Source: Candidatus Berkelbacteria bacterium
Lineage (GTDB): Bacteria > Patescibacteriota > UBA1384 > XYA2-FULL-43-10 > 1-14-0-10-43-13
Assembly (NCBI GenBank): GCA_026397135.1
Contig: JAPLVL010000028.1
Span: forward strand, 1-41,390
DNA: 41,390 bases
Direction: 5' to 3'
The translations under genes and the position numbers were made by a program. Under the pieces are notes generated by a model that was not told the origin of the DNA, ran no database searches, and saw only the letters and a program-made list of their open reading frames with translations. Below, piece after piece: positions 1-41,390 of this stretch. Every line of letters begins with the position of its first letter. The stretch's first letter is position 1.

Positions 1-1
1 A

Positions 2-124
2 GCGAAAAGCTTAGTTGGTCTTGTTATAAGAGTATTAGGAATCATTACAAGCTTTACTCTTGGTATGTATATTAACAGTCTCAGAGGCAATAAATTGTTA
101 AAGATCAAAGGTTTATTGGCTTAA
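2..124 (+). CDS. C-terminal fragment of a CDS truncated by the window start (hydrophobic C-terminus)
   Basis: Frame 2 is open from the window edge to TAA at 122-124: AKSLVGLVIRVLGIITSFTLGMYINSLRGNKLLKIKGLLA*. Short, so family cannot be assigned. Confidence 0.5.
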   Translation, partial: AKSLVGLVIRVLGIITSFTLGMYINSLRGNKLLKIKGLLA

Positions 125-177
125 TTATGCAACATTGGTATATATTACACTTTTCCACTAAACATTCTATCTGGTTG

Positions 178-186
178 TGATATAAT
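178..186 (+). promoter_or_regulatory. Putative extended -10 promoter (TGA-TATAAT) for the dockerin protein gene
   Basis: tga tataat at 178-186, about 16 nt before the ATG at 202; no good -35 seen. Confidence 0.4.
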
Positions 187-201
187 CATAAGTAAGCATA
201 A

Positions 202-1350
202 ATGAAATATCTGAAGGAAAAAATTAACCGTCTATGTATCTATTTTGCAGTCGCTGCACTTCTTTTTGCATCGCTAAACCCAGAACTTGCCCTTGCAAAT
301 GTTAGCGCCGGAACCTTCACTGGCTCTGGACTCAACAACAATCTTATTAGCAACACGGATTTCCTGGCCTATGACTCAATGACAGTGGACCAAATCCAAT
401 CGTTTCTTGCTTCGCATAACTCTGTGCTAACTAATTATTCTGATGGTGGCCGATCTGCAGCCCAGATCATTCTCGATGCTTCGTATGGTCGCTACGATGC
501 AGCCGGAACCTGGAATGGAATTGTAATAAATGAATCGACTCATACTGTAAGCCCCAAAGTATTACTGGTCGTACTACAAAAGGAACAAAGTTTGATTACC
601 CAAAGTAGTGTTGGTGACCGAGCTATTTATGCCGCAATGGGTTGTTATTGCTACAACGGTGTCTCTGGTGACAACAACGGCAATGGTTGCAAGGATTCGA
701 CAGAAGGATTCTCGAAACAGGTCGAAAACGGTGCCTGGCTTTTGCGATATAGCTATGAAAGAGCTCAAGGCAAAGGATTAGACTACCAAGTCGGTCAAGA
801 ATTTACAACTTCCGATGGATACAATGTCAAACTTCTGAATGCCGCAACCGCCTCGCTCTACCGCTACACACCTTATGTTTTCAATGGAAATTTTAATTTC
901 TACAACTATTATAATACCTGGTTCGTGGCACATCCTGACACAAATACAAACGACCAAACTCCTTTCACCCTCAAGACATACGTCAACACACAGAAACTTT
1001 CCGGATACAAAACTTCTGACGCCAAAGCTTATCTCGGAGGTCAGTTGTTAGCCGATACTGGCTCAACTACCTGGGAATTGAATCTGACAAGTCTCGCCTT
1101 TGGCACGAATAATTATTCTGTTACCTACAAATCTGGGGATGGTACAACTCTGGGCAGCAAATCGATTGTGATCGTGGTCCAGAAGCCTGGTGATATTGAT
1201 GGCAGCGGAACAGTCGGCCTTCAGGACCTCTCAGTTTTGGCTGGATATTGGGGACAAACTAGTCCAGAGGAGCCACTCTCCGACTTAAATGGTGATCATG
1301 TTGTCGATATTCAAGATTTGTCGATATTGGCCGGGTATTGGGGGCAATAA
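202..1350 (+). CDS. Secreted protein: signal peptide, conserved (possibly lysozyme-like) extracellular domain, C-terminal dockerin-type repeats
   Basis: Hydrophobic N-terminal signal (LCIYFAVAALLFASLNPELALA); motif VLLVVLQKEQSLIT and ATASLYRYTPYV...FYNYYNTWF resemble a secreted domain of actinobacterial/patescibacterial surface proteins; C-terminus GDIDGSGTVGLQDLSVLAGYWGQ / SDLNGDHVVDIQDLSILAGYWGQ is a duplicated Ca-binding dockerin-like motif. Confidence 0.8.
   Translation: MKYLKEKINRLCIYFAVAALLFASLNPELALANVSAGTFTGSGLNNNLISNTDFLAYDSMTVDQIQSFLASHNSVLTNYSDGGRSAAQIILDASYGRYDAAGTWNGIVINESTHTVSPKVLLVVLQKEQSLITQSSVGDRAIYAAMGCYCYNGVSGDNNGNGCKDSTEGFSKQVENGAWLLRYSYERAQGKGLDYQVGQEFTTSDGYNVKLLNAATASLYRYTPYVFNGNFNFYNYYNTWFVAHPDTNTNDQTPFTLKTYVNTQKLSGYKTSDAKAYLGGQLLADTGSTTWELNLTSLAFGTNNYSVTYKSGDGTTLGSKSIVIVVQKPGDIDGSGTVGLQDLSVLAGYWGQTSPEEPLSDLNGDHVVDIQDLSILAGYWGQ
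1189..1347 (+). other. Dockerin type I-like domain (two 22-24 aa repeats)
   Basis: Two DxDxSG/DxNGD...D Ca-loop repeats each ending in AGYWGQ. Confidence 0.8.
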
Positions 1351-1353
1351 AAT

Positions 1354-1416
1354 ATCAGGATTAAGAATTAAGGATTAAGCAGTAAGCAATAAGCAGGGAG
1401 CAATAAGTGAGAAGGG
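1354..1416 (+). repeat. Heptanucleotide array, 9 in-phase units
   Basis: atcagga ttaagaa ttaagga ttaagca gtaagca ataagca gggagca ataagtg agaaggg. Confidence 0.8.
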
Positions 1417-1418
1417 AT

Positions 1419-2684
1419 ATGATGAAAAAAAATTTGTTAATTTGTCTTCTGACAGTCTTTGCAGTGTTAATTATTCCCAAGGTCACCTTGGCTGCCGGAA
1501 TTTCAGTTTCCGGAGGAGCGCTCAAGTATGCCGGCGACGAAAGCAATGTTACTATCACCGCATCGGGTGCAACTTTTAACGCATTTTCAGGAACGATCAG
1601 CGCTTCAGGATCAGTCAAAGTAACTGCTTGCACACCTGGCGATGCGCTTTGGGTGACGAAGCCATCGGGGACGGGCAGTTTTGCTGGCGCACTCACGAGC
1701 GCAACTACATCATTTAGAATCGCAACGTGTCATATCAAGGCATCGACCACCGGTAGTGGCTCGATTTCTGTTTCCGGGGTTCAACTTGCTAACAAGGGTC
1801 CGATTGTTGGAACAGACAGTGGCAGTCAATCGTTTTCGCCAATTCGCAAGCCTACCCCTCCAGGAGCAATTACAGTGACTTCAACTTCTCACCCAGACCA
1901 AAATACTTCCTACGAGGTGACCACTATCGTTCTTTCTTGGGACAAACCAACCGGAGTCACTAATTATTCATATCTTCTCGATCAGACGGCTGGCACAATC
2001 CCACCCGCAACTGCGACGAACGCAAACACAACTGCAAGTTATGACAATGAAGCTGTTGGGACTTATTATTTCCACATTCGGGCGCTAAACGGAGACGGTT
2101 GGGGTGACGCGACTCATTTCAAAATTACAATCAAGGAACCTGATCCCAAAATTCACGACGACATCGCCAAACCACAAAACATCACGATTACAAAGAATAC
2201 TGATTTTAAAAACGATATTGAGAGTGGAACCGTGACAGGTTTCACAATTTCTGGTCTTACTCTGCCAAATTATATGGCAAATATTATCTTCAGCCCAACT
2301 ATCACTCCGCCGGAGGGCAAATTGTTGTCAGTCAAGGCTGATGCGAACGGTAGTTTCAGTTTCATTGCAGATTTTCCTTTCAAAGCAGGTAATTATTCCC
2401 TCACGATCCAGGGCCAGGACAACAAAACCCTGACGCCTATTTCCGACCCGATACACTTCGAAATTTCACAGAGATTGGGTGGTGCGATAAACATTCTGAC
2501 AGCTGCCGACACGAATACCCCGATCATCCCTGCCAAAAAATGGTTTGAAAAAATCAACTGGATGTACGTGACCGCTGGATTGACTGGGCTCGTCTTGATC
2601 CTAGCTATTCTATTTGTTATTGTCATCTTCAAGAATAAAAAGGCCTGGAAAAAAATATTCTCAGAACTAAGGATCCAGAAGTAA
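1419..2684 (+). CDS. Membrane-anchored cohesin-like domain protein (signal peptide, cohesin-like, Fn3-like, C-terminal TM)
   Basis: ORF track begins at GTG 1407, but ATGs at 1419/1422 follow an agaagg SD-like stretch. N-terminal signal; ISVSGGALKYAGDESNVTITASGATFNAFSGTISASGSVKV...GSISVSGVQLANKGP resembles a cohesin fold; APG...TSYEVTTIVLSWDKPTGVTNYSYLLDQ is Fn3-like; C-terminal TM WMYVTAGLTGLVLILAILFVIVIF with basic tail. Confidence 0.75.
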   Translation: MMKKNLLICLLTVFAVLIIPKVTLAAGISVSGGALKYAGDESNVTITASGATFNAFSGTISASGSVKVTACTPGDALWVTKPSGTGSFAGALTSATTSFRIATCHIKASTTGSGSISVSGVQLANKGPIVGTDSGSQSFSPIRKPTPPGAITVTSTSHPDQNTSYEVTTIVLSWDKPTGVTNYSYLLDQTAGTIPPATATNANTTASYDNEAVGTYYFHIRALNGDGWGDATHFKITIKEPDPKIHDDIAKPQNITITKNTDFKNDIESGTVTGFTISGLTLPNYMANIIFSPTITPPEGKLLSVKADANGSFSFIADFPFKAGNYSLTIQGQDNKTLTPISDPIHFEISQRLGGAINILTAADTNTPIIPAKKWFEKINWMYVTAGLTGLVLILAILFVIVIFKNKKAWKKIFSELRIQK

Positions 2685-2692
2685 GAATTCAG
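2681..2692 (+). repeat. Left arm of inverted repeat flanking the four-helix-bundle gene
   Basis: gtaagaattcag; reverse complement of cttaattcttac (3085-3096) matches at 11 of 12 positions. Lies in a degenerate heptad run aactaag gatccag aagtaag aattcag ctaggag. Confidence 0.6.
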
Positions 2693-2704
2693 CTAGGAGG
2701 ACAA

Positions 2705-3082
2705 ATGAATACTAGTATGAAAAGTTTTCAAGACATAATTGCTTGGCAAAAATCACATGAATTTGTTCTCAAGATTTATGAATTAACCAAACTTTTCCCA
2801 AAAAACGAGGAATTTTGTCTAACAAACCAAATCCGGCGAGCAGCTATTTCTGTCCCCTCGAATATTGCTGAAGGATTCAAACGCAAGTCAACCAAAGACA
2901 GCCTCCACTTTTACAATATTGCCGAGGGTTCTCTAGAAGAAGCAAAGTATCAATTGCTATTGGCTCGAGATCTGGGGTATATTGAATCTCTAATATACGA
3001 AAAAGTTTGTGGCATAGCAGCAGAGTCAAGCAAGCTTCTGTGCAGATGGATTAAATCGCAGAGTGCTCGACTTAATTCTTAA
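2705..3082 (+). CDS. Four-helix bundle protein (S23 / bIVP / Avd-like family)
   Basis: SFQDIIAWQKSHEFVLKIYELTKLFPKNEEFCLTNQIRRAAISVPSNIAEGFKRKS matches the family signature (F.dl.aw..a..l....Y.lt..fP..E...l..QirraavSipsNIAEG). SD taggagg upstream. Confidence 0.9.
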   Translation: MNTSMKSFQDIIAWQKSHEFVLKIYELTKLFPKNEEFCLTNQIRRAAISVPSNIAEGFKRKSTKDSLHFYNIAEGSLEEAKYQLLLARDLGYIESLIYEKVCGIAAESSKLLCRWIKSQSARLNS

Positions 3083-3096
3083 TTCTTAATTCTTAC
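3071..3096 (+). repeat. Heptanucleotide array (cttaatt x3) and right inverted-repeat arm
   Basis: cttaatt cttaatt cttaatt cttac; overlaps the stop of the four-helix-bundle gene. Confidence 0.75.
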
Positions 3097-3100
3097 AAAA

Positions 3101-4549
3101 ATGAATGACAAGCGCGCTATTTTTATCAACACGACCTGGCAGATTATCTTCAGGGTTATCACTCTGGCAGTGACACTGATTTCGGTAAAGTTACTGGCAA
3201 ATTATCTCGGCAAGACAGGGGTTGGTGAATACAATACCATCACGACATATGTCAATTTCTTCATCGTGATCGCTGAATTGGGTCTCTTTGCTACTACCGT
3301 CAGAGAAATCTCAAAGCACCCGGAAAACGAACAGAGGATTCTGTCCAATGTTTTTACGATTCGCCTAGTTTCAGCACTTCTGACCTGCGTTTTGGCAATC
3401 GGCCTCATCTTGATTGGACACTCTTACTACGCGAAATATAATATAAACTCTGATATTGTTTTCGGCGTCGTTATCGCTTCGGGCTTCCTTCTTTTCAATC
3501 TGCTCTGGAGTATTTACGACATGGTTTTGCAACATCGGCTCAAAATGCAGTTCTCGGCCCTTTCGGAATTTTTGGGTAAGCTGATCTCAATTGGTGCGCT
3601 CGCCCTCGTAATTATTTTTCGTGGCAATTTCCTGATCGTCGTTTCAACTATTACAATTGGCGCCCTCTCAACTTTTCTAATCAAATGGCTCTTCGCCAGA
3701 CGCTTTGCCAAATTTAGCTTTGCCTTTGATCCTGATTTTGCCAATCGGCTACTTCGAATTTCAATCCCATTCGGAATTGTATTTGTCCTAAACGGCCTAT
3801 ATTTCAAGCTCGACACTCTGATGCTTTACCCAATGAAAGGTCCTGATGCTGTCGGCATTTATTCAATTGCTTATAAGGTTTTGGAGGTTGTTGCTTTCTT
3901 CGGTTCGTACTTTGCCAGCTCCCTGAAGCCGATCATTTCACGAGAGATAGTCAGTGACAAGAAACATGTTACTAATATAATCAATCAGGCAGTTCCAATT
4001 ATGATTTTTATGGCGCTGCCAATCACTATAGTATGCGTCGTATTCTCGAGGGAAATCATCACACTTGTCTCCAACGCGACTTTTGTTGATGGTGCTGCAG
4101 CTCAAAACATCTTGGCCTTTACGTTGCCCTTCATCTACCTCGACGTGCTCTTATCTGAGGTTTTGATCGCCAACGACAACAGAAGGCTCCTCCTTGGAAT
4201 TTCCGGCTTCATTTTGTTATTTAATTTGGCCTTTAATATTATCGCTATTCCTCGTTATTCATATATTGGTGCTGCTTGGGGCACGCTCGTGTCGGAAATA
4301 GTATTGTTCCTAATTTATTTCTATTTCACAAAAAAAATAATTGCCCACCGTCTCGATTGGGCAAAAATCATGAAGATCATCTTGGTCAGCGCCATGACCT
4401 TTGGGCTAGGTTATATATTAAAGACTCTGGATATCAACTTCCTCTTCTTGGTAGTCTTGACGCTGGCAGGTTACGCCATCTTCTCTTATCTTTTGCAAAT
4501 TCTAAAAATTAGCACAGTCAGAGAATTGTTAAGGCCGGAGGCAAACTAA
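3101..4549 (+). CDS. Wzx-like oligosaccharide flippase (MATE/MOP superfamily)
   Basis: 482 aa polytopic; N-terminus NTTWQIIFRVITLAVTLISVKLLANYLGKTGVGEYNTITTYVNFF typical of polysaccharide biosynthesis proteins. Confidence 0.88.
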   Translation: MNDKRAIFINTTWQIIFRVITLAVTLISVKLLANYLGKTGVGEYNTITTYVNFFIVIAELGLFATTVREISKHPENEQRILSNVFTIRLVSALLTCVLAIGLILIGHSYYAKYNINSDIVFGVVIASGFLLFNLLWSIYDMVLQHRLKMQFSALSEFLGKLISIGALALVIIFRGNFLIVVSTITIGALSTFLIKWLFARRFAKFSFAFDPDFANRLLRISIPFGIVFVLNGLYFKLDTLMLYPMKGPDAVGIYSIAYKVLEVVAFFGSYFASSLKPIISREIVSDKKHVTNIINQAVPIMIFMALPITIVCVVFSREIITLVSNATFVDGAAAQNILAFTLPFIYLDVLLSEVLIANDNRRLLLGISGFILLFNLAFNIIAIPRYSYIGAAWGTLVSEIVLFLIYFYFTKKIIAHRLDWAKIMKIILVSAMTFGLGYILKTLDINFLFLVVLTLAGYAIFSYLLQILKISTVRELLRPEAN

Positions 4550-5523
4550 AATTCTTTATTTCCCTTATACCAGTTGACACACGCTTTGATCCCATCCTCG
4601 AAATCAACAAGCGGTTGCCAGTCCAGAAGCTTGCTAGCTTTGGATATGTCAGCACTGGTTGAATCCATGTCGGCTTTGTTTGAATCTTTTTGATTGATCA
4701 GGGCCTTTTTTTGAAGTAATTTTTCGATCAAATTTATCATGTAATTGATCGATATTGGCTTCTTGCCGCCACCAAGATTGACAATTTCGTAGCCAACTTT
4801 TTTCATCGCCCTGATTGTGCCGCTAGCAATATCAGAAACATAGGTAAAGTCTCTAGTCTGCATACCATCTCCAAACAGTTCAATCGGCTTTCCTTCATCA
4901 ACCGCTTTGATAAAACGGAAATAACTCATATCTGGTCGGCCGGCCGGTCCAAAGACAGTAAAGTATCTGACAACTGTAACATCAATATCGTAGAGATGAT
5001 GGTAGGTGTAGGCAATCACCTCAGCTCCTTTTTTCGAAGCAGCATAAGGCGAAATTGGTGTGTTGACCGGAAGCTTTTCAGAAAATGGCATTTCGCCACC
5101 GGCATAGAGAGAAGAAGTCGAGGCAATCACAATTTTGGGCACATCGTACTTTCTCATCATTTCCAATATATTCAGAGTACCAATCGTGTTGACCTCGAAA
5201 TACAGGTTTGGATTTTCCATACTATAACGAACTCCAGCCATACCAGCCAAATGGATCACAGCTGTAAATTTATGTTCAGAAAAAAGTGTTTCCAATTTGG
5301 CAACGTCTCTAATATCAATTCGTAAGACTTTTGTCCTATATTTCTCCTGAATCTCTTCCGCCCGATAATCTTTCAGTTTTGGATCATAATAATCATTAAA
5401 ATTATCAACGCAAACTACTTCTCTCCCTTCTTCCAAAAGCATTTTAGAGACATGAGAGCCAATAAATCCAGCGGCTCCTGTTATGAGAATTTGTGATTTA
5501 GGTTTTGAATCTTGATGTTTCAT
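4546..5523 (-). CDS. NAD-dependent epimerase, UDP-glucuronate 4-epimerase-like
   Basis: ILITGAAGFIGSHVSKML...VDNFNDYYDPKLKDYR, SLYAGGEMPFSEK, YAASKKGAE. ORF track start (5634) overlaps manC; ATG at 5523 follows the upstream stop directly. Confidence 0.82.
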   Translation of the reverse strand: MKHQDSKPKSQILITGAAGFIGSHVSKMLLEEGREVVCVDNFNDYYDPKLKDYRAEEIQEKYRTKVLRIDIRDVAKLETLFSEHKFTAVIHLAGMAGVRYSMENPNLYFEVNTIGTLNILEMMRKYDVPKIVIASTSSLYAGGEMPFSEKLPVNTPISPYAASKKGAEVIAYTYHHLYDIDVTVVRYFTVFGPAGRPDMSYFRFIKAVDEGKPIELFGDGMQTRDFTYVSDIASGTIRAMKKVGYEIVNLGGGKKPISINYMINLIEKLLQKKALINQKDSNKADMDSTSADISKASKLLDWQPLVDFEDGIKACVNWYKGNKEF

Positions 5524-5524
5524 T

Positions 5525-6604
5525 TTATAAATAGTGGTGTTTATCATCTTGCTGAAATTTCTCCAGAAGGTCCTTGACCTGCCCAGACTTGTGACTGTTG
5601 CAAATGAGCAAAGCATCAGAAGTATCAACCACAATAATGTCAGTTAGCCCCACCGTTGCAATTAATTTGTCACCAGCAAAAAAGAGACAATTATCGTTGT
5701 CAACACCAATATGATGGCCTCTTGAGATTACTTTGGTATTATAATTTTTGGTTAGTTCCGAAAGGAGCGTTCCCCAACTTCCAACATCAGACCAGCCAAA
5801 ATCAGCAGGCACGACCAAAATTTCTTTTGTCTTCTCCAAGATGCCATAATCTATGGAAGTATTCTCAACTTTCTTGTAATCATTTCGTAATACTTTTTCA
5901 TACAACGCTGTCCCCAGATTCTGACCGACATTTTCAAGAACTTTGGTTGTTTCGGGCAAATATTTGGCAAACAATTCCAGCATTTTCTTGGTTTTCCATA
6001 TGAAAATTCCTGAATTCCAAAGATATTCCCATGAGGAGACATACTCCTCTGCTTTTTCGAGATTTGGTTTTTCAACAAACTTTTCGACAGAAAATGCACG
6101 CAGGTTATCTGATTCTTCAACCTGAGAGCCCATTTTAATATAGCCCAGTCCCGTGTCTGGTTTGGTCGGATTGATTCCGATTGTCAAAATATATCCATCA
6201 TATTCGTTTTCACAAAGTTCTTCAGCAAACCCAACTGCCTCCAGAAATTTGCCATTGTCTTTGATTGAGTGATCAGCCGGCAAAAAAATAACAGCAGCCT
6301 CAGAATCTCTCATGTTTATAATTTTTGTGGCCAATCCGCAAGCTGCCGCCGTACCCATTGGATATGGTTCTACAATAAAATCATCCTCAGCAATCTCCGG
6401 AATTATTTTTTTGATGTCAACTAGATATTCAGGAGTAGTAGAAATTAATATCTTTGCCGAGGGAAAACTTGGCAAAAGTCTCTCGTATGTTTCACGAATC
6501 AGCGATTTGTCAGAAATGAAAGAATGGAGCTGTTTCGGCTTTTTCGTCCTAGAGAGTGGCCAAAGTCGGGTCCCCTTTCCGCCGGCCATTATCACTGCAT
6601 ACAT
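5525..6604 (-). CDS. manC: Mannose-1-phosphate guanylyltransferase
   Basis: MYAVIMAGGKGTRLWPLSRTKKPKQ, EPYPMGTAAACGLA, FLPADHSIKD, EKFVEKPNLEKAEEY..WNSGIFIWK. Confidence 0.92.
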   Translation of the reverse strand: MYAVIMAGGKGTRLWPLSRTKKPKQLHSFISDKSLIRETYERLLPSFPSAKILISTTPEYLVDIKKIIPEIAEDDFIVEPYPMGTAAACGLATKIINMRDSEAAVIFLPADHSIKDNGKFLEAVGFAEELCENEYDGYILTIGINPTKPDTGLGYIKMGSQVEESDNLRAFSVEKFVEKPNLEKAEEYVSSWEYLWNSGIFIWKTKKMLELFAKYLPETTKVLENVGQNLGTALYEKVLRNDYKKVENTSIDYGILEKTKEILVVPADFGWSDVGSWGTLLSELTKNYNTKVISRGHHIGVDNDNCLFFAGDKLIATVGLTDIIVVDTSDALLICNSHKSGQVKDLLEKFQQDDKHHYL

Positions 6605-6954
6605 TATTTTTTCTTTCTCTCCATACTGAATTGGAGGATTGTCATTATTACAGCAAGAATCAAGAAGAGATAAGCAAGCTCAGAAAATATTTCTGCCCGA
6701 TTTGCCTGATTTAGGGCCATTGTAAGTGCTGTTAAGGCCAAGAAAAGGGCTGAGATCTTGGCCAAAACTTGGGTGGCAAGCGGAAAAAGTACCAACCAAA
6801 TCAGAAAAAGGATCAAAACCAGTTCCTTTGCGTTCCAGTCAGAGAAAAGACCGAGAATTCCAAAACAGACCAGGACGAAATATCCAAAATACTGTTTGGT
6901 TAAATATTTTTGCCAATCATTTTTTCGAATTAAATTGTCAACTTTTTCAATCAT
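6604..6954 (-). CDS. Small hypothetical membrane protein
   Basis: 116 aa with hydrophobic helices; packed between adjacent genes with overlap at 6604. Confidence 0.65.
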   Translation of the reverse strand: MIEKVDNLIRKNDWQKYLTKQYFGYFVLVCFGILGLFSDWNAKELVLILFLIWLVLFPLATQVLAKISALFLALTALTMALNQANRAEIFSELAYLFLILAVIMTILQFSMERKKK

Positions 6955-6956
6955 AT

Positions 6957-8420
6957 TTATCTATTAATATTAACAGTTGCGTTTACATCTAGTGAATCGA
7001 AATCCCAGGCAGCTTTATTTTGAGCTGTTCCAGTTGCTTTTATGTATATCACACTATTGCTGATATCTCCATTGATTTTTTGTCTGAAGAAGCTAATCTG
7101 GTCAACTTGGCTATTCTCAATAATTTCGTGCCAGTTTTGATTGTCAAATGAATAAAATACATGGTAGTTGTCGGACAATTTGACAGTATTGAGCCCGACT
7201 TCGATATAGAGAGAACTGAACGGGAAGAAAGTATTGAGCCTGTACACATTAAAACCCTTGTCGGTAGCAAAAAGATCCAAACTGTTCTTGCTGTAAGAAT
7301 AATTCCCTGTACCATTTCCCCTGTCATCAAATGAATCACCAAGATTGGCCCTAATATTGTTGTAGATGGGTTGATCAGCGAAAAAATATTCCAAGTAAAC
7401 ATCACCAATTTCATTTACAAGCTTGTTGTTTTTCTCAACTTTGTAACCAATACCATTACGATTCTGAATCCCGTCACTGCTTCCGAAAATTTGTAAATTA
7501 TTGAAAAAATTAGCTACTGCTCTAGAATTATCAATACCGATGAAATATTGCTTCCCCTTCATCAGCTTTGTACGAACCGGGAAGTTGTAAATTCCGTCCG
7601 TTGAATCTGTTTGGTAAGTATTCTCGGCCATTATTTCGTCAAACGAAAGATTGGATAAATCTGGTCCACTAATTGCACCGTCCTTGACTTCTCTCATGAT
7701 CAGCTGATAATTACCACTGCCACCACTTCCACGAAAGTGCAGTTTGAAACTAACACTCGACAAATAATCATTTTGAGCCGTAAATGTTTCACCGACAATA
7801 ATATTCTTGGCCGAAGTATCCGCAATTCCCACGCTGTCATCAGGCTTGAAGGTCTCGGTCGGATGGCTAATATCGAGGCTTCCGTCAAGTGATGACAATA
7901 GATTACTGGAGCCGTCCAATCTGACAAGATGGTAGGTCGGAATCGTTACTTCAGAAGGACTCGACAGATCGGCTTTTCTGAAAAAAACACTCTGATATTC
8001 TCTATCGACGTTGAAAATAATGTCTTCGTTTGTAAATTCGTGAGAGTTGAGCGGAACATCGACACTTTGAACAATTTTTTCATTGCCAAGTTTGTCTGAC
8101 AAGCCAAAAACAATTTTCTCGGTCAAAGCGCTTCCGTTTGTATCATATGTTGATCTTGCTTTGATCTGGTAGAGAAGGCGGTAATTCTCTCCCGCTCTCG
8201 TATCAAGAACATCACTGATTGTATAAGATGTGGTGTTACTCGCAATCTGCGTCTTTGAAGTTTGATTGAGTGAATCATCTGAAATATCACTGTTTTTGAC
8301 ATTTTTACCAAAAAACAAAAGCATCAAGAAAAGCAGAAGCAACGCTATGTAGCGCTTATCCTTGATAATTTGTCGGCCAAAATCGGCCAGAGGGGAATTG
8401 TTTGCATTATTTTGCGTCAT
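6957..8420 (-). CDS. Hypothetical membrane-anchored extracellular protein
   Basis: 487 aa, N-terminal TM (YIALLLLFLMLLFFGK), beta-rich extracellular remainder; C-terminal region discoidin-like (weak). Confidence 0.7.
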   Translation of the reverse strand: MTQNNANNSPLADFGRQIIKDKRYIALLLLFLMLLFFGKNVKNSDISDDSLNQTSKTQIASNTTSYTISDVLDTRAGENYRLLYQIKARSTYDTNGSALTEKIVFGLSDKLGNEKIVQSVDVPLNSHEFTNEDIIFNVDREYQSVFFRKADLSSPSEVTIPTYHLVRLDGSSNLLSSLDGSLDISHPTETFKPDDSVGIADTSAKNIIVGETFTAQNDYLSSVSFKLHFRGSGGSGNYQLIMREVKDGAISGPDLSNLSFDEIMAENTYQTDSTDGIYNFPVRTKLMKGKQYFIGIDNSRAVANFFNNLQIFGSSDGIQNRNGIGYKVEKNNKLVNEIGDVYLEYFFADQPIYNNIRANLGDSFDDRGNGTGNYSYSKNSLDLFATDKGFNVYRLNTFFPFSSLYIEVGLNTVKLSDNYHVFYSFDNQNWHEIIENSQVDQISFFRQKINGDISNSVIYIKATGTAQNKAAWDFDSLDVNATVNINR

Positions 8421-10515
8421 GATTTCGTTTTTTATGTTTAATAGTATATACCAAATACCCTATTGATAGGAAGAGCGTCAAGATACTCAAGAACAATGAG
8501 GCCAAAAAGGGAGTTTGGGGCTTGAAATATAAAGTGAGTGACAAATTTATGCTGCCGTCAGAATTTTGGTTGTAAAAATCACTGCCAAAAGATGCGATAG
8601 TGTCTTTGTTAAGTACCCAAGCATTGGCATAGCCTAGGGTTTGCGAATGGGTATCTTCAAATATCGGTTTGCGGAAATAGTTGACGAATTCATCACCACT
8701 CATAAATTTGCCCGAATCCAAACACTCAGTTGCTCCGTTCTCTGCTTGGCTATTTGTACAAGAAAGAGAGTTTGGTTTGTCTAGATATAACTTCCAATTT
8801 TTGTCAAAATTATTGGTAAATAAGAGAGCGGTCGAATCGCTTAGGTTTTTTATTTCAATTTTGTATTCAGTATCATTTATTTTCGCAAAAGTGACATTTT
8901 GACCAGAGATTCGAGGAAGAGTTTGATTAAGTTTTAAGATACCGTCAGCGACTTTGGAAATCTTACCCGGATTCGCCGCCAGTATCTTGTTTTCAAATTC
9001 AGGATCATTCTTGATCAAAGCCAGATTCCAGTCATAGTTTTCGACTGAAGTATATTTTTCAAAATTTGATTCATAAAATTTCGAAAAATCATAAATATAT
9101 TTCACATTTCTCTCTTCCAGCGGCTTAATATCGAAATTGTTGAGAAGATTGTATTGTAAGGTATTGTTGACGCTTGACCCACCATAGGCGTAGTTGCTGA
9201 GATATTCCTTGCCCGAATAGCCCATGAAGCTATCCCAGCCACTATTACTGATCAATTTGCCGTCCTTGACAACAGAAGGCTGAGCAATGAAGCCATATTG
9301 ATTCCAAAACGGATAAGAGAGCACTCTGAAGGAAGAATTATCAGAGCTGCCAAAGTCAAGGAATGACTGAAAATCAGACCTGGCCAGGCCATAGTTAATA
9401 ACTGGCAAGTATTTGACAAAATAGTATGTGTTTGAGCCAAGAAAAACCAGGATAATTGCAAAAATGCCATACTGAAATACCTTTTTGAGCGGTAAATATG
9501 GAAAAATAAAGGCAAAAGTAAGAAATTCGAAAAGCAGAACCATTGGTGCGAAGTGTCCAATTTCCCGAAACATCGGATAGATTGCGTTAACTAAAGGAAT
9601 TGGAACTTTTTGGAAGTAGCCGGTTCCCAGACAAAAGAAAATTAGCCAACAAAACATCAAGAAAACAATTTTTCGATCTTCCTCTTTCGGTACGATTTCA
9701 GTTTTCTTGCGCAGGAAAAAAAGATAATACAGGGAGGCAAAAATAATAGCAAGGGTAACAAGACCATAGAAAATCAGGAAGGAGCGGCTGTAAATATATT
9801 GAATATTGGTGGCGTTCGAAAACACCATTGTGACAATCCGTATCGGAGAAGCAAACATTTCCGCTAGAAAAGATTCGCTACCAGCATGACTGGAAGCACC
9901 AGAGACATGAGTTGCTCTGATCAAGAAATTGGAAAACCAGGGCAAATTTACCAAAAAAACGATTAGGTAGCTCAGCGATAAATATTTCAGAGAAAACTTT
10001 TCTCTGTTACAGGCAAAAAATAAAATCAATGTAATGAGAGCAAAAATGTGGAACTGAATTTGAACCCCAATGAAAGCTAAAATCAGCCCGAGCAATATGG
10101 CCGAAGAAAAGTTCGGGCGGTACTTGCGCAAGAGATAATAGATTAGGTAAATGAAAAATAAATAGGAAATATAATAATCAAGATGGCCAGCCAAAAGTTT
10201 GTAATAGATTGCCGGATTGAGGACGAGAAGAAGGATGAAAATATAGCGATCTTTCATATCTACAAGCTTCCTGGCAGCCAGGACGACAAAAACCAACAAA
10301 AGCAGAAGGATCAGCAAAAGAATTGTTTCGCTTTTTAGAAATTTCAAGTGAGACAGAAGTGAGAGAACGAAATTCAGGTAAAAATTTGAAGCATAACTCG
10401 AAGCCTGCCCCAAATCGAAAGAATTCCAACTGGTTTTGAAGGCTCCTCCGAAAAAATTGGCGATTTGCGCCGTGAAATACGGGAACGACCAGTCCCAGTA
10501 ATTATTTAACATCAT
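8407..10515 (-). CDS. Polytopic membrane protein, GT-C/YfhO-like with C-terminal extracellular domain
   Basis: Many TMs; C-terminal module LLFTNNFDKNWKLYL...YANAWVLNKDT...LSLTLYFKPQTPFLASLFLSILTL parallels the neighbour at 10502-13114. ATGs at 10515/10512 are better starts than 10551. Confidence 0.72.
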   Translation of the reverse strand: MMLNNYWDWSFPYFTAQIANFFGGAFKTSWNSFDLGQASSYASNFYLNFVLSLLSHLKFLKSETILLLILLLLLVFVVLAARKLVDMKDRYIFILLLVLNPAIYYKLLAGHLDYYISYLFFIYLIYYLLRKYRPNFSSAILLGLILAFIGVQIQFHIFALITLILFFACNREKFSLKYLSLSYLIVFLVNLPWFSNFLIRATHVSGASSHAGSESFLAEMFASPIRIVTMVFSNATNIQYIYSRSFLIFYGLVTLAIIFASLYYLFFLRKKTEIVPKEEDRKIVFLMFCWLIFFCLGTGYFQKVPIPLVNAIYPMFREIGHFAPMVLLFEFLTFAFIFPYLPLKKVFQYGIFAIILVFLGSNTYYFVKYLPVINYGLARSDFQSFLDFGSSDNSSFRVLSYPFWNQYGFIAQPSVVKDGKLISNSGWDSFMGYSGKEYLSNYAYGGSSVNNTLQYNLLNNFDIKPLEERNVKYIYDFSKFYESNFEKYTSVENYDWNLALIKNDPEFENKILAANPGKISKVADGILKLNQTLPRISGQNVTFAKINDTEYKIEIKNLSDSTALLFTNNFDKNWKLYLDKPNSLSCTNSQAENGATECLDSGKFMSGDEFVNYFRKPIFEDTHSQTLGYANAWVLNKDTIASFGSDFYNQNSDGSINLSLTLYFKPQTPFLASLFLSILTLFLSIGYLVYTIKHKKRNHDAK

Positions 10516-13114
10516 TTTTGACCCTGCTCTTAAATTTGGAGCGGCAAACAAAGATCAATCCGAAAGCAGCAATAAGTAATGCGCCCAGAGAAACCCAGAG
10601 ACTTAGATAGTAGTATTCCTGAGGCTTAAAACTGATAATGAGATCAAGGTCGTACGACCCATCAGAGTTTTTGGTACATTTTGAATTGTTCTGACAGATC
10701 TGGTTAGTCTCAACGACCCAACCATTGGCATAGCCGTTGGCGATGAAATGTTCAGACTCTGGAACAACTGGATTCTTTGTCCAAGTCTCAAAGATCGAGC
10801 CATCAGAGAGATTATTGTTTTGAATAGTTCCCTGAATATTCTTGGAAATAAAATCGATTGTATATTTTTGCGTCTCACCTGTTGTATCCCTACCGTCTTT
10901 CCAGACAACTGATTTCAACTCTTTGGATTTACCATCCCCCAGATTACTAACTAATCCCGAATTTACATATGAAGTCAGATCATCTTTGCTGGCCTGAACA
11001 TCTTCGTTGTCAGAAAACGCTGTGTAGGACTGTAATCGGCTACCAAGACTGTCCTTCGAGACAGCGCTTGAATCGCCAAGAAAAACTTGCCAACCACCAT
11101 GAAACGCCTCCGAGAAAATCATTGGGAAGGTATCACTTGAGCCGTGAACTACAACATGATATTTCGTTGGATTGATTTTCTTGTACTCCAAGACTGGCAA
11201 ACCTGTTGGAGATTGCGCAATTTTAGATAAATCTTTGCCAACATTTTGCGAAGAAAGAATGACTGCACTGCGACTAGAATTATTAACGCCCTTTAATATT
11301 GTAGGCAAATGTTCAATGCTCAAGTCGGAGACAATCGCTTGCGTCGGAGTATAGAAATGAGGTAGATAGAAACGATCGGCTAATTTATAGACTACGAAAT
11401 AGTCATTCTCGATAACTTTGGAAATATGCCCATCTTTTTCCAAATCAATCATCTTCCCCTGTGTCTGCGCAATGAATTTTTGGGAAATATCCTTGTGGTA
11501 AATCAAATATTTTGTATTCAAATACCCAGCCAAATTAAAGAGCCAAACCGAATCACTCGCTGACTGCCCTCCCCACAATTTGCCATAATTCCAGCTCCCA
11601 AAAGCTCCATACCCGTTCATTTCTACCGACGGACTGTTGAAAAGTTGCGTTGTCGGATCAACCCCTGTAACATTCCATTTAGTATAGTTAACCCAGCCAG
11701 GTGAGTTCAGAACGCTATAGGGCATCGTTAGTAACTTGCTATCAGTGAGTTTCTGATTTAATATGGCAGCGGCTTCAAAGTACTCATTTGGAATATTGTG
11801 AATAAATGTCCCCTTCGAAGTCAGATAATTGCCACCATCAGAATACGCGTTGGAGAAAGTTTTCTGAATTCCACCAATAAAAAATGGATAGCTAAATGAC
11901 AAAGCCAGCACAGCCAAAACACCAATTACATAATTTCTATACTTGTAAGATTGAAATTGAATTAATATCAGGATAATTATGATAAAGGGGAAGAAAACCA
12001 AAACTTTGTCGTAACTTCGAAGTGCACCAAGCAAGGTATTATTGAAAATAGCAATAGTGAGACCGTTGCTCACAATCCCAACGCCTTTGTTCTCAAGGAA
12101 GATACCGATAACCAAGAGAATAAGGAAAGTCAAGGTAATCTTACTCATTTTAGCTTTGGCAAAAGCCTGGCTAAAAATAACAACTCCGATCAAAGCCAAG
12201 AACAGTGCTGATCCTGCAAATATCTTAGTACTGATAAAATCTGCCAGGTGAGGCACGAGGAAAAAGATGTCAGGAAAGCTGATCGACTGCCAGATGATCC
12301 ATGCTTTGTTGTCAAATATCGTTCCTCCACTATTGAAAGATGTTGCCAGGCGAAGTAGCTCGATTATCTGAGGAAAAACACTCCAGCAGACACAGAGAAA
12401 ATAAAAAGCGTAATAAAAAACCATTTTCTTGAGATAAAAAAGAAAATTAATTTTACGTTCGGAAAAAAGATAGAGAGAAACAATGAAAATGATTGAAATA
12501 ATATTCAGAGAAATGAAGAAGGCCATATTTCCATTGGCAATATTTGAGAGGAAAAACGGAATGGCGAGCAAAAACAGGCTTTTCCACTCCATCTTTTCGG
12601 AAGAGAAATAACGATAGCAGAGTCCGAAAATTGCAGGAATTAGGGTGTATAGAGTCAGGAATGGCGAATATCCCCAGATGAAGTAAAAGGTGTTCAAAAC
12701 GTAGAAATTGAAGGTGTAGAGAAGCGCAAAGCCAATTCGGTAAAAACTACTCTGATGCGCGTCCTTGAGAAAAAGTTTCGATGAGAGATAAAAACTCCAA
12801 AAAGAACCAGTCATGAAGAAAAAGAAGTAGAAGAAAGATTGGCCGGAATTTGAAATATGAAAAAGTGATTTGAGAAAATAGACAACGTCATAGAAAAGAC
12901 TGTAACCAAAAAACTGCAAGAAGAAGCCTTCGCCGGAAAAATTAGACCAAGTGAAATGCAACCCTTTGGCTATATGAGCCAGATTGTAATATTGAGTAAT
13001 ATCGCCGCCAGCAAAAATATAGCCTCGGGGGAAAACATTCACGACTGAGACAAAAATGATCGCGAGCTGACAAATTATCAACCAAAGGATTTTTGATTTT
13101 AGTAATTTTTTCAT
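10502..13114 (-). CDS. Polytopic membrane protein, GT-C/YfhO-like, tandem paralogue of 8407-10515
   Basis: 870 aa; FSEAFHGGWQVFLGD...YANGWVVETN...DLIISFKPQEYYYLSLWVSLGALL parallels the neighbour. Confidence 0.75.
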   Translation of the reverse strand: MKKLLKSKILWLIICQLAIIFVSVVNVFPRGYIFAGGDITQYYNLAHIAKGLHFTWSNFSGEGFFLQFFGYSLFYDVVYFLKSLFHISNSGQSFFYFFFFMTGSFWSFYLSSKLFLKDAHQSSFYRIGFALLYTFNFYVLNTFYFIWGYSPFLTLYTLIPAIFGLCYRYFSSEKMEWKSLFLLAIPFFLSNIANGNMAFFISLNIISIIFIVSLYLFSERKINFLFYLKKMVFYYAFYFLCVCWSVFPQIIELLRLATSFNSGGTIFDNKAWIIWQSISFPDIFFLVPHLADFISTKIFAGSALFLALIGVVIFSQAFAKAKMSKITLTFLILLVIGIFLENKGVGIVSNGLTIAIFNNTLLGALRSYDKVLVFFPFIIIILILIQFQSYKYRNYVIGVLAVLALSFSYPFFIGGIQKTFSNAYSDGGNYLTSKGTFIHNIPNEYFEAAAILNQKLTDSKLLTMPYSVLNSPGWVNYTKWNVTGVDPTTQLFNSPSVEMNGYGAFGSWNYGKLWGGQSASDSVWLFNLAGYLNTKYLIYHKDISQKFIAQTQGKMIDLEKDGHISKVIENDYFVVYKLADRFYLPHFYTPTQAIVSDLSIEHLPTILKGVNNSSRSAVILSSQNVGKDLSKIAQSPTGLPVLEYKKINPTKYHVVVHGSSDTFPMIFSEAFHGGWQVFLGDSSAVSKDSLGSRLQSYTAFSDNEDVQASKDDLTSYVNSGLVSNLGDGKSKELKSVVWKDGRDTTGETQKYTIDFISKNIQGTIQNNNLSDGSIFETWTKNPVVPESEHFIANGYANGWVVETNQICQNNSKCTKNSDGSYDLDLIISFKPQEYYYLSLWVSLGALLIAAFGLIFVCRSKFKSRVKNDVK

Positions 13115-13143
13115 GTTTTTTGATTTAACCCAGTAAATTATAC

Positions 13144-14250
13144 TTATAAATGTAGAAGTTCCGACAATATCTTCGTCTTGTCAAAATCTTGTCCCATTTT
13201 GAGAGCATTTTCACGAAGAGAGAGATAGTATTCTTTATCAGTCAGACATTTTTCGACGAAGTTGGTGATCTTGGTCTCACTGATCGAGGATAGCACCAGA
13301 CCGGCATGATAAGATTTGACTTCCTCGGCCGTGGAAGGAATTTCATTAATGATTACCGGCAAACCGCAAGCGACATATTCCCTTGCTTTCATTGAATCAC
13401 CATACACATTCCAGGAAGCCGCACCAGTATAGAGTGCAAATCCAAGAAAAGAGCTACACATGATATCAAGAATTTCATCATGCTGTTTCCAGCCCAAGAA
13501 ATGAATTTCCTCTTCTAGCTCTTGATCATGAACCATTTGCTTGAAGTTTTCTTCCTCCTCGCCAGAACCAATTATTTCCAGCTTTAACTTGAGGTACTTG
13601 GAGAAAAGCGGCTTGAGGGAATTAATAATCGGACTCAAATTCAAAGCCTTAGAAAGCGGTGAAATTACAACCAGATTCTGGTTGCCATTATAATCTTTTC
13701 TCTTGATTGAATGGAAATCCGGGGAGTTAACTATCAGTTTGTTTTTCCTATCAGGAACTCCCTGACGCTTTCTTTTGTTCATGATTCTGGAGGAAACAGA
13801 CCAAACTTCATCCGAAAAGAGAAGGCAAATCCGATCAGCCAGATGATAGCAGGCATTTAGAAACCAATTATTGAAGCGTTTCTCTATATAATCGGCCGTC
13901 AAATAGATAAATTTGTCTGTCTTGCCCAAGATTTTAAGCAAACTGCCTGCGAATCCGTTGATCGGATCAACCCCAATAAAAATATTCTCCTCCTTTTCAC
14001 TTGCGGAAAATTTGAGATTTAATTTAATTTCCCGGATACCTCGTGACAGAATGCCGTTGCCAGGAAGTTCGATTTTCTCAACTGATTGATCCGGCAATAT
14101 TGCTACCGATTCTTTGCTTCCCTCGAGTGCATGTTTCAGGAACAGCACCTTCTGTTTTTTGGCAGCCAGAAAAGCAGCGATGCTATTGGCCGGTCCGAAT
14201 GCTTCTGTGTTGTTCTTGTAAACGGAGTGTGTTGCGATAATGTAAATCAT
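13144..14250 (-). CDS. Glycosyltransferase, GT4-like
   Basis: C-terminal ...IIGSGEEEENFKQMVHDQELEEEIHFLGWKQHDEILDIM...MKAREYVACGLPVIINE. Confidence 0.82.
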   Translation of the reverse strand: MIYIIATHSVYKNNTEAFGPANSIAAFLAAKKQKVLFLKHALEGSKESVAILPDQSVEKIELPGNGILSRGIREIKLNLKFSASEKEENIFIGVDPINGFAGSLLKILGKTDKFIYLTADYIEKRFNNWFLNACYHLADRICLLFSDEVWSVSSRIMNKRKRQGVPDRKNKLIVNSPDFHSIKRKDYNGNQNLVVISPLSKALNLSPIINSLKPLFSKYLKLKLEIIGSGEEEENFKQMVHDQELEEEIHFLGWKQHDEILDIMCSSFLGFALYTGAASWNVYGDSMKAREYVACGLPVIINEIPSTAEEVKSYHAGLVLSSISETKITNFVEKCLTDKEYYLSLRENALKMGQDFDKTKILSELLHL

Positions 14251-14257
14251 AATATTT

Positions 14258-15172
14258 TTATTTTAAGTGAGTTACCTTGGGATTAGAATGGAAATACTTC
14301 AAGAGTTGAAAATCCTTCGCAATTGATAGTGCAATTTTAGCATTTTGATCCTTCAAAATAAACCAGGCCAAGATTACAGAGAAGCGTATAATAATAAAGA
14401 ACGGCAAAAAACAGAAAAAGAAAATTGAAGATAAGTTTTGCCAGTACATCAGCAGTCTATTTCTCTCAGAATAATAATGACTAAATTCAGCCGCTTTCTT
14501 AGTGCCGTCATGAGCGTGAACAATAGAAGATCCAAAATCGCAAACTACCTCGTAACCAAGATTCAGAGCTTTCCAAGACAATGCGACATCTTCCATATAC
14601 ATAAAGTAATCATCGAAGCCACCTATTTCCTCAAAAACACTTGACCGAATGAAAAGAGCGGCCCCAGTTGACCATTTTGACTGCGCCAGTTTGTTGGCGC
14701 TTTCATAGGCGCCTCGGTTGTGAGAAATTGTTGTTCCAGTTAGGAAATAAAAGTCGCCAATTTGGAATTGAATGCTGCCGTCCTGGTTTAAAACCGTTGG
14801 ATTAATAATGCCAATATTCTCATCCTTCTCAAAAAGCTTCTTTATTCTTTGAAAAATTCCTGTATCTGTCGTGATGGTGTCGTTATTCAGAATATAATAA
14901 TAGTCATAATCAATTTTACTCTCTTTGAAAAATTTGTGGGCATAATTATAAGCACCAGAAAAACCCAGATTTCCTCCAGTTTGGATTATCTTGACCTTGG
15001 GAAATTTCCGTTTTGTCAAAGAAGCTGAATCATCGCTCGAGTGATTGTCCAGAAGGTAAATATCAAAATTATCATCAATACCTTGGGCCAGAAGTAAAGA
15101 CTCGAAGCATTTTTCGAGAAATTTTTCACCATTGTAATTGATGACTACGACTGCAAAACTTTTCGATGCCAT
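14258..15172 (-). CDS. Glycosyltransferase family 2
   Basis: FAVVVINYNGEKFLEKCFESLLLA...YLLDNHSSDDS...NLGFSGAYNYA...ILNNDT...GFDDYFMYMEDVALSWKALNLGYEV (rhamnosyltransferase-like GT2). Confidence 0.88.
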   Translation of the reverse strand: MASKSFAVVVINYNGEKFLEKCFESLLLAQGIDDNFDIYLLDNHSSDDSASLTKRKFPKVKIIQTGGNLGFSGAYNYAHKFFKESKIDYDYYYILNNDTITTDTGIFQRIKKLFEKDENIGIINPTVLNQDGSIQFQIGDFYFLTGTTISHNRGAYESANKLAQSKWSTGAALFIRSSVFEEIGGFDDYFMYMEDVALSWKALNLGYEVVCDFGSSIVHAHDGTKKAAEFSHYYSERNRLLMYWQNLSSIFFFCFLPFFIIIRFSVILAWFILKDQNAKIALSIAKDFQLLKYFHSNPKVTHLK

Positions 15173-15988
15173 CTATAAGTCCAATTTTAGATCGACTACC
15201 TTTGGTTCAAATCCTAGTTCTTCTTTGGCTTTGTCTATATTTAAAAGTAAGTCCTTGAGGAAATTGTCAGATTTGACATATTCGACCTCAAACTTGTGCG
15301 TCTGCCTCAACTTCTCCAAAATATCATTGATAGAGACTTTGATTGGGTTGGAAATGTTAAATACTGCCGATTTCTTATGAAAAATTGCTTTTTCTAATGC
15401 TTCACAAGCGTCTGTGACATAGAGAAAGTTACGAGATTGTTCGCCGTCCCCTGTCACTCTGACCTTGCCCGATTTTTCAATATCGGTTAAGAAATTATAA
15501 ATTACGCCTTTATTGTTTCCTTCGCCATAAACGTTCGAAAAACGCAAAATGCAATATTCCAGCCTCTTCGTTTCATTGTAAAACAAGACCGACTCTTCAC
15601 AATATTTCTTGACTAGACCGTAGACGGTATTTGGATGCAGCGGGTCACTCTCCTTCGATTCACTCCTCAAGGGCTCACCATAGACTGCGCCAGAGGAAGT
15701 GTATATGATTTTGCCAACCTTATTTGCCGTAGCCGTTTCAAGAATATTGTTCAAAACTACCAAATTCACTTTGGAAAGTTGATCAAAGTCGCCAAAAAAT
15801 GTACCGGCTAGATTGATTACCTGGTCGATGCCAGAATTCTCCTCAAAGAAATCGAAAATTTCCTTACGCTCAAGATTGTTGCCCTTAAATGGAATCAGCT
15901 CAATCTTTTCGTTTTGCGAAAGCAATTTCAGAAGATGAGTTCCAATAAATCCATCACTGCCAAAAATGGCAATTTTTAGTCTTTCCAT
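15173..15988 (-). CDS. NAD-dependent epimerase/dehydratase (extended SDR)
   Basis: IAIFGSDGFIGTHLL, TSSGAVYGEPLRSESKESDPLHPNTVYGLVKKYCEE, RFSNVYGEGN. Confidence 0.83.
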   Translation of the reverse strand: MERLKIAIFGSDGFIGTHLLKLLSQNEKIELIPFKGNNLERKEIFDFFEENSGIDQVINLAGTFFGDFDQLSKVNLVVLNNILETATANKVGKIIYTSSGAVYGEPLRSESKESDPLHPNTVYGLVKKYCEESVLFYNETKRLEYCILRFSNVYGEGNNKGVIYNFLTDIEKSGKVRVTGDGEQSRNFLYVTDACEALEKAIFHKKSAVFNISNPIKVSINDILEKLRQTHKFEVEYVKSDNFLKDLLLNIDKAKEELGFEPKVVDLKLDL

Positions 15989-16977
15989 AACCAGTCCTCC
16001 TTCTTCAAGATTGAGACAAAATTTTCGTCATCCAGATGATCTGCATTGTTGGAATTGAACTCTTCATATTCGATCGGAGACAGAGTGTCATACTTTTTCA
16101 TACCTGGAGTTTTGAATTGGGGCAAGATGACATAATATTTCTCGTTGTAAATCTTGGTCCGCGGTGATTCATTCTTCGAGACCAATACCTCGTGCAATTT
16201 CTCACCAGGTCGAACACCAATTATTTTTTGCTTTGTCTCGTCATTTCCAAAAAGTTTTGTCATCACTTCGGCAATGTTCGAAACCTTGGTCGCTGGCATC
16301 CGCATAACAAAGATTTCGCCGCCCTCAGAATTTAGAACAGCCTGAAAAACAAGACTAATCGCCTCTCTTGTGCTCATCAGGTATCGTGTCATGTTGGGAT
16401 CTGTAATTGTAATTTCATTACTTTCGGCTATCTGGCGCTTGAAGAGCGGTAATACGCTGCCATTTGTACCCATGACGTTCCCCCCGCGAATACAAACAAA
16501 TTTCGTGTCCGAAACATAGTTTTCGTTAGCATTGATAATCATCTTCTCGCCACATGCTTTAGTACAGCCGTAGAGATTGAGAGGATCAACTGCTTTGTCG
16601 GTTGAGATATCGACAACCTTCTTGACCTGATTGGCGATAGCGCATTCAATCACATTTTGGGTACCATAAATGTTGGTCAGTACAGCTTCCCAGCAATTTT
16701 CTTCACAGATTGGAACGTGTTTTAGTGCTGCAAGATGAAAAACATAATCCGATCCTTTCATCGCCAAGCCCAAAATGTTCTTGTCACGTACATCTCCAAT
16801 TATGAAGCGAAGCAGTGGATTATTTCCAAACTCGCGTTTCATTTCAACCTGCTTGTGTTCACCTCTAGAATAAATTCTTATTTCCTTTGGCTTGTAGTTT
16901 TCAAGCATTTGTTTAACTAGTTCGTGCCCCCAAGATCCGGTGCCACCCGTAACGAAAATTACTTTGTCATCAAACAT
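15976..16977 (-). CDS. UDP-N-acetylglucosamine 4,6-dehydratase-like SDR (PseB/FlaA1/CapE family)
   Basis: KVIFVTGGTGSWGHELVKQMLENYKPKEIRIYSRGEHKQVEMKREF...IGDVRDKNIL..DYVFHLAALKHVPICEENCWEAVLTNIYGTQNVI...STDKAVDPLNLYGCTKACGEK. Confidence 0.87.
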   Translation of the reverse strand: MFDDKVIFVTGGTGSWGHELVKQMLENYKPKEIRIYSRGEHKQVEMKREFGNNPLLRFIIGDVRDKNILGLAMKGSDYVFHLAALKHVPICEENCWEAVLTNIYGTQNVIECAIANQVKKVVDISTDKAVDPLNLYGCTKACGEKMIINANENYVSDTKFVCIRGGNVMGTNGSVLPLFKRQIAESNEITITDPNMTRYLMSTREAISLVFQAVLNSEGGEIFVMRMPATKVSNIAEVMTKLFGNDETKQKIIGVRPGEKLHEVLVSKNESPRTKIYNEKYYVILPQFKTPGMKKYDTLSPIEYEEFNSNNADHLDDENFVSILKKEDWLWKD

Positions 16978-16997
16978 AGAAACCTTTTCTTATATTA

Positions 16998-18221
16998 TTA
17001 ATTTAACTTGTAAATATCTTTGTTGTTTTGATCGGTTTTCTTGGTCAAAAAATTGATCCACTTGCTGTCTTCCAGTGTTTCAAAAGTGTGTAATGTGTAT
17101 GGGTAGATTTTGAAGACGTCCCCCTTTTCAGCAATGAAATGACAATCTTGCCCTTTGTCTTCTACCTTCAAAAAATCTACTTTTATTTTCCCTTCAACCA
17201 CGAAGAATCCTTCATCACAAAACTTGTGATAATGGTTGCCTCGAACAATTCCACTAATTGATTCAAGACAGTTTATCTCTTCCCAGCTTTCATCGCTGAT
17301 CCCTCTGATTTTGCCACGATCATCTGCAAAGTAGAAATACGGATATTCCAGAATGTCAAGATGATAATAAATTGCTTTGGAAATCGAGGGATTGAAGCCG
17401 TTGATTACTTTGGCAGCCAAATCAGTATTAAGTGAACTATCCTTGGAAATTAGACCCTCTACTGGAGCTTTGGCACCAACAATTAAATTTGAGTCTTTTC
17501 CCATTACCTTCGCCATTTCTGTAGCAAACTGATATCTCGAAATCTTCTCCTGTCCGGCAACATGAATCACTCCTGTGAAAGGATTTTCCAACAGAGAGAC
17601 AATTGAGTTCAAAAGATAATCAATGTAGGTAGGAGTGAAATAAACATCAGAGAAAACATCAATTTTTTCGTCATCTTGGAGCGATTTCTCAACAAATGAA
17701 AAGAAGTTTCCCCCGCGGCCAAAAATGTTGGCTGTCCGCAAAATTACAAAGTTTTTCAAAAGAGTTTTGATACTGTTTTCGGCTTCGACCTTGGTCTTCC
17801 CGTAAACTGTTTTCGGCTTTTTCTTGTCTTCCTCTTTGTAGCCGCCCTTGTCGCCTTCAAAAACATAGTCGGAGGAAAAAAATATAAATTTTGAATCAGG
17901 CACAATACGCGAAACCGCTTCGGCCAAATTGGTAGTGCCAATCGTGTTGATTCTTTCCGCTAGACCAGGGTCTTTTTCGCATGCAGCAAGACTACTCAAT
18001 CCAGCAGTGTGAACTATAAAATCTGGCTTAATTTCAGCAATTACCTTTTCGCAACTTTCCTTATCTGTTATATCTAGGATGACTTCATTATCCAAACCTT
18101 TTGAAGCCAAAATGGCAGGATGAACGAGATAACCGCCACTTTTCTTCAAAAAATTAACCAGATTTGTACCAACATATCCGTCTCCGCCAGTAATCAAAAT
18201 GGTTTTTTGTACTTTGTTCAT
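16998..18221 (-). CDS. SDR (RmlD-like) fused to C-terminal cupin (CapF/WbjC-like architecture)
   Basis: N-terminal ILITGGDGYVGTNLVNFLKK, FFSSDYVFEGDKGGYKEEDKKKPKTVYGKTKVEAE; C-terminal cupin GIVRGNHYHKFCDEGFFVVEGKIKVDF...GDVFKIYPYTLHTFETLEDS. Confidence 0.85.
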   Translation of the reverse strand: MNKVQKTILITGGDGYVGTNLVNFLKKSGGYLVHPAILASKGLDNEVILDITDKESCEKVIAEIKPDFIVHTAGLSSLAACEKDPGLAERINTIGTTNLAEAVSRIVPDSKFIFFSSDYVFEGDKGGYKEEDKKKPKTVYGKTKVEAENSIKTLLKNFVILRTANIFGRGGNFFSFVEKSLQDDEKIDVFSDVYFTPTYIDYLLNSIVSLLENPFTGVIHVAGQEKISRYQFATEMAKVMGKDSNLIVGAKAPVEGLISKDSSLNTDLAAKVINGFNPSISKAIYYHLDILEYPYFYFADDRGKIRGISDESWEEINCLESISGIVRGNHYHKFCDEGFFVVEGKIKVDFLKVEDKGQDCHFIAEKGDVFKIYPYTLHTFETLEDSKWINFLTKKTDQNNKDIYKLN

Positions 18222-19648
18222 TATTTCGACCTTCTGAGTGTTTTTGCAACATACGAAAAAGATTTGAAAATTGTTGGGAAAAACCCATTTCTCCGTACTT
18301 CACTAACGAAGAAAAACCAGAGAGTTTTGGGCTGATGCAAGATTACATTTTTGTACCACATCGTCCAGCCGAGATGAAACATCTCGGTAATTTTGGCAGC
18401 AGAATAATCAGGATAAGATACGACACTTTGACCGGTGACATCGAAATCGTGACCGGTTTTCGAGATAAGCCAACCCTTTTCGACCGATTTTTTGTAAAAA
18501 GCTGTGCCCGGATATGGGGTAGCAATACCAATCTGAATCAAATCAGGTCTGGCAGCAAATACCATCTTCAACATATCGAGATCCTTGTCCCAGTTTGATT
18601 CAGGCAAACCAACTATCAGATTGGCATAAGCCCGAATACCGAGCTCGTGACATTTTTTGATAATTTGAAGGGATCGTTCTGGATCGAGCGCTTTCGGGAT
18701 CGCAGCCAAAACGTCTTTGTCCAAATGTTCCAGCCCATATTTGTAGGTGACACAGCCAGCCTGAGCCAAAAGCTCGAGGGTTTCGTCGTCAACGCGGGCA
18801 TCTCCCATACAACAAAATTTGACTTTGACCTTGCGCCTGATAATTTCACGACAAATTCCGTCAACATGGCTTTTACGAGCTACCATATTGTCGTCATCGC
18901 AGTAGATTTCGTCAAATTTATATTTCTTTTGCAATTCCACAATCTCATCCACAACATTTTCCGGGCTTCTCATCCTGTAACAGTGGCGACCATAGATCGC
19001 CTCAACATTACAAAATCCACAATTAAATCGGCAGCCACGGGAAGTCACCAGGACAACATTTTTGCCATAGCACGAAGGTTCATTAAAATACTCAATCGGC
19101 GTATCATCCCTCTCTGGAAATGGAAATTTGTCTAGATCTTCAATCAAATCAGGATGCTCGAAAGTTTTTTTGGTCAGACTCACAAAATTCTTCGGCAACT
19201 TCTTGCCACCTGATTTTAGAAAATCAAGGATCAAGAATTCATATTCACCAACGACAACATAATCAAATCCTTCAGCCAAGCACTCCATCGGATAGTTCGT
19301 AGCATAGTTCCCAACAGCAATCTTTACGATATTACCAGGAAGCTTTTTTACAAATTTTTTGTCATCCTCCGAGCTAACCCAGGTTGGCTCGCAGACGATA
19401 TGCGTTGGCTTGTACTCCTTTATATAATTGCGTGCTTGGTCGGCTGTCCATTCCAGAGCGACTGCGTCTTTCAAGACAGCATCATATTTATTGGTCTTGA
19501 GCAATGAAGTCAGGTACCCCATAAACCATGGGTATGGGTAATATCTCAGGGAAGCACTCTCCTTCTTGATCACATTGTACCAACGAGATCCGCTTTTCAG
19601 AACTTGGCCTGGCAAATTCAAAACCAAAACACGGTATTTATTGTTCAT
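18221..19648 (-). CDS. B12-binding-domain radical SAM protein
   Basis: LVTSRGCRFNCGFCNVEAIYG (CX3CX2C), N-terminal cobalamin-binding-like region, EIYCDDDN, TYKYGLEHLDKDVL. Confidence 0.9.
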   Translation of the reverse strand: MNNKYRVLVLNLPGQVLKSGSRWYNVIKKESASLRYYPYPWFMGYLTSLLKTNKYDAVLKDAVALEWTADQARNYIKEYKPTHIVCEPTWVSSEDDKKFVKKLPGNIVKIAVGNYATNYPMECLAEGFDYVVVGEYEFLILDFLKSGGKKLPKNFVSLTKKTFEHPDLIEDLDKFPFPERDDTPIEYFNEPSCYGKNVVLVTSRGCRFNCGFCNVEAIYGRHCYRMRSPENVVDEIVELQKKYKFDEIYCDDDNMVARKSHVDGICREIIRRKVKVKFCCMGDARVDDETLELLAQAGCVTYKYGLEHLDKDVLAAIPKALDPERSLQIIKKCHELGIRAYANLIVGLPESNWDKDLDMLKMVFAARPDLIQIGIATPYPGTAFYKKSVEKGWLISKTGHDFDVTGQSVVSYPDYSAAKITEMFHLGWTMWYKNVILHQPKTLWFFFVSEVRRNGFFPTIFKSFSYVAKTLRRSK

Positions 19649-19731
19649 ACAAATCCTTTCAATAATTTGACTGTAATCCGTCAGTTACATCCTATCACTT
19701 TTGATTCAAACGATAAAGATTAATCGGAAAT

Positions 19732-20946
19732 TTATTTAATACTATTCTCTAGTTTTTCGAAGCGATCGCGAAGAAGCATTTTCACATCAACCTCTTTGAT
19801 ATAATTCAAAAGATTTGATCGATATTTCTGTCGCATTTTGGGATCAGAAAAGTATTTCTTGATCACTCCTGCGATACTCTCAATGGTATTGTCGACAGCA
19901 AAGGAAACTTCTCTTTTGTCTAGTTCAAAGGCAATTTGCGGAACTTTAGAAATGATCGCCGGGATACCAAAATTAAGATAATATTTCACTTTGGCAGGTT
20001 CAGTGTATTTCATCAAATTCTCTTCGTCCCGATAGAGGGCGATTCCGAGTGAATTTTCCGAGATTGTTTTGTAAAATTTTTCGTTTTCCTCCATATACCC
20101 ATGGAAAACAACACTTTTCCCAAGTTTCTTGGTATTGCTCAATTCTTTGTAGTAATTAAGATCCGGGCCATCGCCGATGACATTGAAGACGAGATCGGGA
20201 AAAGTTTTCTTCAATTTCTCAACTGCTTCGAAGACAAGATCAAGCAGATGGTAACGATTGACAACTCCGCAATAAACAATCGCGTGACTGTTCTTCTCAT
20301 CTGGCGTCGCCACCACAACTTTGTCCATGTTAATACCTAAAGGAATCATCTCGTAATTTACCTTCTTGCGATCAAAATAACCATATTTTTCTCTACCCAA
20401 AATATGGCCCTCAGTTGTAAACCAGAGAAAGTCGCTTCGTGTCAGGCAAAATTTATCAAATTGATAGAATATTTTGGTCAAAAGTCGATAAGGACCAGAA
20501 TCAGGCAGTGGGAAAAAATCCATTACCCGATAGATAACATAATCAACCCGTCCCAGTTTCTTGAGCAAGATACCACAAAAAGTGCAGTAATAATTAATGC
20601 CCATGAAAACGACCTTCTTGCCCTTTTCCCGCGGTACAAAAATGAGCGCGAGCGCTTGGAATAGATAGATGAGATAGTTGAAGGGCAGAAGCAAAAAGTA
20701 CAACTCAGTGCCAGCCCTCGAAAATGAGTAAAGTTTCTTTGATTTTGCCAATTTGCCGTCTTTGTACGTCTCTAAGACAGAATACGCGTTTTTGTCTTTG
20801 CTGTGAGGAAATTTCCATTTCAGGTATTTAAAATCATCAAAATATTCGGCAAAAAACTGAGCATAGTCTTCTAGCCCAACAGGAAAGAAGGAGCAGAAAA
20901 TAAAATCAATATTTTTATTAGTTTGAGTTTCTGTTTTCGAGCTCAT
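19732..20946 (-). CDS. Glycosyltransferase, GT4-like
   Basis: [83 protein letters not shown]. Confidence 0.85.
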
Positions 20947-21958
20947 GGTCAGATTCAGCCATTAATTTTGCCAACTCCTTGAACTTGGTTTTTGGCTCCC
21001 AACCAAGTATTTTCTTGGCTTTGGTAGCGTCTCCGATCAGAAGATCAACTTCTGCTGGACGGAAGAAATATGGATCAATCTTGATAATAGTTTTGCCAGT
21101 TTTCTTGTCTATTCCAACTTCATCCAAACCTTTCCCCTTCCACGCAAGATCATAATTATGGAATTCTGCGACTTCTTCGACAAATTCTCGAACAGAGTGA
21201 GTTTCGCCCGTAGCTACTACAAAATCATCGGCTTTGTCTTGCTGCAACATTAGCCACATCGCCTCGACATAGTCTTTGGCGTATCCCCAGTCGCGCTTTG
21301 CCTCGAGGTTTCCGAGATAAAGACAATCATCTTTGCCCAATTTGATCCGAGCAAGACCACGCGTAATCTTCCTGGTCACGAAGTTCTCACCGCGGCGAGG
21401 AGATTCGTGGTTAAAGAGGATGCCATTTGACCCGAAAAGATCATAGCTCTCACGATAATTCTTGGTAATCCAGTATGCATAGAGTTTGGCACAACCATAG
21501 GGGCTTCTGGGATAAAATGGCGTTGTTTCTTTCTGGGGAACCTCCTGAACCAACCCGAACATTTCAGAGGAAGAAGCTTGGTAAAATTTAGTTTTGACCT
21601 GAGTGTCCTTGATCGCGTCGAGTAAACGCAAAGTTCCAAGTCCGACGACATCGCCGGTGTATTCCGGAATTTCGAAGCTGATCTTTACGTGTGATTGGGC
21701 ACCCAGATTGTAAATTTCGTCAGGTTTGATTCTCTCGATCACTCTAGAAAGATTGGAACTATCCGAGAGGTCGCCGTATTCACGAAAAAGTTTGACCCCC
21801 TTGTGGTGAGTATCTTCGAGTAAATGGTCAATCCTAGAAGTATTGAAGGTTGAAGCTCTCCGAACCAATCCATGAACCTCGTAACCCTTCTCCAATAATA
21901 GCTCTGCTAAATATGATCCGTCTTGACCCGTAATTCCGGTTATCAATGCCTTCTTCAT
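20918..21958 (-). CDS. gmd: GDP-mannose 4,6-dehydratase
   Basis: [46 protein letters not shown]...[45 protein letters not shown] at 21958 chosen over 22015. Confidence 0.95.
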
Positions 21959-22033
21959 AGATTCTCCTAATTTATTTGAGCACGACTTGCTTAATAATAG
22001 TAACAAACATGGCAAACAAATTCAATCCAATAC

Positions 22034-22687
22034 TCAGTGTCTTTTCTTCTCGGATTGGGCCGGAGAGATATCGAAGCAAATGAGAAATAAAAGTGCGAGA
22101 GATGTTAACCCGATAAAAGTAAAGTAGAGATAAGCAAATTTCTTGTCTCTGACAAAACTATCCTTGGATTCTTTGATAAAATCATTCACATATTCACGAT
22201 AAATGATTCTTGGAGCGAGATAACCTCCATTTGCTTTGTTATAGAGAAAAACTTCAGCAGGGCCATCGCTTGTGCCACTTTGGAACATAATCTTGATTTT
22301 TTGCCCTTCGACATTTCTAATCTGATCGAAAGAAACTACATTGTAACCGTTTAAATTTATGTCGGCGAAAGAAATAGTCTTTTCCTGTAAAAGAGCGCTA
22401 TTCTTATCCGCTTCGGAAAAAATTGATAATGAAATATTTTGATTTTTCTCGTTTTCGAGGTAAATCTTCTTGTGTTCTGAAATTAGAATTCCAACAGGGT
22501 TTGGGCGGTCTGCCACAAAACTGAAAGCTGATTTGCCACCAGAGACAGAAAGATCTTTTGAATCCCCTTCTGATGCAATAGGAGTATTTCCAGTAATATC
22601 AAAATGAGCGTATCGGCAGAATATGGCCGCAAACACTAACGCTAACAAAGTAATGAGTAAATTTTTCTTATTTAGTTTTATTTTCAT
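22034..22687 (-). CDS. Hypothetical membrane protein
   Basis: 217 aa with N- and C-terminal TMs; overlaps the next gene upstream (22668-22687). Confidence 0.65.
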   Translation of the reverse strand: MKIKLNKKNLLITLLALVFAAIFCRYAHFDITGNTPIASEGDSKDLSVSGGKSAFSFVADRPNPVGILISEHKKIYLENEKNQNISLSIFSEADKNSALLQEKTISFADINLNGYNVVSFDQIRNVEGQKIKIMFQSGTSDGPAEVFLYNKANGGYLAPRIIYREYVNDFIKESKDSFVRDKKFAYLYFTFIGLTSLALLFLICFDISPAQSEKKRH

Positions 22688-23927
22688 CTTGGTAGAGAAT
22701 AAATGATATCACTGCAATCATGAGAACAAAAATGCTATGGAAGATGGTTAGAAGCGTTGTGCCAGACCAATTAGCAAAGAAACTTTGATTTGCCAATCCT
22801 CCCAGAGTCGAGAAAAAGGAATAGTTGAGTGGAGCGAAAAGTCCAGTCGTGCGCCCGAAGCCAAAATACATATCAATCATAAAGAAGTACGAAATCATCA
22901 ATATGATAATCGGCCAGATAATTTTCTTGTTGAGAGCAAAAGCGAGAACAAGAGCAGGTGTAACCCAAGCTAGATATTGAGGGTGAAAGAAGCTAAAGGC
23001 AAAGAATGACAGCACCCCAATAGTAGAAAAGCTGACCAATCTCTTGAAAGTCATGTTTTCTTTCTTGGTCCAGAAAAGGAAAAGAATGAGCGGAAATGTA
23101 AGTGCATTTATTGCGATCGAAGTGAAACCAGTGCTGATCTGACCGCTGATTGTGAAATCGAAAAAACCGCCCTGCAGAGTATCAAGTAAACCACCTCCTC
23201 CAAATATGCCAAAAAGATGTGAAGTAACAAACATCGGCAAGAGACCAATAATTGAATAAGTGAGAATTTGTTTCCAATCTCTGGCGAAATAGATCAGGAA
23301 GAAGGGAAGGAAAAGAACATAACCGGTTCGAGCACTAATAGCTAAGCTCAAAACCGCAATCGAAGCCTGAGGATTTTTCTTGTAAGCAAAGAGGAATGCA
23401 AGAAGGGTCAGAAAGATTGGCAAAGTTTCAAATCTGCCCCACATAAAGGTAGCGAATAGAAGGGCTGGATTTAGAGCCCAGAAAATGACTCCTCGCAACT
23501 TTTGCTGCCGGTCTTCCAAGATCTTCCAGATAACAGCCAAGGATGCCAAATCAAAAATTAAGTACGGAATTTTGAGGAAAAAGAGATACCGAAGAGCCAC
23601 TCTGCTATTCACAAATGTATCATAAGCTACAGTACCGGTCGCCAAATTGGCGCGAGCACGATCAAGCATGCTTGGTAGCTCAGAAAAAAGCGGCCGAAAC
23701 AATTTCAAATAGCCGGCCATCGCCAGGTCGAGGAGGTCATCAATCTTCAAATTTCCTCTAAAAATATAGGCATAATCACGCCAGGTAGAGGAAAGCATGT
23801 CATCGTGTACCGCAATCGGCATCAGCAAAAGCCGTACCAAAATGCCGAAAATTATGAAAATGACCGCCCATTTATATCTTGAGACGAAAGAAATTAACTG
23901 CTCAATTTTTTCTCTTGTTTTGCTCAT
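22668..23927 (-). CDS. Polytopic GT-C-like mannosyltransferase-type membrane protein
   Basis: ILVRLLLMPIAVHDDMLSSTWRDYAYIF...ALNPALLFATFMWGRFETLPIFLTLLAFLF...SFFHPQYLAWVTP. Confidence 0.75.
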   Translation of the reverse strand: MSKTREKIEQLISFVSRYKWAVIFIIFGILVRLLLMPIAVHDDMLSSTWRDYAYIFRGNLKIDDLLDLAMAGYLKLFRPLFSELPSMLDRARANLATGTVAYDTFVNSRVALRYLFFLKIPYLIFDLASLAVIWKILEDRQQKLRGVIFWALNPALLFATFMWGRFETLPIFLTLLAFLFAYKKNPQASIAVLSLAISARTGYVLFLPFFLIYFARDWKQILTYSIIGLLPMFVTSHLFGIFGGGGLLDTLQGGFFDFTISGQISTGFTSIAINALTFPLILFLFWTKKENMTFKRLVSFSTIGVLSFFAFSFFHPQYLAWVTPALVLAFALNKKIIWPIIILMISYFFMIDMYFGFGRTTGLFAPLNYSFFSTLGGLANQSFFANWSGTTLLTIFHSIFVLMIAVISFILYQDENKTK

Positions 23928-23951
23928 TTCGCTATTCTCATTTTAAGCATC

Positions 23952-25910
23952 TTAGAGGGAATTGTCCAACGCAATTCCACTTTCTTGCAAATCAGCCGGA
24001 CGGAAAAGCCAGCCGTAAGTTATTCCGCCTGTTGTATCGGTCAAAACCGCCTTGTCAGCCTTTTCTTTCAGCAGCTGGTTCAAAACAGTTGATCGATTGG
24101 CGGTATTCTTCGAAATTATTAGGTAGTCAACCTTCCCGTCGAGAGACAATTGGCTCAAATATAAATTCATTTGACCCATTGAAGTAAAATCGCAGATTTC
24201 GTTTGATTTGACAAGAGTGACGTTAGAAGGGACATGAAACGGCGGAAGATAATCGTAACCAACAACAACTGATTTGCCCCCCAAATTCTTACTCAACTTA
24301 TCAATCAAGCTGTATGAAGTCTCACCCCAGCCCATCCAGGTCCAAAAGGTATAATCCTCCGGATTGATTGACTCGACCTCCTCATAACTTCTGTTGCGAA
24401 AGATATTCATATACCCAAAATGGGACGGGGCGCTCCGATATGAGGGAGTCAGCATAATCAAAACGACAAAAATTGCAAAAAGTGGCAACGCTCCCGAATA
24501 TTTCTCAGCAATTTTTCGAATAGCCACAACCAGAAGTGAACTTCCGAAAAGTAAGAGTAGAAACATGACCAGTGTCAAATATTTTGCTTCGATTGGGGTT
24601 ATGAGATAGGCGTAAGCCGTGATGTTCAGAATAATAAATCCGATAAATAGCGCAACTGTTCGCCGATCGAGAATAAATTTACTATATTGTTTTAGTATGA
24701 GCGGTGAAAGTAATAGAATAATGATCAAAAGTTCCGGAAGGAAATAAAAGACTAAGCGGATTTCGCTCGAAAGAAGTTTGATCCGAGTCAGGGTAGCATT
24801 TTTGTCTAGGGTTGTAATCGCAATCTCAGCCATTTTCTTGCCCACGAATATTCCTCTCTCTTGCACCTTATTTTGAACAGCCGACGAGTTTGTCCATTTC
24901 AGATCATTTGCCTGGTAAAAAAGAGCGAAGAAAAAGAGCGAAGAGAGAAGGATTAGAAAAAATTTGAACGAGAAATATCGAGAAAACTTCGAATATATTC
25001 TGACCAGGAAGTCGCGAGCAAAGAAAATAAGAATTGATAAGACAAACATTGAAGTAATTAGCTTATAATTATCGAATGAAACTCCATAGCTCGGCAGGGA
25101 GGAAAAAATTTTGCCTAGCTCGGAAGGATTTGACCATATTTTAGGAACAAAGAGAGAGACAACGAGGGGGAAAATGACAAGAATTGTTGCGAGAGAGCCA
25201 AAAACCTTTTTGATATAGTCTCGAAAAGAGGAAGCAGAAAGGAAAGCAATTATTAATTCAGCGATGATAATGAAGAAAAGAACACTAATAACAGTGTCTT
25301 TCTCGATAAAAGCAATTGCGCAAAGCGCAATTGAAGCTACGAAATAATAGAAAATGTTTTTCTTCTTGTCCAAGAAATAAACAAGCAAAGAGATCGCAGC
25401 AATTAGAATTGAGAGACAATCATATTTTAGAACTTTGCAAAGCCCCTTCAGCATTGGAAAATTTAATACTATAGCCAAAGCGACAAGATAATTCAGATAA
25501 TCTTCAGGAAGCTGCCAGTTTGATAATTTCCCCAGCAAGAAAACGACCAAAAATAGCAGTATTATGGCCAGTACGGCCTGGACGAGAGCAAACGGCAAAA
25601 TAGCTGTGTAATATATGTTGCCAACGATGTGAGCGTCAGGCTGATATCGAGAGTCCAGAAACTTCTCGATTTGATTTCCAGGATACCCGACAACAATATT
25701 TGAAAAATTCGAGCCACTAGTAAGAACCGGCGATTTTGGGTCAGACAAAAAGGTTTGGATCCGTGACAGGGTTAGATTTTGGTCTGCAGTGCCATACTGT
25801 GACAGCCCATCAAAGTAGGTAAATATTGAGAACAAAATAAAAAGAGAGATCACCGCTACGGCAAAAAACATCAAAGATTTTGAGAATGATTTGTTCGACC
25901 TTTCTTTCAT
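23952..25910 (-). CDS. Large polytopic membrane protein, GT-C-like
   Basis: Many TMs, first long extracytoplasmic loop then C-terminal soluble domain; ATG at 25910 (MKERSNKS) preferred to 25979, which overlaps the upstream GT. Confidence 0.68.
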   Translation of the reverse strand: MKERSNKSFSKSLMFFAVAVISLFILFSIFTYFDGLSQYGTADQNLTLSRIQTFLSDPKSPVLTSGSNFSNIVVGYPGNQIEKFLDSRYQPDAHIVGNIYYTAILPFALVQAVLAIILLFLVVFLLGKLSNWQLPEDYLNYLVALAIVLNFPMLKGLCKVLKYDCLSILIAAISLLVYFLDKKKNIFYYFVASIALCAIAFIEKDTVISVLFFIIIAELIIAFLSASSFRDYIKKVFGSLATILVIFPLVVSLFVPKIWSNPSELGKIFSSLPSYGVSFDNYKLITSMFVLSILIFFARDFLVRIYSKFSRYFSFKFFLILLSSLFFFALFYQANDLKWTNSSAVQNKVQERGIFVGKKMAEIAITTLDKNATLTRIKLLSSEIRLVFYFLPELLIIILLLSPLILKQYSKFILDRRTVALFIGFIILNITAYAYLITPIEAKYLTLVMFLLLLFGSSLLVVAIRKIAEKYSGALPLFAIFVVLIMLTPSYRSAPSHFGYMNIFRNRSYEEVESINPEDYTFWTWMGWGETSYSLIDKLSKNLGGKSVVVGYDYLPPFHVPSNVTLVKSNEICDFTSMGQMNLYLSQLSLDGKVDYLIISKNTANRSTVLNQLLKEKADKAVLTDTTGGITYGWLFRPADLQESGIALDNSL

Positions 25911-25921
25911 TGCTAATCTGT

Positions 25922-26968
25922 TTATTGTTTTGTCGTCTCGACACAAACATTGTAATAATCTCTGGCCATATTTTCCCAAGAAAATTTCTTGGCAATTTTG
26001 AGAGCTTCGGCTGATTTCTCTTTGTATTTTTCTGGATCAAGAAGTAGTTTAATAATTTTGGTGGCAACCTCAGCAATATTTTCCGGGTCAACCAGTAAAT
26101 CTTGGTCTTTCATGAAATCTTTCGAATCAAGGGTTGTACTACAAATAGCTGGCGTACCACAGGCCATCGCCTCAAGCGTACTTAGCCCGAAGCCAAATCG
26201 CGATGGAAAAACAAATAATTCCGAGGATGAGTAGAATTTGCGCATCTCATTCTCTGGAATAAATCCGGCAAATGAATAGGATTTATCAGGTAAAGTCTCG
26301 GCTGCCAACTTTTTCATTTTTTCCAGTTCATCACCATTGCTAGCCAAAACAAGTTTGGCCTCAGGGACTTGATCTAGGACAAGTTTGAAAGCCTTGATCA
26401 AAGTATCCATACCCTTAGCACGTCTTGCTTCTCCAAGAAAAGCAACCTGATTTTTCGACCTTTCAGTCGATTTATCGGCAAAGTAGGTTTCATGATCAAC
26501 GCCATAAGGGATTACTGAAATTTTGTCTTCCGGCACATTAAATAATTTAATTATGCCCTCCTTGCTTGACATGAACGGCACAATCAGATGGTCACTTCTT
26601 TTGCAAGCAAACCGAATACACCAGCGTTTCAGGGCGTATTTGAGACGATTAGCATAGCCATAAACATAGAATGGAATTAGATCGTGAACAGCTGTGACAA
26701 CTGGCCGCTTCTTGGCCAAAATTGGAAAAATTGCCGAGACGGGATAAATTGCAAAGTAACAATCGTCCTGATTTTTCTTCAAAAATTGGATGAAATTAAA
26801 TCCTTGCAAAATCGCTTTGATCTCGCTTTTGATAATGCCCTGATCATAAAAAGCATATCTGATCTTTTGGCGGTCGAAATAGAGACAGAGCTCAGAAACC
26901 ACCCTCTCTAGACCTCGTCCAGTTTCTTTCCCCTTCGATAATGGATAAGCGCAGATACCTATTTTCAC
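25922..26968 (-). CDS. Glycosyltransferase, GT4 family
   Basis: GTG start at 26968 with SD gggagg, overlapping the methyltransferase stop (GTGA); VKIGICAYPLSKGKETGRGLERVVSEL...FLGEARRAKGMDTLIKAFKLV...FVFPSRFGFGLSTLEAMACGTPAICS. Confidence 0.88.
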   Translation of the reverse strand: MKIGICAYPLSKGKETGRGLERVVSELCLYFDRQKIRYAFYDQGIIKSEIKAILQGFNFIQFLKKNQDDCYFAIYPVSAIFPILAKKRPVVTAVHDLIPFYVYGYANRLKYALKRWCIRFACKRSDHLIVPFMSSKEGIIKLFNVPEDKISVIPYGVDHETYFADKSTERSKNQVAFLGEARRAKGMDTLIKAFKLVLDQVPEAKLVLASNGDELEKMKKLAAETLPDKSYSFAGFIPENEMRKFYSSSELFVFPSRFGFGLSTLEAMACGTPAICSTTLDSKDFMKDQDLLVDPENIAEVATKIIKLLLDPEKYKEKSAEALKIAKKFSWENMARDYYNVCVETTKQ

Positions 26969-27735
26969 TTTTTCCTCCCGACAAAACAGGCGCCCCAGGT
27001 TTCGAAACTTAGCTCCTCGTCTGTCAACCATTCCTTAGCTTCGACAAGTTCAAATCCGGCGTTTTCCAACATAAGTTCGAGCTCGGGCTGAAAGAGATAG
27101 CGCATCGAGTGAGTCTCACTGATCTCTTCTGTCTTGCCCGTTTGCTTGTCAGAAACCAAAATTTTATAGTTCACATCCACAACATTTCTATTTGGATAAA
27201 TCTTGGGATCGGCAAACCGCATTATTTTGGTCTCCCTATCCTCGAATTCTTTCAAGCGGACACTTGGTCTGTCAGTCAAAACGGCTGGGCCGTACCAACA
27301 ATCGAAGATGAAAAGCCCTCCCTTTTTGAGATGAGCTTCTGCGGTCTTGAAAGTTTTGATCAAGTCTTCATTTGTATTCTGGTAACTCAAGATGTGGAAA
27401 AGCGAGATGACAGAATCATAAGTTTTCTGGTCACGAAAATCTCTGACATCGCCCAAATTTAAGGATATTTTCTCCCGCTCTTTCAGACTTAAGATAGACA
27501 ATCTTTTCTCTCCGGCCATCAACATGCCTTCACTAAAATCAATTCCAGTAACGCTATAGCCGATCTGAGCCAAGGCGATCGCGTGCAAACCTGTTCCACA
27601 GCCCATTTCCAGAATTGTTTTGGCGCCCTTGCTTCCCTTTTTGATTATAGAGTCGACAAAAGCAGCTTCGTCGCCGTAATTTTTATCTCGATATAAAAGG
27701 TCGTAATATTTAGCGTATGATTCAAAAACAGGCAC
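26965..27735 (-). CDS. Class I SAM-dependent methyltransferase
   Basis: YAKYYDLLYRDKNYGDEAAFV, ILEMGCGTGLHAIALAQIGYSVTGIDFSEGML. Confidence 0.9.
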   Translation of the reverse strand: MPVFESYAKYYDLLYRDKNYGDEAAFVDSIIKKGSKGAKTILEMGCGTGLHAIALAQIGYSVTGIDFSEGMLMAGEKRLSILSLKEREKISLNLGDVRDFRDQKTYDSVISLFHILSYQNTNEDLIKTFKTAEAHLKKGGLFIFDCWYGPAVLTDRPSVRLKEFEDRETKIMRFADPKIYPNRNVVDVNYKILVSDKQTGKTEEISETHSMRYLFQPELELMLENAGFELVEAKEWLTDEELSFETWGACFVGRKK

Positions 27736-27762
27736 AATCTCTCCTTGGTTTAAGAAAATAAT

Positions 27763-28863
27763 TTATTCAAAAATTTGGTTCACGGCCGCCGAAACTTCTT
27801 CTATCTGTGCTTTGGTGATAGCTAATCCACTTGGAATATAAAAACCGTACCTGGCAATATTTTCGGCAACCGGATACTTTTCACCAAGAAATAGCCCCTT
27901 TTTGTTAAAAACAGGCTGTTCGTGCATCGGCCAGAAGAACGGTCTCGTTCCAATTCCCTTTTCGGTTAGTTTTTTCATGGTCGTTTCCGCTTCCATTTCA
28001 TTTGCAACGATGCCAAAAACCCAATAAATATTTTCGGCATATTCTGTTTTTGGAAGAGCAATCTGAAAATTCTTGTTACCTTTTAGAAGCTTGGTATATT
28101 CTGCCCCGATCCATCTCTTTTTCTCCACAAATTCGTCAAGTCGCTCGAGCTGAGCCAAACCCATTCCTGCTTGAAAATTGGTCATGCGCAAATTCCAGCC
28201 CAATTCGTCATGAACAAATCGTTTTTCTGGCTTGAAGCAAAGATTGCGAAGAGAGCGGCATCTCTCTGCCAATTTCTGATCGTTTGTCACAATCATTCCA
28301 CCTTCGCCGGTAGTAATATGCTTATTGGGATAAAAACTAAAAATACTAATATCCCCAAAACTTCCGCATTTCTTGCCTTTGTAGGTTTGACCAAGCATCT
28401 CGGCAGCGTCTTCAATCACTTTCAGATTGTGTTTCTTGGCCAAGTCGAGAATCGGGTCTATGTCAACAGGCAAGCCATATATATGTACCACCATAATCGC
28501 CTTTGTCTTGGCTGATATTTTTTCCGCAATTTTACTGACATCGATATTCCAAGTCAGTGGATCGCTATCTACCAAAACCGGCTTAACGCCGTTTCTGACC
28601 AATTGGTTTATGGATGAAATAATTGTAAAAGTCGGCATTATTACTTCATCACCTTTGCCGAGATCAAGGGCAGTTACTGCCGCATCGATTGCAGCCGTGC
28701 CATTGCAAACAGCGATCCCAAATTTGCGATCGACTCTTATAGCAAATTTTTCTTCAAATTCCTTGACAAAGGGGCCCTCCGAACTAATCCAGCCAGTCTC
28801 AATACATTTAACCAAATACTCTTTTTCTTTTCCGTCAAGCAACGGTTCATTTACTGGTATCAT
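27763..28863 (-). CDS. DegT/DnrJ/EryC1 PLP aminotransferase, GDP-perosamine synthase-like
   Basis: MIPVNEPLLDGKEKEYLVKCIETGWISSEGPFVKEFEEKFA...VIMPTFTIISSINQLVRNGVKPVLVDSDPLTWNIDV...HIYGLPVDIDPI...EDAAEMLGQTYKGKKCGSFGDISIFSFYPNKHITTGEGGMIVT closely recalls RfbE/Per sequences. Confidence 0.9.
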   Translation of the reverse strand: MIPVNEPLLDGKEKEYLVKCIETGWISSEGPFVKEFEEKFAIRVDRKFGIAVCNGTAAIDAAVTALDLGKGDEVIMPTFTIISSINQLVRNGVKPVLVDSDPLTWNIDVSKIAEKISAKTKAIMVVHIYGLPVDIDPILDLAKKHNLKVIEDAAEMLGQTYKGKKCGSFGDISIFSFYPNKHITTGEGGMIVTNDQKLAERCRSLRNLCFKPEKRFVHDELGWNLRMTNFQAGMGLAQLERLDEFVEKKRWIGAEYTKLLKGNKNFQIALPKTEYAENIYWVFGIVANEMEAETTMKKLTEKGIGTRPFFWPMHEQPVFNKKGLFLGEKYPVAENIARYGFYIPSGLAITKAQIEEVSAAVNQIFE

Positions 28864-29273
28864 CTCTTCTCCTTCGGTTCAAATCTAGTTTTGTCCTTCT
28901 CGCCAGCATATGGCCCCTGTTTGACCTCAATCATTTCAACTTCTTCAATCACTTCAAACCCGTGACCACCGGTAGCCAAGAGAATAACATCACCAGTAGA
29001 TAGAATATGATCTTCGAGAAAGTTTTGCTCATCGTCATAAAAATCGACTCTGAGTTTGCCCTTTCGAATGAAGAGGACTTCCTGAGTAAAATGAACCTGG
29101 CGCGGAACAGGGTTGTGAACATGGGCTTGGATAATTTTTCCCTTTGAGTGATGCATATAGGCTAGTTGCTGCGACAAATCGGCCGGGGTAAAAAAGTGAA
29201 TCCCTTCCTCGTCGAAGTTCTTTGGGATAATAATTGCCAGGAGCTGGTCACCAAACTTAATTTCTTTAATCAT
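28860..29273 (-). CDS. Cupin-domain protein
   Basis: KIIQAHVHNPVPRQVHFTQEVLFIRKGKLRVDFYDDEQNFLEDHILSTGDVILLATGGHGFEVIEEVEMIEVKQGPY. Confidence 0.8.
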   Translation of the reverse strand: MIKEIKFGDQLLAIIIPKNFDEEGIHFFTPADLSQQLAYMHHSKGKIIQAHVHNPVPRQVHFTQEVLFIRKGKLRVDFYDDEQNFLEDHILSTGDVILLATGGHGFEVIEEVEMIEVKQGPYAGEKDKTRFEPKEKR

Positions 29274-30234
29274 TTTTATCTATTTTATTTAATTGACTTC
29301 TAATCAGATACGGCTTCTTGTTTTGCGATTCGTAATAGGTTCTCATCATCAATTCGGCCAAGATTCCTGTCAAGATGAGCTGAATTCCAACTATGAAGAA
29401 CATCGTACTCATGGTCAAAAGCGGGGTGCGACTAAGGGAAATACCGTAAGACAATTTCAGAACAAGCGACCAAAGAAGGAGAAGAAAACCTGCAAAGATT
29501 GAGTAAAATCCATATTTCCCAAAAAAATGAATTGGTCGGCTCATATAAGAAAAGAGGAATCTGACCACCGTCAAATCGAGGATAACTTTGAAGATGCGAG
29601 AAAAACCATACTTGCTCTTGCCAAATTTGCGCGGTCTGTGATTCACCACGATCTCGGCAACCTTTCCGCCCGACCAAGCAGCATAAATAAAGATAAAGCG
29701 GTGCATTTCTCCGTAGAGCTGAACTCCTTCAATAATTTCCCGCCGATATGCCTTGAGAGAGCAACCGTTGTCATGAATTTTGATTCCTGTCGCTCTGGCG
29801 ATTATCCAATTAGCAATCAAAGATGGTAAAACCCGTACAAAAGGATCCTTTCTGTTTTTACGCCAACCAGAAACAACAGTGTAACCTTCTTCAATTTTTT
29901 GAAGTAATTTTGGTATGTCGGCCGGGTCATTCTGTCCATCTCCATCCATAGGGATGATAATCTCACCGGTTGAAGCCGAAATTCCGGCCGAGAGAGCTGC
30001 TGTCTGGCCAAAATTTCTCAAGAAATCCAAAACTTTTACGCTCAAATCTAACTTGGCAATTTTTTCCAAAATTGAGTGAGTCTTGTCCTTTGACCCGTCA
30101 TTAATGAAAATTATCTCGTACGGTTTCCCAACTTTCTTCAAGACCAAAGTAATTTCGTCGTACAGGTTTTTGACATTTTCTTCTTCATTGAAAACTGGAA
30201 TTACGACAGAGATGTAAATATTTTTCTCTTTCAT
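29266..30234 (-). CDS. GT2 polyprenyl-phosphate sugar synthase-like (GtrB/ArnC/DPM1 type) with C-terminal TMs
   Basis: YISVVIPVFNEEENVKNLYDEITLVLKKVGKPYEIIFINDGSKDKT...ILDFLRNFGQTAALSAGISASTGEIIIPMDGDGQNDPADIPKLL then two C-terminal TMs; ATG at 30234 gives ATGA overlap. Confidence 0.9.
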   Translation of the reverse strand: MKEKNIYISVVIPVFNEEENVKNLYDEITLVLKKVGKPYEIIFINDGSKDKTHSILEKIAKLDLSVKVLDFLRNFGQTAALSAGISASTGEIIIPMDGDGQNDPADIPKLLQKIEEGYTVVSGWRKNRKDPFVRVLPSLIANWIIARATGIKIHDNGCSLKAYRREIIEGVQLYGEMHRFIFIYAAWSGGKVAEIVVNHRPRKFGKSKYGFSRIFKVILDLTVVRFLFSYMSRPIHFFGKYGFYSIFAGFLLLLWSLVLKLSYGISLSRTPLLTMSTMFFIVGIQLILTGILAELMMRTYYESQNKKPYLIRSQLNKIDKND

Positions 30235-31292
30235 TTCGTACTCTCTTTCCTGATCTTCCGACAAATCTCGATGATCTGATCAGCCCGATTGTGATATGTA
30301 TGAGAAGACATAACTTTCTTTTGCCCAGCTTTGACAATAGCTTCCTTTTCCTTTGGATTTGCCAAATAATAATCGATCTTTTCAAACCACTCCTTTTTGT
30401 CTTTGGCAATCACAATTTCTTTGTCCGCCTCAAAATATTTGCGGATACAAGCCACATCATCAGTGATCTCAAAGCCGCCACAAAGTGGCACTTTGAAAGT
30501 TCGCTCGTTACAATCGCCGCCAAACTGTTTTTGATAGTCTTCGTGAACATTTATTGATATTTTGGCAGATGAATAAATCTTGGCCTCGTCCCCTAAAAGT
30601 AATTTCGGCTTTTGGATCGAGCGCAAAATCGGAATATTGAAATATTGTCCGGCTCTTTGGATCATTCCAAGAGTTCGATCGAGAGAAGTCCAATCTTGAC
30701 CATATAATTTAAGATTATATTTTCTGCCGATTGGAAAAACCTGTTCCTTGAAGAAATTTTTCTTGGCTGGCAAATAAGTACCAATATAAGCAACATCGGA
30801 AGCAAATTTTTCACTATAATCATATTTCATCACTGTCTTGTCAGCCGCCAGTGGAATCGTATAATAATCATAACCAGTACCTTCTTTGAATCCAGCCATT
30901 CGTTTGTCTTCCTGTTCAACAACATGGAAGAATGCATCACCCAGCAGTCCATCTTTGATTAATTTAATGGTGGCAACATCGTCCTTCATACTCTTGGCTT
31001 CATTTATCCGAGATAGCGGAGAATCCCAAAAGTCGACTTTGGTCAGAAGAACCATTCCCCTTTCACGATATTTCTTAAGGATCGCTAAATCGAGAAATTT
31101 CTGATAATAGTGGTGGCTTGAGGTTATGAAAATGTCAGGCTTGTTTGTAGCCAAAAATTTCTCCAAGTTGTCGTCCGAAGTAAAGGTTGAAAAAGTATGG
31201 CCCATATTTTCAAAAGCGTGTCTGAACCCCCAATAGATGGTTCGATAGGCGTAGATACTATCCATCGATGGCATATGGTAGGCAATTTTCAT
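30231..31292 (-). CDS. CgeB-like glycosyltransferase
   Basis: NVHEDYQKQFGGDCNERTFKVPLCGGFEITDDVACIRKYFEADKEIVIAKDKKEWFEKIDYYLANPKEKEAIVKAGQKKVMSSHTYHNRADQI. Confidence 0.8.
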   Translation of the reverse strand: MKIAYHMPSMDSIYAYRTIYWGFRHAFENMGHTFSTFTSDDNLEKFLATNKPDIFITSSHHYYQKFLDLAILKKYRERGMVLLTKVDFWDSPLSRINEAKSMKDDVATIKLIKDGLLGDAFFHVVEQEDKRMAGFKEGTGYDYYTIPLAADKTVMKYDYSEKFASDVAYIGTYLPAKKNFFKEQVFPIGRKYNLKLYGQDWTSLDRTLGMIQRAGQYFNIPILRSIQKPKLLLGDEAKIYSSAKISINVHEDYQKQFGGDCNERTFKVPLCGGFEITDDVACIRKYFEADKEIVIAKDKKEWFEKIDYYLANPKEKEAIVKAGQKKVMSSHTYHNRADQIIEICRKIRKESTK

Positions 31293-32107
31293 TTGTCGTT
31301 CCTGAAAAAATTAAATATCTTGATTTTTAGGTTAGGAGGGAATAAATAAATCGAAATGAATTGCAAGAAATTAAAAATCTTGTCGCCAATTGTCATCTTG
31401 TAGCCGGAATCTTTGGCGTGCTTCTTTCTGATTTTTAAAGTAAGAAGTTCCATCCGTCGCAATTTGCTAAAGGTAGCCGAGTTGGGATGTTCACGATATC
31501 TCAAAACAACAGATTGAATATTAGCAAACTTGTATTTGCGACCAAGCCGGAAAGACATATCCAAATCTTCGGCCGGTGGAAATTCTAGATCGTAACTTCC
31601 GACTTCGTCAAGGCAGCTTTTTCTGATTATTGCCGCTGGTTGAGCTACTGGCGAGAAACGAAAGATTGTTTTGCGCAAGGAATTATCATCTGGTTTATAT
31701 TTTCTCACTCCACCCAATCCGGTGTAGTCAAAAAACTGGATGAAGCCGCCACAAATCGCAACGTCCTTGTGCTCTTGCATGAAAGAAACTTGTTTTTCCA
31801 GTCGATCTGGCAATGAAATATCGTCTGCATCTTGCCAAACAATATATTCACCTTGTGCGTATTTAAGTCCTTTGTTCCGATTCCCTGCTATTCCCAGATT
31901 CTTCTCATTTTGAAGAGGAATAATCCGAGTATCCTTCTTGGCATATTCTTTGATGATTTGCCAAGTTTTGTCAGTCGATCTGTCGTCAATAATGATGAAC
32001 TCAAAATCAGAAAAGCTCTGTGATAAAATCCCCTCGATCGTCTCAACAAGATACTTTTCGGCGTTGTACGCCGGAGTAAGAACTGATACTAGTGGTTTCT
32101 TGGACAT
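31289..32107 (-). CDS. Glycosyltransferase family 2
   Basis: PLVSVLTPAYNAEKYLVETIEGILSQSFSDFEFIIIDDRSTDKTWQIIKEYAKKDTRI...NLGIAGNRNKGLKYAQGEYIVWQDADDIS. Confidence 0.92.
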   Translation of the reverse strand: MSKKPLVSVLTPAYNAEKYLVETIEGILSQSFSDFEFIIIDDRSTDKTWQIIKEYAKKDTRIIPLQNEKNLGIAGNRNKGLKYAQGEYIVWQDADDISLPDRLEKQVSFMQEHKDVAICGGFIQFFDYTGLGGVRKYKPDDNSLRKTIFRFSPVAQPAAIIRKSCLDEVGSYDLEFPPAEDLDMSFRLGRKYKFANIQSVVLRYREHPNSATFSKLRRMELLTLKIRKKHAKDSGYKMTIGDKIFNFLQFISIYLFPPNLKIKIFNFFRNDK

Positions 32108-32118
32108 CTTCCTTCTTT

Positions 32119-33408
32119 CTATCGGCCAATTGAATAATATTGAAAACCTAATCGCTTCATCTCTGCTGGCGAATAGATATTGCGCCCATCAAAAATCACC
32201 GGGGCATTAAGTTTTGCTTTGATCTTCTTTAGATCAATCTGTTTGAACTCATCCCATTCAGTGATAATCGCCAGAGCATCTGCATCTTTACAAGCTTCAT
32301 CCGCTTTAGAAGCAAATTTAACCTCTGGAATCAGTTTTTTCAAGTTTTCCTCTGCTACCGGGTCAAAAGCTACAACCTCCGCTCCAAGATTTATTAGGTT
32401 TTCGATGATTGCTACAGATGGAGCCATTCTGATGTCATCCGTTTTGGGTTTGAAGGCGACGCCCCAGATGGCGATTTTCTTGCCAGCAAGGTTACCAAAA
32501 TAATTTTCAATTTTGGCAACAAATCTCTGTCGCTGCAGATGATTGATAGCTTCAACTTCCTCGAGAAGCTTGAAATCAACCTTGTTGTCATGAGCAATCT
32601 GAATCAAAGCTTCTACGTCCTTGGGGAAGCAAGAGCCACCATAGCCAAGTCCAGGGTTGAGGAATGCTTTTTGGCCGATTCTTTTGTCCAGCTTCATCCC
32701 TTTTGAGACTTCTACTGCATTAGCACCAACCTTCTCACAAATATTGGCAACAGAGTTAATAAATGAAATCTGAGTTGCCAGATATGAATTCGAAGCATAT
32801 TTAATCATCTCGGCGGTCTCCAGATTTGTAATCAGAATTGGCGATCCCAAAACTTCATAGAGCTTTGCAACTGTGTTGGCCGCTTCGTGACCGTTCGAAT
32901 CGCCTAGAACTACACGATCAGGCTCCATCCAATCTTCAATGGCCGATCCTTCACGCAAGAATTCCGGATTCGATACCACGTCAAATTTACCGCCATAATA
33001 TTTCTTGATCGTTTTGCGAACTAGCTCTCCTGTACCGATCGGAACGGTACTCTTGTTCACTATGATTTGATAGTGGGAAAGATTCTGGCCAATCTCTTTG
33101 GCTGCCGCCATCACATATTTAAGATCGGCTCTACCATCCTCATCCGGTGGAGTGCCAACCGCGATAAAGATGATCTCATTCCCCTTGATGTTACCTATGA
33201 GATCGGTTGTAAATTTAATTCGACCTGCCTTCAAATTTTTGGTAATTAACTCTTCGATGCCAGGCTCAAAAATCGGTGAAATGCCGTGAGAGAGCTTTTC
33301 AATCTTTTCCTCAACTATATCAACGCAAACAACATCATTTCCAAGTTCAGCCAGGCAAACGCCCTGAACCAAGCCAACATAGCCGGTGCCGATAACCATC
33401 ACTTTCAT
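32119..33408 (-). CDS. ugd: UDP-glucose 6-dehydrogenase
   Basis: MKVMVIGTGYVGLVQGVCLAELGNDVVCVD, NPEFLREGSAIEDWMEPDRVVLG, NPGLGYGGSCFPKDVEAL, GVAFKPKTDDIRMAPS. Confidence 0.94.
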   Translation of the reverse strand: MKVMVIGTGYVGLVQGVCLAELGNDVVCVDIVEEKIEKLSHGISPIFEPGIEELITKNLKAGRIKFTTDLIGNIKGNEIIFIAVGTPPDEDGRADLKYVMAAAKEIGQNLSHYQIIVNKSTVPIGTGELVRKTIKKYYGGKFDVVSNPEFLREGSAIEDWMEPDRVVLGDSNGHEAANTVAKLYEVLGSPILITNLETAEMIKYASNSYLATQISFINSVANICEKVGANAVEVSKGMKLDKRIGQKAFLNPGLGYGGSCFPKDVEALIQIAHDNKVDFKLLEEVEAINHLQRQRFVAKIENYFGNLAGKKIAIWGVAFKPKTDDIRMAPSVAIIENLINLGAEVVAFDPVAEENLKKLIPEVKFASKADEACKDADALAIITEWDEFKQIDLKKIKAKLNAPVIFDGRNIYSPAEMKRLGFQYYSIGR

Positions 33409-33426
33409 ACCTATCTCCTACGAAAT

Positions 33427-34365
33427 TTAATACCCTAATTTTCGAAGCCACTCGATTGTTTTCTTTAGACCTTCTTCCAGTTGAACTTTTGGTTCCCAAG
33501 CAAGATTCTCTTTTGCAAGGGAAATATCAGGTTGACGTTGAGTCGGATCGTCCGCCGGCAATGGTTTGTGAACAATTTTTGATTTCGAATCGGTCAGTTT
33601 GATCACCCCCTCTGCCAATTCCAACATAGTAAATTCATTCGGATTGCCAATATTGACTGGGCCTTCAAAATCAGAGTGCAACATCTTGATTTGCGCTTCG
33701 ATCTGATCATCAACATAGCAAAAAGAGCGACTCTGCTTGCCGTCACCATACATTGTAATATCTTCATTAGCTAGAGCTTGGCGAATAAAATTAGTAACAA
33801 CCCGTCCGTCAAAAGGTCGCATTTTGGGCCCGTAAGTGTTGAAAATTCTGATCAGACCGGAGTTGAGCCCCAAATCCTTTTTGTAAATGTAAATAAGTGA
33901 CTCAGCAAAACGCTTACCTTCGTCATAGCAGGAACGCTCGCCATAGGAGTTGACATGACCCCAATAACTTTCAGTCTGGGGATGCTCGAGCGGATCACCA
34001 TAGACTTCTGATGTCGAGGCATGAACAAATCTGGCACTATTTCGAAGAGCTAGATCGAGCAAATTTTTCACTCCAATGCTACAAACCTCTAGTGTTTCGA
34101 TCGGATGGCTACGATAGTCTGGTGGAGATGCCGGACAAGCTAGATTGATTATGTAGTCAAGTTTCTGATCTATTTTGATAGGTTTGACAATGTCATGTTC
34201 AAAAAATTCGAAATTTGGATTAGCCTCAAATTCGACCAGATTTTTCTTCTCCCCGGTCAGAAAATTATCGAGGCAAATTACTTTTGCCCCTTTTTCTTCC
34301 AGTAGTTTTCCAATCAAATTCGAACCGATGAAACCAGCACCGCCAGCGACAAGATATGTCGGCAT
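33427..34365 (-). CDS. uxs: UDP-glucuronate decarboxylase (UDP-xylose synthase)
   Basis: YLVAGGAGFIGSNLIGKLLEEKGAKVICLDNFLTGEKKN...HDIVKP...DYIINLACPASPPDYRSHPIETLEVCSIGVKNLLDLA...STSEVYGDPLEHPQTESYWGHVNSYGERSCYDEGKRFAE. Confidence 0.92.
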   Translation of the reverse strand: MPTYLVAGGAGFIGSNLIGKLLEEKGAKVICLDNFLTGEKKNLVEFEANPNFEFFEHDIVKPIKIDQKLDYIINLACPASPPDYRSHPIETLEVCSIGVKNLLDLALRNSARFVHASTSEVYGDPLEHPQTESYWGHVNSYGERSCYDEGKRFAESLIYIYKKDLGLNSGLIRIFNTYGPKMRPFDGRVVTNFIRQALANEDITMYGDGKQSRSFCYVDDQIEAQIKMLHSDFEGPVNIGNPNEFTMLELAEGVIKLTDSKSKIVHKPLPADDPTQRQPDISLAKENLAWEPKVQLEEGLKKTIEWLRKLGY

Positions 34366-34366
34366 C

Positions 34367-35119
34367 TTATTCTCCTGTTTTCTTGAATTTTTTATAATAA
34401 TTTAAGACTTTGGCTCGATAAAAAACGGCCAGCGTGTCGACAAACATGTTTTTGATAACTTTGAAATTGCCTGCGCCAACACCCGTAGCGTTGAAATTCA
34501 TCTCGACCGGCGCTTCAAAAATCCGGCGATATCCAAGCTCCCAAGCAATTACCAGCATTTCGAGATCGAAGGCAAAGCGTTTGACTTGCAGTCTCGGCAT
34601 CACATCTTTGGCAACCTCTCTTTTGAGAAATTTTAAACCTGTCTGGGTGTCAGTAATATTCAGGCCAAATAGAATCCGAATCATCTTTTGGTAGCACCAA
34701 GAATATATTTTTCTGATAAATGGATAATTAACCTTCGAAGCAGGATGACGCTTGCTGCCAATTACAAAATCGGCATCGAAAATCTCCATCAGGCGGACGC
34801 ATTTATCAAACTGCCTTGGGTCAAAGTCTCCGCCAGCATCAGTGAAAGTGATAATATCGCCCTTTGCCTTCTCTGTTCCGAATTTGAGGGCATATCCTTT
34901 GCCATGATTTGGACTGTATTCATAAACTTTAACTTTGCTCGAATGGTGTCGACGCGCTTCCTCTGCTGTCTTGTCCGGAGACCCATCGACAACCACAATC
35001 ACTTCATAATCGTAATCAAGGATATCATGAGACTTCAAAATTTCATCGATCGTGTGGTAAATCGCCTTTTCTTCTTTGTACGCAGGGATCACAATTGATA
35101 GCTTAGGATTCTTTTCCAC
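34367..35119 (-). CDS. GT2, dolichyl/polyprenyl-phosphate glucosyltransferase-like
   Basis: KLSIVIPAYKEEKAIYHTIDEIL...VIVVVDGSPDKTAEEARRH...EYSPNHGKGYALKFGTEKAKGDIITFTDAGGDFDPRQF...LFGLNITDTQTGLKFLKREV. Confidence 0.88.
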   Translation of the reverse strand: MEKNPKLSIVIPAYKEEKAIYHTIDEILKSHDILDYDYEVIVVVDGSPDKTAEEARRHHSSKVKVYEYSPNHGKGYALKFGTEKAKGDIITFTDAGGDFDPRQFDKCVRLMEIFDADFVIGSKRHPASKVNYPFIRKIYSWCYQKMIRILFGLNITDTQTGLKFLKREVAKDVMPRLQVKRFAFDLEMLVIAWELGYRRIFEAPVEMNFNATGVGAGNFKVIKNMFVDTLAVFYRAKVLNYYKKFKKTGE

Positions 35120-36389
35120 TTATGCTCCCAATATAGGTTAAAATTTGTTCCTTTTTGGTCAAAAGATAGTAAGCAAACATGAGGGCGAAGGTCAGTGCAG
35201 CACAAATAATGAAGATTCTGACAACAATACTGATACTGGGATGGTAAATCACGCTCCAAACCAGAGAAACGACAAGGCAGGCCGACATAAACCAGAGGAA
35301 CATGAAGTCCTTGATCGCCAAATAGTAGTTGGCGAAAAGATTGATCAAAGTGTAGAAAAGGGCGAATAATCCAATTTGGGGAAGCAAATAGAAAAGTGCG
35401 GTGTAGGAAGTGCCATAGAGCAAATTCATCACAAATCCAGGCACAACCTCATAAACGCCCAAGATCATGAGAGCGGCAACGGTAGTCAGGGCCAGAGAGG
35501 CAATAAGCATCTTGTAATGCTTCTCGCCCTTGCTCTTCTTCTCCATGATCATCGGGAACATTACCGAAATTATCGGCGAAGTGATATAGAGAATTATTTT
35601 GGCTACCGTTGAGGTTGCGGCATAGAGTCCAGCCTGATCAGCCGGGAAGTAATGTTTGACCAACATGATGTCTAGATTGAGAAGCACGGTCAGAACAAAT
35701 GTATTTAAAATCACAGGATAGGTATATGCAAGCATATCCTTCTTGTCGAAATGAAAATCGTCATTGCCCTTCTTCTCTTTGATAAAAATTTTGGAAAGCG
35801 GCCAAAACGAGACAAGGTACGCGATTAGTGAGGCCAGAACCATGGCCAGCATCGCCCCGCTCACGGCCAGACCAATCTTGACCAATAGGACTGCGATTGA
35901 CACCTTGAGCAACATTTCCAATATATTGATAGCCGAGAAGGCAGTGAAGCGCTGAGTTCCCTGAAGCACCCCTTTGTTTATTAGAGCCACAAAACCGATT
36001 AGAAAACCGGAAAATGCGATAATTACCGGAACAATGCTATCGATAGCGAAAAAATTGGCGATCGGTTTGGCAATAGCGATGCCGGCCAGGAAGAAGAAAA
36101 GTGAGATGAAAAAAATATAACGAGTCAGAATCTTGAAAAGTTTTTTGATCGCACCGAACTTCTCCAGTCCATACAATTCGCCAGTGTAAAACATTGTAAT
36201 GGTAGTGACAACGCCGCCACAGACAGAAAGGATAGTGAGGAGAGACATTATAGTCGCCATCTGACCATACTGAACCGGTCCCAAGAGGCGTCCCATCAGC
36301 ATATTGAAGAGATAGCTAAAAACGCTGGCAACAATACTGCCAACAAAAACAATTAGGCTTCCCGACAAAAATCTTTTAGCCTCATTCAT
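35103..36389 (-). CDS. Second oligosaccharide flippase / polysaccharide export protein (MOP superfamily)
   Basis: FLSGSLIVFVGSIVASVFSYLFNMLMGRLLGPVQYGQMATIMSLLTILSV; about 12 TMs. Confidence 0.87.
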   Translation of the reverse strand: MNEAKRFLSGSLIVFVGSIVASVFSYLFNMLMGRLLGPVQYGQMATIMSLLTILSVCGGVVTTITMFYTGELYGLEKFGAIKKLFKILTRYIFFISLFFFLAGIAIAKPIANFFAIDSIVPVIIAFSGFLIGFVALINKGVLQGTQRFTAFSAINILEMLLKVSIAVLLVKIGLAVSGAMLAMVLASLIAYLVSFWPLSKIFIKEKKGNDDFHFDKKDMLAYTYPVILNTFVLTVLLNLDIMLVKHYFPADQAGLYAATSTVAKIILYITSPIISVMFPMIMEKKSKGEKHYKMLIASLALTTVAALMILGVYEVVPGFVMNLLYGTSYTALFYLLPQIGLFALFYTLINLFANYYLAIKDFMFLWFMSACLVVSLVWSVIYHPSISIVVRIFIICAALTFALMFAYYLLTKKEQILTYIGSISGKES

Positions 36390-36395
36390 AGTGAT

Positions 36396-36425
36396 AATAT
36401 ATCAAATCCCAAACTTATCCGTCAA
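36396..36425 (-). promoter_or_regulatory. Putative promoter for the long minus-strand operon
   Basis: On - strand: TTGACG - 18 nt - TATATT, with only 6 nt between -10 and the ATG (possible leaderless mRNA). Confidence 0.4.
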
Positions 36426-36474
36426 ATAAAGGAGCGATAGTTGAATACAATGCCGCAAAAGTGTAAATTAACTT

Positions 36475-36480
36475 TATAAT
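36475..36480 (+). promoter_or_regulatory. Putative -10 box (TATAAT) upstream of rmlA
   Basis: tataat at 36475-36480 followed by SD aggaga before the ATG at 36496; no convincing -35. Confidence 0.35.
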
Positions 36481-36495
36481 AATGATAGGAGAAAA

Positions 36496-37374
36496 ATGAA
36501 AGGTATTATACTGGCTGGTGGATCAGGCACGAGACTTTATCCTCTAACTTTGGCTATGAGCAAGCAAATGTTGCCGGTTTACGACAAACCAATGATCTAT
36601 TACCCGCTTTCGACACTGATGCTGGCAGGAATCTCGGAGATTTTGATCATCTCTACTCCGCACGACTTGCCAAATTTCCGCAAATTGCTTGGGGACGGAC
36701 AAGATTTCGGAGTTAAACTCTCCTACGCCGAACAGCCTTCACCAGATGGATTAGCCCAAGCTTTCATCATTGGTGAGGAATTTATCGGCAAAGACGATGT
36801 CGCAATGGTTTTGGGCGACAATATTTTCTATGGTAATGGACTGGTCAATTTATTGAAAAAGGCAGCTAGCAACAAAGGCAGAGCAACCATCTTCGGTTAT
36901 TACGTCAATGATCCTGAGAGGTTTGGGGTCGTCGAATTCGACAAGACAGGCCGTGCCATTTCAATCGAGGAGAAACCAAAGGAACCGAAATCAAATTACG
37001 CCGTAACCGGACTTTACTTTTATGACAATCGCGCTGTCGAGTTCGCCAAAGCAGTTGAGCCGAGTACACGAGGCGAATTAGAAATTACTGACTTAAACGA
37101 AATGTATTTGAAAGCCGGTGATTTGGATGTTCAACTGCTTGGCCGCGGCTTTGCTTGGCTTGACACCGGCACAATAAATTCACTGGTCGAGGCTGGTGAA
37201 TTCGTCCGGATCGTTGAAGAGAGGCAAAACATCAAGATTTCCGCTCCTGAGGAAATCGCCTACATAAATGGTTGGCTCACTCTCGATCAACTCAAAACCA
37301 CAGCGCAAAAATATGGCAAATCACTCTACGGCCAGCATCTTTTGAATGTAGCCGAAGGAAAAATACACTACTAA
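36496..37374 (+). CDS. rmlA: Glucose-1-phosphate thymidylyltransferase
   Basis: [46 protein letters not shown]. Confidence 0.97.
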
Positions 37375-37386
37375 ATTAGGACTAAT

Positions 37387-37935
37387 ATGGAAATAGAAGA
37401 AACAACACTCCCAGGGATCCTGGTAATCGGAACAAAGGTCTATGCCGATGATCGCGGCTGGTTCACCGAAACTTACAGCAAAAGTAAATTCAAAGAAGCC
37501 GGAATTGAGGCAGATTTTGTTCAGGACAATCACTCAATGAGCCTGAAGAAGGGAACGCTGCGAGGAATTCATTTTCAAAATGAGCCAATGGCACAGGCCA
37601 AATTAATTCGTTGCAGTCGCGGTGCTGTTCTGGACGTAGCTGTCGATCTGCGAAAAAGTTCACCAAATTACAAGAAATGGATCGCTGTCGAACTTTCGGC
37701 TGAGAACAAGAAGCAAGTTTTCATCCCTAGAGGTTTTGGTCACGGATTCTTGACCTTGACCGATGGCGCTGAATTTCAATACAAGGTTGACAATGATTAT
37801 TCTAAGGAAAATGACCGCAGTATTCGCTTCGATGACCCAGAGATTGGAGTCGACTGGGGAATAGTAGATCCTATTGTCTCAGACAAGGACAGGACTGCGC
37901 CGCTGTTCAAAGATTCCGACGTTAATTTTAACTAA
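37387..37935 (+). CDS. rmlC: dTDP-4-dehydrorhamnose 3,5-epimerase
   Basis: DDRGWFTETYSKSKF, FVQDNHSMSLKKGTLRGIHFQNEPMAQAKLIRCSRGAVLDVAVDLRKSSP, IPRGFGHGFLTL. Confidence 0.97.
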   Translation: MEIEETTLPGILVIGTKVYADDRGWFTETYSKSKFKEAGIEADFVQDNHSMSLKKGTLRGIHFQNEPMAQAKLIRCSRGAVLDVAVDLRKSSPNYKKWIAVELSAENKKQVFIPRGFGHGFLTLTDGAEFQYKVDNDYSKENDRSIRFDDPEIGVDWGIVDPIVSDKDRTAPLFKDSDVNFN

Positions 37936-37944
37936 AGGAAATAT

Positions 37945-39006
37945 ATGGAATTAAAAACCATCCTGGTCACTGGTGGGGCTGGATTCATCGGCTCAAATTT
38001 CATCATTTATATGATGGAAAAGTATCCAGAGTACGAGATTGTTAATTTCGATAAATTAACCTACGCAGGTAATCTGGCTAACCTAAGAGCGGTTGAAAAT
38101 AATCCAAAATACCGCTTCGTCGAGGGCGACATCTGCGACAGAGAGACAGTCAGCAAGGCAATGGAAGGCTGTGATGCTGTCGTTCATTTTGCTGCCGAGT
38201 CTCATGTCGACCGTTCAATCACCGGACCAGCCATCTTCGTTGAAACAAATGTGGTCGGCACGCAAGTTTTGCTAGATGTCGCCAAGGAGAAAAATATCAA
38301 GAGATTCCACCATGTATCGACGGACGAAGTATTTGGCTCTCTGTCTCTGGACCACCCAGAGATTAGATTCACCGAAGACACTCCGTATTCTCCACGATCT
38401 CCCTACTCCGCCTCAAAGGCTGGATCAGACCATCTCGTCCGTGCCTATATCGAAACCTACGGCTTGCCGGCTACAATCTCAAATTGCACCAACAATTATG
38501 GACCATTTCATTTCCCTGAAAAAGTAATTCCCCTTTTCGTTATTAATGCAATGCGAAACATGCCACTGCCGATTTATGGCACCGGCAAAGCAGTTCGGGA
38601 TTATTTATACGTAACAGATCACTGCAGCGCAATCGATCTGATCCTCCACGAGGGAAAAATCGGCGAAACCTACTGCATTGGTGGCGATTCAGAGAAGAAC
38701 GGCCTCGAAGTTGCTGATACAATCTTGAAATCACTCGGCAAACCAGAGAGTCTAAAAACATATGTCGAGGACCGAAAAGGTCATGACATGCGCTACGCTA
38801 TGGACCACGGCAAAATTACCAAGGAACTTGGGTGGAAACCTTCTCTCGCTTTTGAGGAAGGCATTGCCGAAACGATTAAATGGTATGGAGAAAACGAGGA
38901 ATGGTGGCAAACCATAATTTCTGGCGATTACTTAGACAAAAATCGCGAAGCTGCCAATCAGTCAGCGGTTAACGGCAGCCAGTCAACAGAAAAAGAGGAT
39001 AATTAA
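37945..39006 (+). CDS. rmlB: dTDP-glucose 4,6-dehydratase
   Basis: ILVTGGAGFIGSNFIIYMMEKYPEYEIVNFDKLTYAGNLANL, HFAAESHVDRSI, STDEVFGSL, YSASKAGSDHLVRAYIETYGLP. Confidence 0.97.
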   Translation: MELKTILVTGGAGFIGSNFIIYMMEKYPEYEIVNFDKLTYAGNLANLRAVENNPKYRFVEGDICDRETVSKAMEGCDAVVHFAAESHVDRSITGPAIFVETNVVGTQVLLDVAKEKNIKRFHHVSTDEVFGSLSLDHPEIRFTEDTPYSPRSPYSASKAGSDHLVRAYIETYGLPATISNCTNNYGPFHFPEKVIPLFVINAMRNMPLPIYGTGKAVRDYLYVTDHCSAIDLILHEGKIGETYCIGGDSEKNGLEVADTILKSLGKPESLKTYVEDRKGHDMRYAMDHGKITKELGWKPSLAFEEGIAETIKWYGENEEWWQTIISGDYLDKNREAANQSAVNGSQSTEKEDN

Positions 39007-39053
39007 ATGAAGCTCAATCACAAACAACAAGCTACAAACCACAAACTACCGAC
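38956..39053 (+). repeat. Degenerate heptad runs at the rmlB 3' end and rmlD 5' end
   Basis: 38956-38990 aatcagt cagcggt taacggc agccagt caacaga; 39019-39053 cacaaac aacaagc tacaaac cacaaac taccgac. Confidence 0.6.
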
Positions 39054-39933
39054 TATATTAGTTACAGGGGCCAAAGGTCAACTCGGCAAGAAGATTATCG
39101 AGCTTATAACTCCGATTTCCAAGTTAGTTTTGACCGATTCCGACGATATGGACATTACTAATGCGGAGATTGTAGAGAAGACATTTACAAAAGTAAAACC
39201 TGACTTTGTGATTCATGCCGCAGCCTACACTCAGGTCGACAAAGCCGAGGAAAATGCCGACTTTTGCACAAAAATAAATGTAGAAGGAACTCGAAATATC
39301 GCAAACGCGACAGTCAAACACGAAGCGACTTTGGTCTACATTTCGACAGACTATGTCTTTGACGGATTGAAAAATACTCCCTACTCCGAGGAAGATATCC
39401 CTAATCCTCTCTCCATTTATGGAGAAACGAAATACGAGGGCGAATTAATTGTGGCTGAAACTTGTCCGAAACATTATATTCTCCGCATCTCCTGGCTCTT
39501 TGGCGAACTGCCCGAAGGCCACCCTGGAACTAATTTTGTCGAAACAATGCTTCGATTGGCCAAAGAGAGAGATGAGTTGACAATTGTAAGCGATCAAATC
39601 GGCTCGCCGACTTATACTGGCGATTTGGTGGAAATTATTTCGAGATTTGTCAGCAGTCAGCAATCAGCAGTCGATGACGACCGCAAACCTGTCCCTCATG
39701 GTTTGTATCACTTTTCCGGCAGCGGAGCCGCTTCTTGGTATGATTTTGCGGTTGAAATATTCAAACAAACGAAGACAAAAATAAATGTCAAAGCGATTAC
39801 AAGTGATCAGTATCCACAAAAAGCAAATCGGCCAACCTATTCATATTTGGACAAATCCAAAATTGAATCAGCCCTCGAGATGAAAGTACGACCCTGGCAA
39901 GAGATGCTCAAAAGTTATTTAGAAAAACGATAA
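39007..39933 (+). CDS. rmlD: dTDP-4-dehydrorhamnose reductase
   Basis: ILVTGAKGQLGKKIIELI, PDFVIHAAAYTQVDKAEENADFCTKINVEGTRNIA, YISTDYVFDGLKNTPYSEEDIPNPLSIYGETKYEGE. Confidence 0.96.
   Translation: MKLNHKQQATNHKLPTILVTGAKGQLGKKIIELITPISKLVLTDSDDMDITNAEIVEKTFTKVKPDFVIHAAAYTQVDKAEENADFCTKINVEGTRNIANATVKHEATLVYISTDYVFDGLKNTPYSEEDIPNPLSIYGETKYEGELIVAETCPKHYILRISWLFGELPEGHPGTNFVETMLRLAKERDELTIVSDQIGSPTYTGDLVEIISRFVSSQQSAVDDDRKPVPHGLYHFSGSGAASWYDFAVEIFKQTKTKINVKAITSDQYPQKANRPTYSYLDKSKIESALEMKVRPWQEMLKSYLEKR
39647..39674 (+). repeat. Heptad repeat inside rmlD (4 units)
   Basis: ttgtcag cagtcag caatcag cagtcga, encoding ..VSSQQSAVDD. Confidence 0.7.
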
Positions 39934-39936
39934 ATT

Positions 39937-40019
39937 AATCTCCTACGAAATTACGAAAGTACGAATTGCAAATATTCGTAAATTGGTAATTTGGTCAGAT
40001 TTGTATTTGTTAGGAGATT
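39937..40019. repeat. 83-nt imperfect palindrome between convergent genes (possible bidirectional terminator or palindromic element)
   Basis: Outer arms aatctccta / taggagatt; middle aaattac / gtaattt; inner tacgaat-tgcaaat-attcgta. Confidence 0.7.
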
Positions 40020-40024
40020 TGAAG

Positions 40025-40462
40025 TTATTCGGCTCGGCGAAAAGTCCAAAATTTATTCCCCAAATAGTTCCAAGCAAAGACAAGGACAACTGAGATCAGT
40101 TTGCCTATCATTTTGGCACCGATAGTTTTGCCTAGAATTGTCACATCGGCACCGAAGATACTCATATAGCTGTTTCCGATAAGCTCCGTCAGCCCCAAAC
40201 CGATGAGAGAAACGATCGTAAACTGGCTAAATTTGATGCCTTCGCTTCCGGCCGTCTTGTATTTAAATGTCCACCGAGAATTCATGAAATAACCGTTGAC
40301 AGTTCCACTGGAAAAACCAAGAGCAAGGGCGATCCAATATGGCCAGGAAAACATTGTGAGCAGTTTCAGCACCCCCAGGTCAATTACAGTACTAACAAAA
40401 CCGACGGCACCATATCGAATAATTTCAGTAAGCGCACCACCCTTTGTGTTTTCTTTTTTCAT
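40025..40462 (-). CDS. GtrA-like membrane protein
   Basis: IIRYGAVGFVSTVIDLGVLKLLTMF...ALALGFSSGTVNGYFMNSRWTFK...LISVVLVFAWNYLGNKFWTFR; ATG at 40462 has SD aagga. Confidence 0.88.
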   Translation of the reverse strand: MKKENTKGGALTEIIRYGAVGFVSTVIDLGVLKLLTMFSWPYWIALALGFSSGTVNGYFMNSRWTFKYKTAGSEGIKFSQFTIVSLIGLGLTELIGNSYMSIFGADVTILGKTIGAKMIGKLISVVLVFAWNYLGNKFWTFRRAE

Positions 40463-40510
40463 TTTTCCTTCATTTGATTTATTAAATAATTTTATCATTT
40501 GAGGAAACAT

Positions 40511-40539
40511 TTGGCAAAAACAAAATACCATACTATAAT
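40511..40539 (+). promoter_or_regulatory. Putative sigma70-type promoter for the Phd/YefM-like gene
   Basis: TTGGCA (40511-40516) - 17 nt - TATAAT (40534-40539); SD ggagg before the ATG at 40566. Confidence 0.65.
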
Positions 40540-40565
40540 AAATATAAATAATATTTGGAGGCAAC

Positions 40566-41282
40566 ATGCTCGAAGTTGATATCGAAAAAATAATTCCAGT
40601 AAATGAAGCACGGGATAACCTTGAAAGTTTGGCGGCTCAAGTTGCCGCGTCAGATGACCTTTTCGTTCTAACCCAAAACGGCAAACCAGAGGCAATTCTG
40701 GTCGGAGTTCATCACCTCGAGACTTTGACAGGCATGCCGGGCGCCGATTTGATTCCGCCAGAAGCAAATGACATCGGTCCAAATGTCTTCGACTCTATGG
40801 GAGAAGATACAAATACGCAGGCAGCTGCGCCAACTACACAGAGTGATGGTACTTTCCTGCCACCAGCTACATCAGATAATACACAGCCAATTCCTGCCGC
40901 TCCGATTCCTGCAATCCCGCCGACACCGGTTCCAGCAGCAGAAGCGCCAGCTACAACGACAGCGACGGGCGTAAATCCAACCACAGATGTCCCACTCTCC
41001 CAATCGTTTCCAGCTGAAAAAAGCATCAACGACGATCTGAAATCGGACGATATTTTCGCTCCACTACCTCCAGAAAATACCGCCACCACAGCGATGCCAA
41101 ACTTAGCGGCCGAAATTGAACTTCCAGCAACCCCTGCGCAAGCAGCGCCGGTAGTCAGTTCCGCTCCAAATCCAACTCCAGCGCCAACTATCCCCACATC
41201 TCCCACACCAGCGCCGACACCAACTCCTACCAACACCGGATTTCCTACTCCGCCAGCAGCACAAAACACAATGCAGCAATAA
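40566..41282 (+). CDS. Phd/YefM antitoxin-like N-terminal domain fused to Pro/Ala/Thr-rich tail
   Basis: IIPVNEARDNLESLAAQVAASDDLFVLTQNGKPEAILVGVHHLETL matches Phd/YefM pattern; the remaining ~165 aa are low complexity. Confidence 0.8.
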   Translation: MLEVDIEKIIPVNEARDNLESLAAQVAASDDLFVLTQNGKPEAILVGVHHLETLTGMPGADLIPPEANDIGPNVFDSMGEDTNTQAAAPTTQSDGTFLPPATSDNTQPIPAAPIPAIPPTPVPAAEAPATTTATGVNPTTDVPLSQSFPAEKSINDDLKSDDIFAPLPPENTATTAMPNLAAEIELPATPAQAAPVVSSAPNPTPAPTIPTSPTPAPTPTPTNTGFPTPPAAQNTMQQ

Positions 41283-41286
41283 AACA

Positions 41287-41316
41287 AAAATCCTCCGATT
41301 TCTCGGAGGATTTTTG
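41287..41316. terminator. Bidirectional intrinsic terminator hairpin
   Basis: aaaaatcctccga-tttc-tcggaggattttt. Confidence 0.9.
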
Positions 41317-41323
41317 AAAATAT

Positions 41324-41390
41324 TATCTTTCGTTTCTTGCGTGCTTGAGGTGGCGGAGAATATATAGGATGAGGGCAACAACAATTAACC
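41324..41390 (-). CDS. C-terminal fragment of a membrane protein truncated by the window end
   Basis: - strand open frame from the window edge to TAA (41324-41326): LIVVALILYILRHLKHARNER*. Confidence 0.5.

Follow-up and report, generated by a model that had tools for sequence, protein, structure and literature searches.

The P1-P2 locus

The window, by which we mean the whole stretch of 41,390 nucleotides that was analysed, is one contig (C49) of a 1.14 Mb genome that is 98% complete, and the named relatives in which the same gene pair occurs are Candidatus Berkelbacteria. Two adjacent genes on the + strand, P1 and P2 (Table 1), lie where an earlier sequence-only reading of this DNA had placed them, each in a different reading frame. 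Downstream of P2 follow, in order, an ORF of the four-helix-bundle type, a flippase gene and a long polysaccharide gene cluster. The first of these products, encoded at 2705-3082 between P2 and the flippase, is a four-helix-bundle protein of the 23S rRNA-intervening-sequence type (PF05635, 8e-38). In several relatives, a small TPR-repeat membrane protein is encoded 5' of P1; the start of the window contig cuts off the position where it would stand. We considered a misbinned contig and rejected this explanation: the pair is kept in relatives, and its GC content (0.44-0.46) is slightly above the 0.41 of the rest of the window. A search for the P1 region in plasmids and phages gave zero matches.

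Table 1. Coordinates of the P1-P2 features in the window
Feature	Position	Strand	Basis
P1, secreted protein, 382 aa	202..1350	+	Signal peptide (~residues 1-32), N-domain, Ig-like region, dockerin; orthologues found
P1 N-domain, residues 48-241, putative lysozyme/lytic-transglycosylase-like	343..924	+	47-sequence alignment; invariant Glu128 at 583-585
P1 Ig-like linker, residues ~255-326	964..1179	+	Weak Big_3_5 match
P1 dockerin, two F-hand repeats	1186..1347	+	PF00404 genome scan, PDB dockerins, invariant Ca2+-ligand positions
P1 dockerin repeat 1, DIDGSGTVGLQDLSVLAGYWGQ	1192..1257	+	
P1 dockerin repeat 2, DLNGDHVVDIQDLSILAGYWGQ	1282..1347	+	
P2, predicted membrane-anchored cohesin receptor, ~420 aa	1419..2684	+	ORF open from GTG 1407; start probably ATG 1419 or 1422 rather than GTG 1407
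P2 predicted cohesin domain, residues 29-149 (numbered from GTG 1407)	1491..1853	+	hhalign chain; AlphaFold model of relative L036 compared with PDB cohesins
P2 Fn3 domain	1839..2129	+	FN3con E 8e-4; weak Pfam fn3/Y_Y_Y
P2 membrane-proximal Ig-like domain	2169..2462	+	Weak Big_13 match; conserved block in A1
P2 C-terminal transmembrane helix, then basic tail	2553..2652	+	Kyte-Doolittle maximum 3.02

Judged by its sequence, the P1 C-terminus is a two-repeat dockerin; its F-hand repeats are nearly identical and type I-like. Pfam Dockerin_1 (PF00404) scored 24.0 bits in the genome scan against a cut-off of 22.9, and 19.6 bits, slightly under that cut-off, by hmmscan. The best PDB sequence match was the solved cellulosomal dockerin 2y3n_B (E 5e-4), and six orthologues all share D331, D342, D361, N363, D365 and D372, which occupy the Ca2+-ligand positions. 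These data bear out the duplicated, dockerin-like Ca-loop end that the sequence-only reading had described.

The same reading had also called P1 lysozyme-like, and here the resemblance stops at the level of motifs. The N-domain, of about 195 residues, belongs to an unnamed family with members in 69 of 192 Patescibacteria genomes; for this domain Pfam, NCBIfam and PDB sequences returned no meaningful match and a PDB profile search came back empty. In the alignment of 47 sequences, one Glu, one Gln and a Y-x-Y-T-P motif are fully or almost fully conserved. The hhalign score against GH23 (3%) was below significance, and in the register of this non-significant alignment the invariant Glu coincides with the catalytic Glu of GH23. 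Three peptidoglycan-binding domains are present in one N-domain homologue. An AlphaFold model of the window P1, built from four sequences, was too poor for judging the fold (mean pLDDT 48.7) and was discarded. We put the case for a peptidoglycan-cutting domain at roughly even odds, and its target, whether the cell's own wall or that of a neighbour, is among the least certain parts of our explanation.

Within the N-domain family (window 343-924 and A6), fusions occur to dockerins, subtilase, NBR1-type Ig or peptidoglycan-binding domains. The Pfam glucosaminidase PF01832 was absent from searches across the order, and SLT proteins, separate from P1, occur in all 11 of its genomes.

The predicted P2 cohesin and its dock

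The signal peptide and C-terminal transmembrane segment that had been proposed for P2 agree with its hydrophobic N-terminus and with a hydropathy maximum of 3.0, and the Fn3-like region proposed alongside them is real though weak. Pfam, on the other hand, is blind to the cohesin-like region: neither P2 nor its own genome gave a direct match to the Pfam cohesin (PF00963).

Support for this part of the earlier description came from profile chaining and from the predicted fold of an orthologue. By hhalign, the P2 N-terminal domain matched cohesin-like paralogues from its own genome and one relative (96%, E 1e-9), and these paralogues in turn matched Patescibacteria cohesins at 98-99% (E down to 2e-16). 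The reference cohesins were six sequences from Doudnabacteria, Liptonbacteria and Colwellbacteria, three of them above the Pfam cohesin cut-off. As a control, Fn3 and Ig segments of the query proteins scored below 1% against the cohesins. The P2 domain scored 16% against Fn3, but over 10 columns at the overlapping segment boundary. A sequence-only PDB search with the cohesin-domain profiles returned antibody-like chance matches only. Identification of the P2 domain as a cohesin is therefore supported through intermediates, because the direct comparison with Patescibacteria cohesins gave just 26% (the three Pfam-positive sequences) to 83% (all six).

Because P1 and P2 of the window are out of frame with each other, co-folding was carried out on a relative (L036) in which both genes share one frame. 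The stretch from dockerin to cohesin was folded as a single chain with the stops as residues, a computational device that makes no claim of readthrough. In the modelled parts, L036 and the window are 66-73% identical. AlphaFold returned a pLDDT of ~95 for the cohesin and ~88 for the dockerin, a disordered linker and a pTM of 0.71. By a simple calculation, this pTM calls for a dockerin position relative to the cohesin that is accurate to ~2-3 Å, while an unplaced dockerin would give ~0.5. The value is consistent with a defined dockerin-cohesin dock, tempered by the fact that such complexes are known to AlphaFold, which may dock any pair of this kind. The best PDB matches of the model were a Clostridium perfringens interaction module and cohesins (TMt 0.5-0.65). 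We thus have a predicted jelly-roll fold for the P2 cohesin, modelled in the L036 orthologue alone.

Coupled presence of the P1 dockerin and P2

The P1 dockerin and P2 are gained and lost in a coupled fashion. Within the order, the two genes are adjacent in G001, G003, G004, G005, G006 and G010, with P2 of G003 split across two frames. Class-wide, every one of the 15 P2 orthologues that are full-length or nearly so lies directly downstream of a gene encoding an N-domain and a dockerin. Where an N-domain gene carries a dockerin, P2 comes next (8/8); where it lacks one, P2 never does (0/40; Fisher p 3e-9, uncorrected for shared ancestry, with four of the 40 loci ending at a contig or stretch end and one, in G059, followed by another cohesin-like protein). 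In G009, FG-GAP repeats replace the dockerin of the P1 homologue, which adjoins the flippase, and P2 is absent at that locus. The N-domain has strongly diverged in G003, G004 and G006, yet the dockerin and P2 are retained. Synteny in related genomes, which the sequence-only reading had named as a check, therefore speaks for the pair, which several families of the class share.

One possibility is that adjacency reflects nothing more than a shared envelope locus; the P1 repeats would then be only a C-terminal module stabilised by Ca2+, and the P2 domain would bind something else, for example a surface polysaccharide. In the window and several relatives the pair does lie within, or next to, a polysaccharide and flippase locus, and P1-P2 binding is something that we infer; however, in G004, G005 and G006 the pair persists beside other genes (helicase, glycosyltransferases). 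A shared locus also accounts poorly for the way in which the dockerin predicts P2 among N-domain proteins, or for unrelated dockerin genes that adjoin cohesin genes too. We consider this explanation very unlikely.

Unrelated dockerin-cohesin gene pairs recur, both in this genome and elsewhere in the phylum. On contig C45 (L032:4349-13076), the gene for a secreted 2459-aa GLUG-repeat dockerin protein is directly followed by that for a 440-aa cohesin-like protein with a C-terminal membrane anchor, a second pair unrelated to P1-P2. A third cohesin-like membrane protein, on C20 (L033:3518-5577), adjoins a sortase gene and is without a dockerin neighbour. On C60 (L031:2799-7224), one open frame encodes a subtilase and another a C-terminal part that bears a dockerin. 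Counting P1 and P2, the genome has a minimum of three dockerin proteins and three cohesin-like proteins. The term "minimal pair" that had been applied to P1 and P2 thus fits the two-gene unit but not the genome, where at least two more of each kind, dockerin proteins and cohesin-like membrane proteins, are encoded.

The C60 layout resembles one gene split by a frameshift, and a second large subtilase comes next. Elsewhere, contig C13 of G009 (L034:1076-6994) carries a cluster of two cohesin-like proteins, a dockerin protein and a WxL-interacting-like protein, together with a 668-aa protein that combines Ig domains with a C-terminal ATP-synthase subunit C-like hairpin. A second type of operon, at seven loci of other Patescibacteria, encodes an Ig-like dockerin protein and, after it, two or three cohesins that have membrane segments.

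This multiplicity allows for a true cohesin-dockerin system in which P1 of the same cell is not the main partner of P2: P2 would also or instead take the C45 GLUG giant, the C60 subtilase or dockerins of other cells, and P1 would use other cohesins. Exchange between cells would have a parallel in ANME-SRB consortia, where both partners express cohesins and dockerins (PMC10553843). Several observations argue against such an arrangement. The dockerin helix residues differ between C45 and C60 (DFAALLTNWG, DFVLLLFNWG) and P1 (DLSVLAGYWG), the C45 dockerin has a cohesin neighbour of its own, and the P1 dockerin and P2 co-occur class-wide. We regard it as unlikely.

At the level of the phylum, Pfam found dockerins in 105 of 287 Patescibacteria genomes, cohesins in 77 and both in 52 (odds ratio 6.2; like the genome counts, uncorrected for shared ancestry). 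Among the matches listed, at least 17 of the 287 genomes have a cohesin gene at most 1.5 kb downstream of a dockerin gene on the same strand, and 34 of the 36 dockerin/cohesin pairs no more than 5 kb apart are on one strand; these pair counts are lower bounds, as they cover the listed matches and as P2-type cohesins are missed by Pfam. In G003, a subtilase-dockerin gene is followed by a cohesin-like transmembrane gene.

Could these genes be components of a cellulosome-like complex for polysaccharide degradation? The domain types are identical, and cohesins and dockerins of Candidatus Shapirobacterales have been interpreted in this way (PMC9123182). Here, however, each cohesin-like protein seen in the genome has one cohesin, a multi-cohesin scaffoldin was not seen, and the cargo consists of a putative lysozyme-like domain together with GLUG repeats and subtilases. 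A search of the genome for CBM_3 and, of the cellulase families, GH5 gave zero matches. These results accord with the earlier remark that nothing cellulosomal lies near the pair; from the single-cohesin proteins, the cargo and the CBM_3 and GH5 searches we rejected the cellulosome reading, which we hold to be barely credible.

A proposed display module and its relation to known systems

Our preferred reading, to which we assign a probability of about 0.8, is that P1 and P2 form an obligate, non-cellulosomal cohesin-dockerin display module, by which a putative peptidoglycan-active protein would be kept tethered to the surface of the very cell that makes it. The C-terminal helix of P2 would be seated in the cytoplasmic membrane, and its Fn3-Ig stalk would bear the single predicted cohesin as the outer tip. 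P1 would be exported, and its C-terminal dockerin would plug into this cohesin, presumably with Ca2+, like other dockerins. Docking would then hold the N-domain, probably lysozyme-like or lytic-transglycosylase-like, at the cell's own surface. The domain content, the gene order and the coupled presence or absence are observations, and the cohesin fold and the dock are predictions; we infer the binding of P1 to P2, its Ca2+ dependence, the surface location and the enzyme activity. The sequence-only reading had suggested that the membrane protein could anchor its dockerin-bearing neighbour, and the predicted cohesin fold, the conserved pair, the coupled gain and loss and the recurring unrelated pairs all argue in its favor.

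A broader proposal, which we advance tentatively and at a little under even odds, is that Patescibacteria possess a general plug-and-socket system of paired operons. Dockerin-tagged cargo (a wall enzyme, a subtilase, a giant adhesin) and membrane-anchored cohesins would build the outer surface and possibly the host-cell contact, and an undescribed enzyme family would be central to it. At issue is how bacteria of the Candidate Phyla Radiation (CPR), to which this one belongs, build and arm their surfaces. The conserved pairs provide a concrete, testable rule for which anchor holds which protein, and they flag the widespread, unnamed N-domain family as likely surface cargo. In the open-licence literature we found no description of the P1-P2 pair or of a rule that a dockerin goes with its anchor.

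Modules of Clostridium perfringens glycoside hydrolases serve enzyme assembly and are non-cellulosomal. They include the nearest folds to the modelled cohesin, 2o4e from a GH84 enzyme and the cohesin 2vo8 from a GH33 enzyme. These modules sit on the enzymes themselves, whereas the predicted P2 cohesin sits on a separate transmembrane anchor. The cellulosome anchoring scaffoldin SdbA (type II cohesin; PMC5817068) is similar in that a surface-attached cohesin takes a dockerin partner. It differs in having an SLH-domain anchor and in holding a scaffoldin of cellulases, while P2 has a transmembrane helix and would hold a single cargo encoded by its neighbor.

Non-cellulosomal cohesins and dockerins are already known, including those of ANME archaea and their bacterial partners (PMC9012536, PMC10553843), and they also occur in Omnitrophota (PMC10066038). 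The noncellulosomal modules of Peer et al. 2009, as cited in PMC9012536 and PMC10066038, are like P1 and P2 in being single cohesins or dockerins from organisms not thought to degrade cellulose. Compared with the modules as these citations present them, P1-P2 differs as a fixed two-gene unit in which a single cargo family goes with a single membrane anchor, kept across several families and coupled in presence and absence. The sets of ANME archaea and syntrophic SRB are likewise non-cellulolytic, with surface assembly and cell-cell contact implicated. They have other cargo and belong to another lineage, and the cited passages of PMC9012536 and PMC10553843 describe no obligate pair.

Within Patescibacteria, the open-licence papers mention dockerins and cohesins in passing and interpret them as related to glycans or a cellulosome (PMC9123182, PMC10633639). 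A possible parallel is SEML1_0315, an essential dockerin protein of Southlakia epibionticum (PMC10633639), in which a dockerin is again found on an envelope-associated patescibacterial protein. That paper names no cohesin partner (the word "cohesin" has 0 occurrences), whereas the candidate partner P2 is present here. The pairs suggest that a cohesin partner is worth seeking for the essential dockerin protein of this genetically tractable species.
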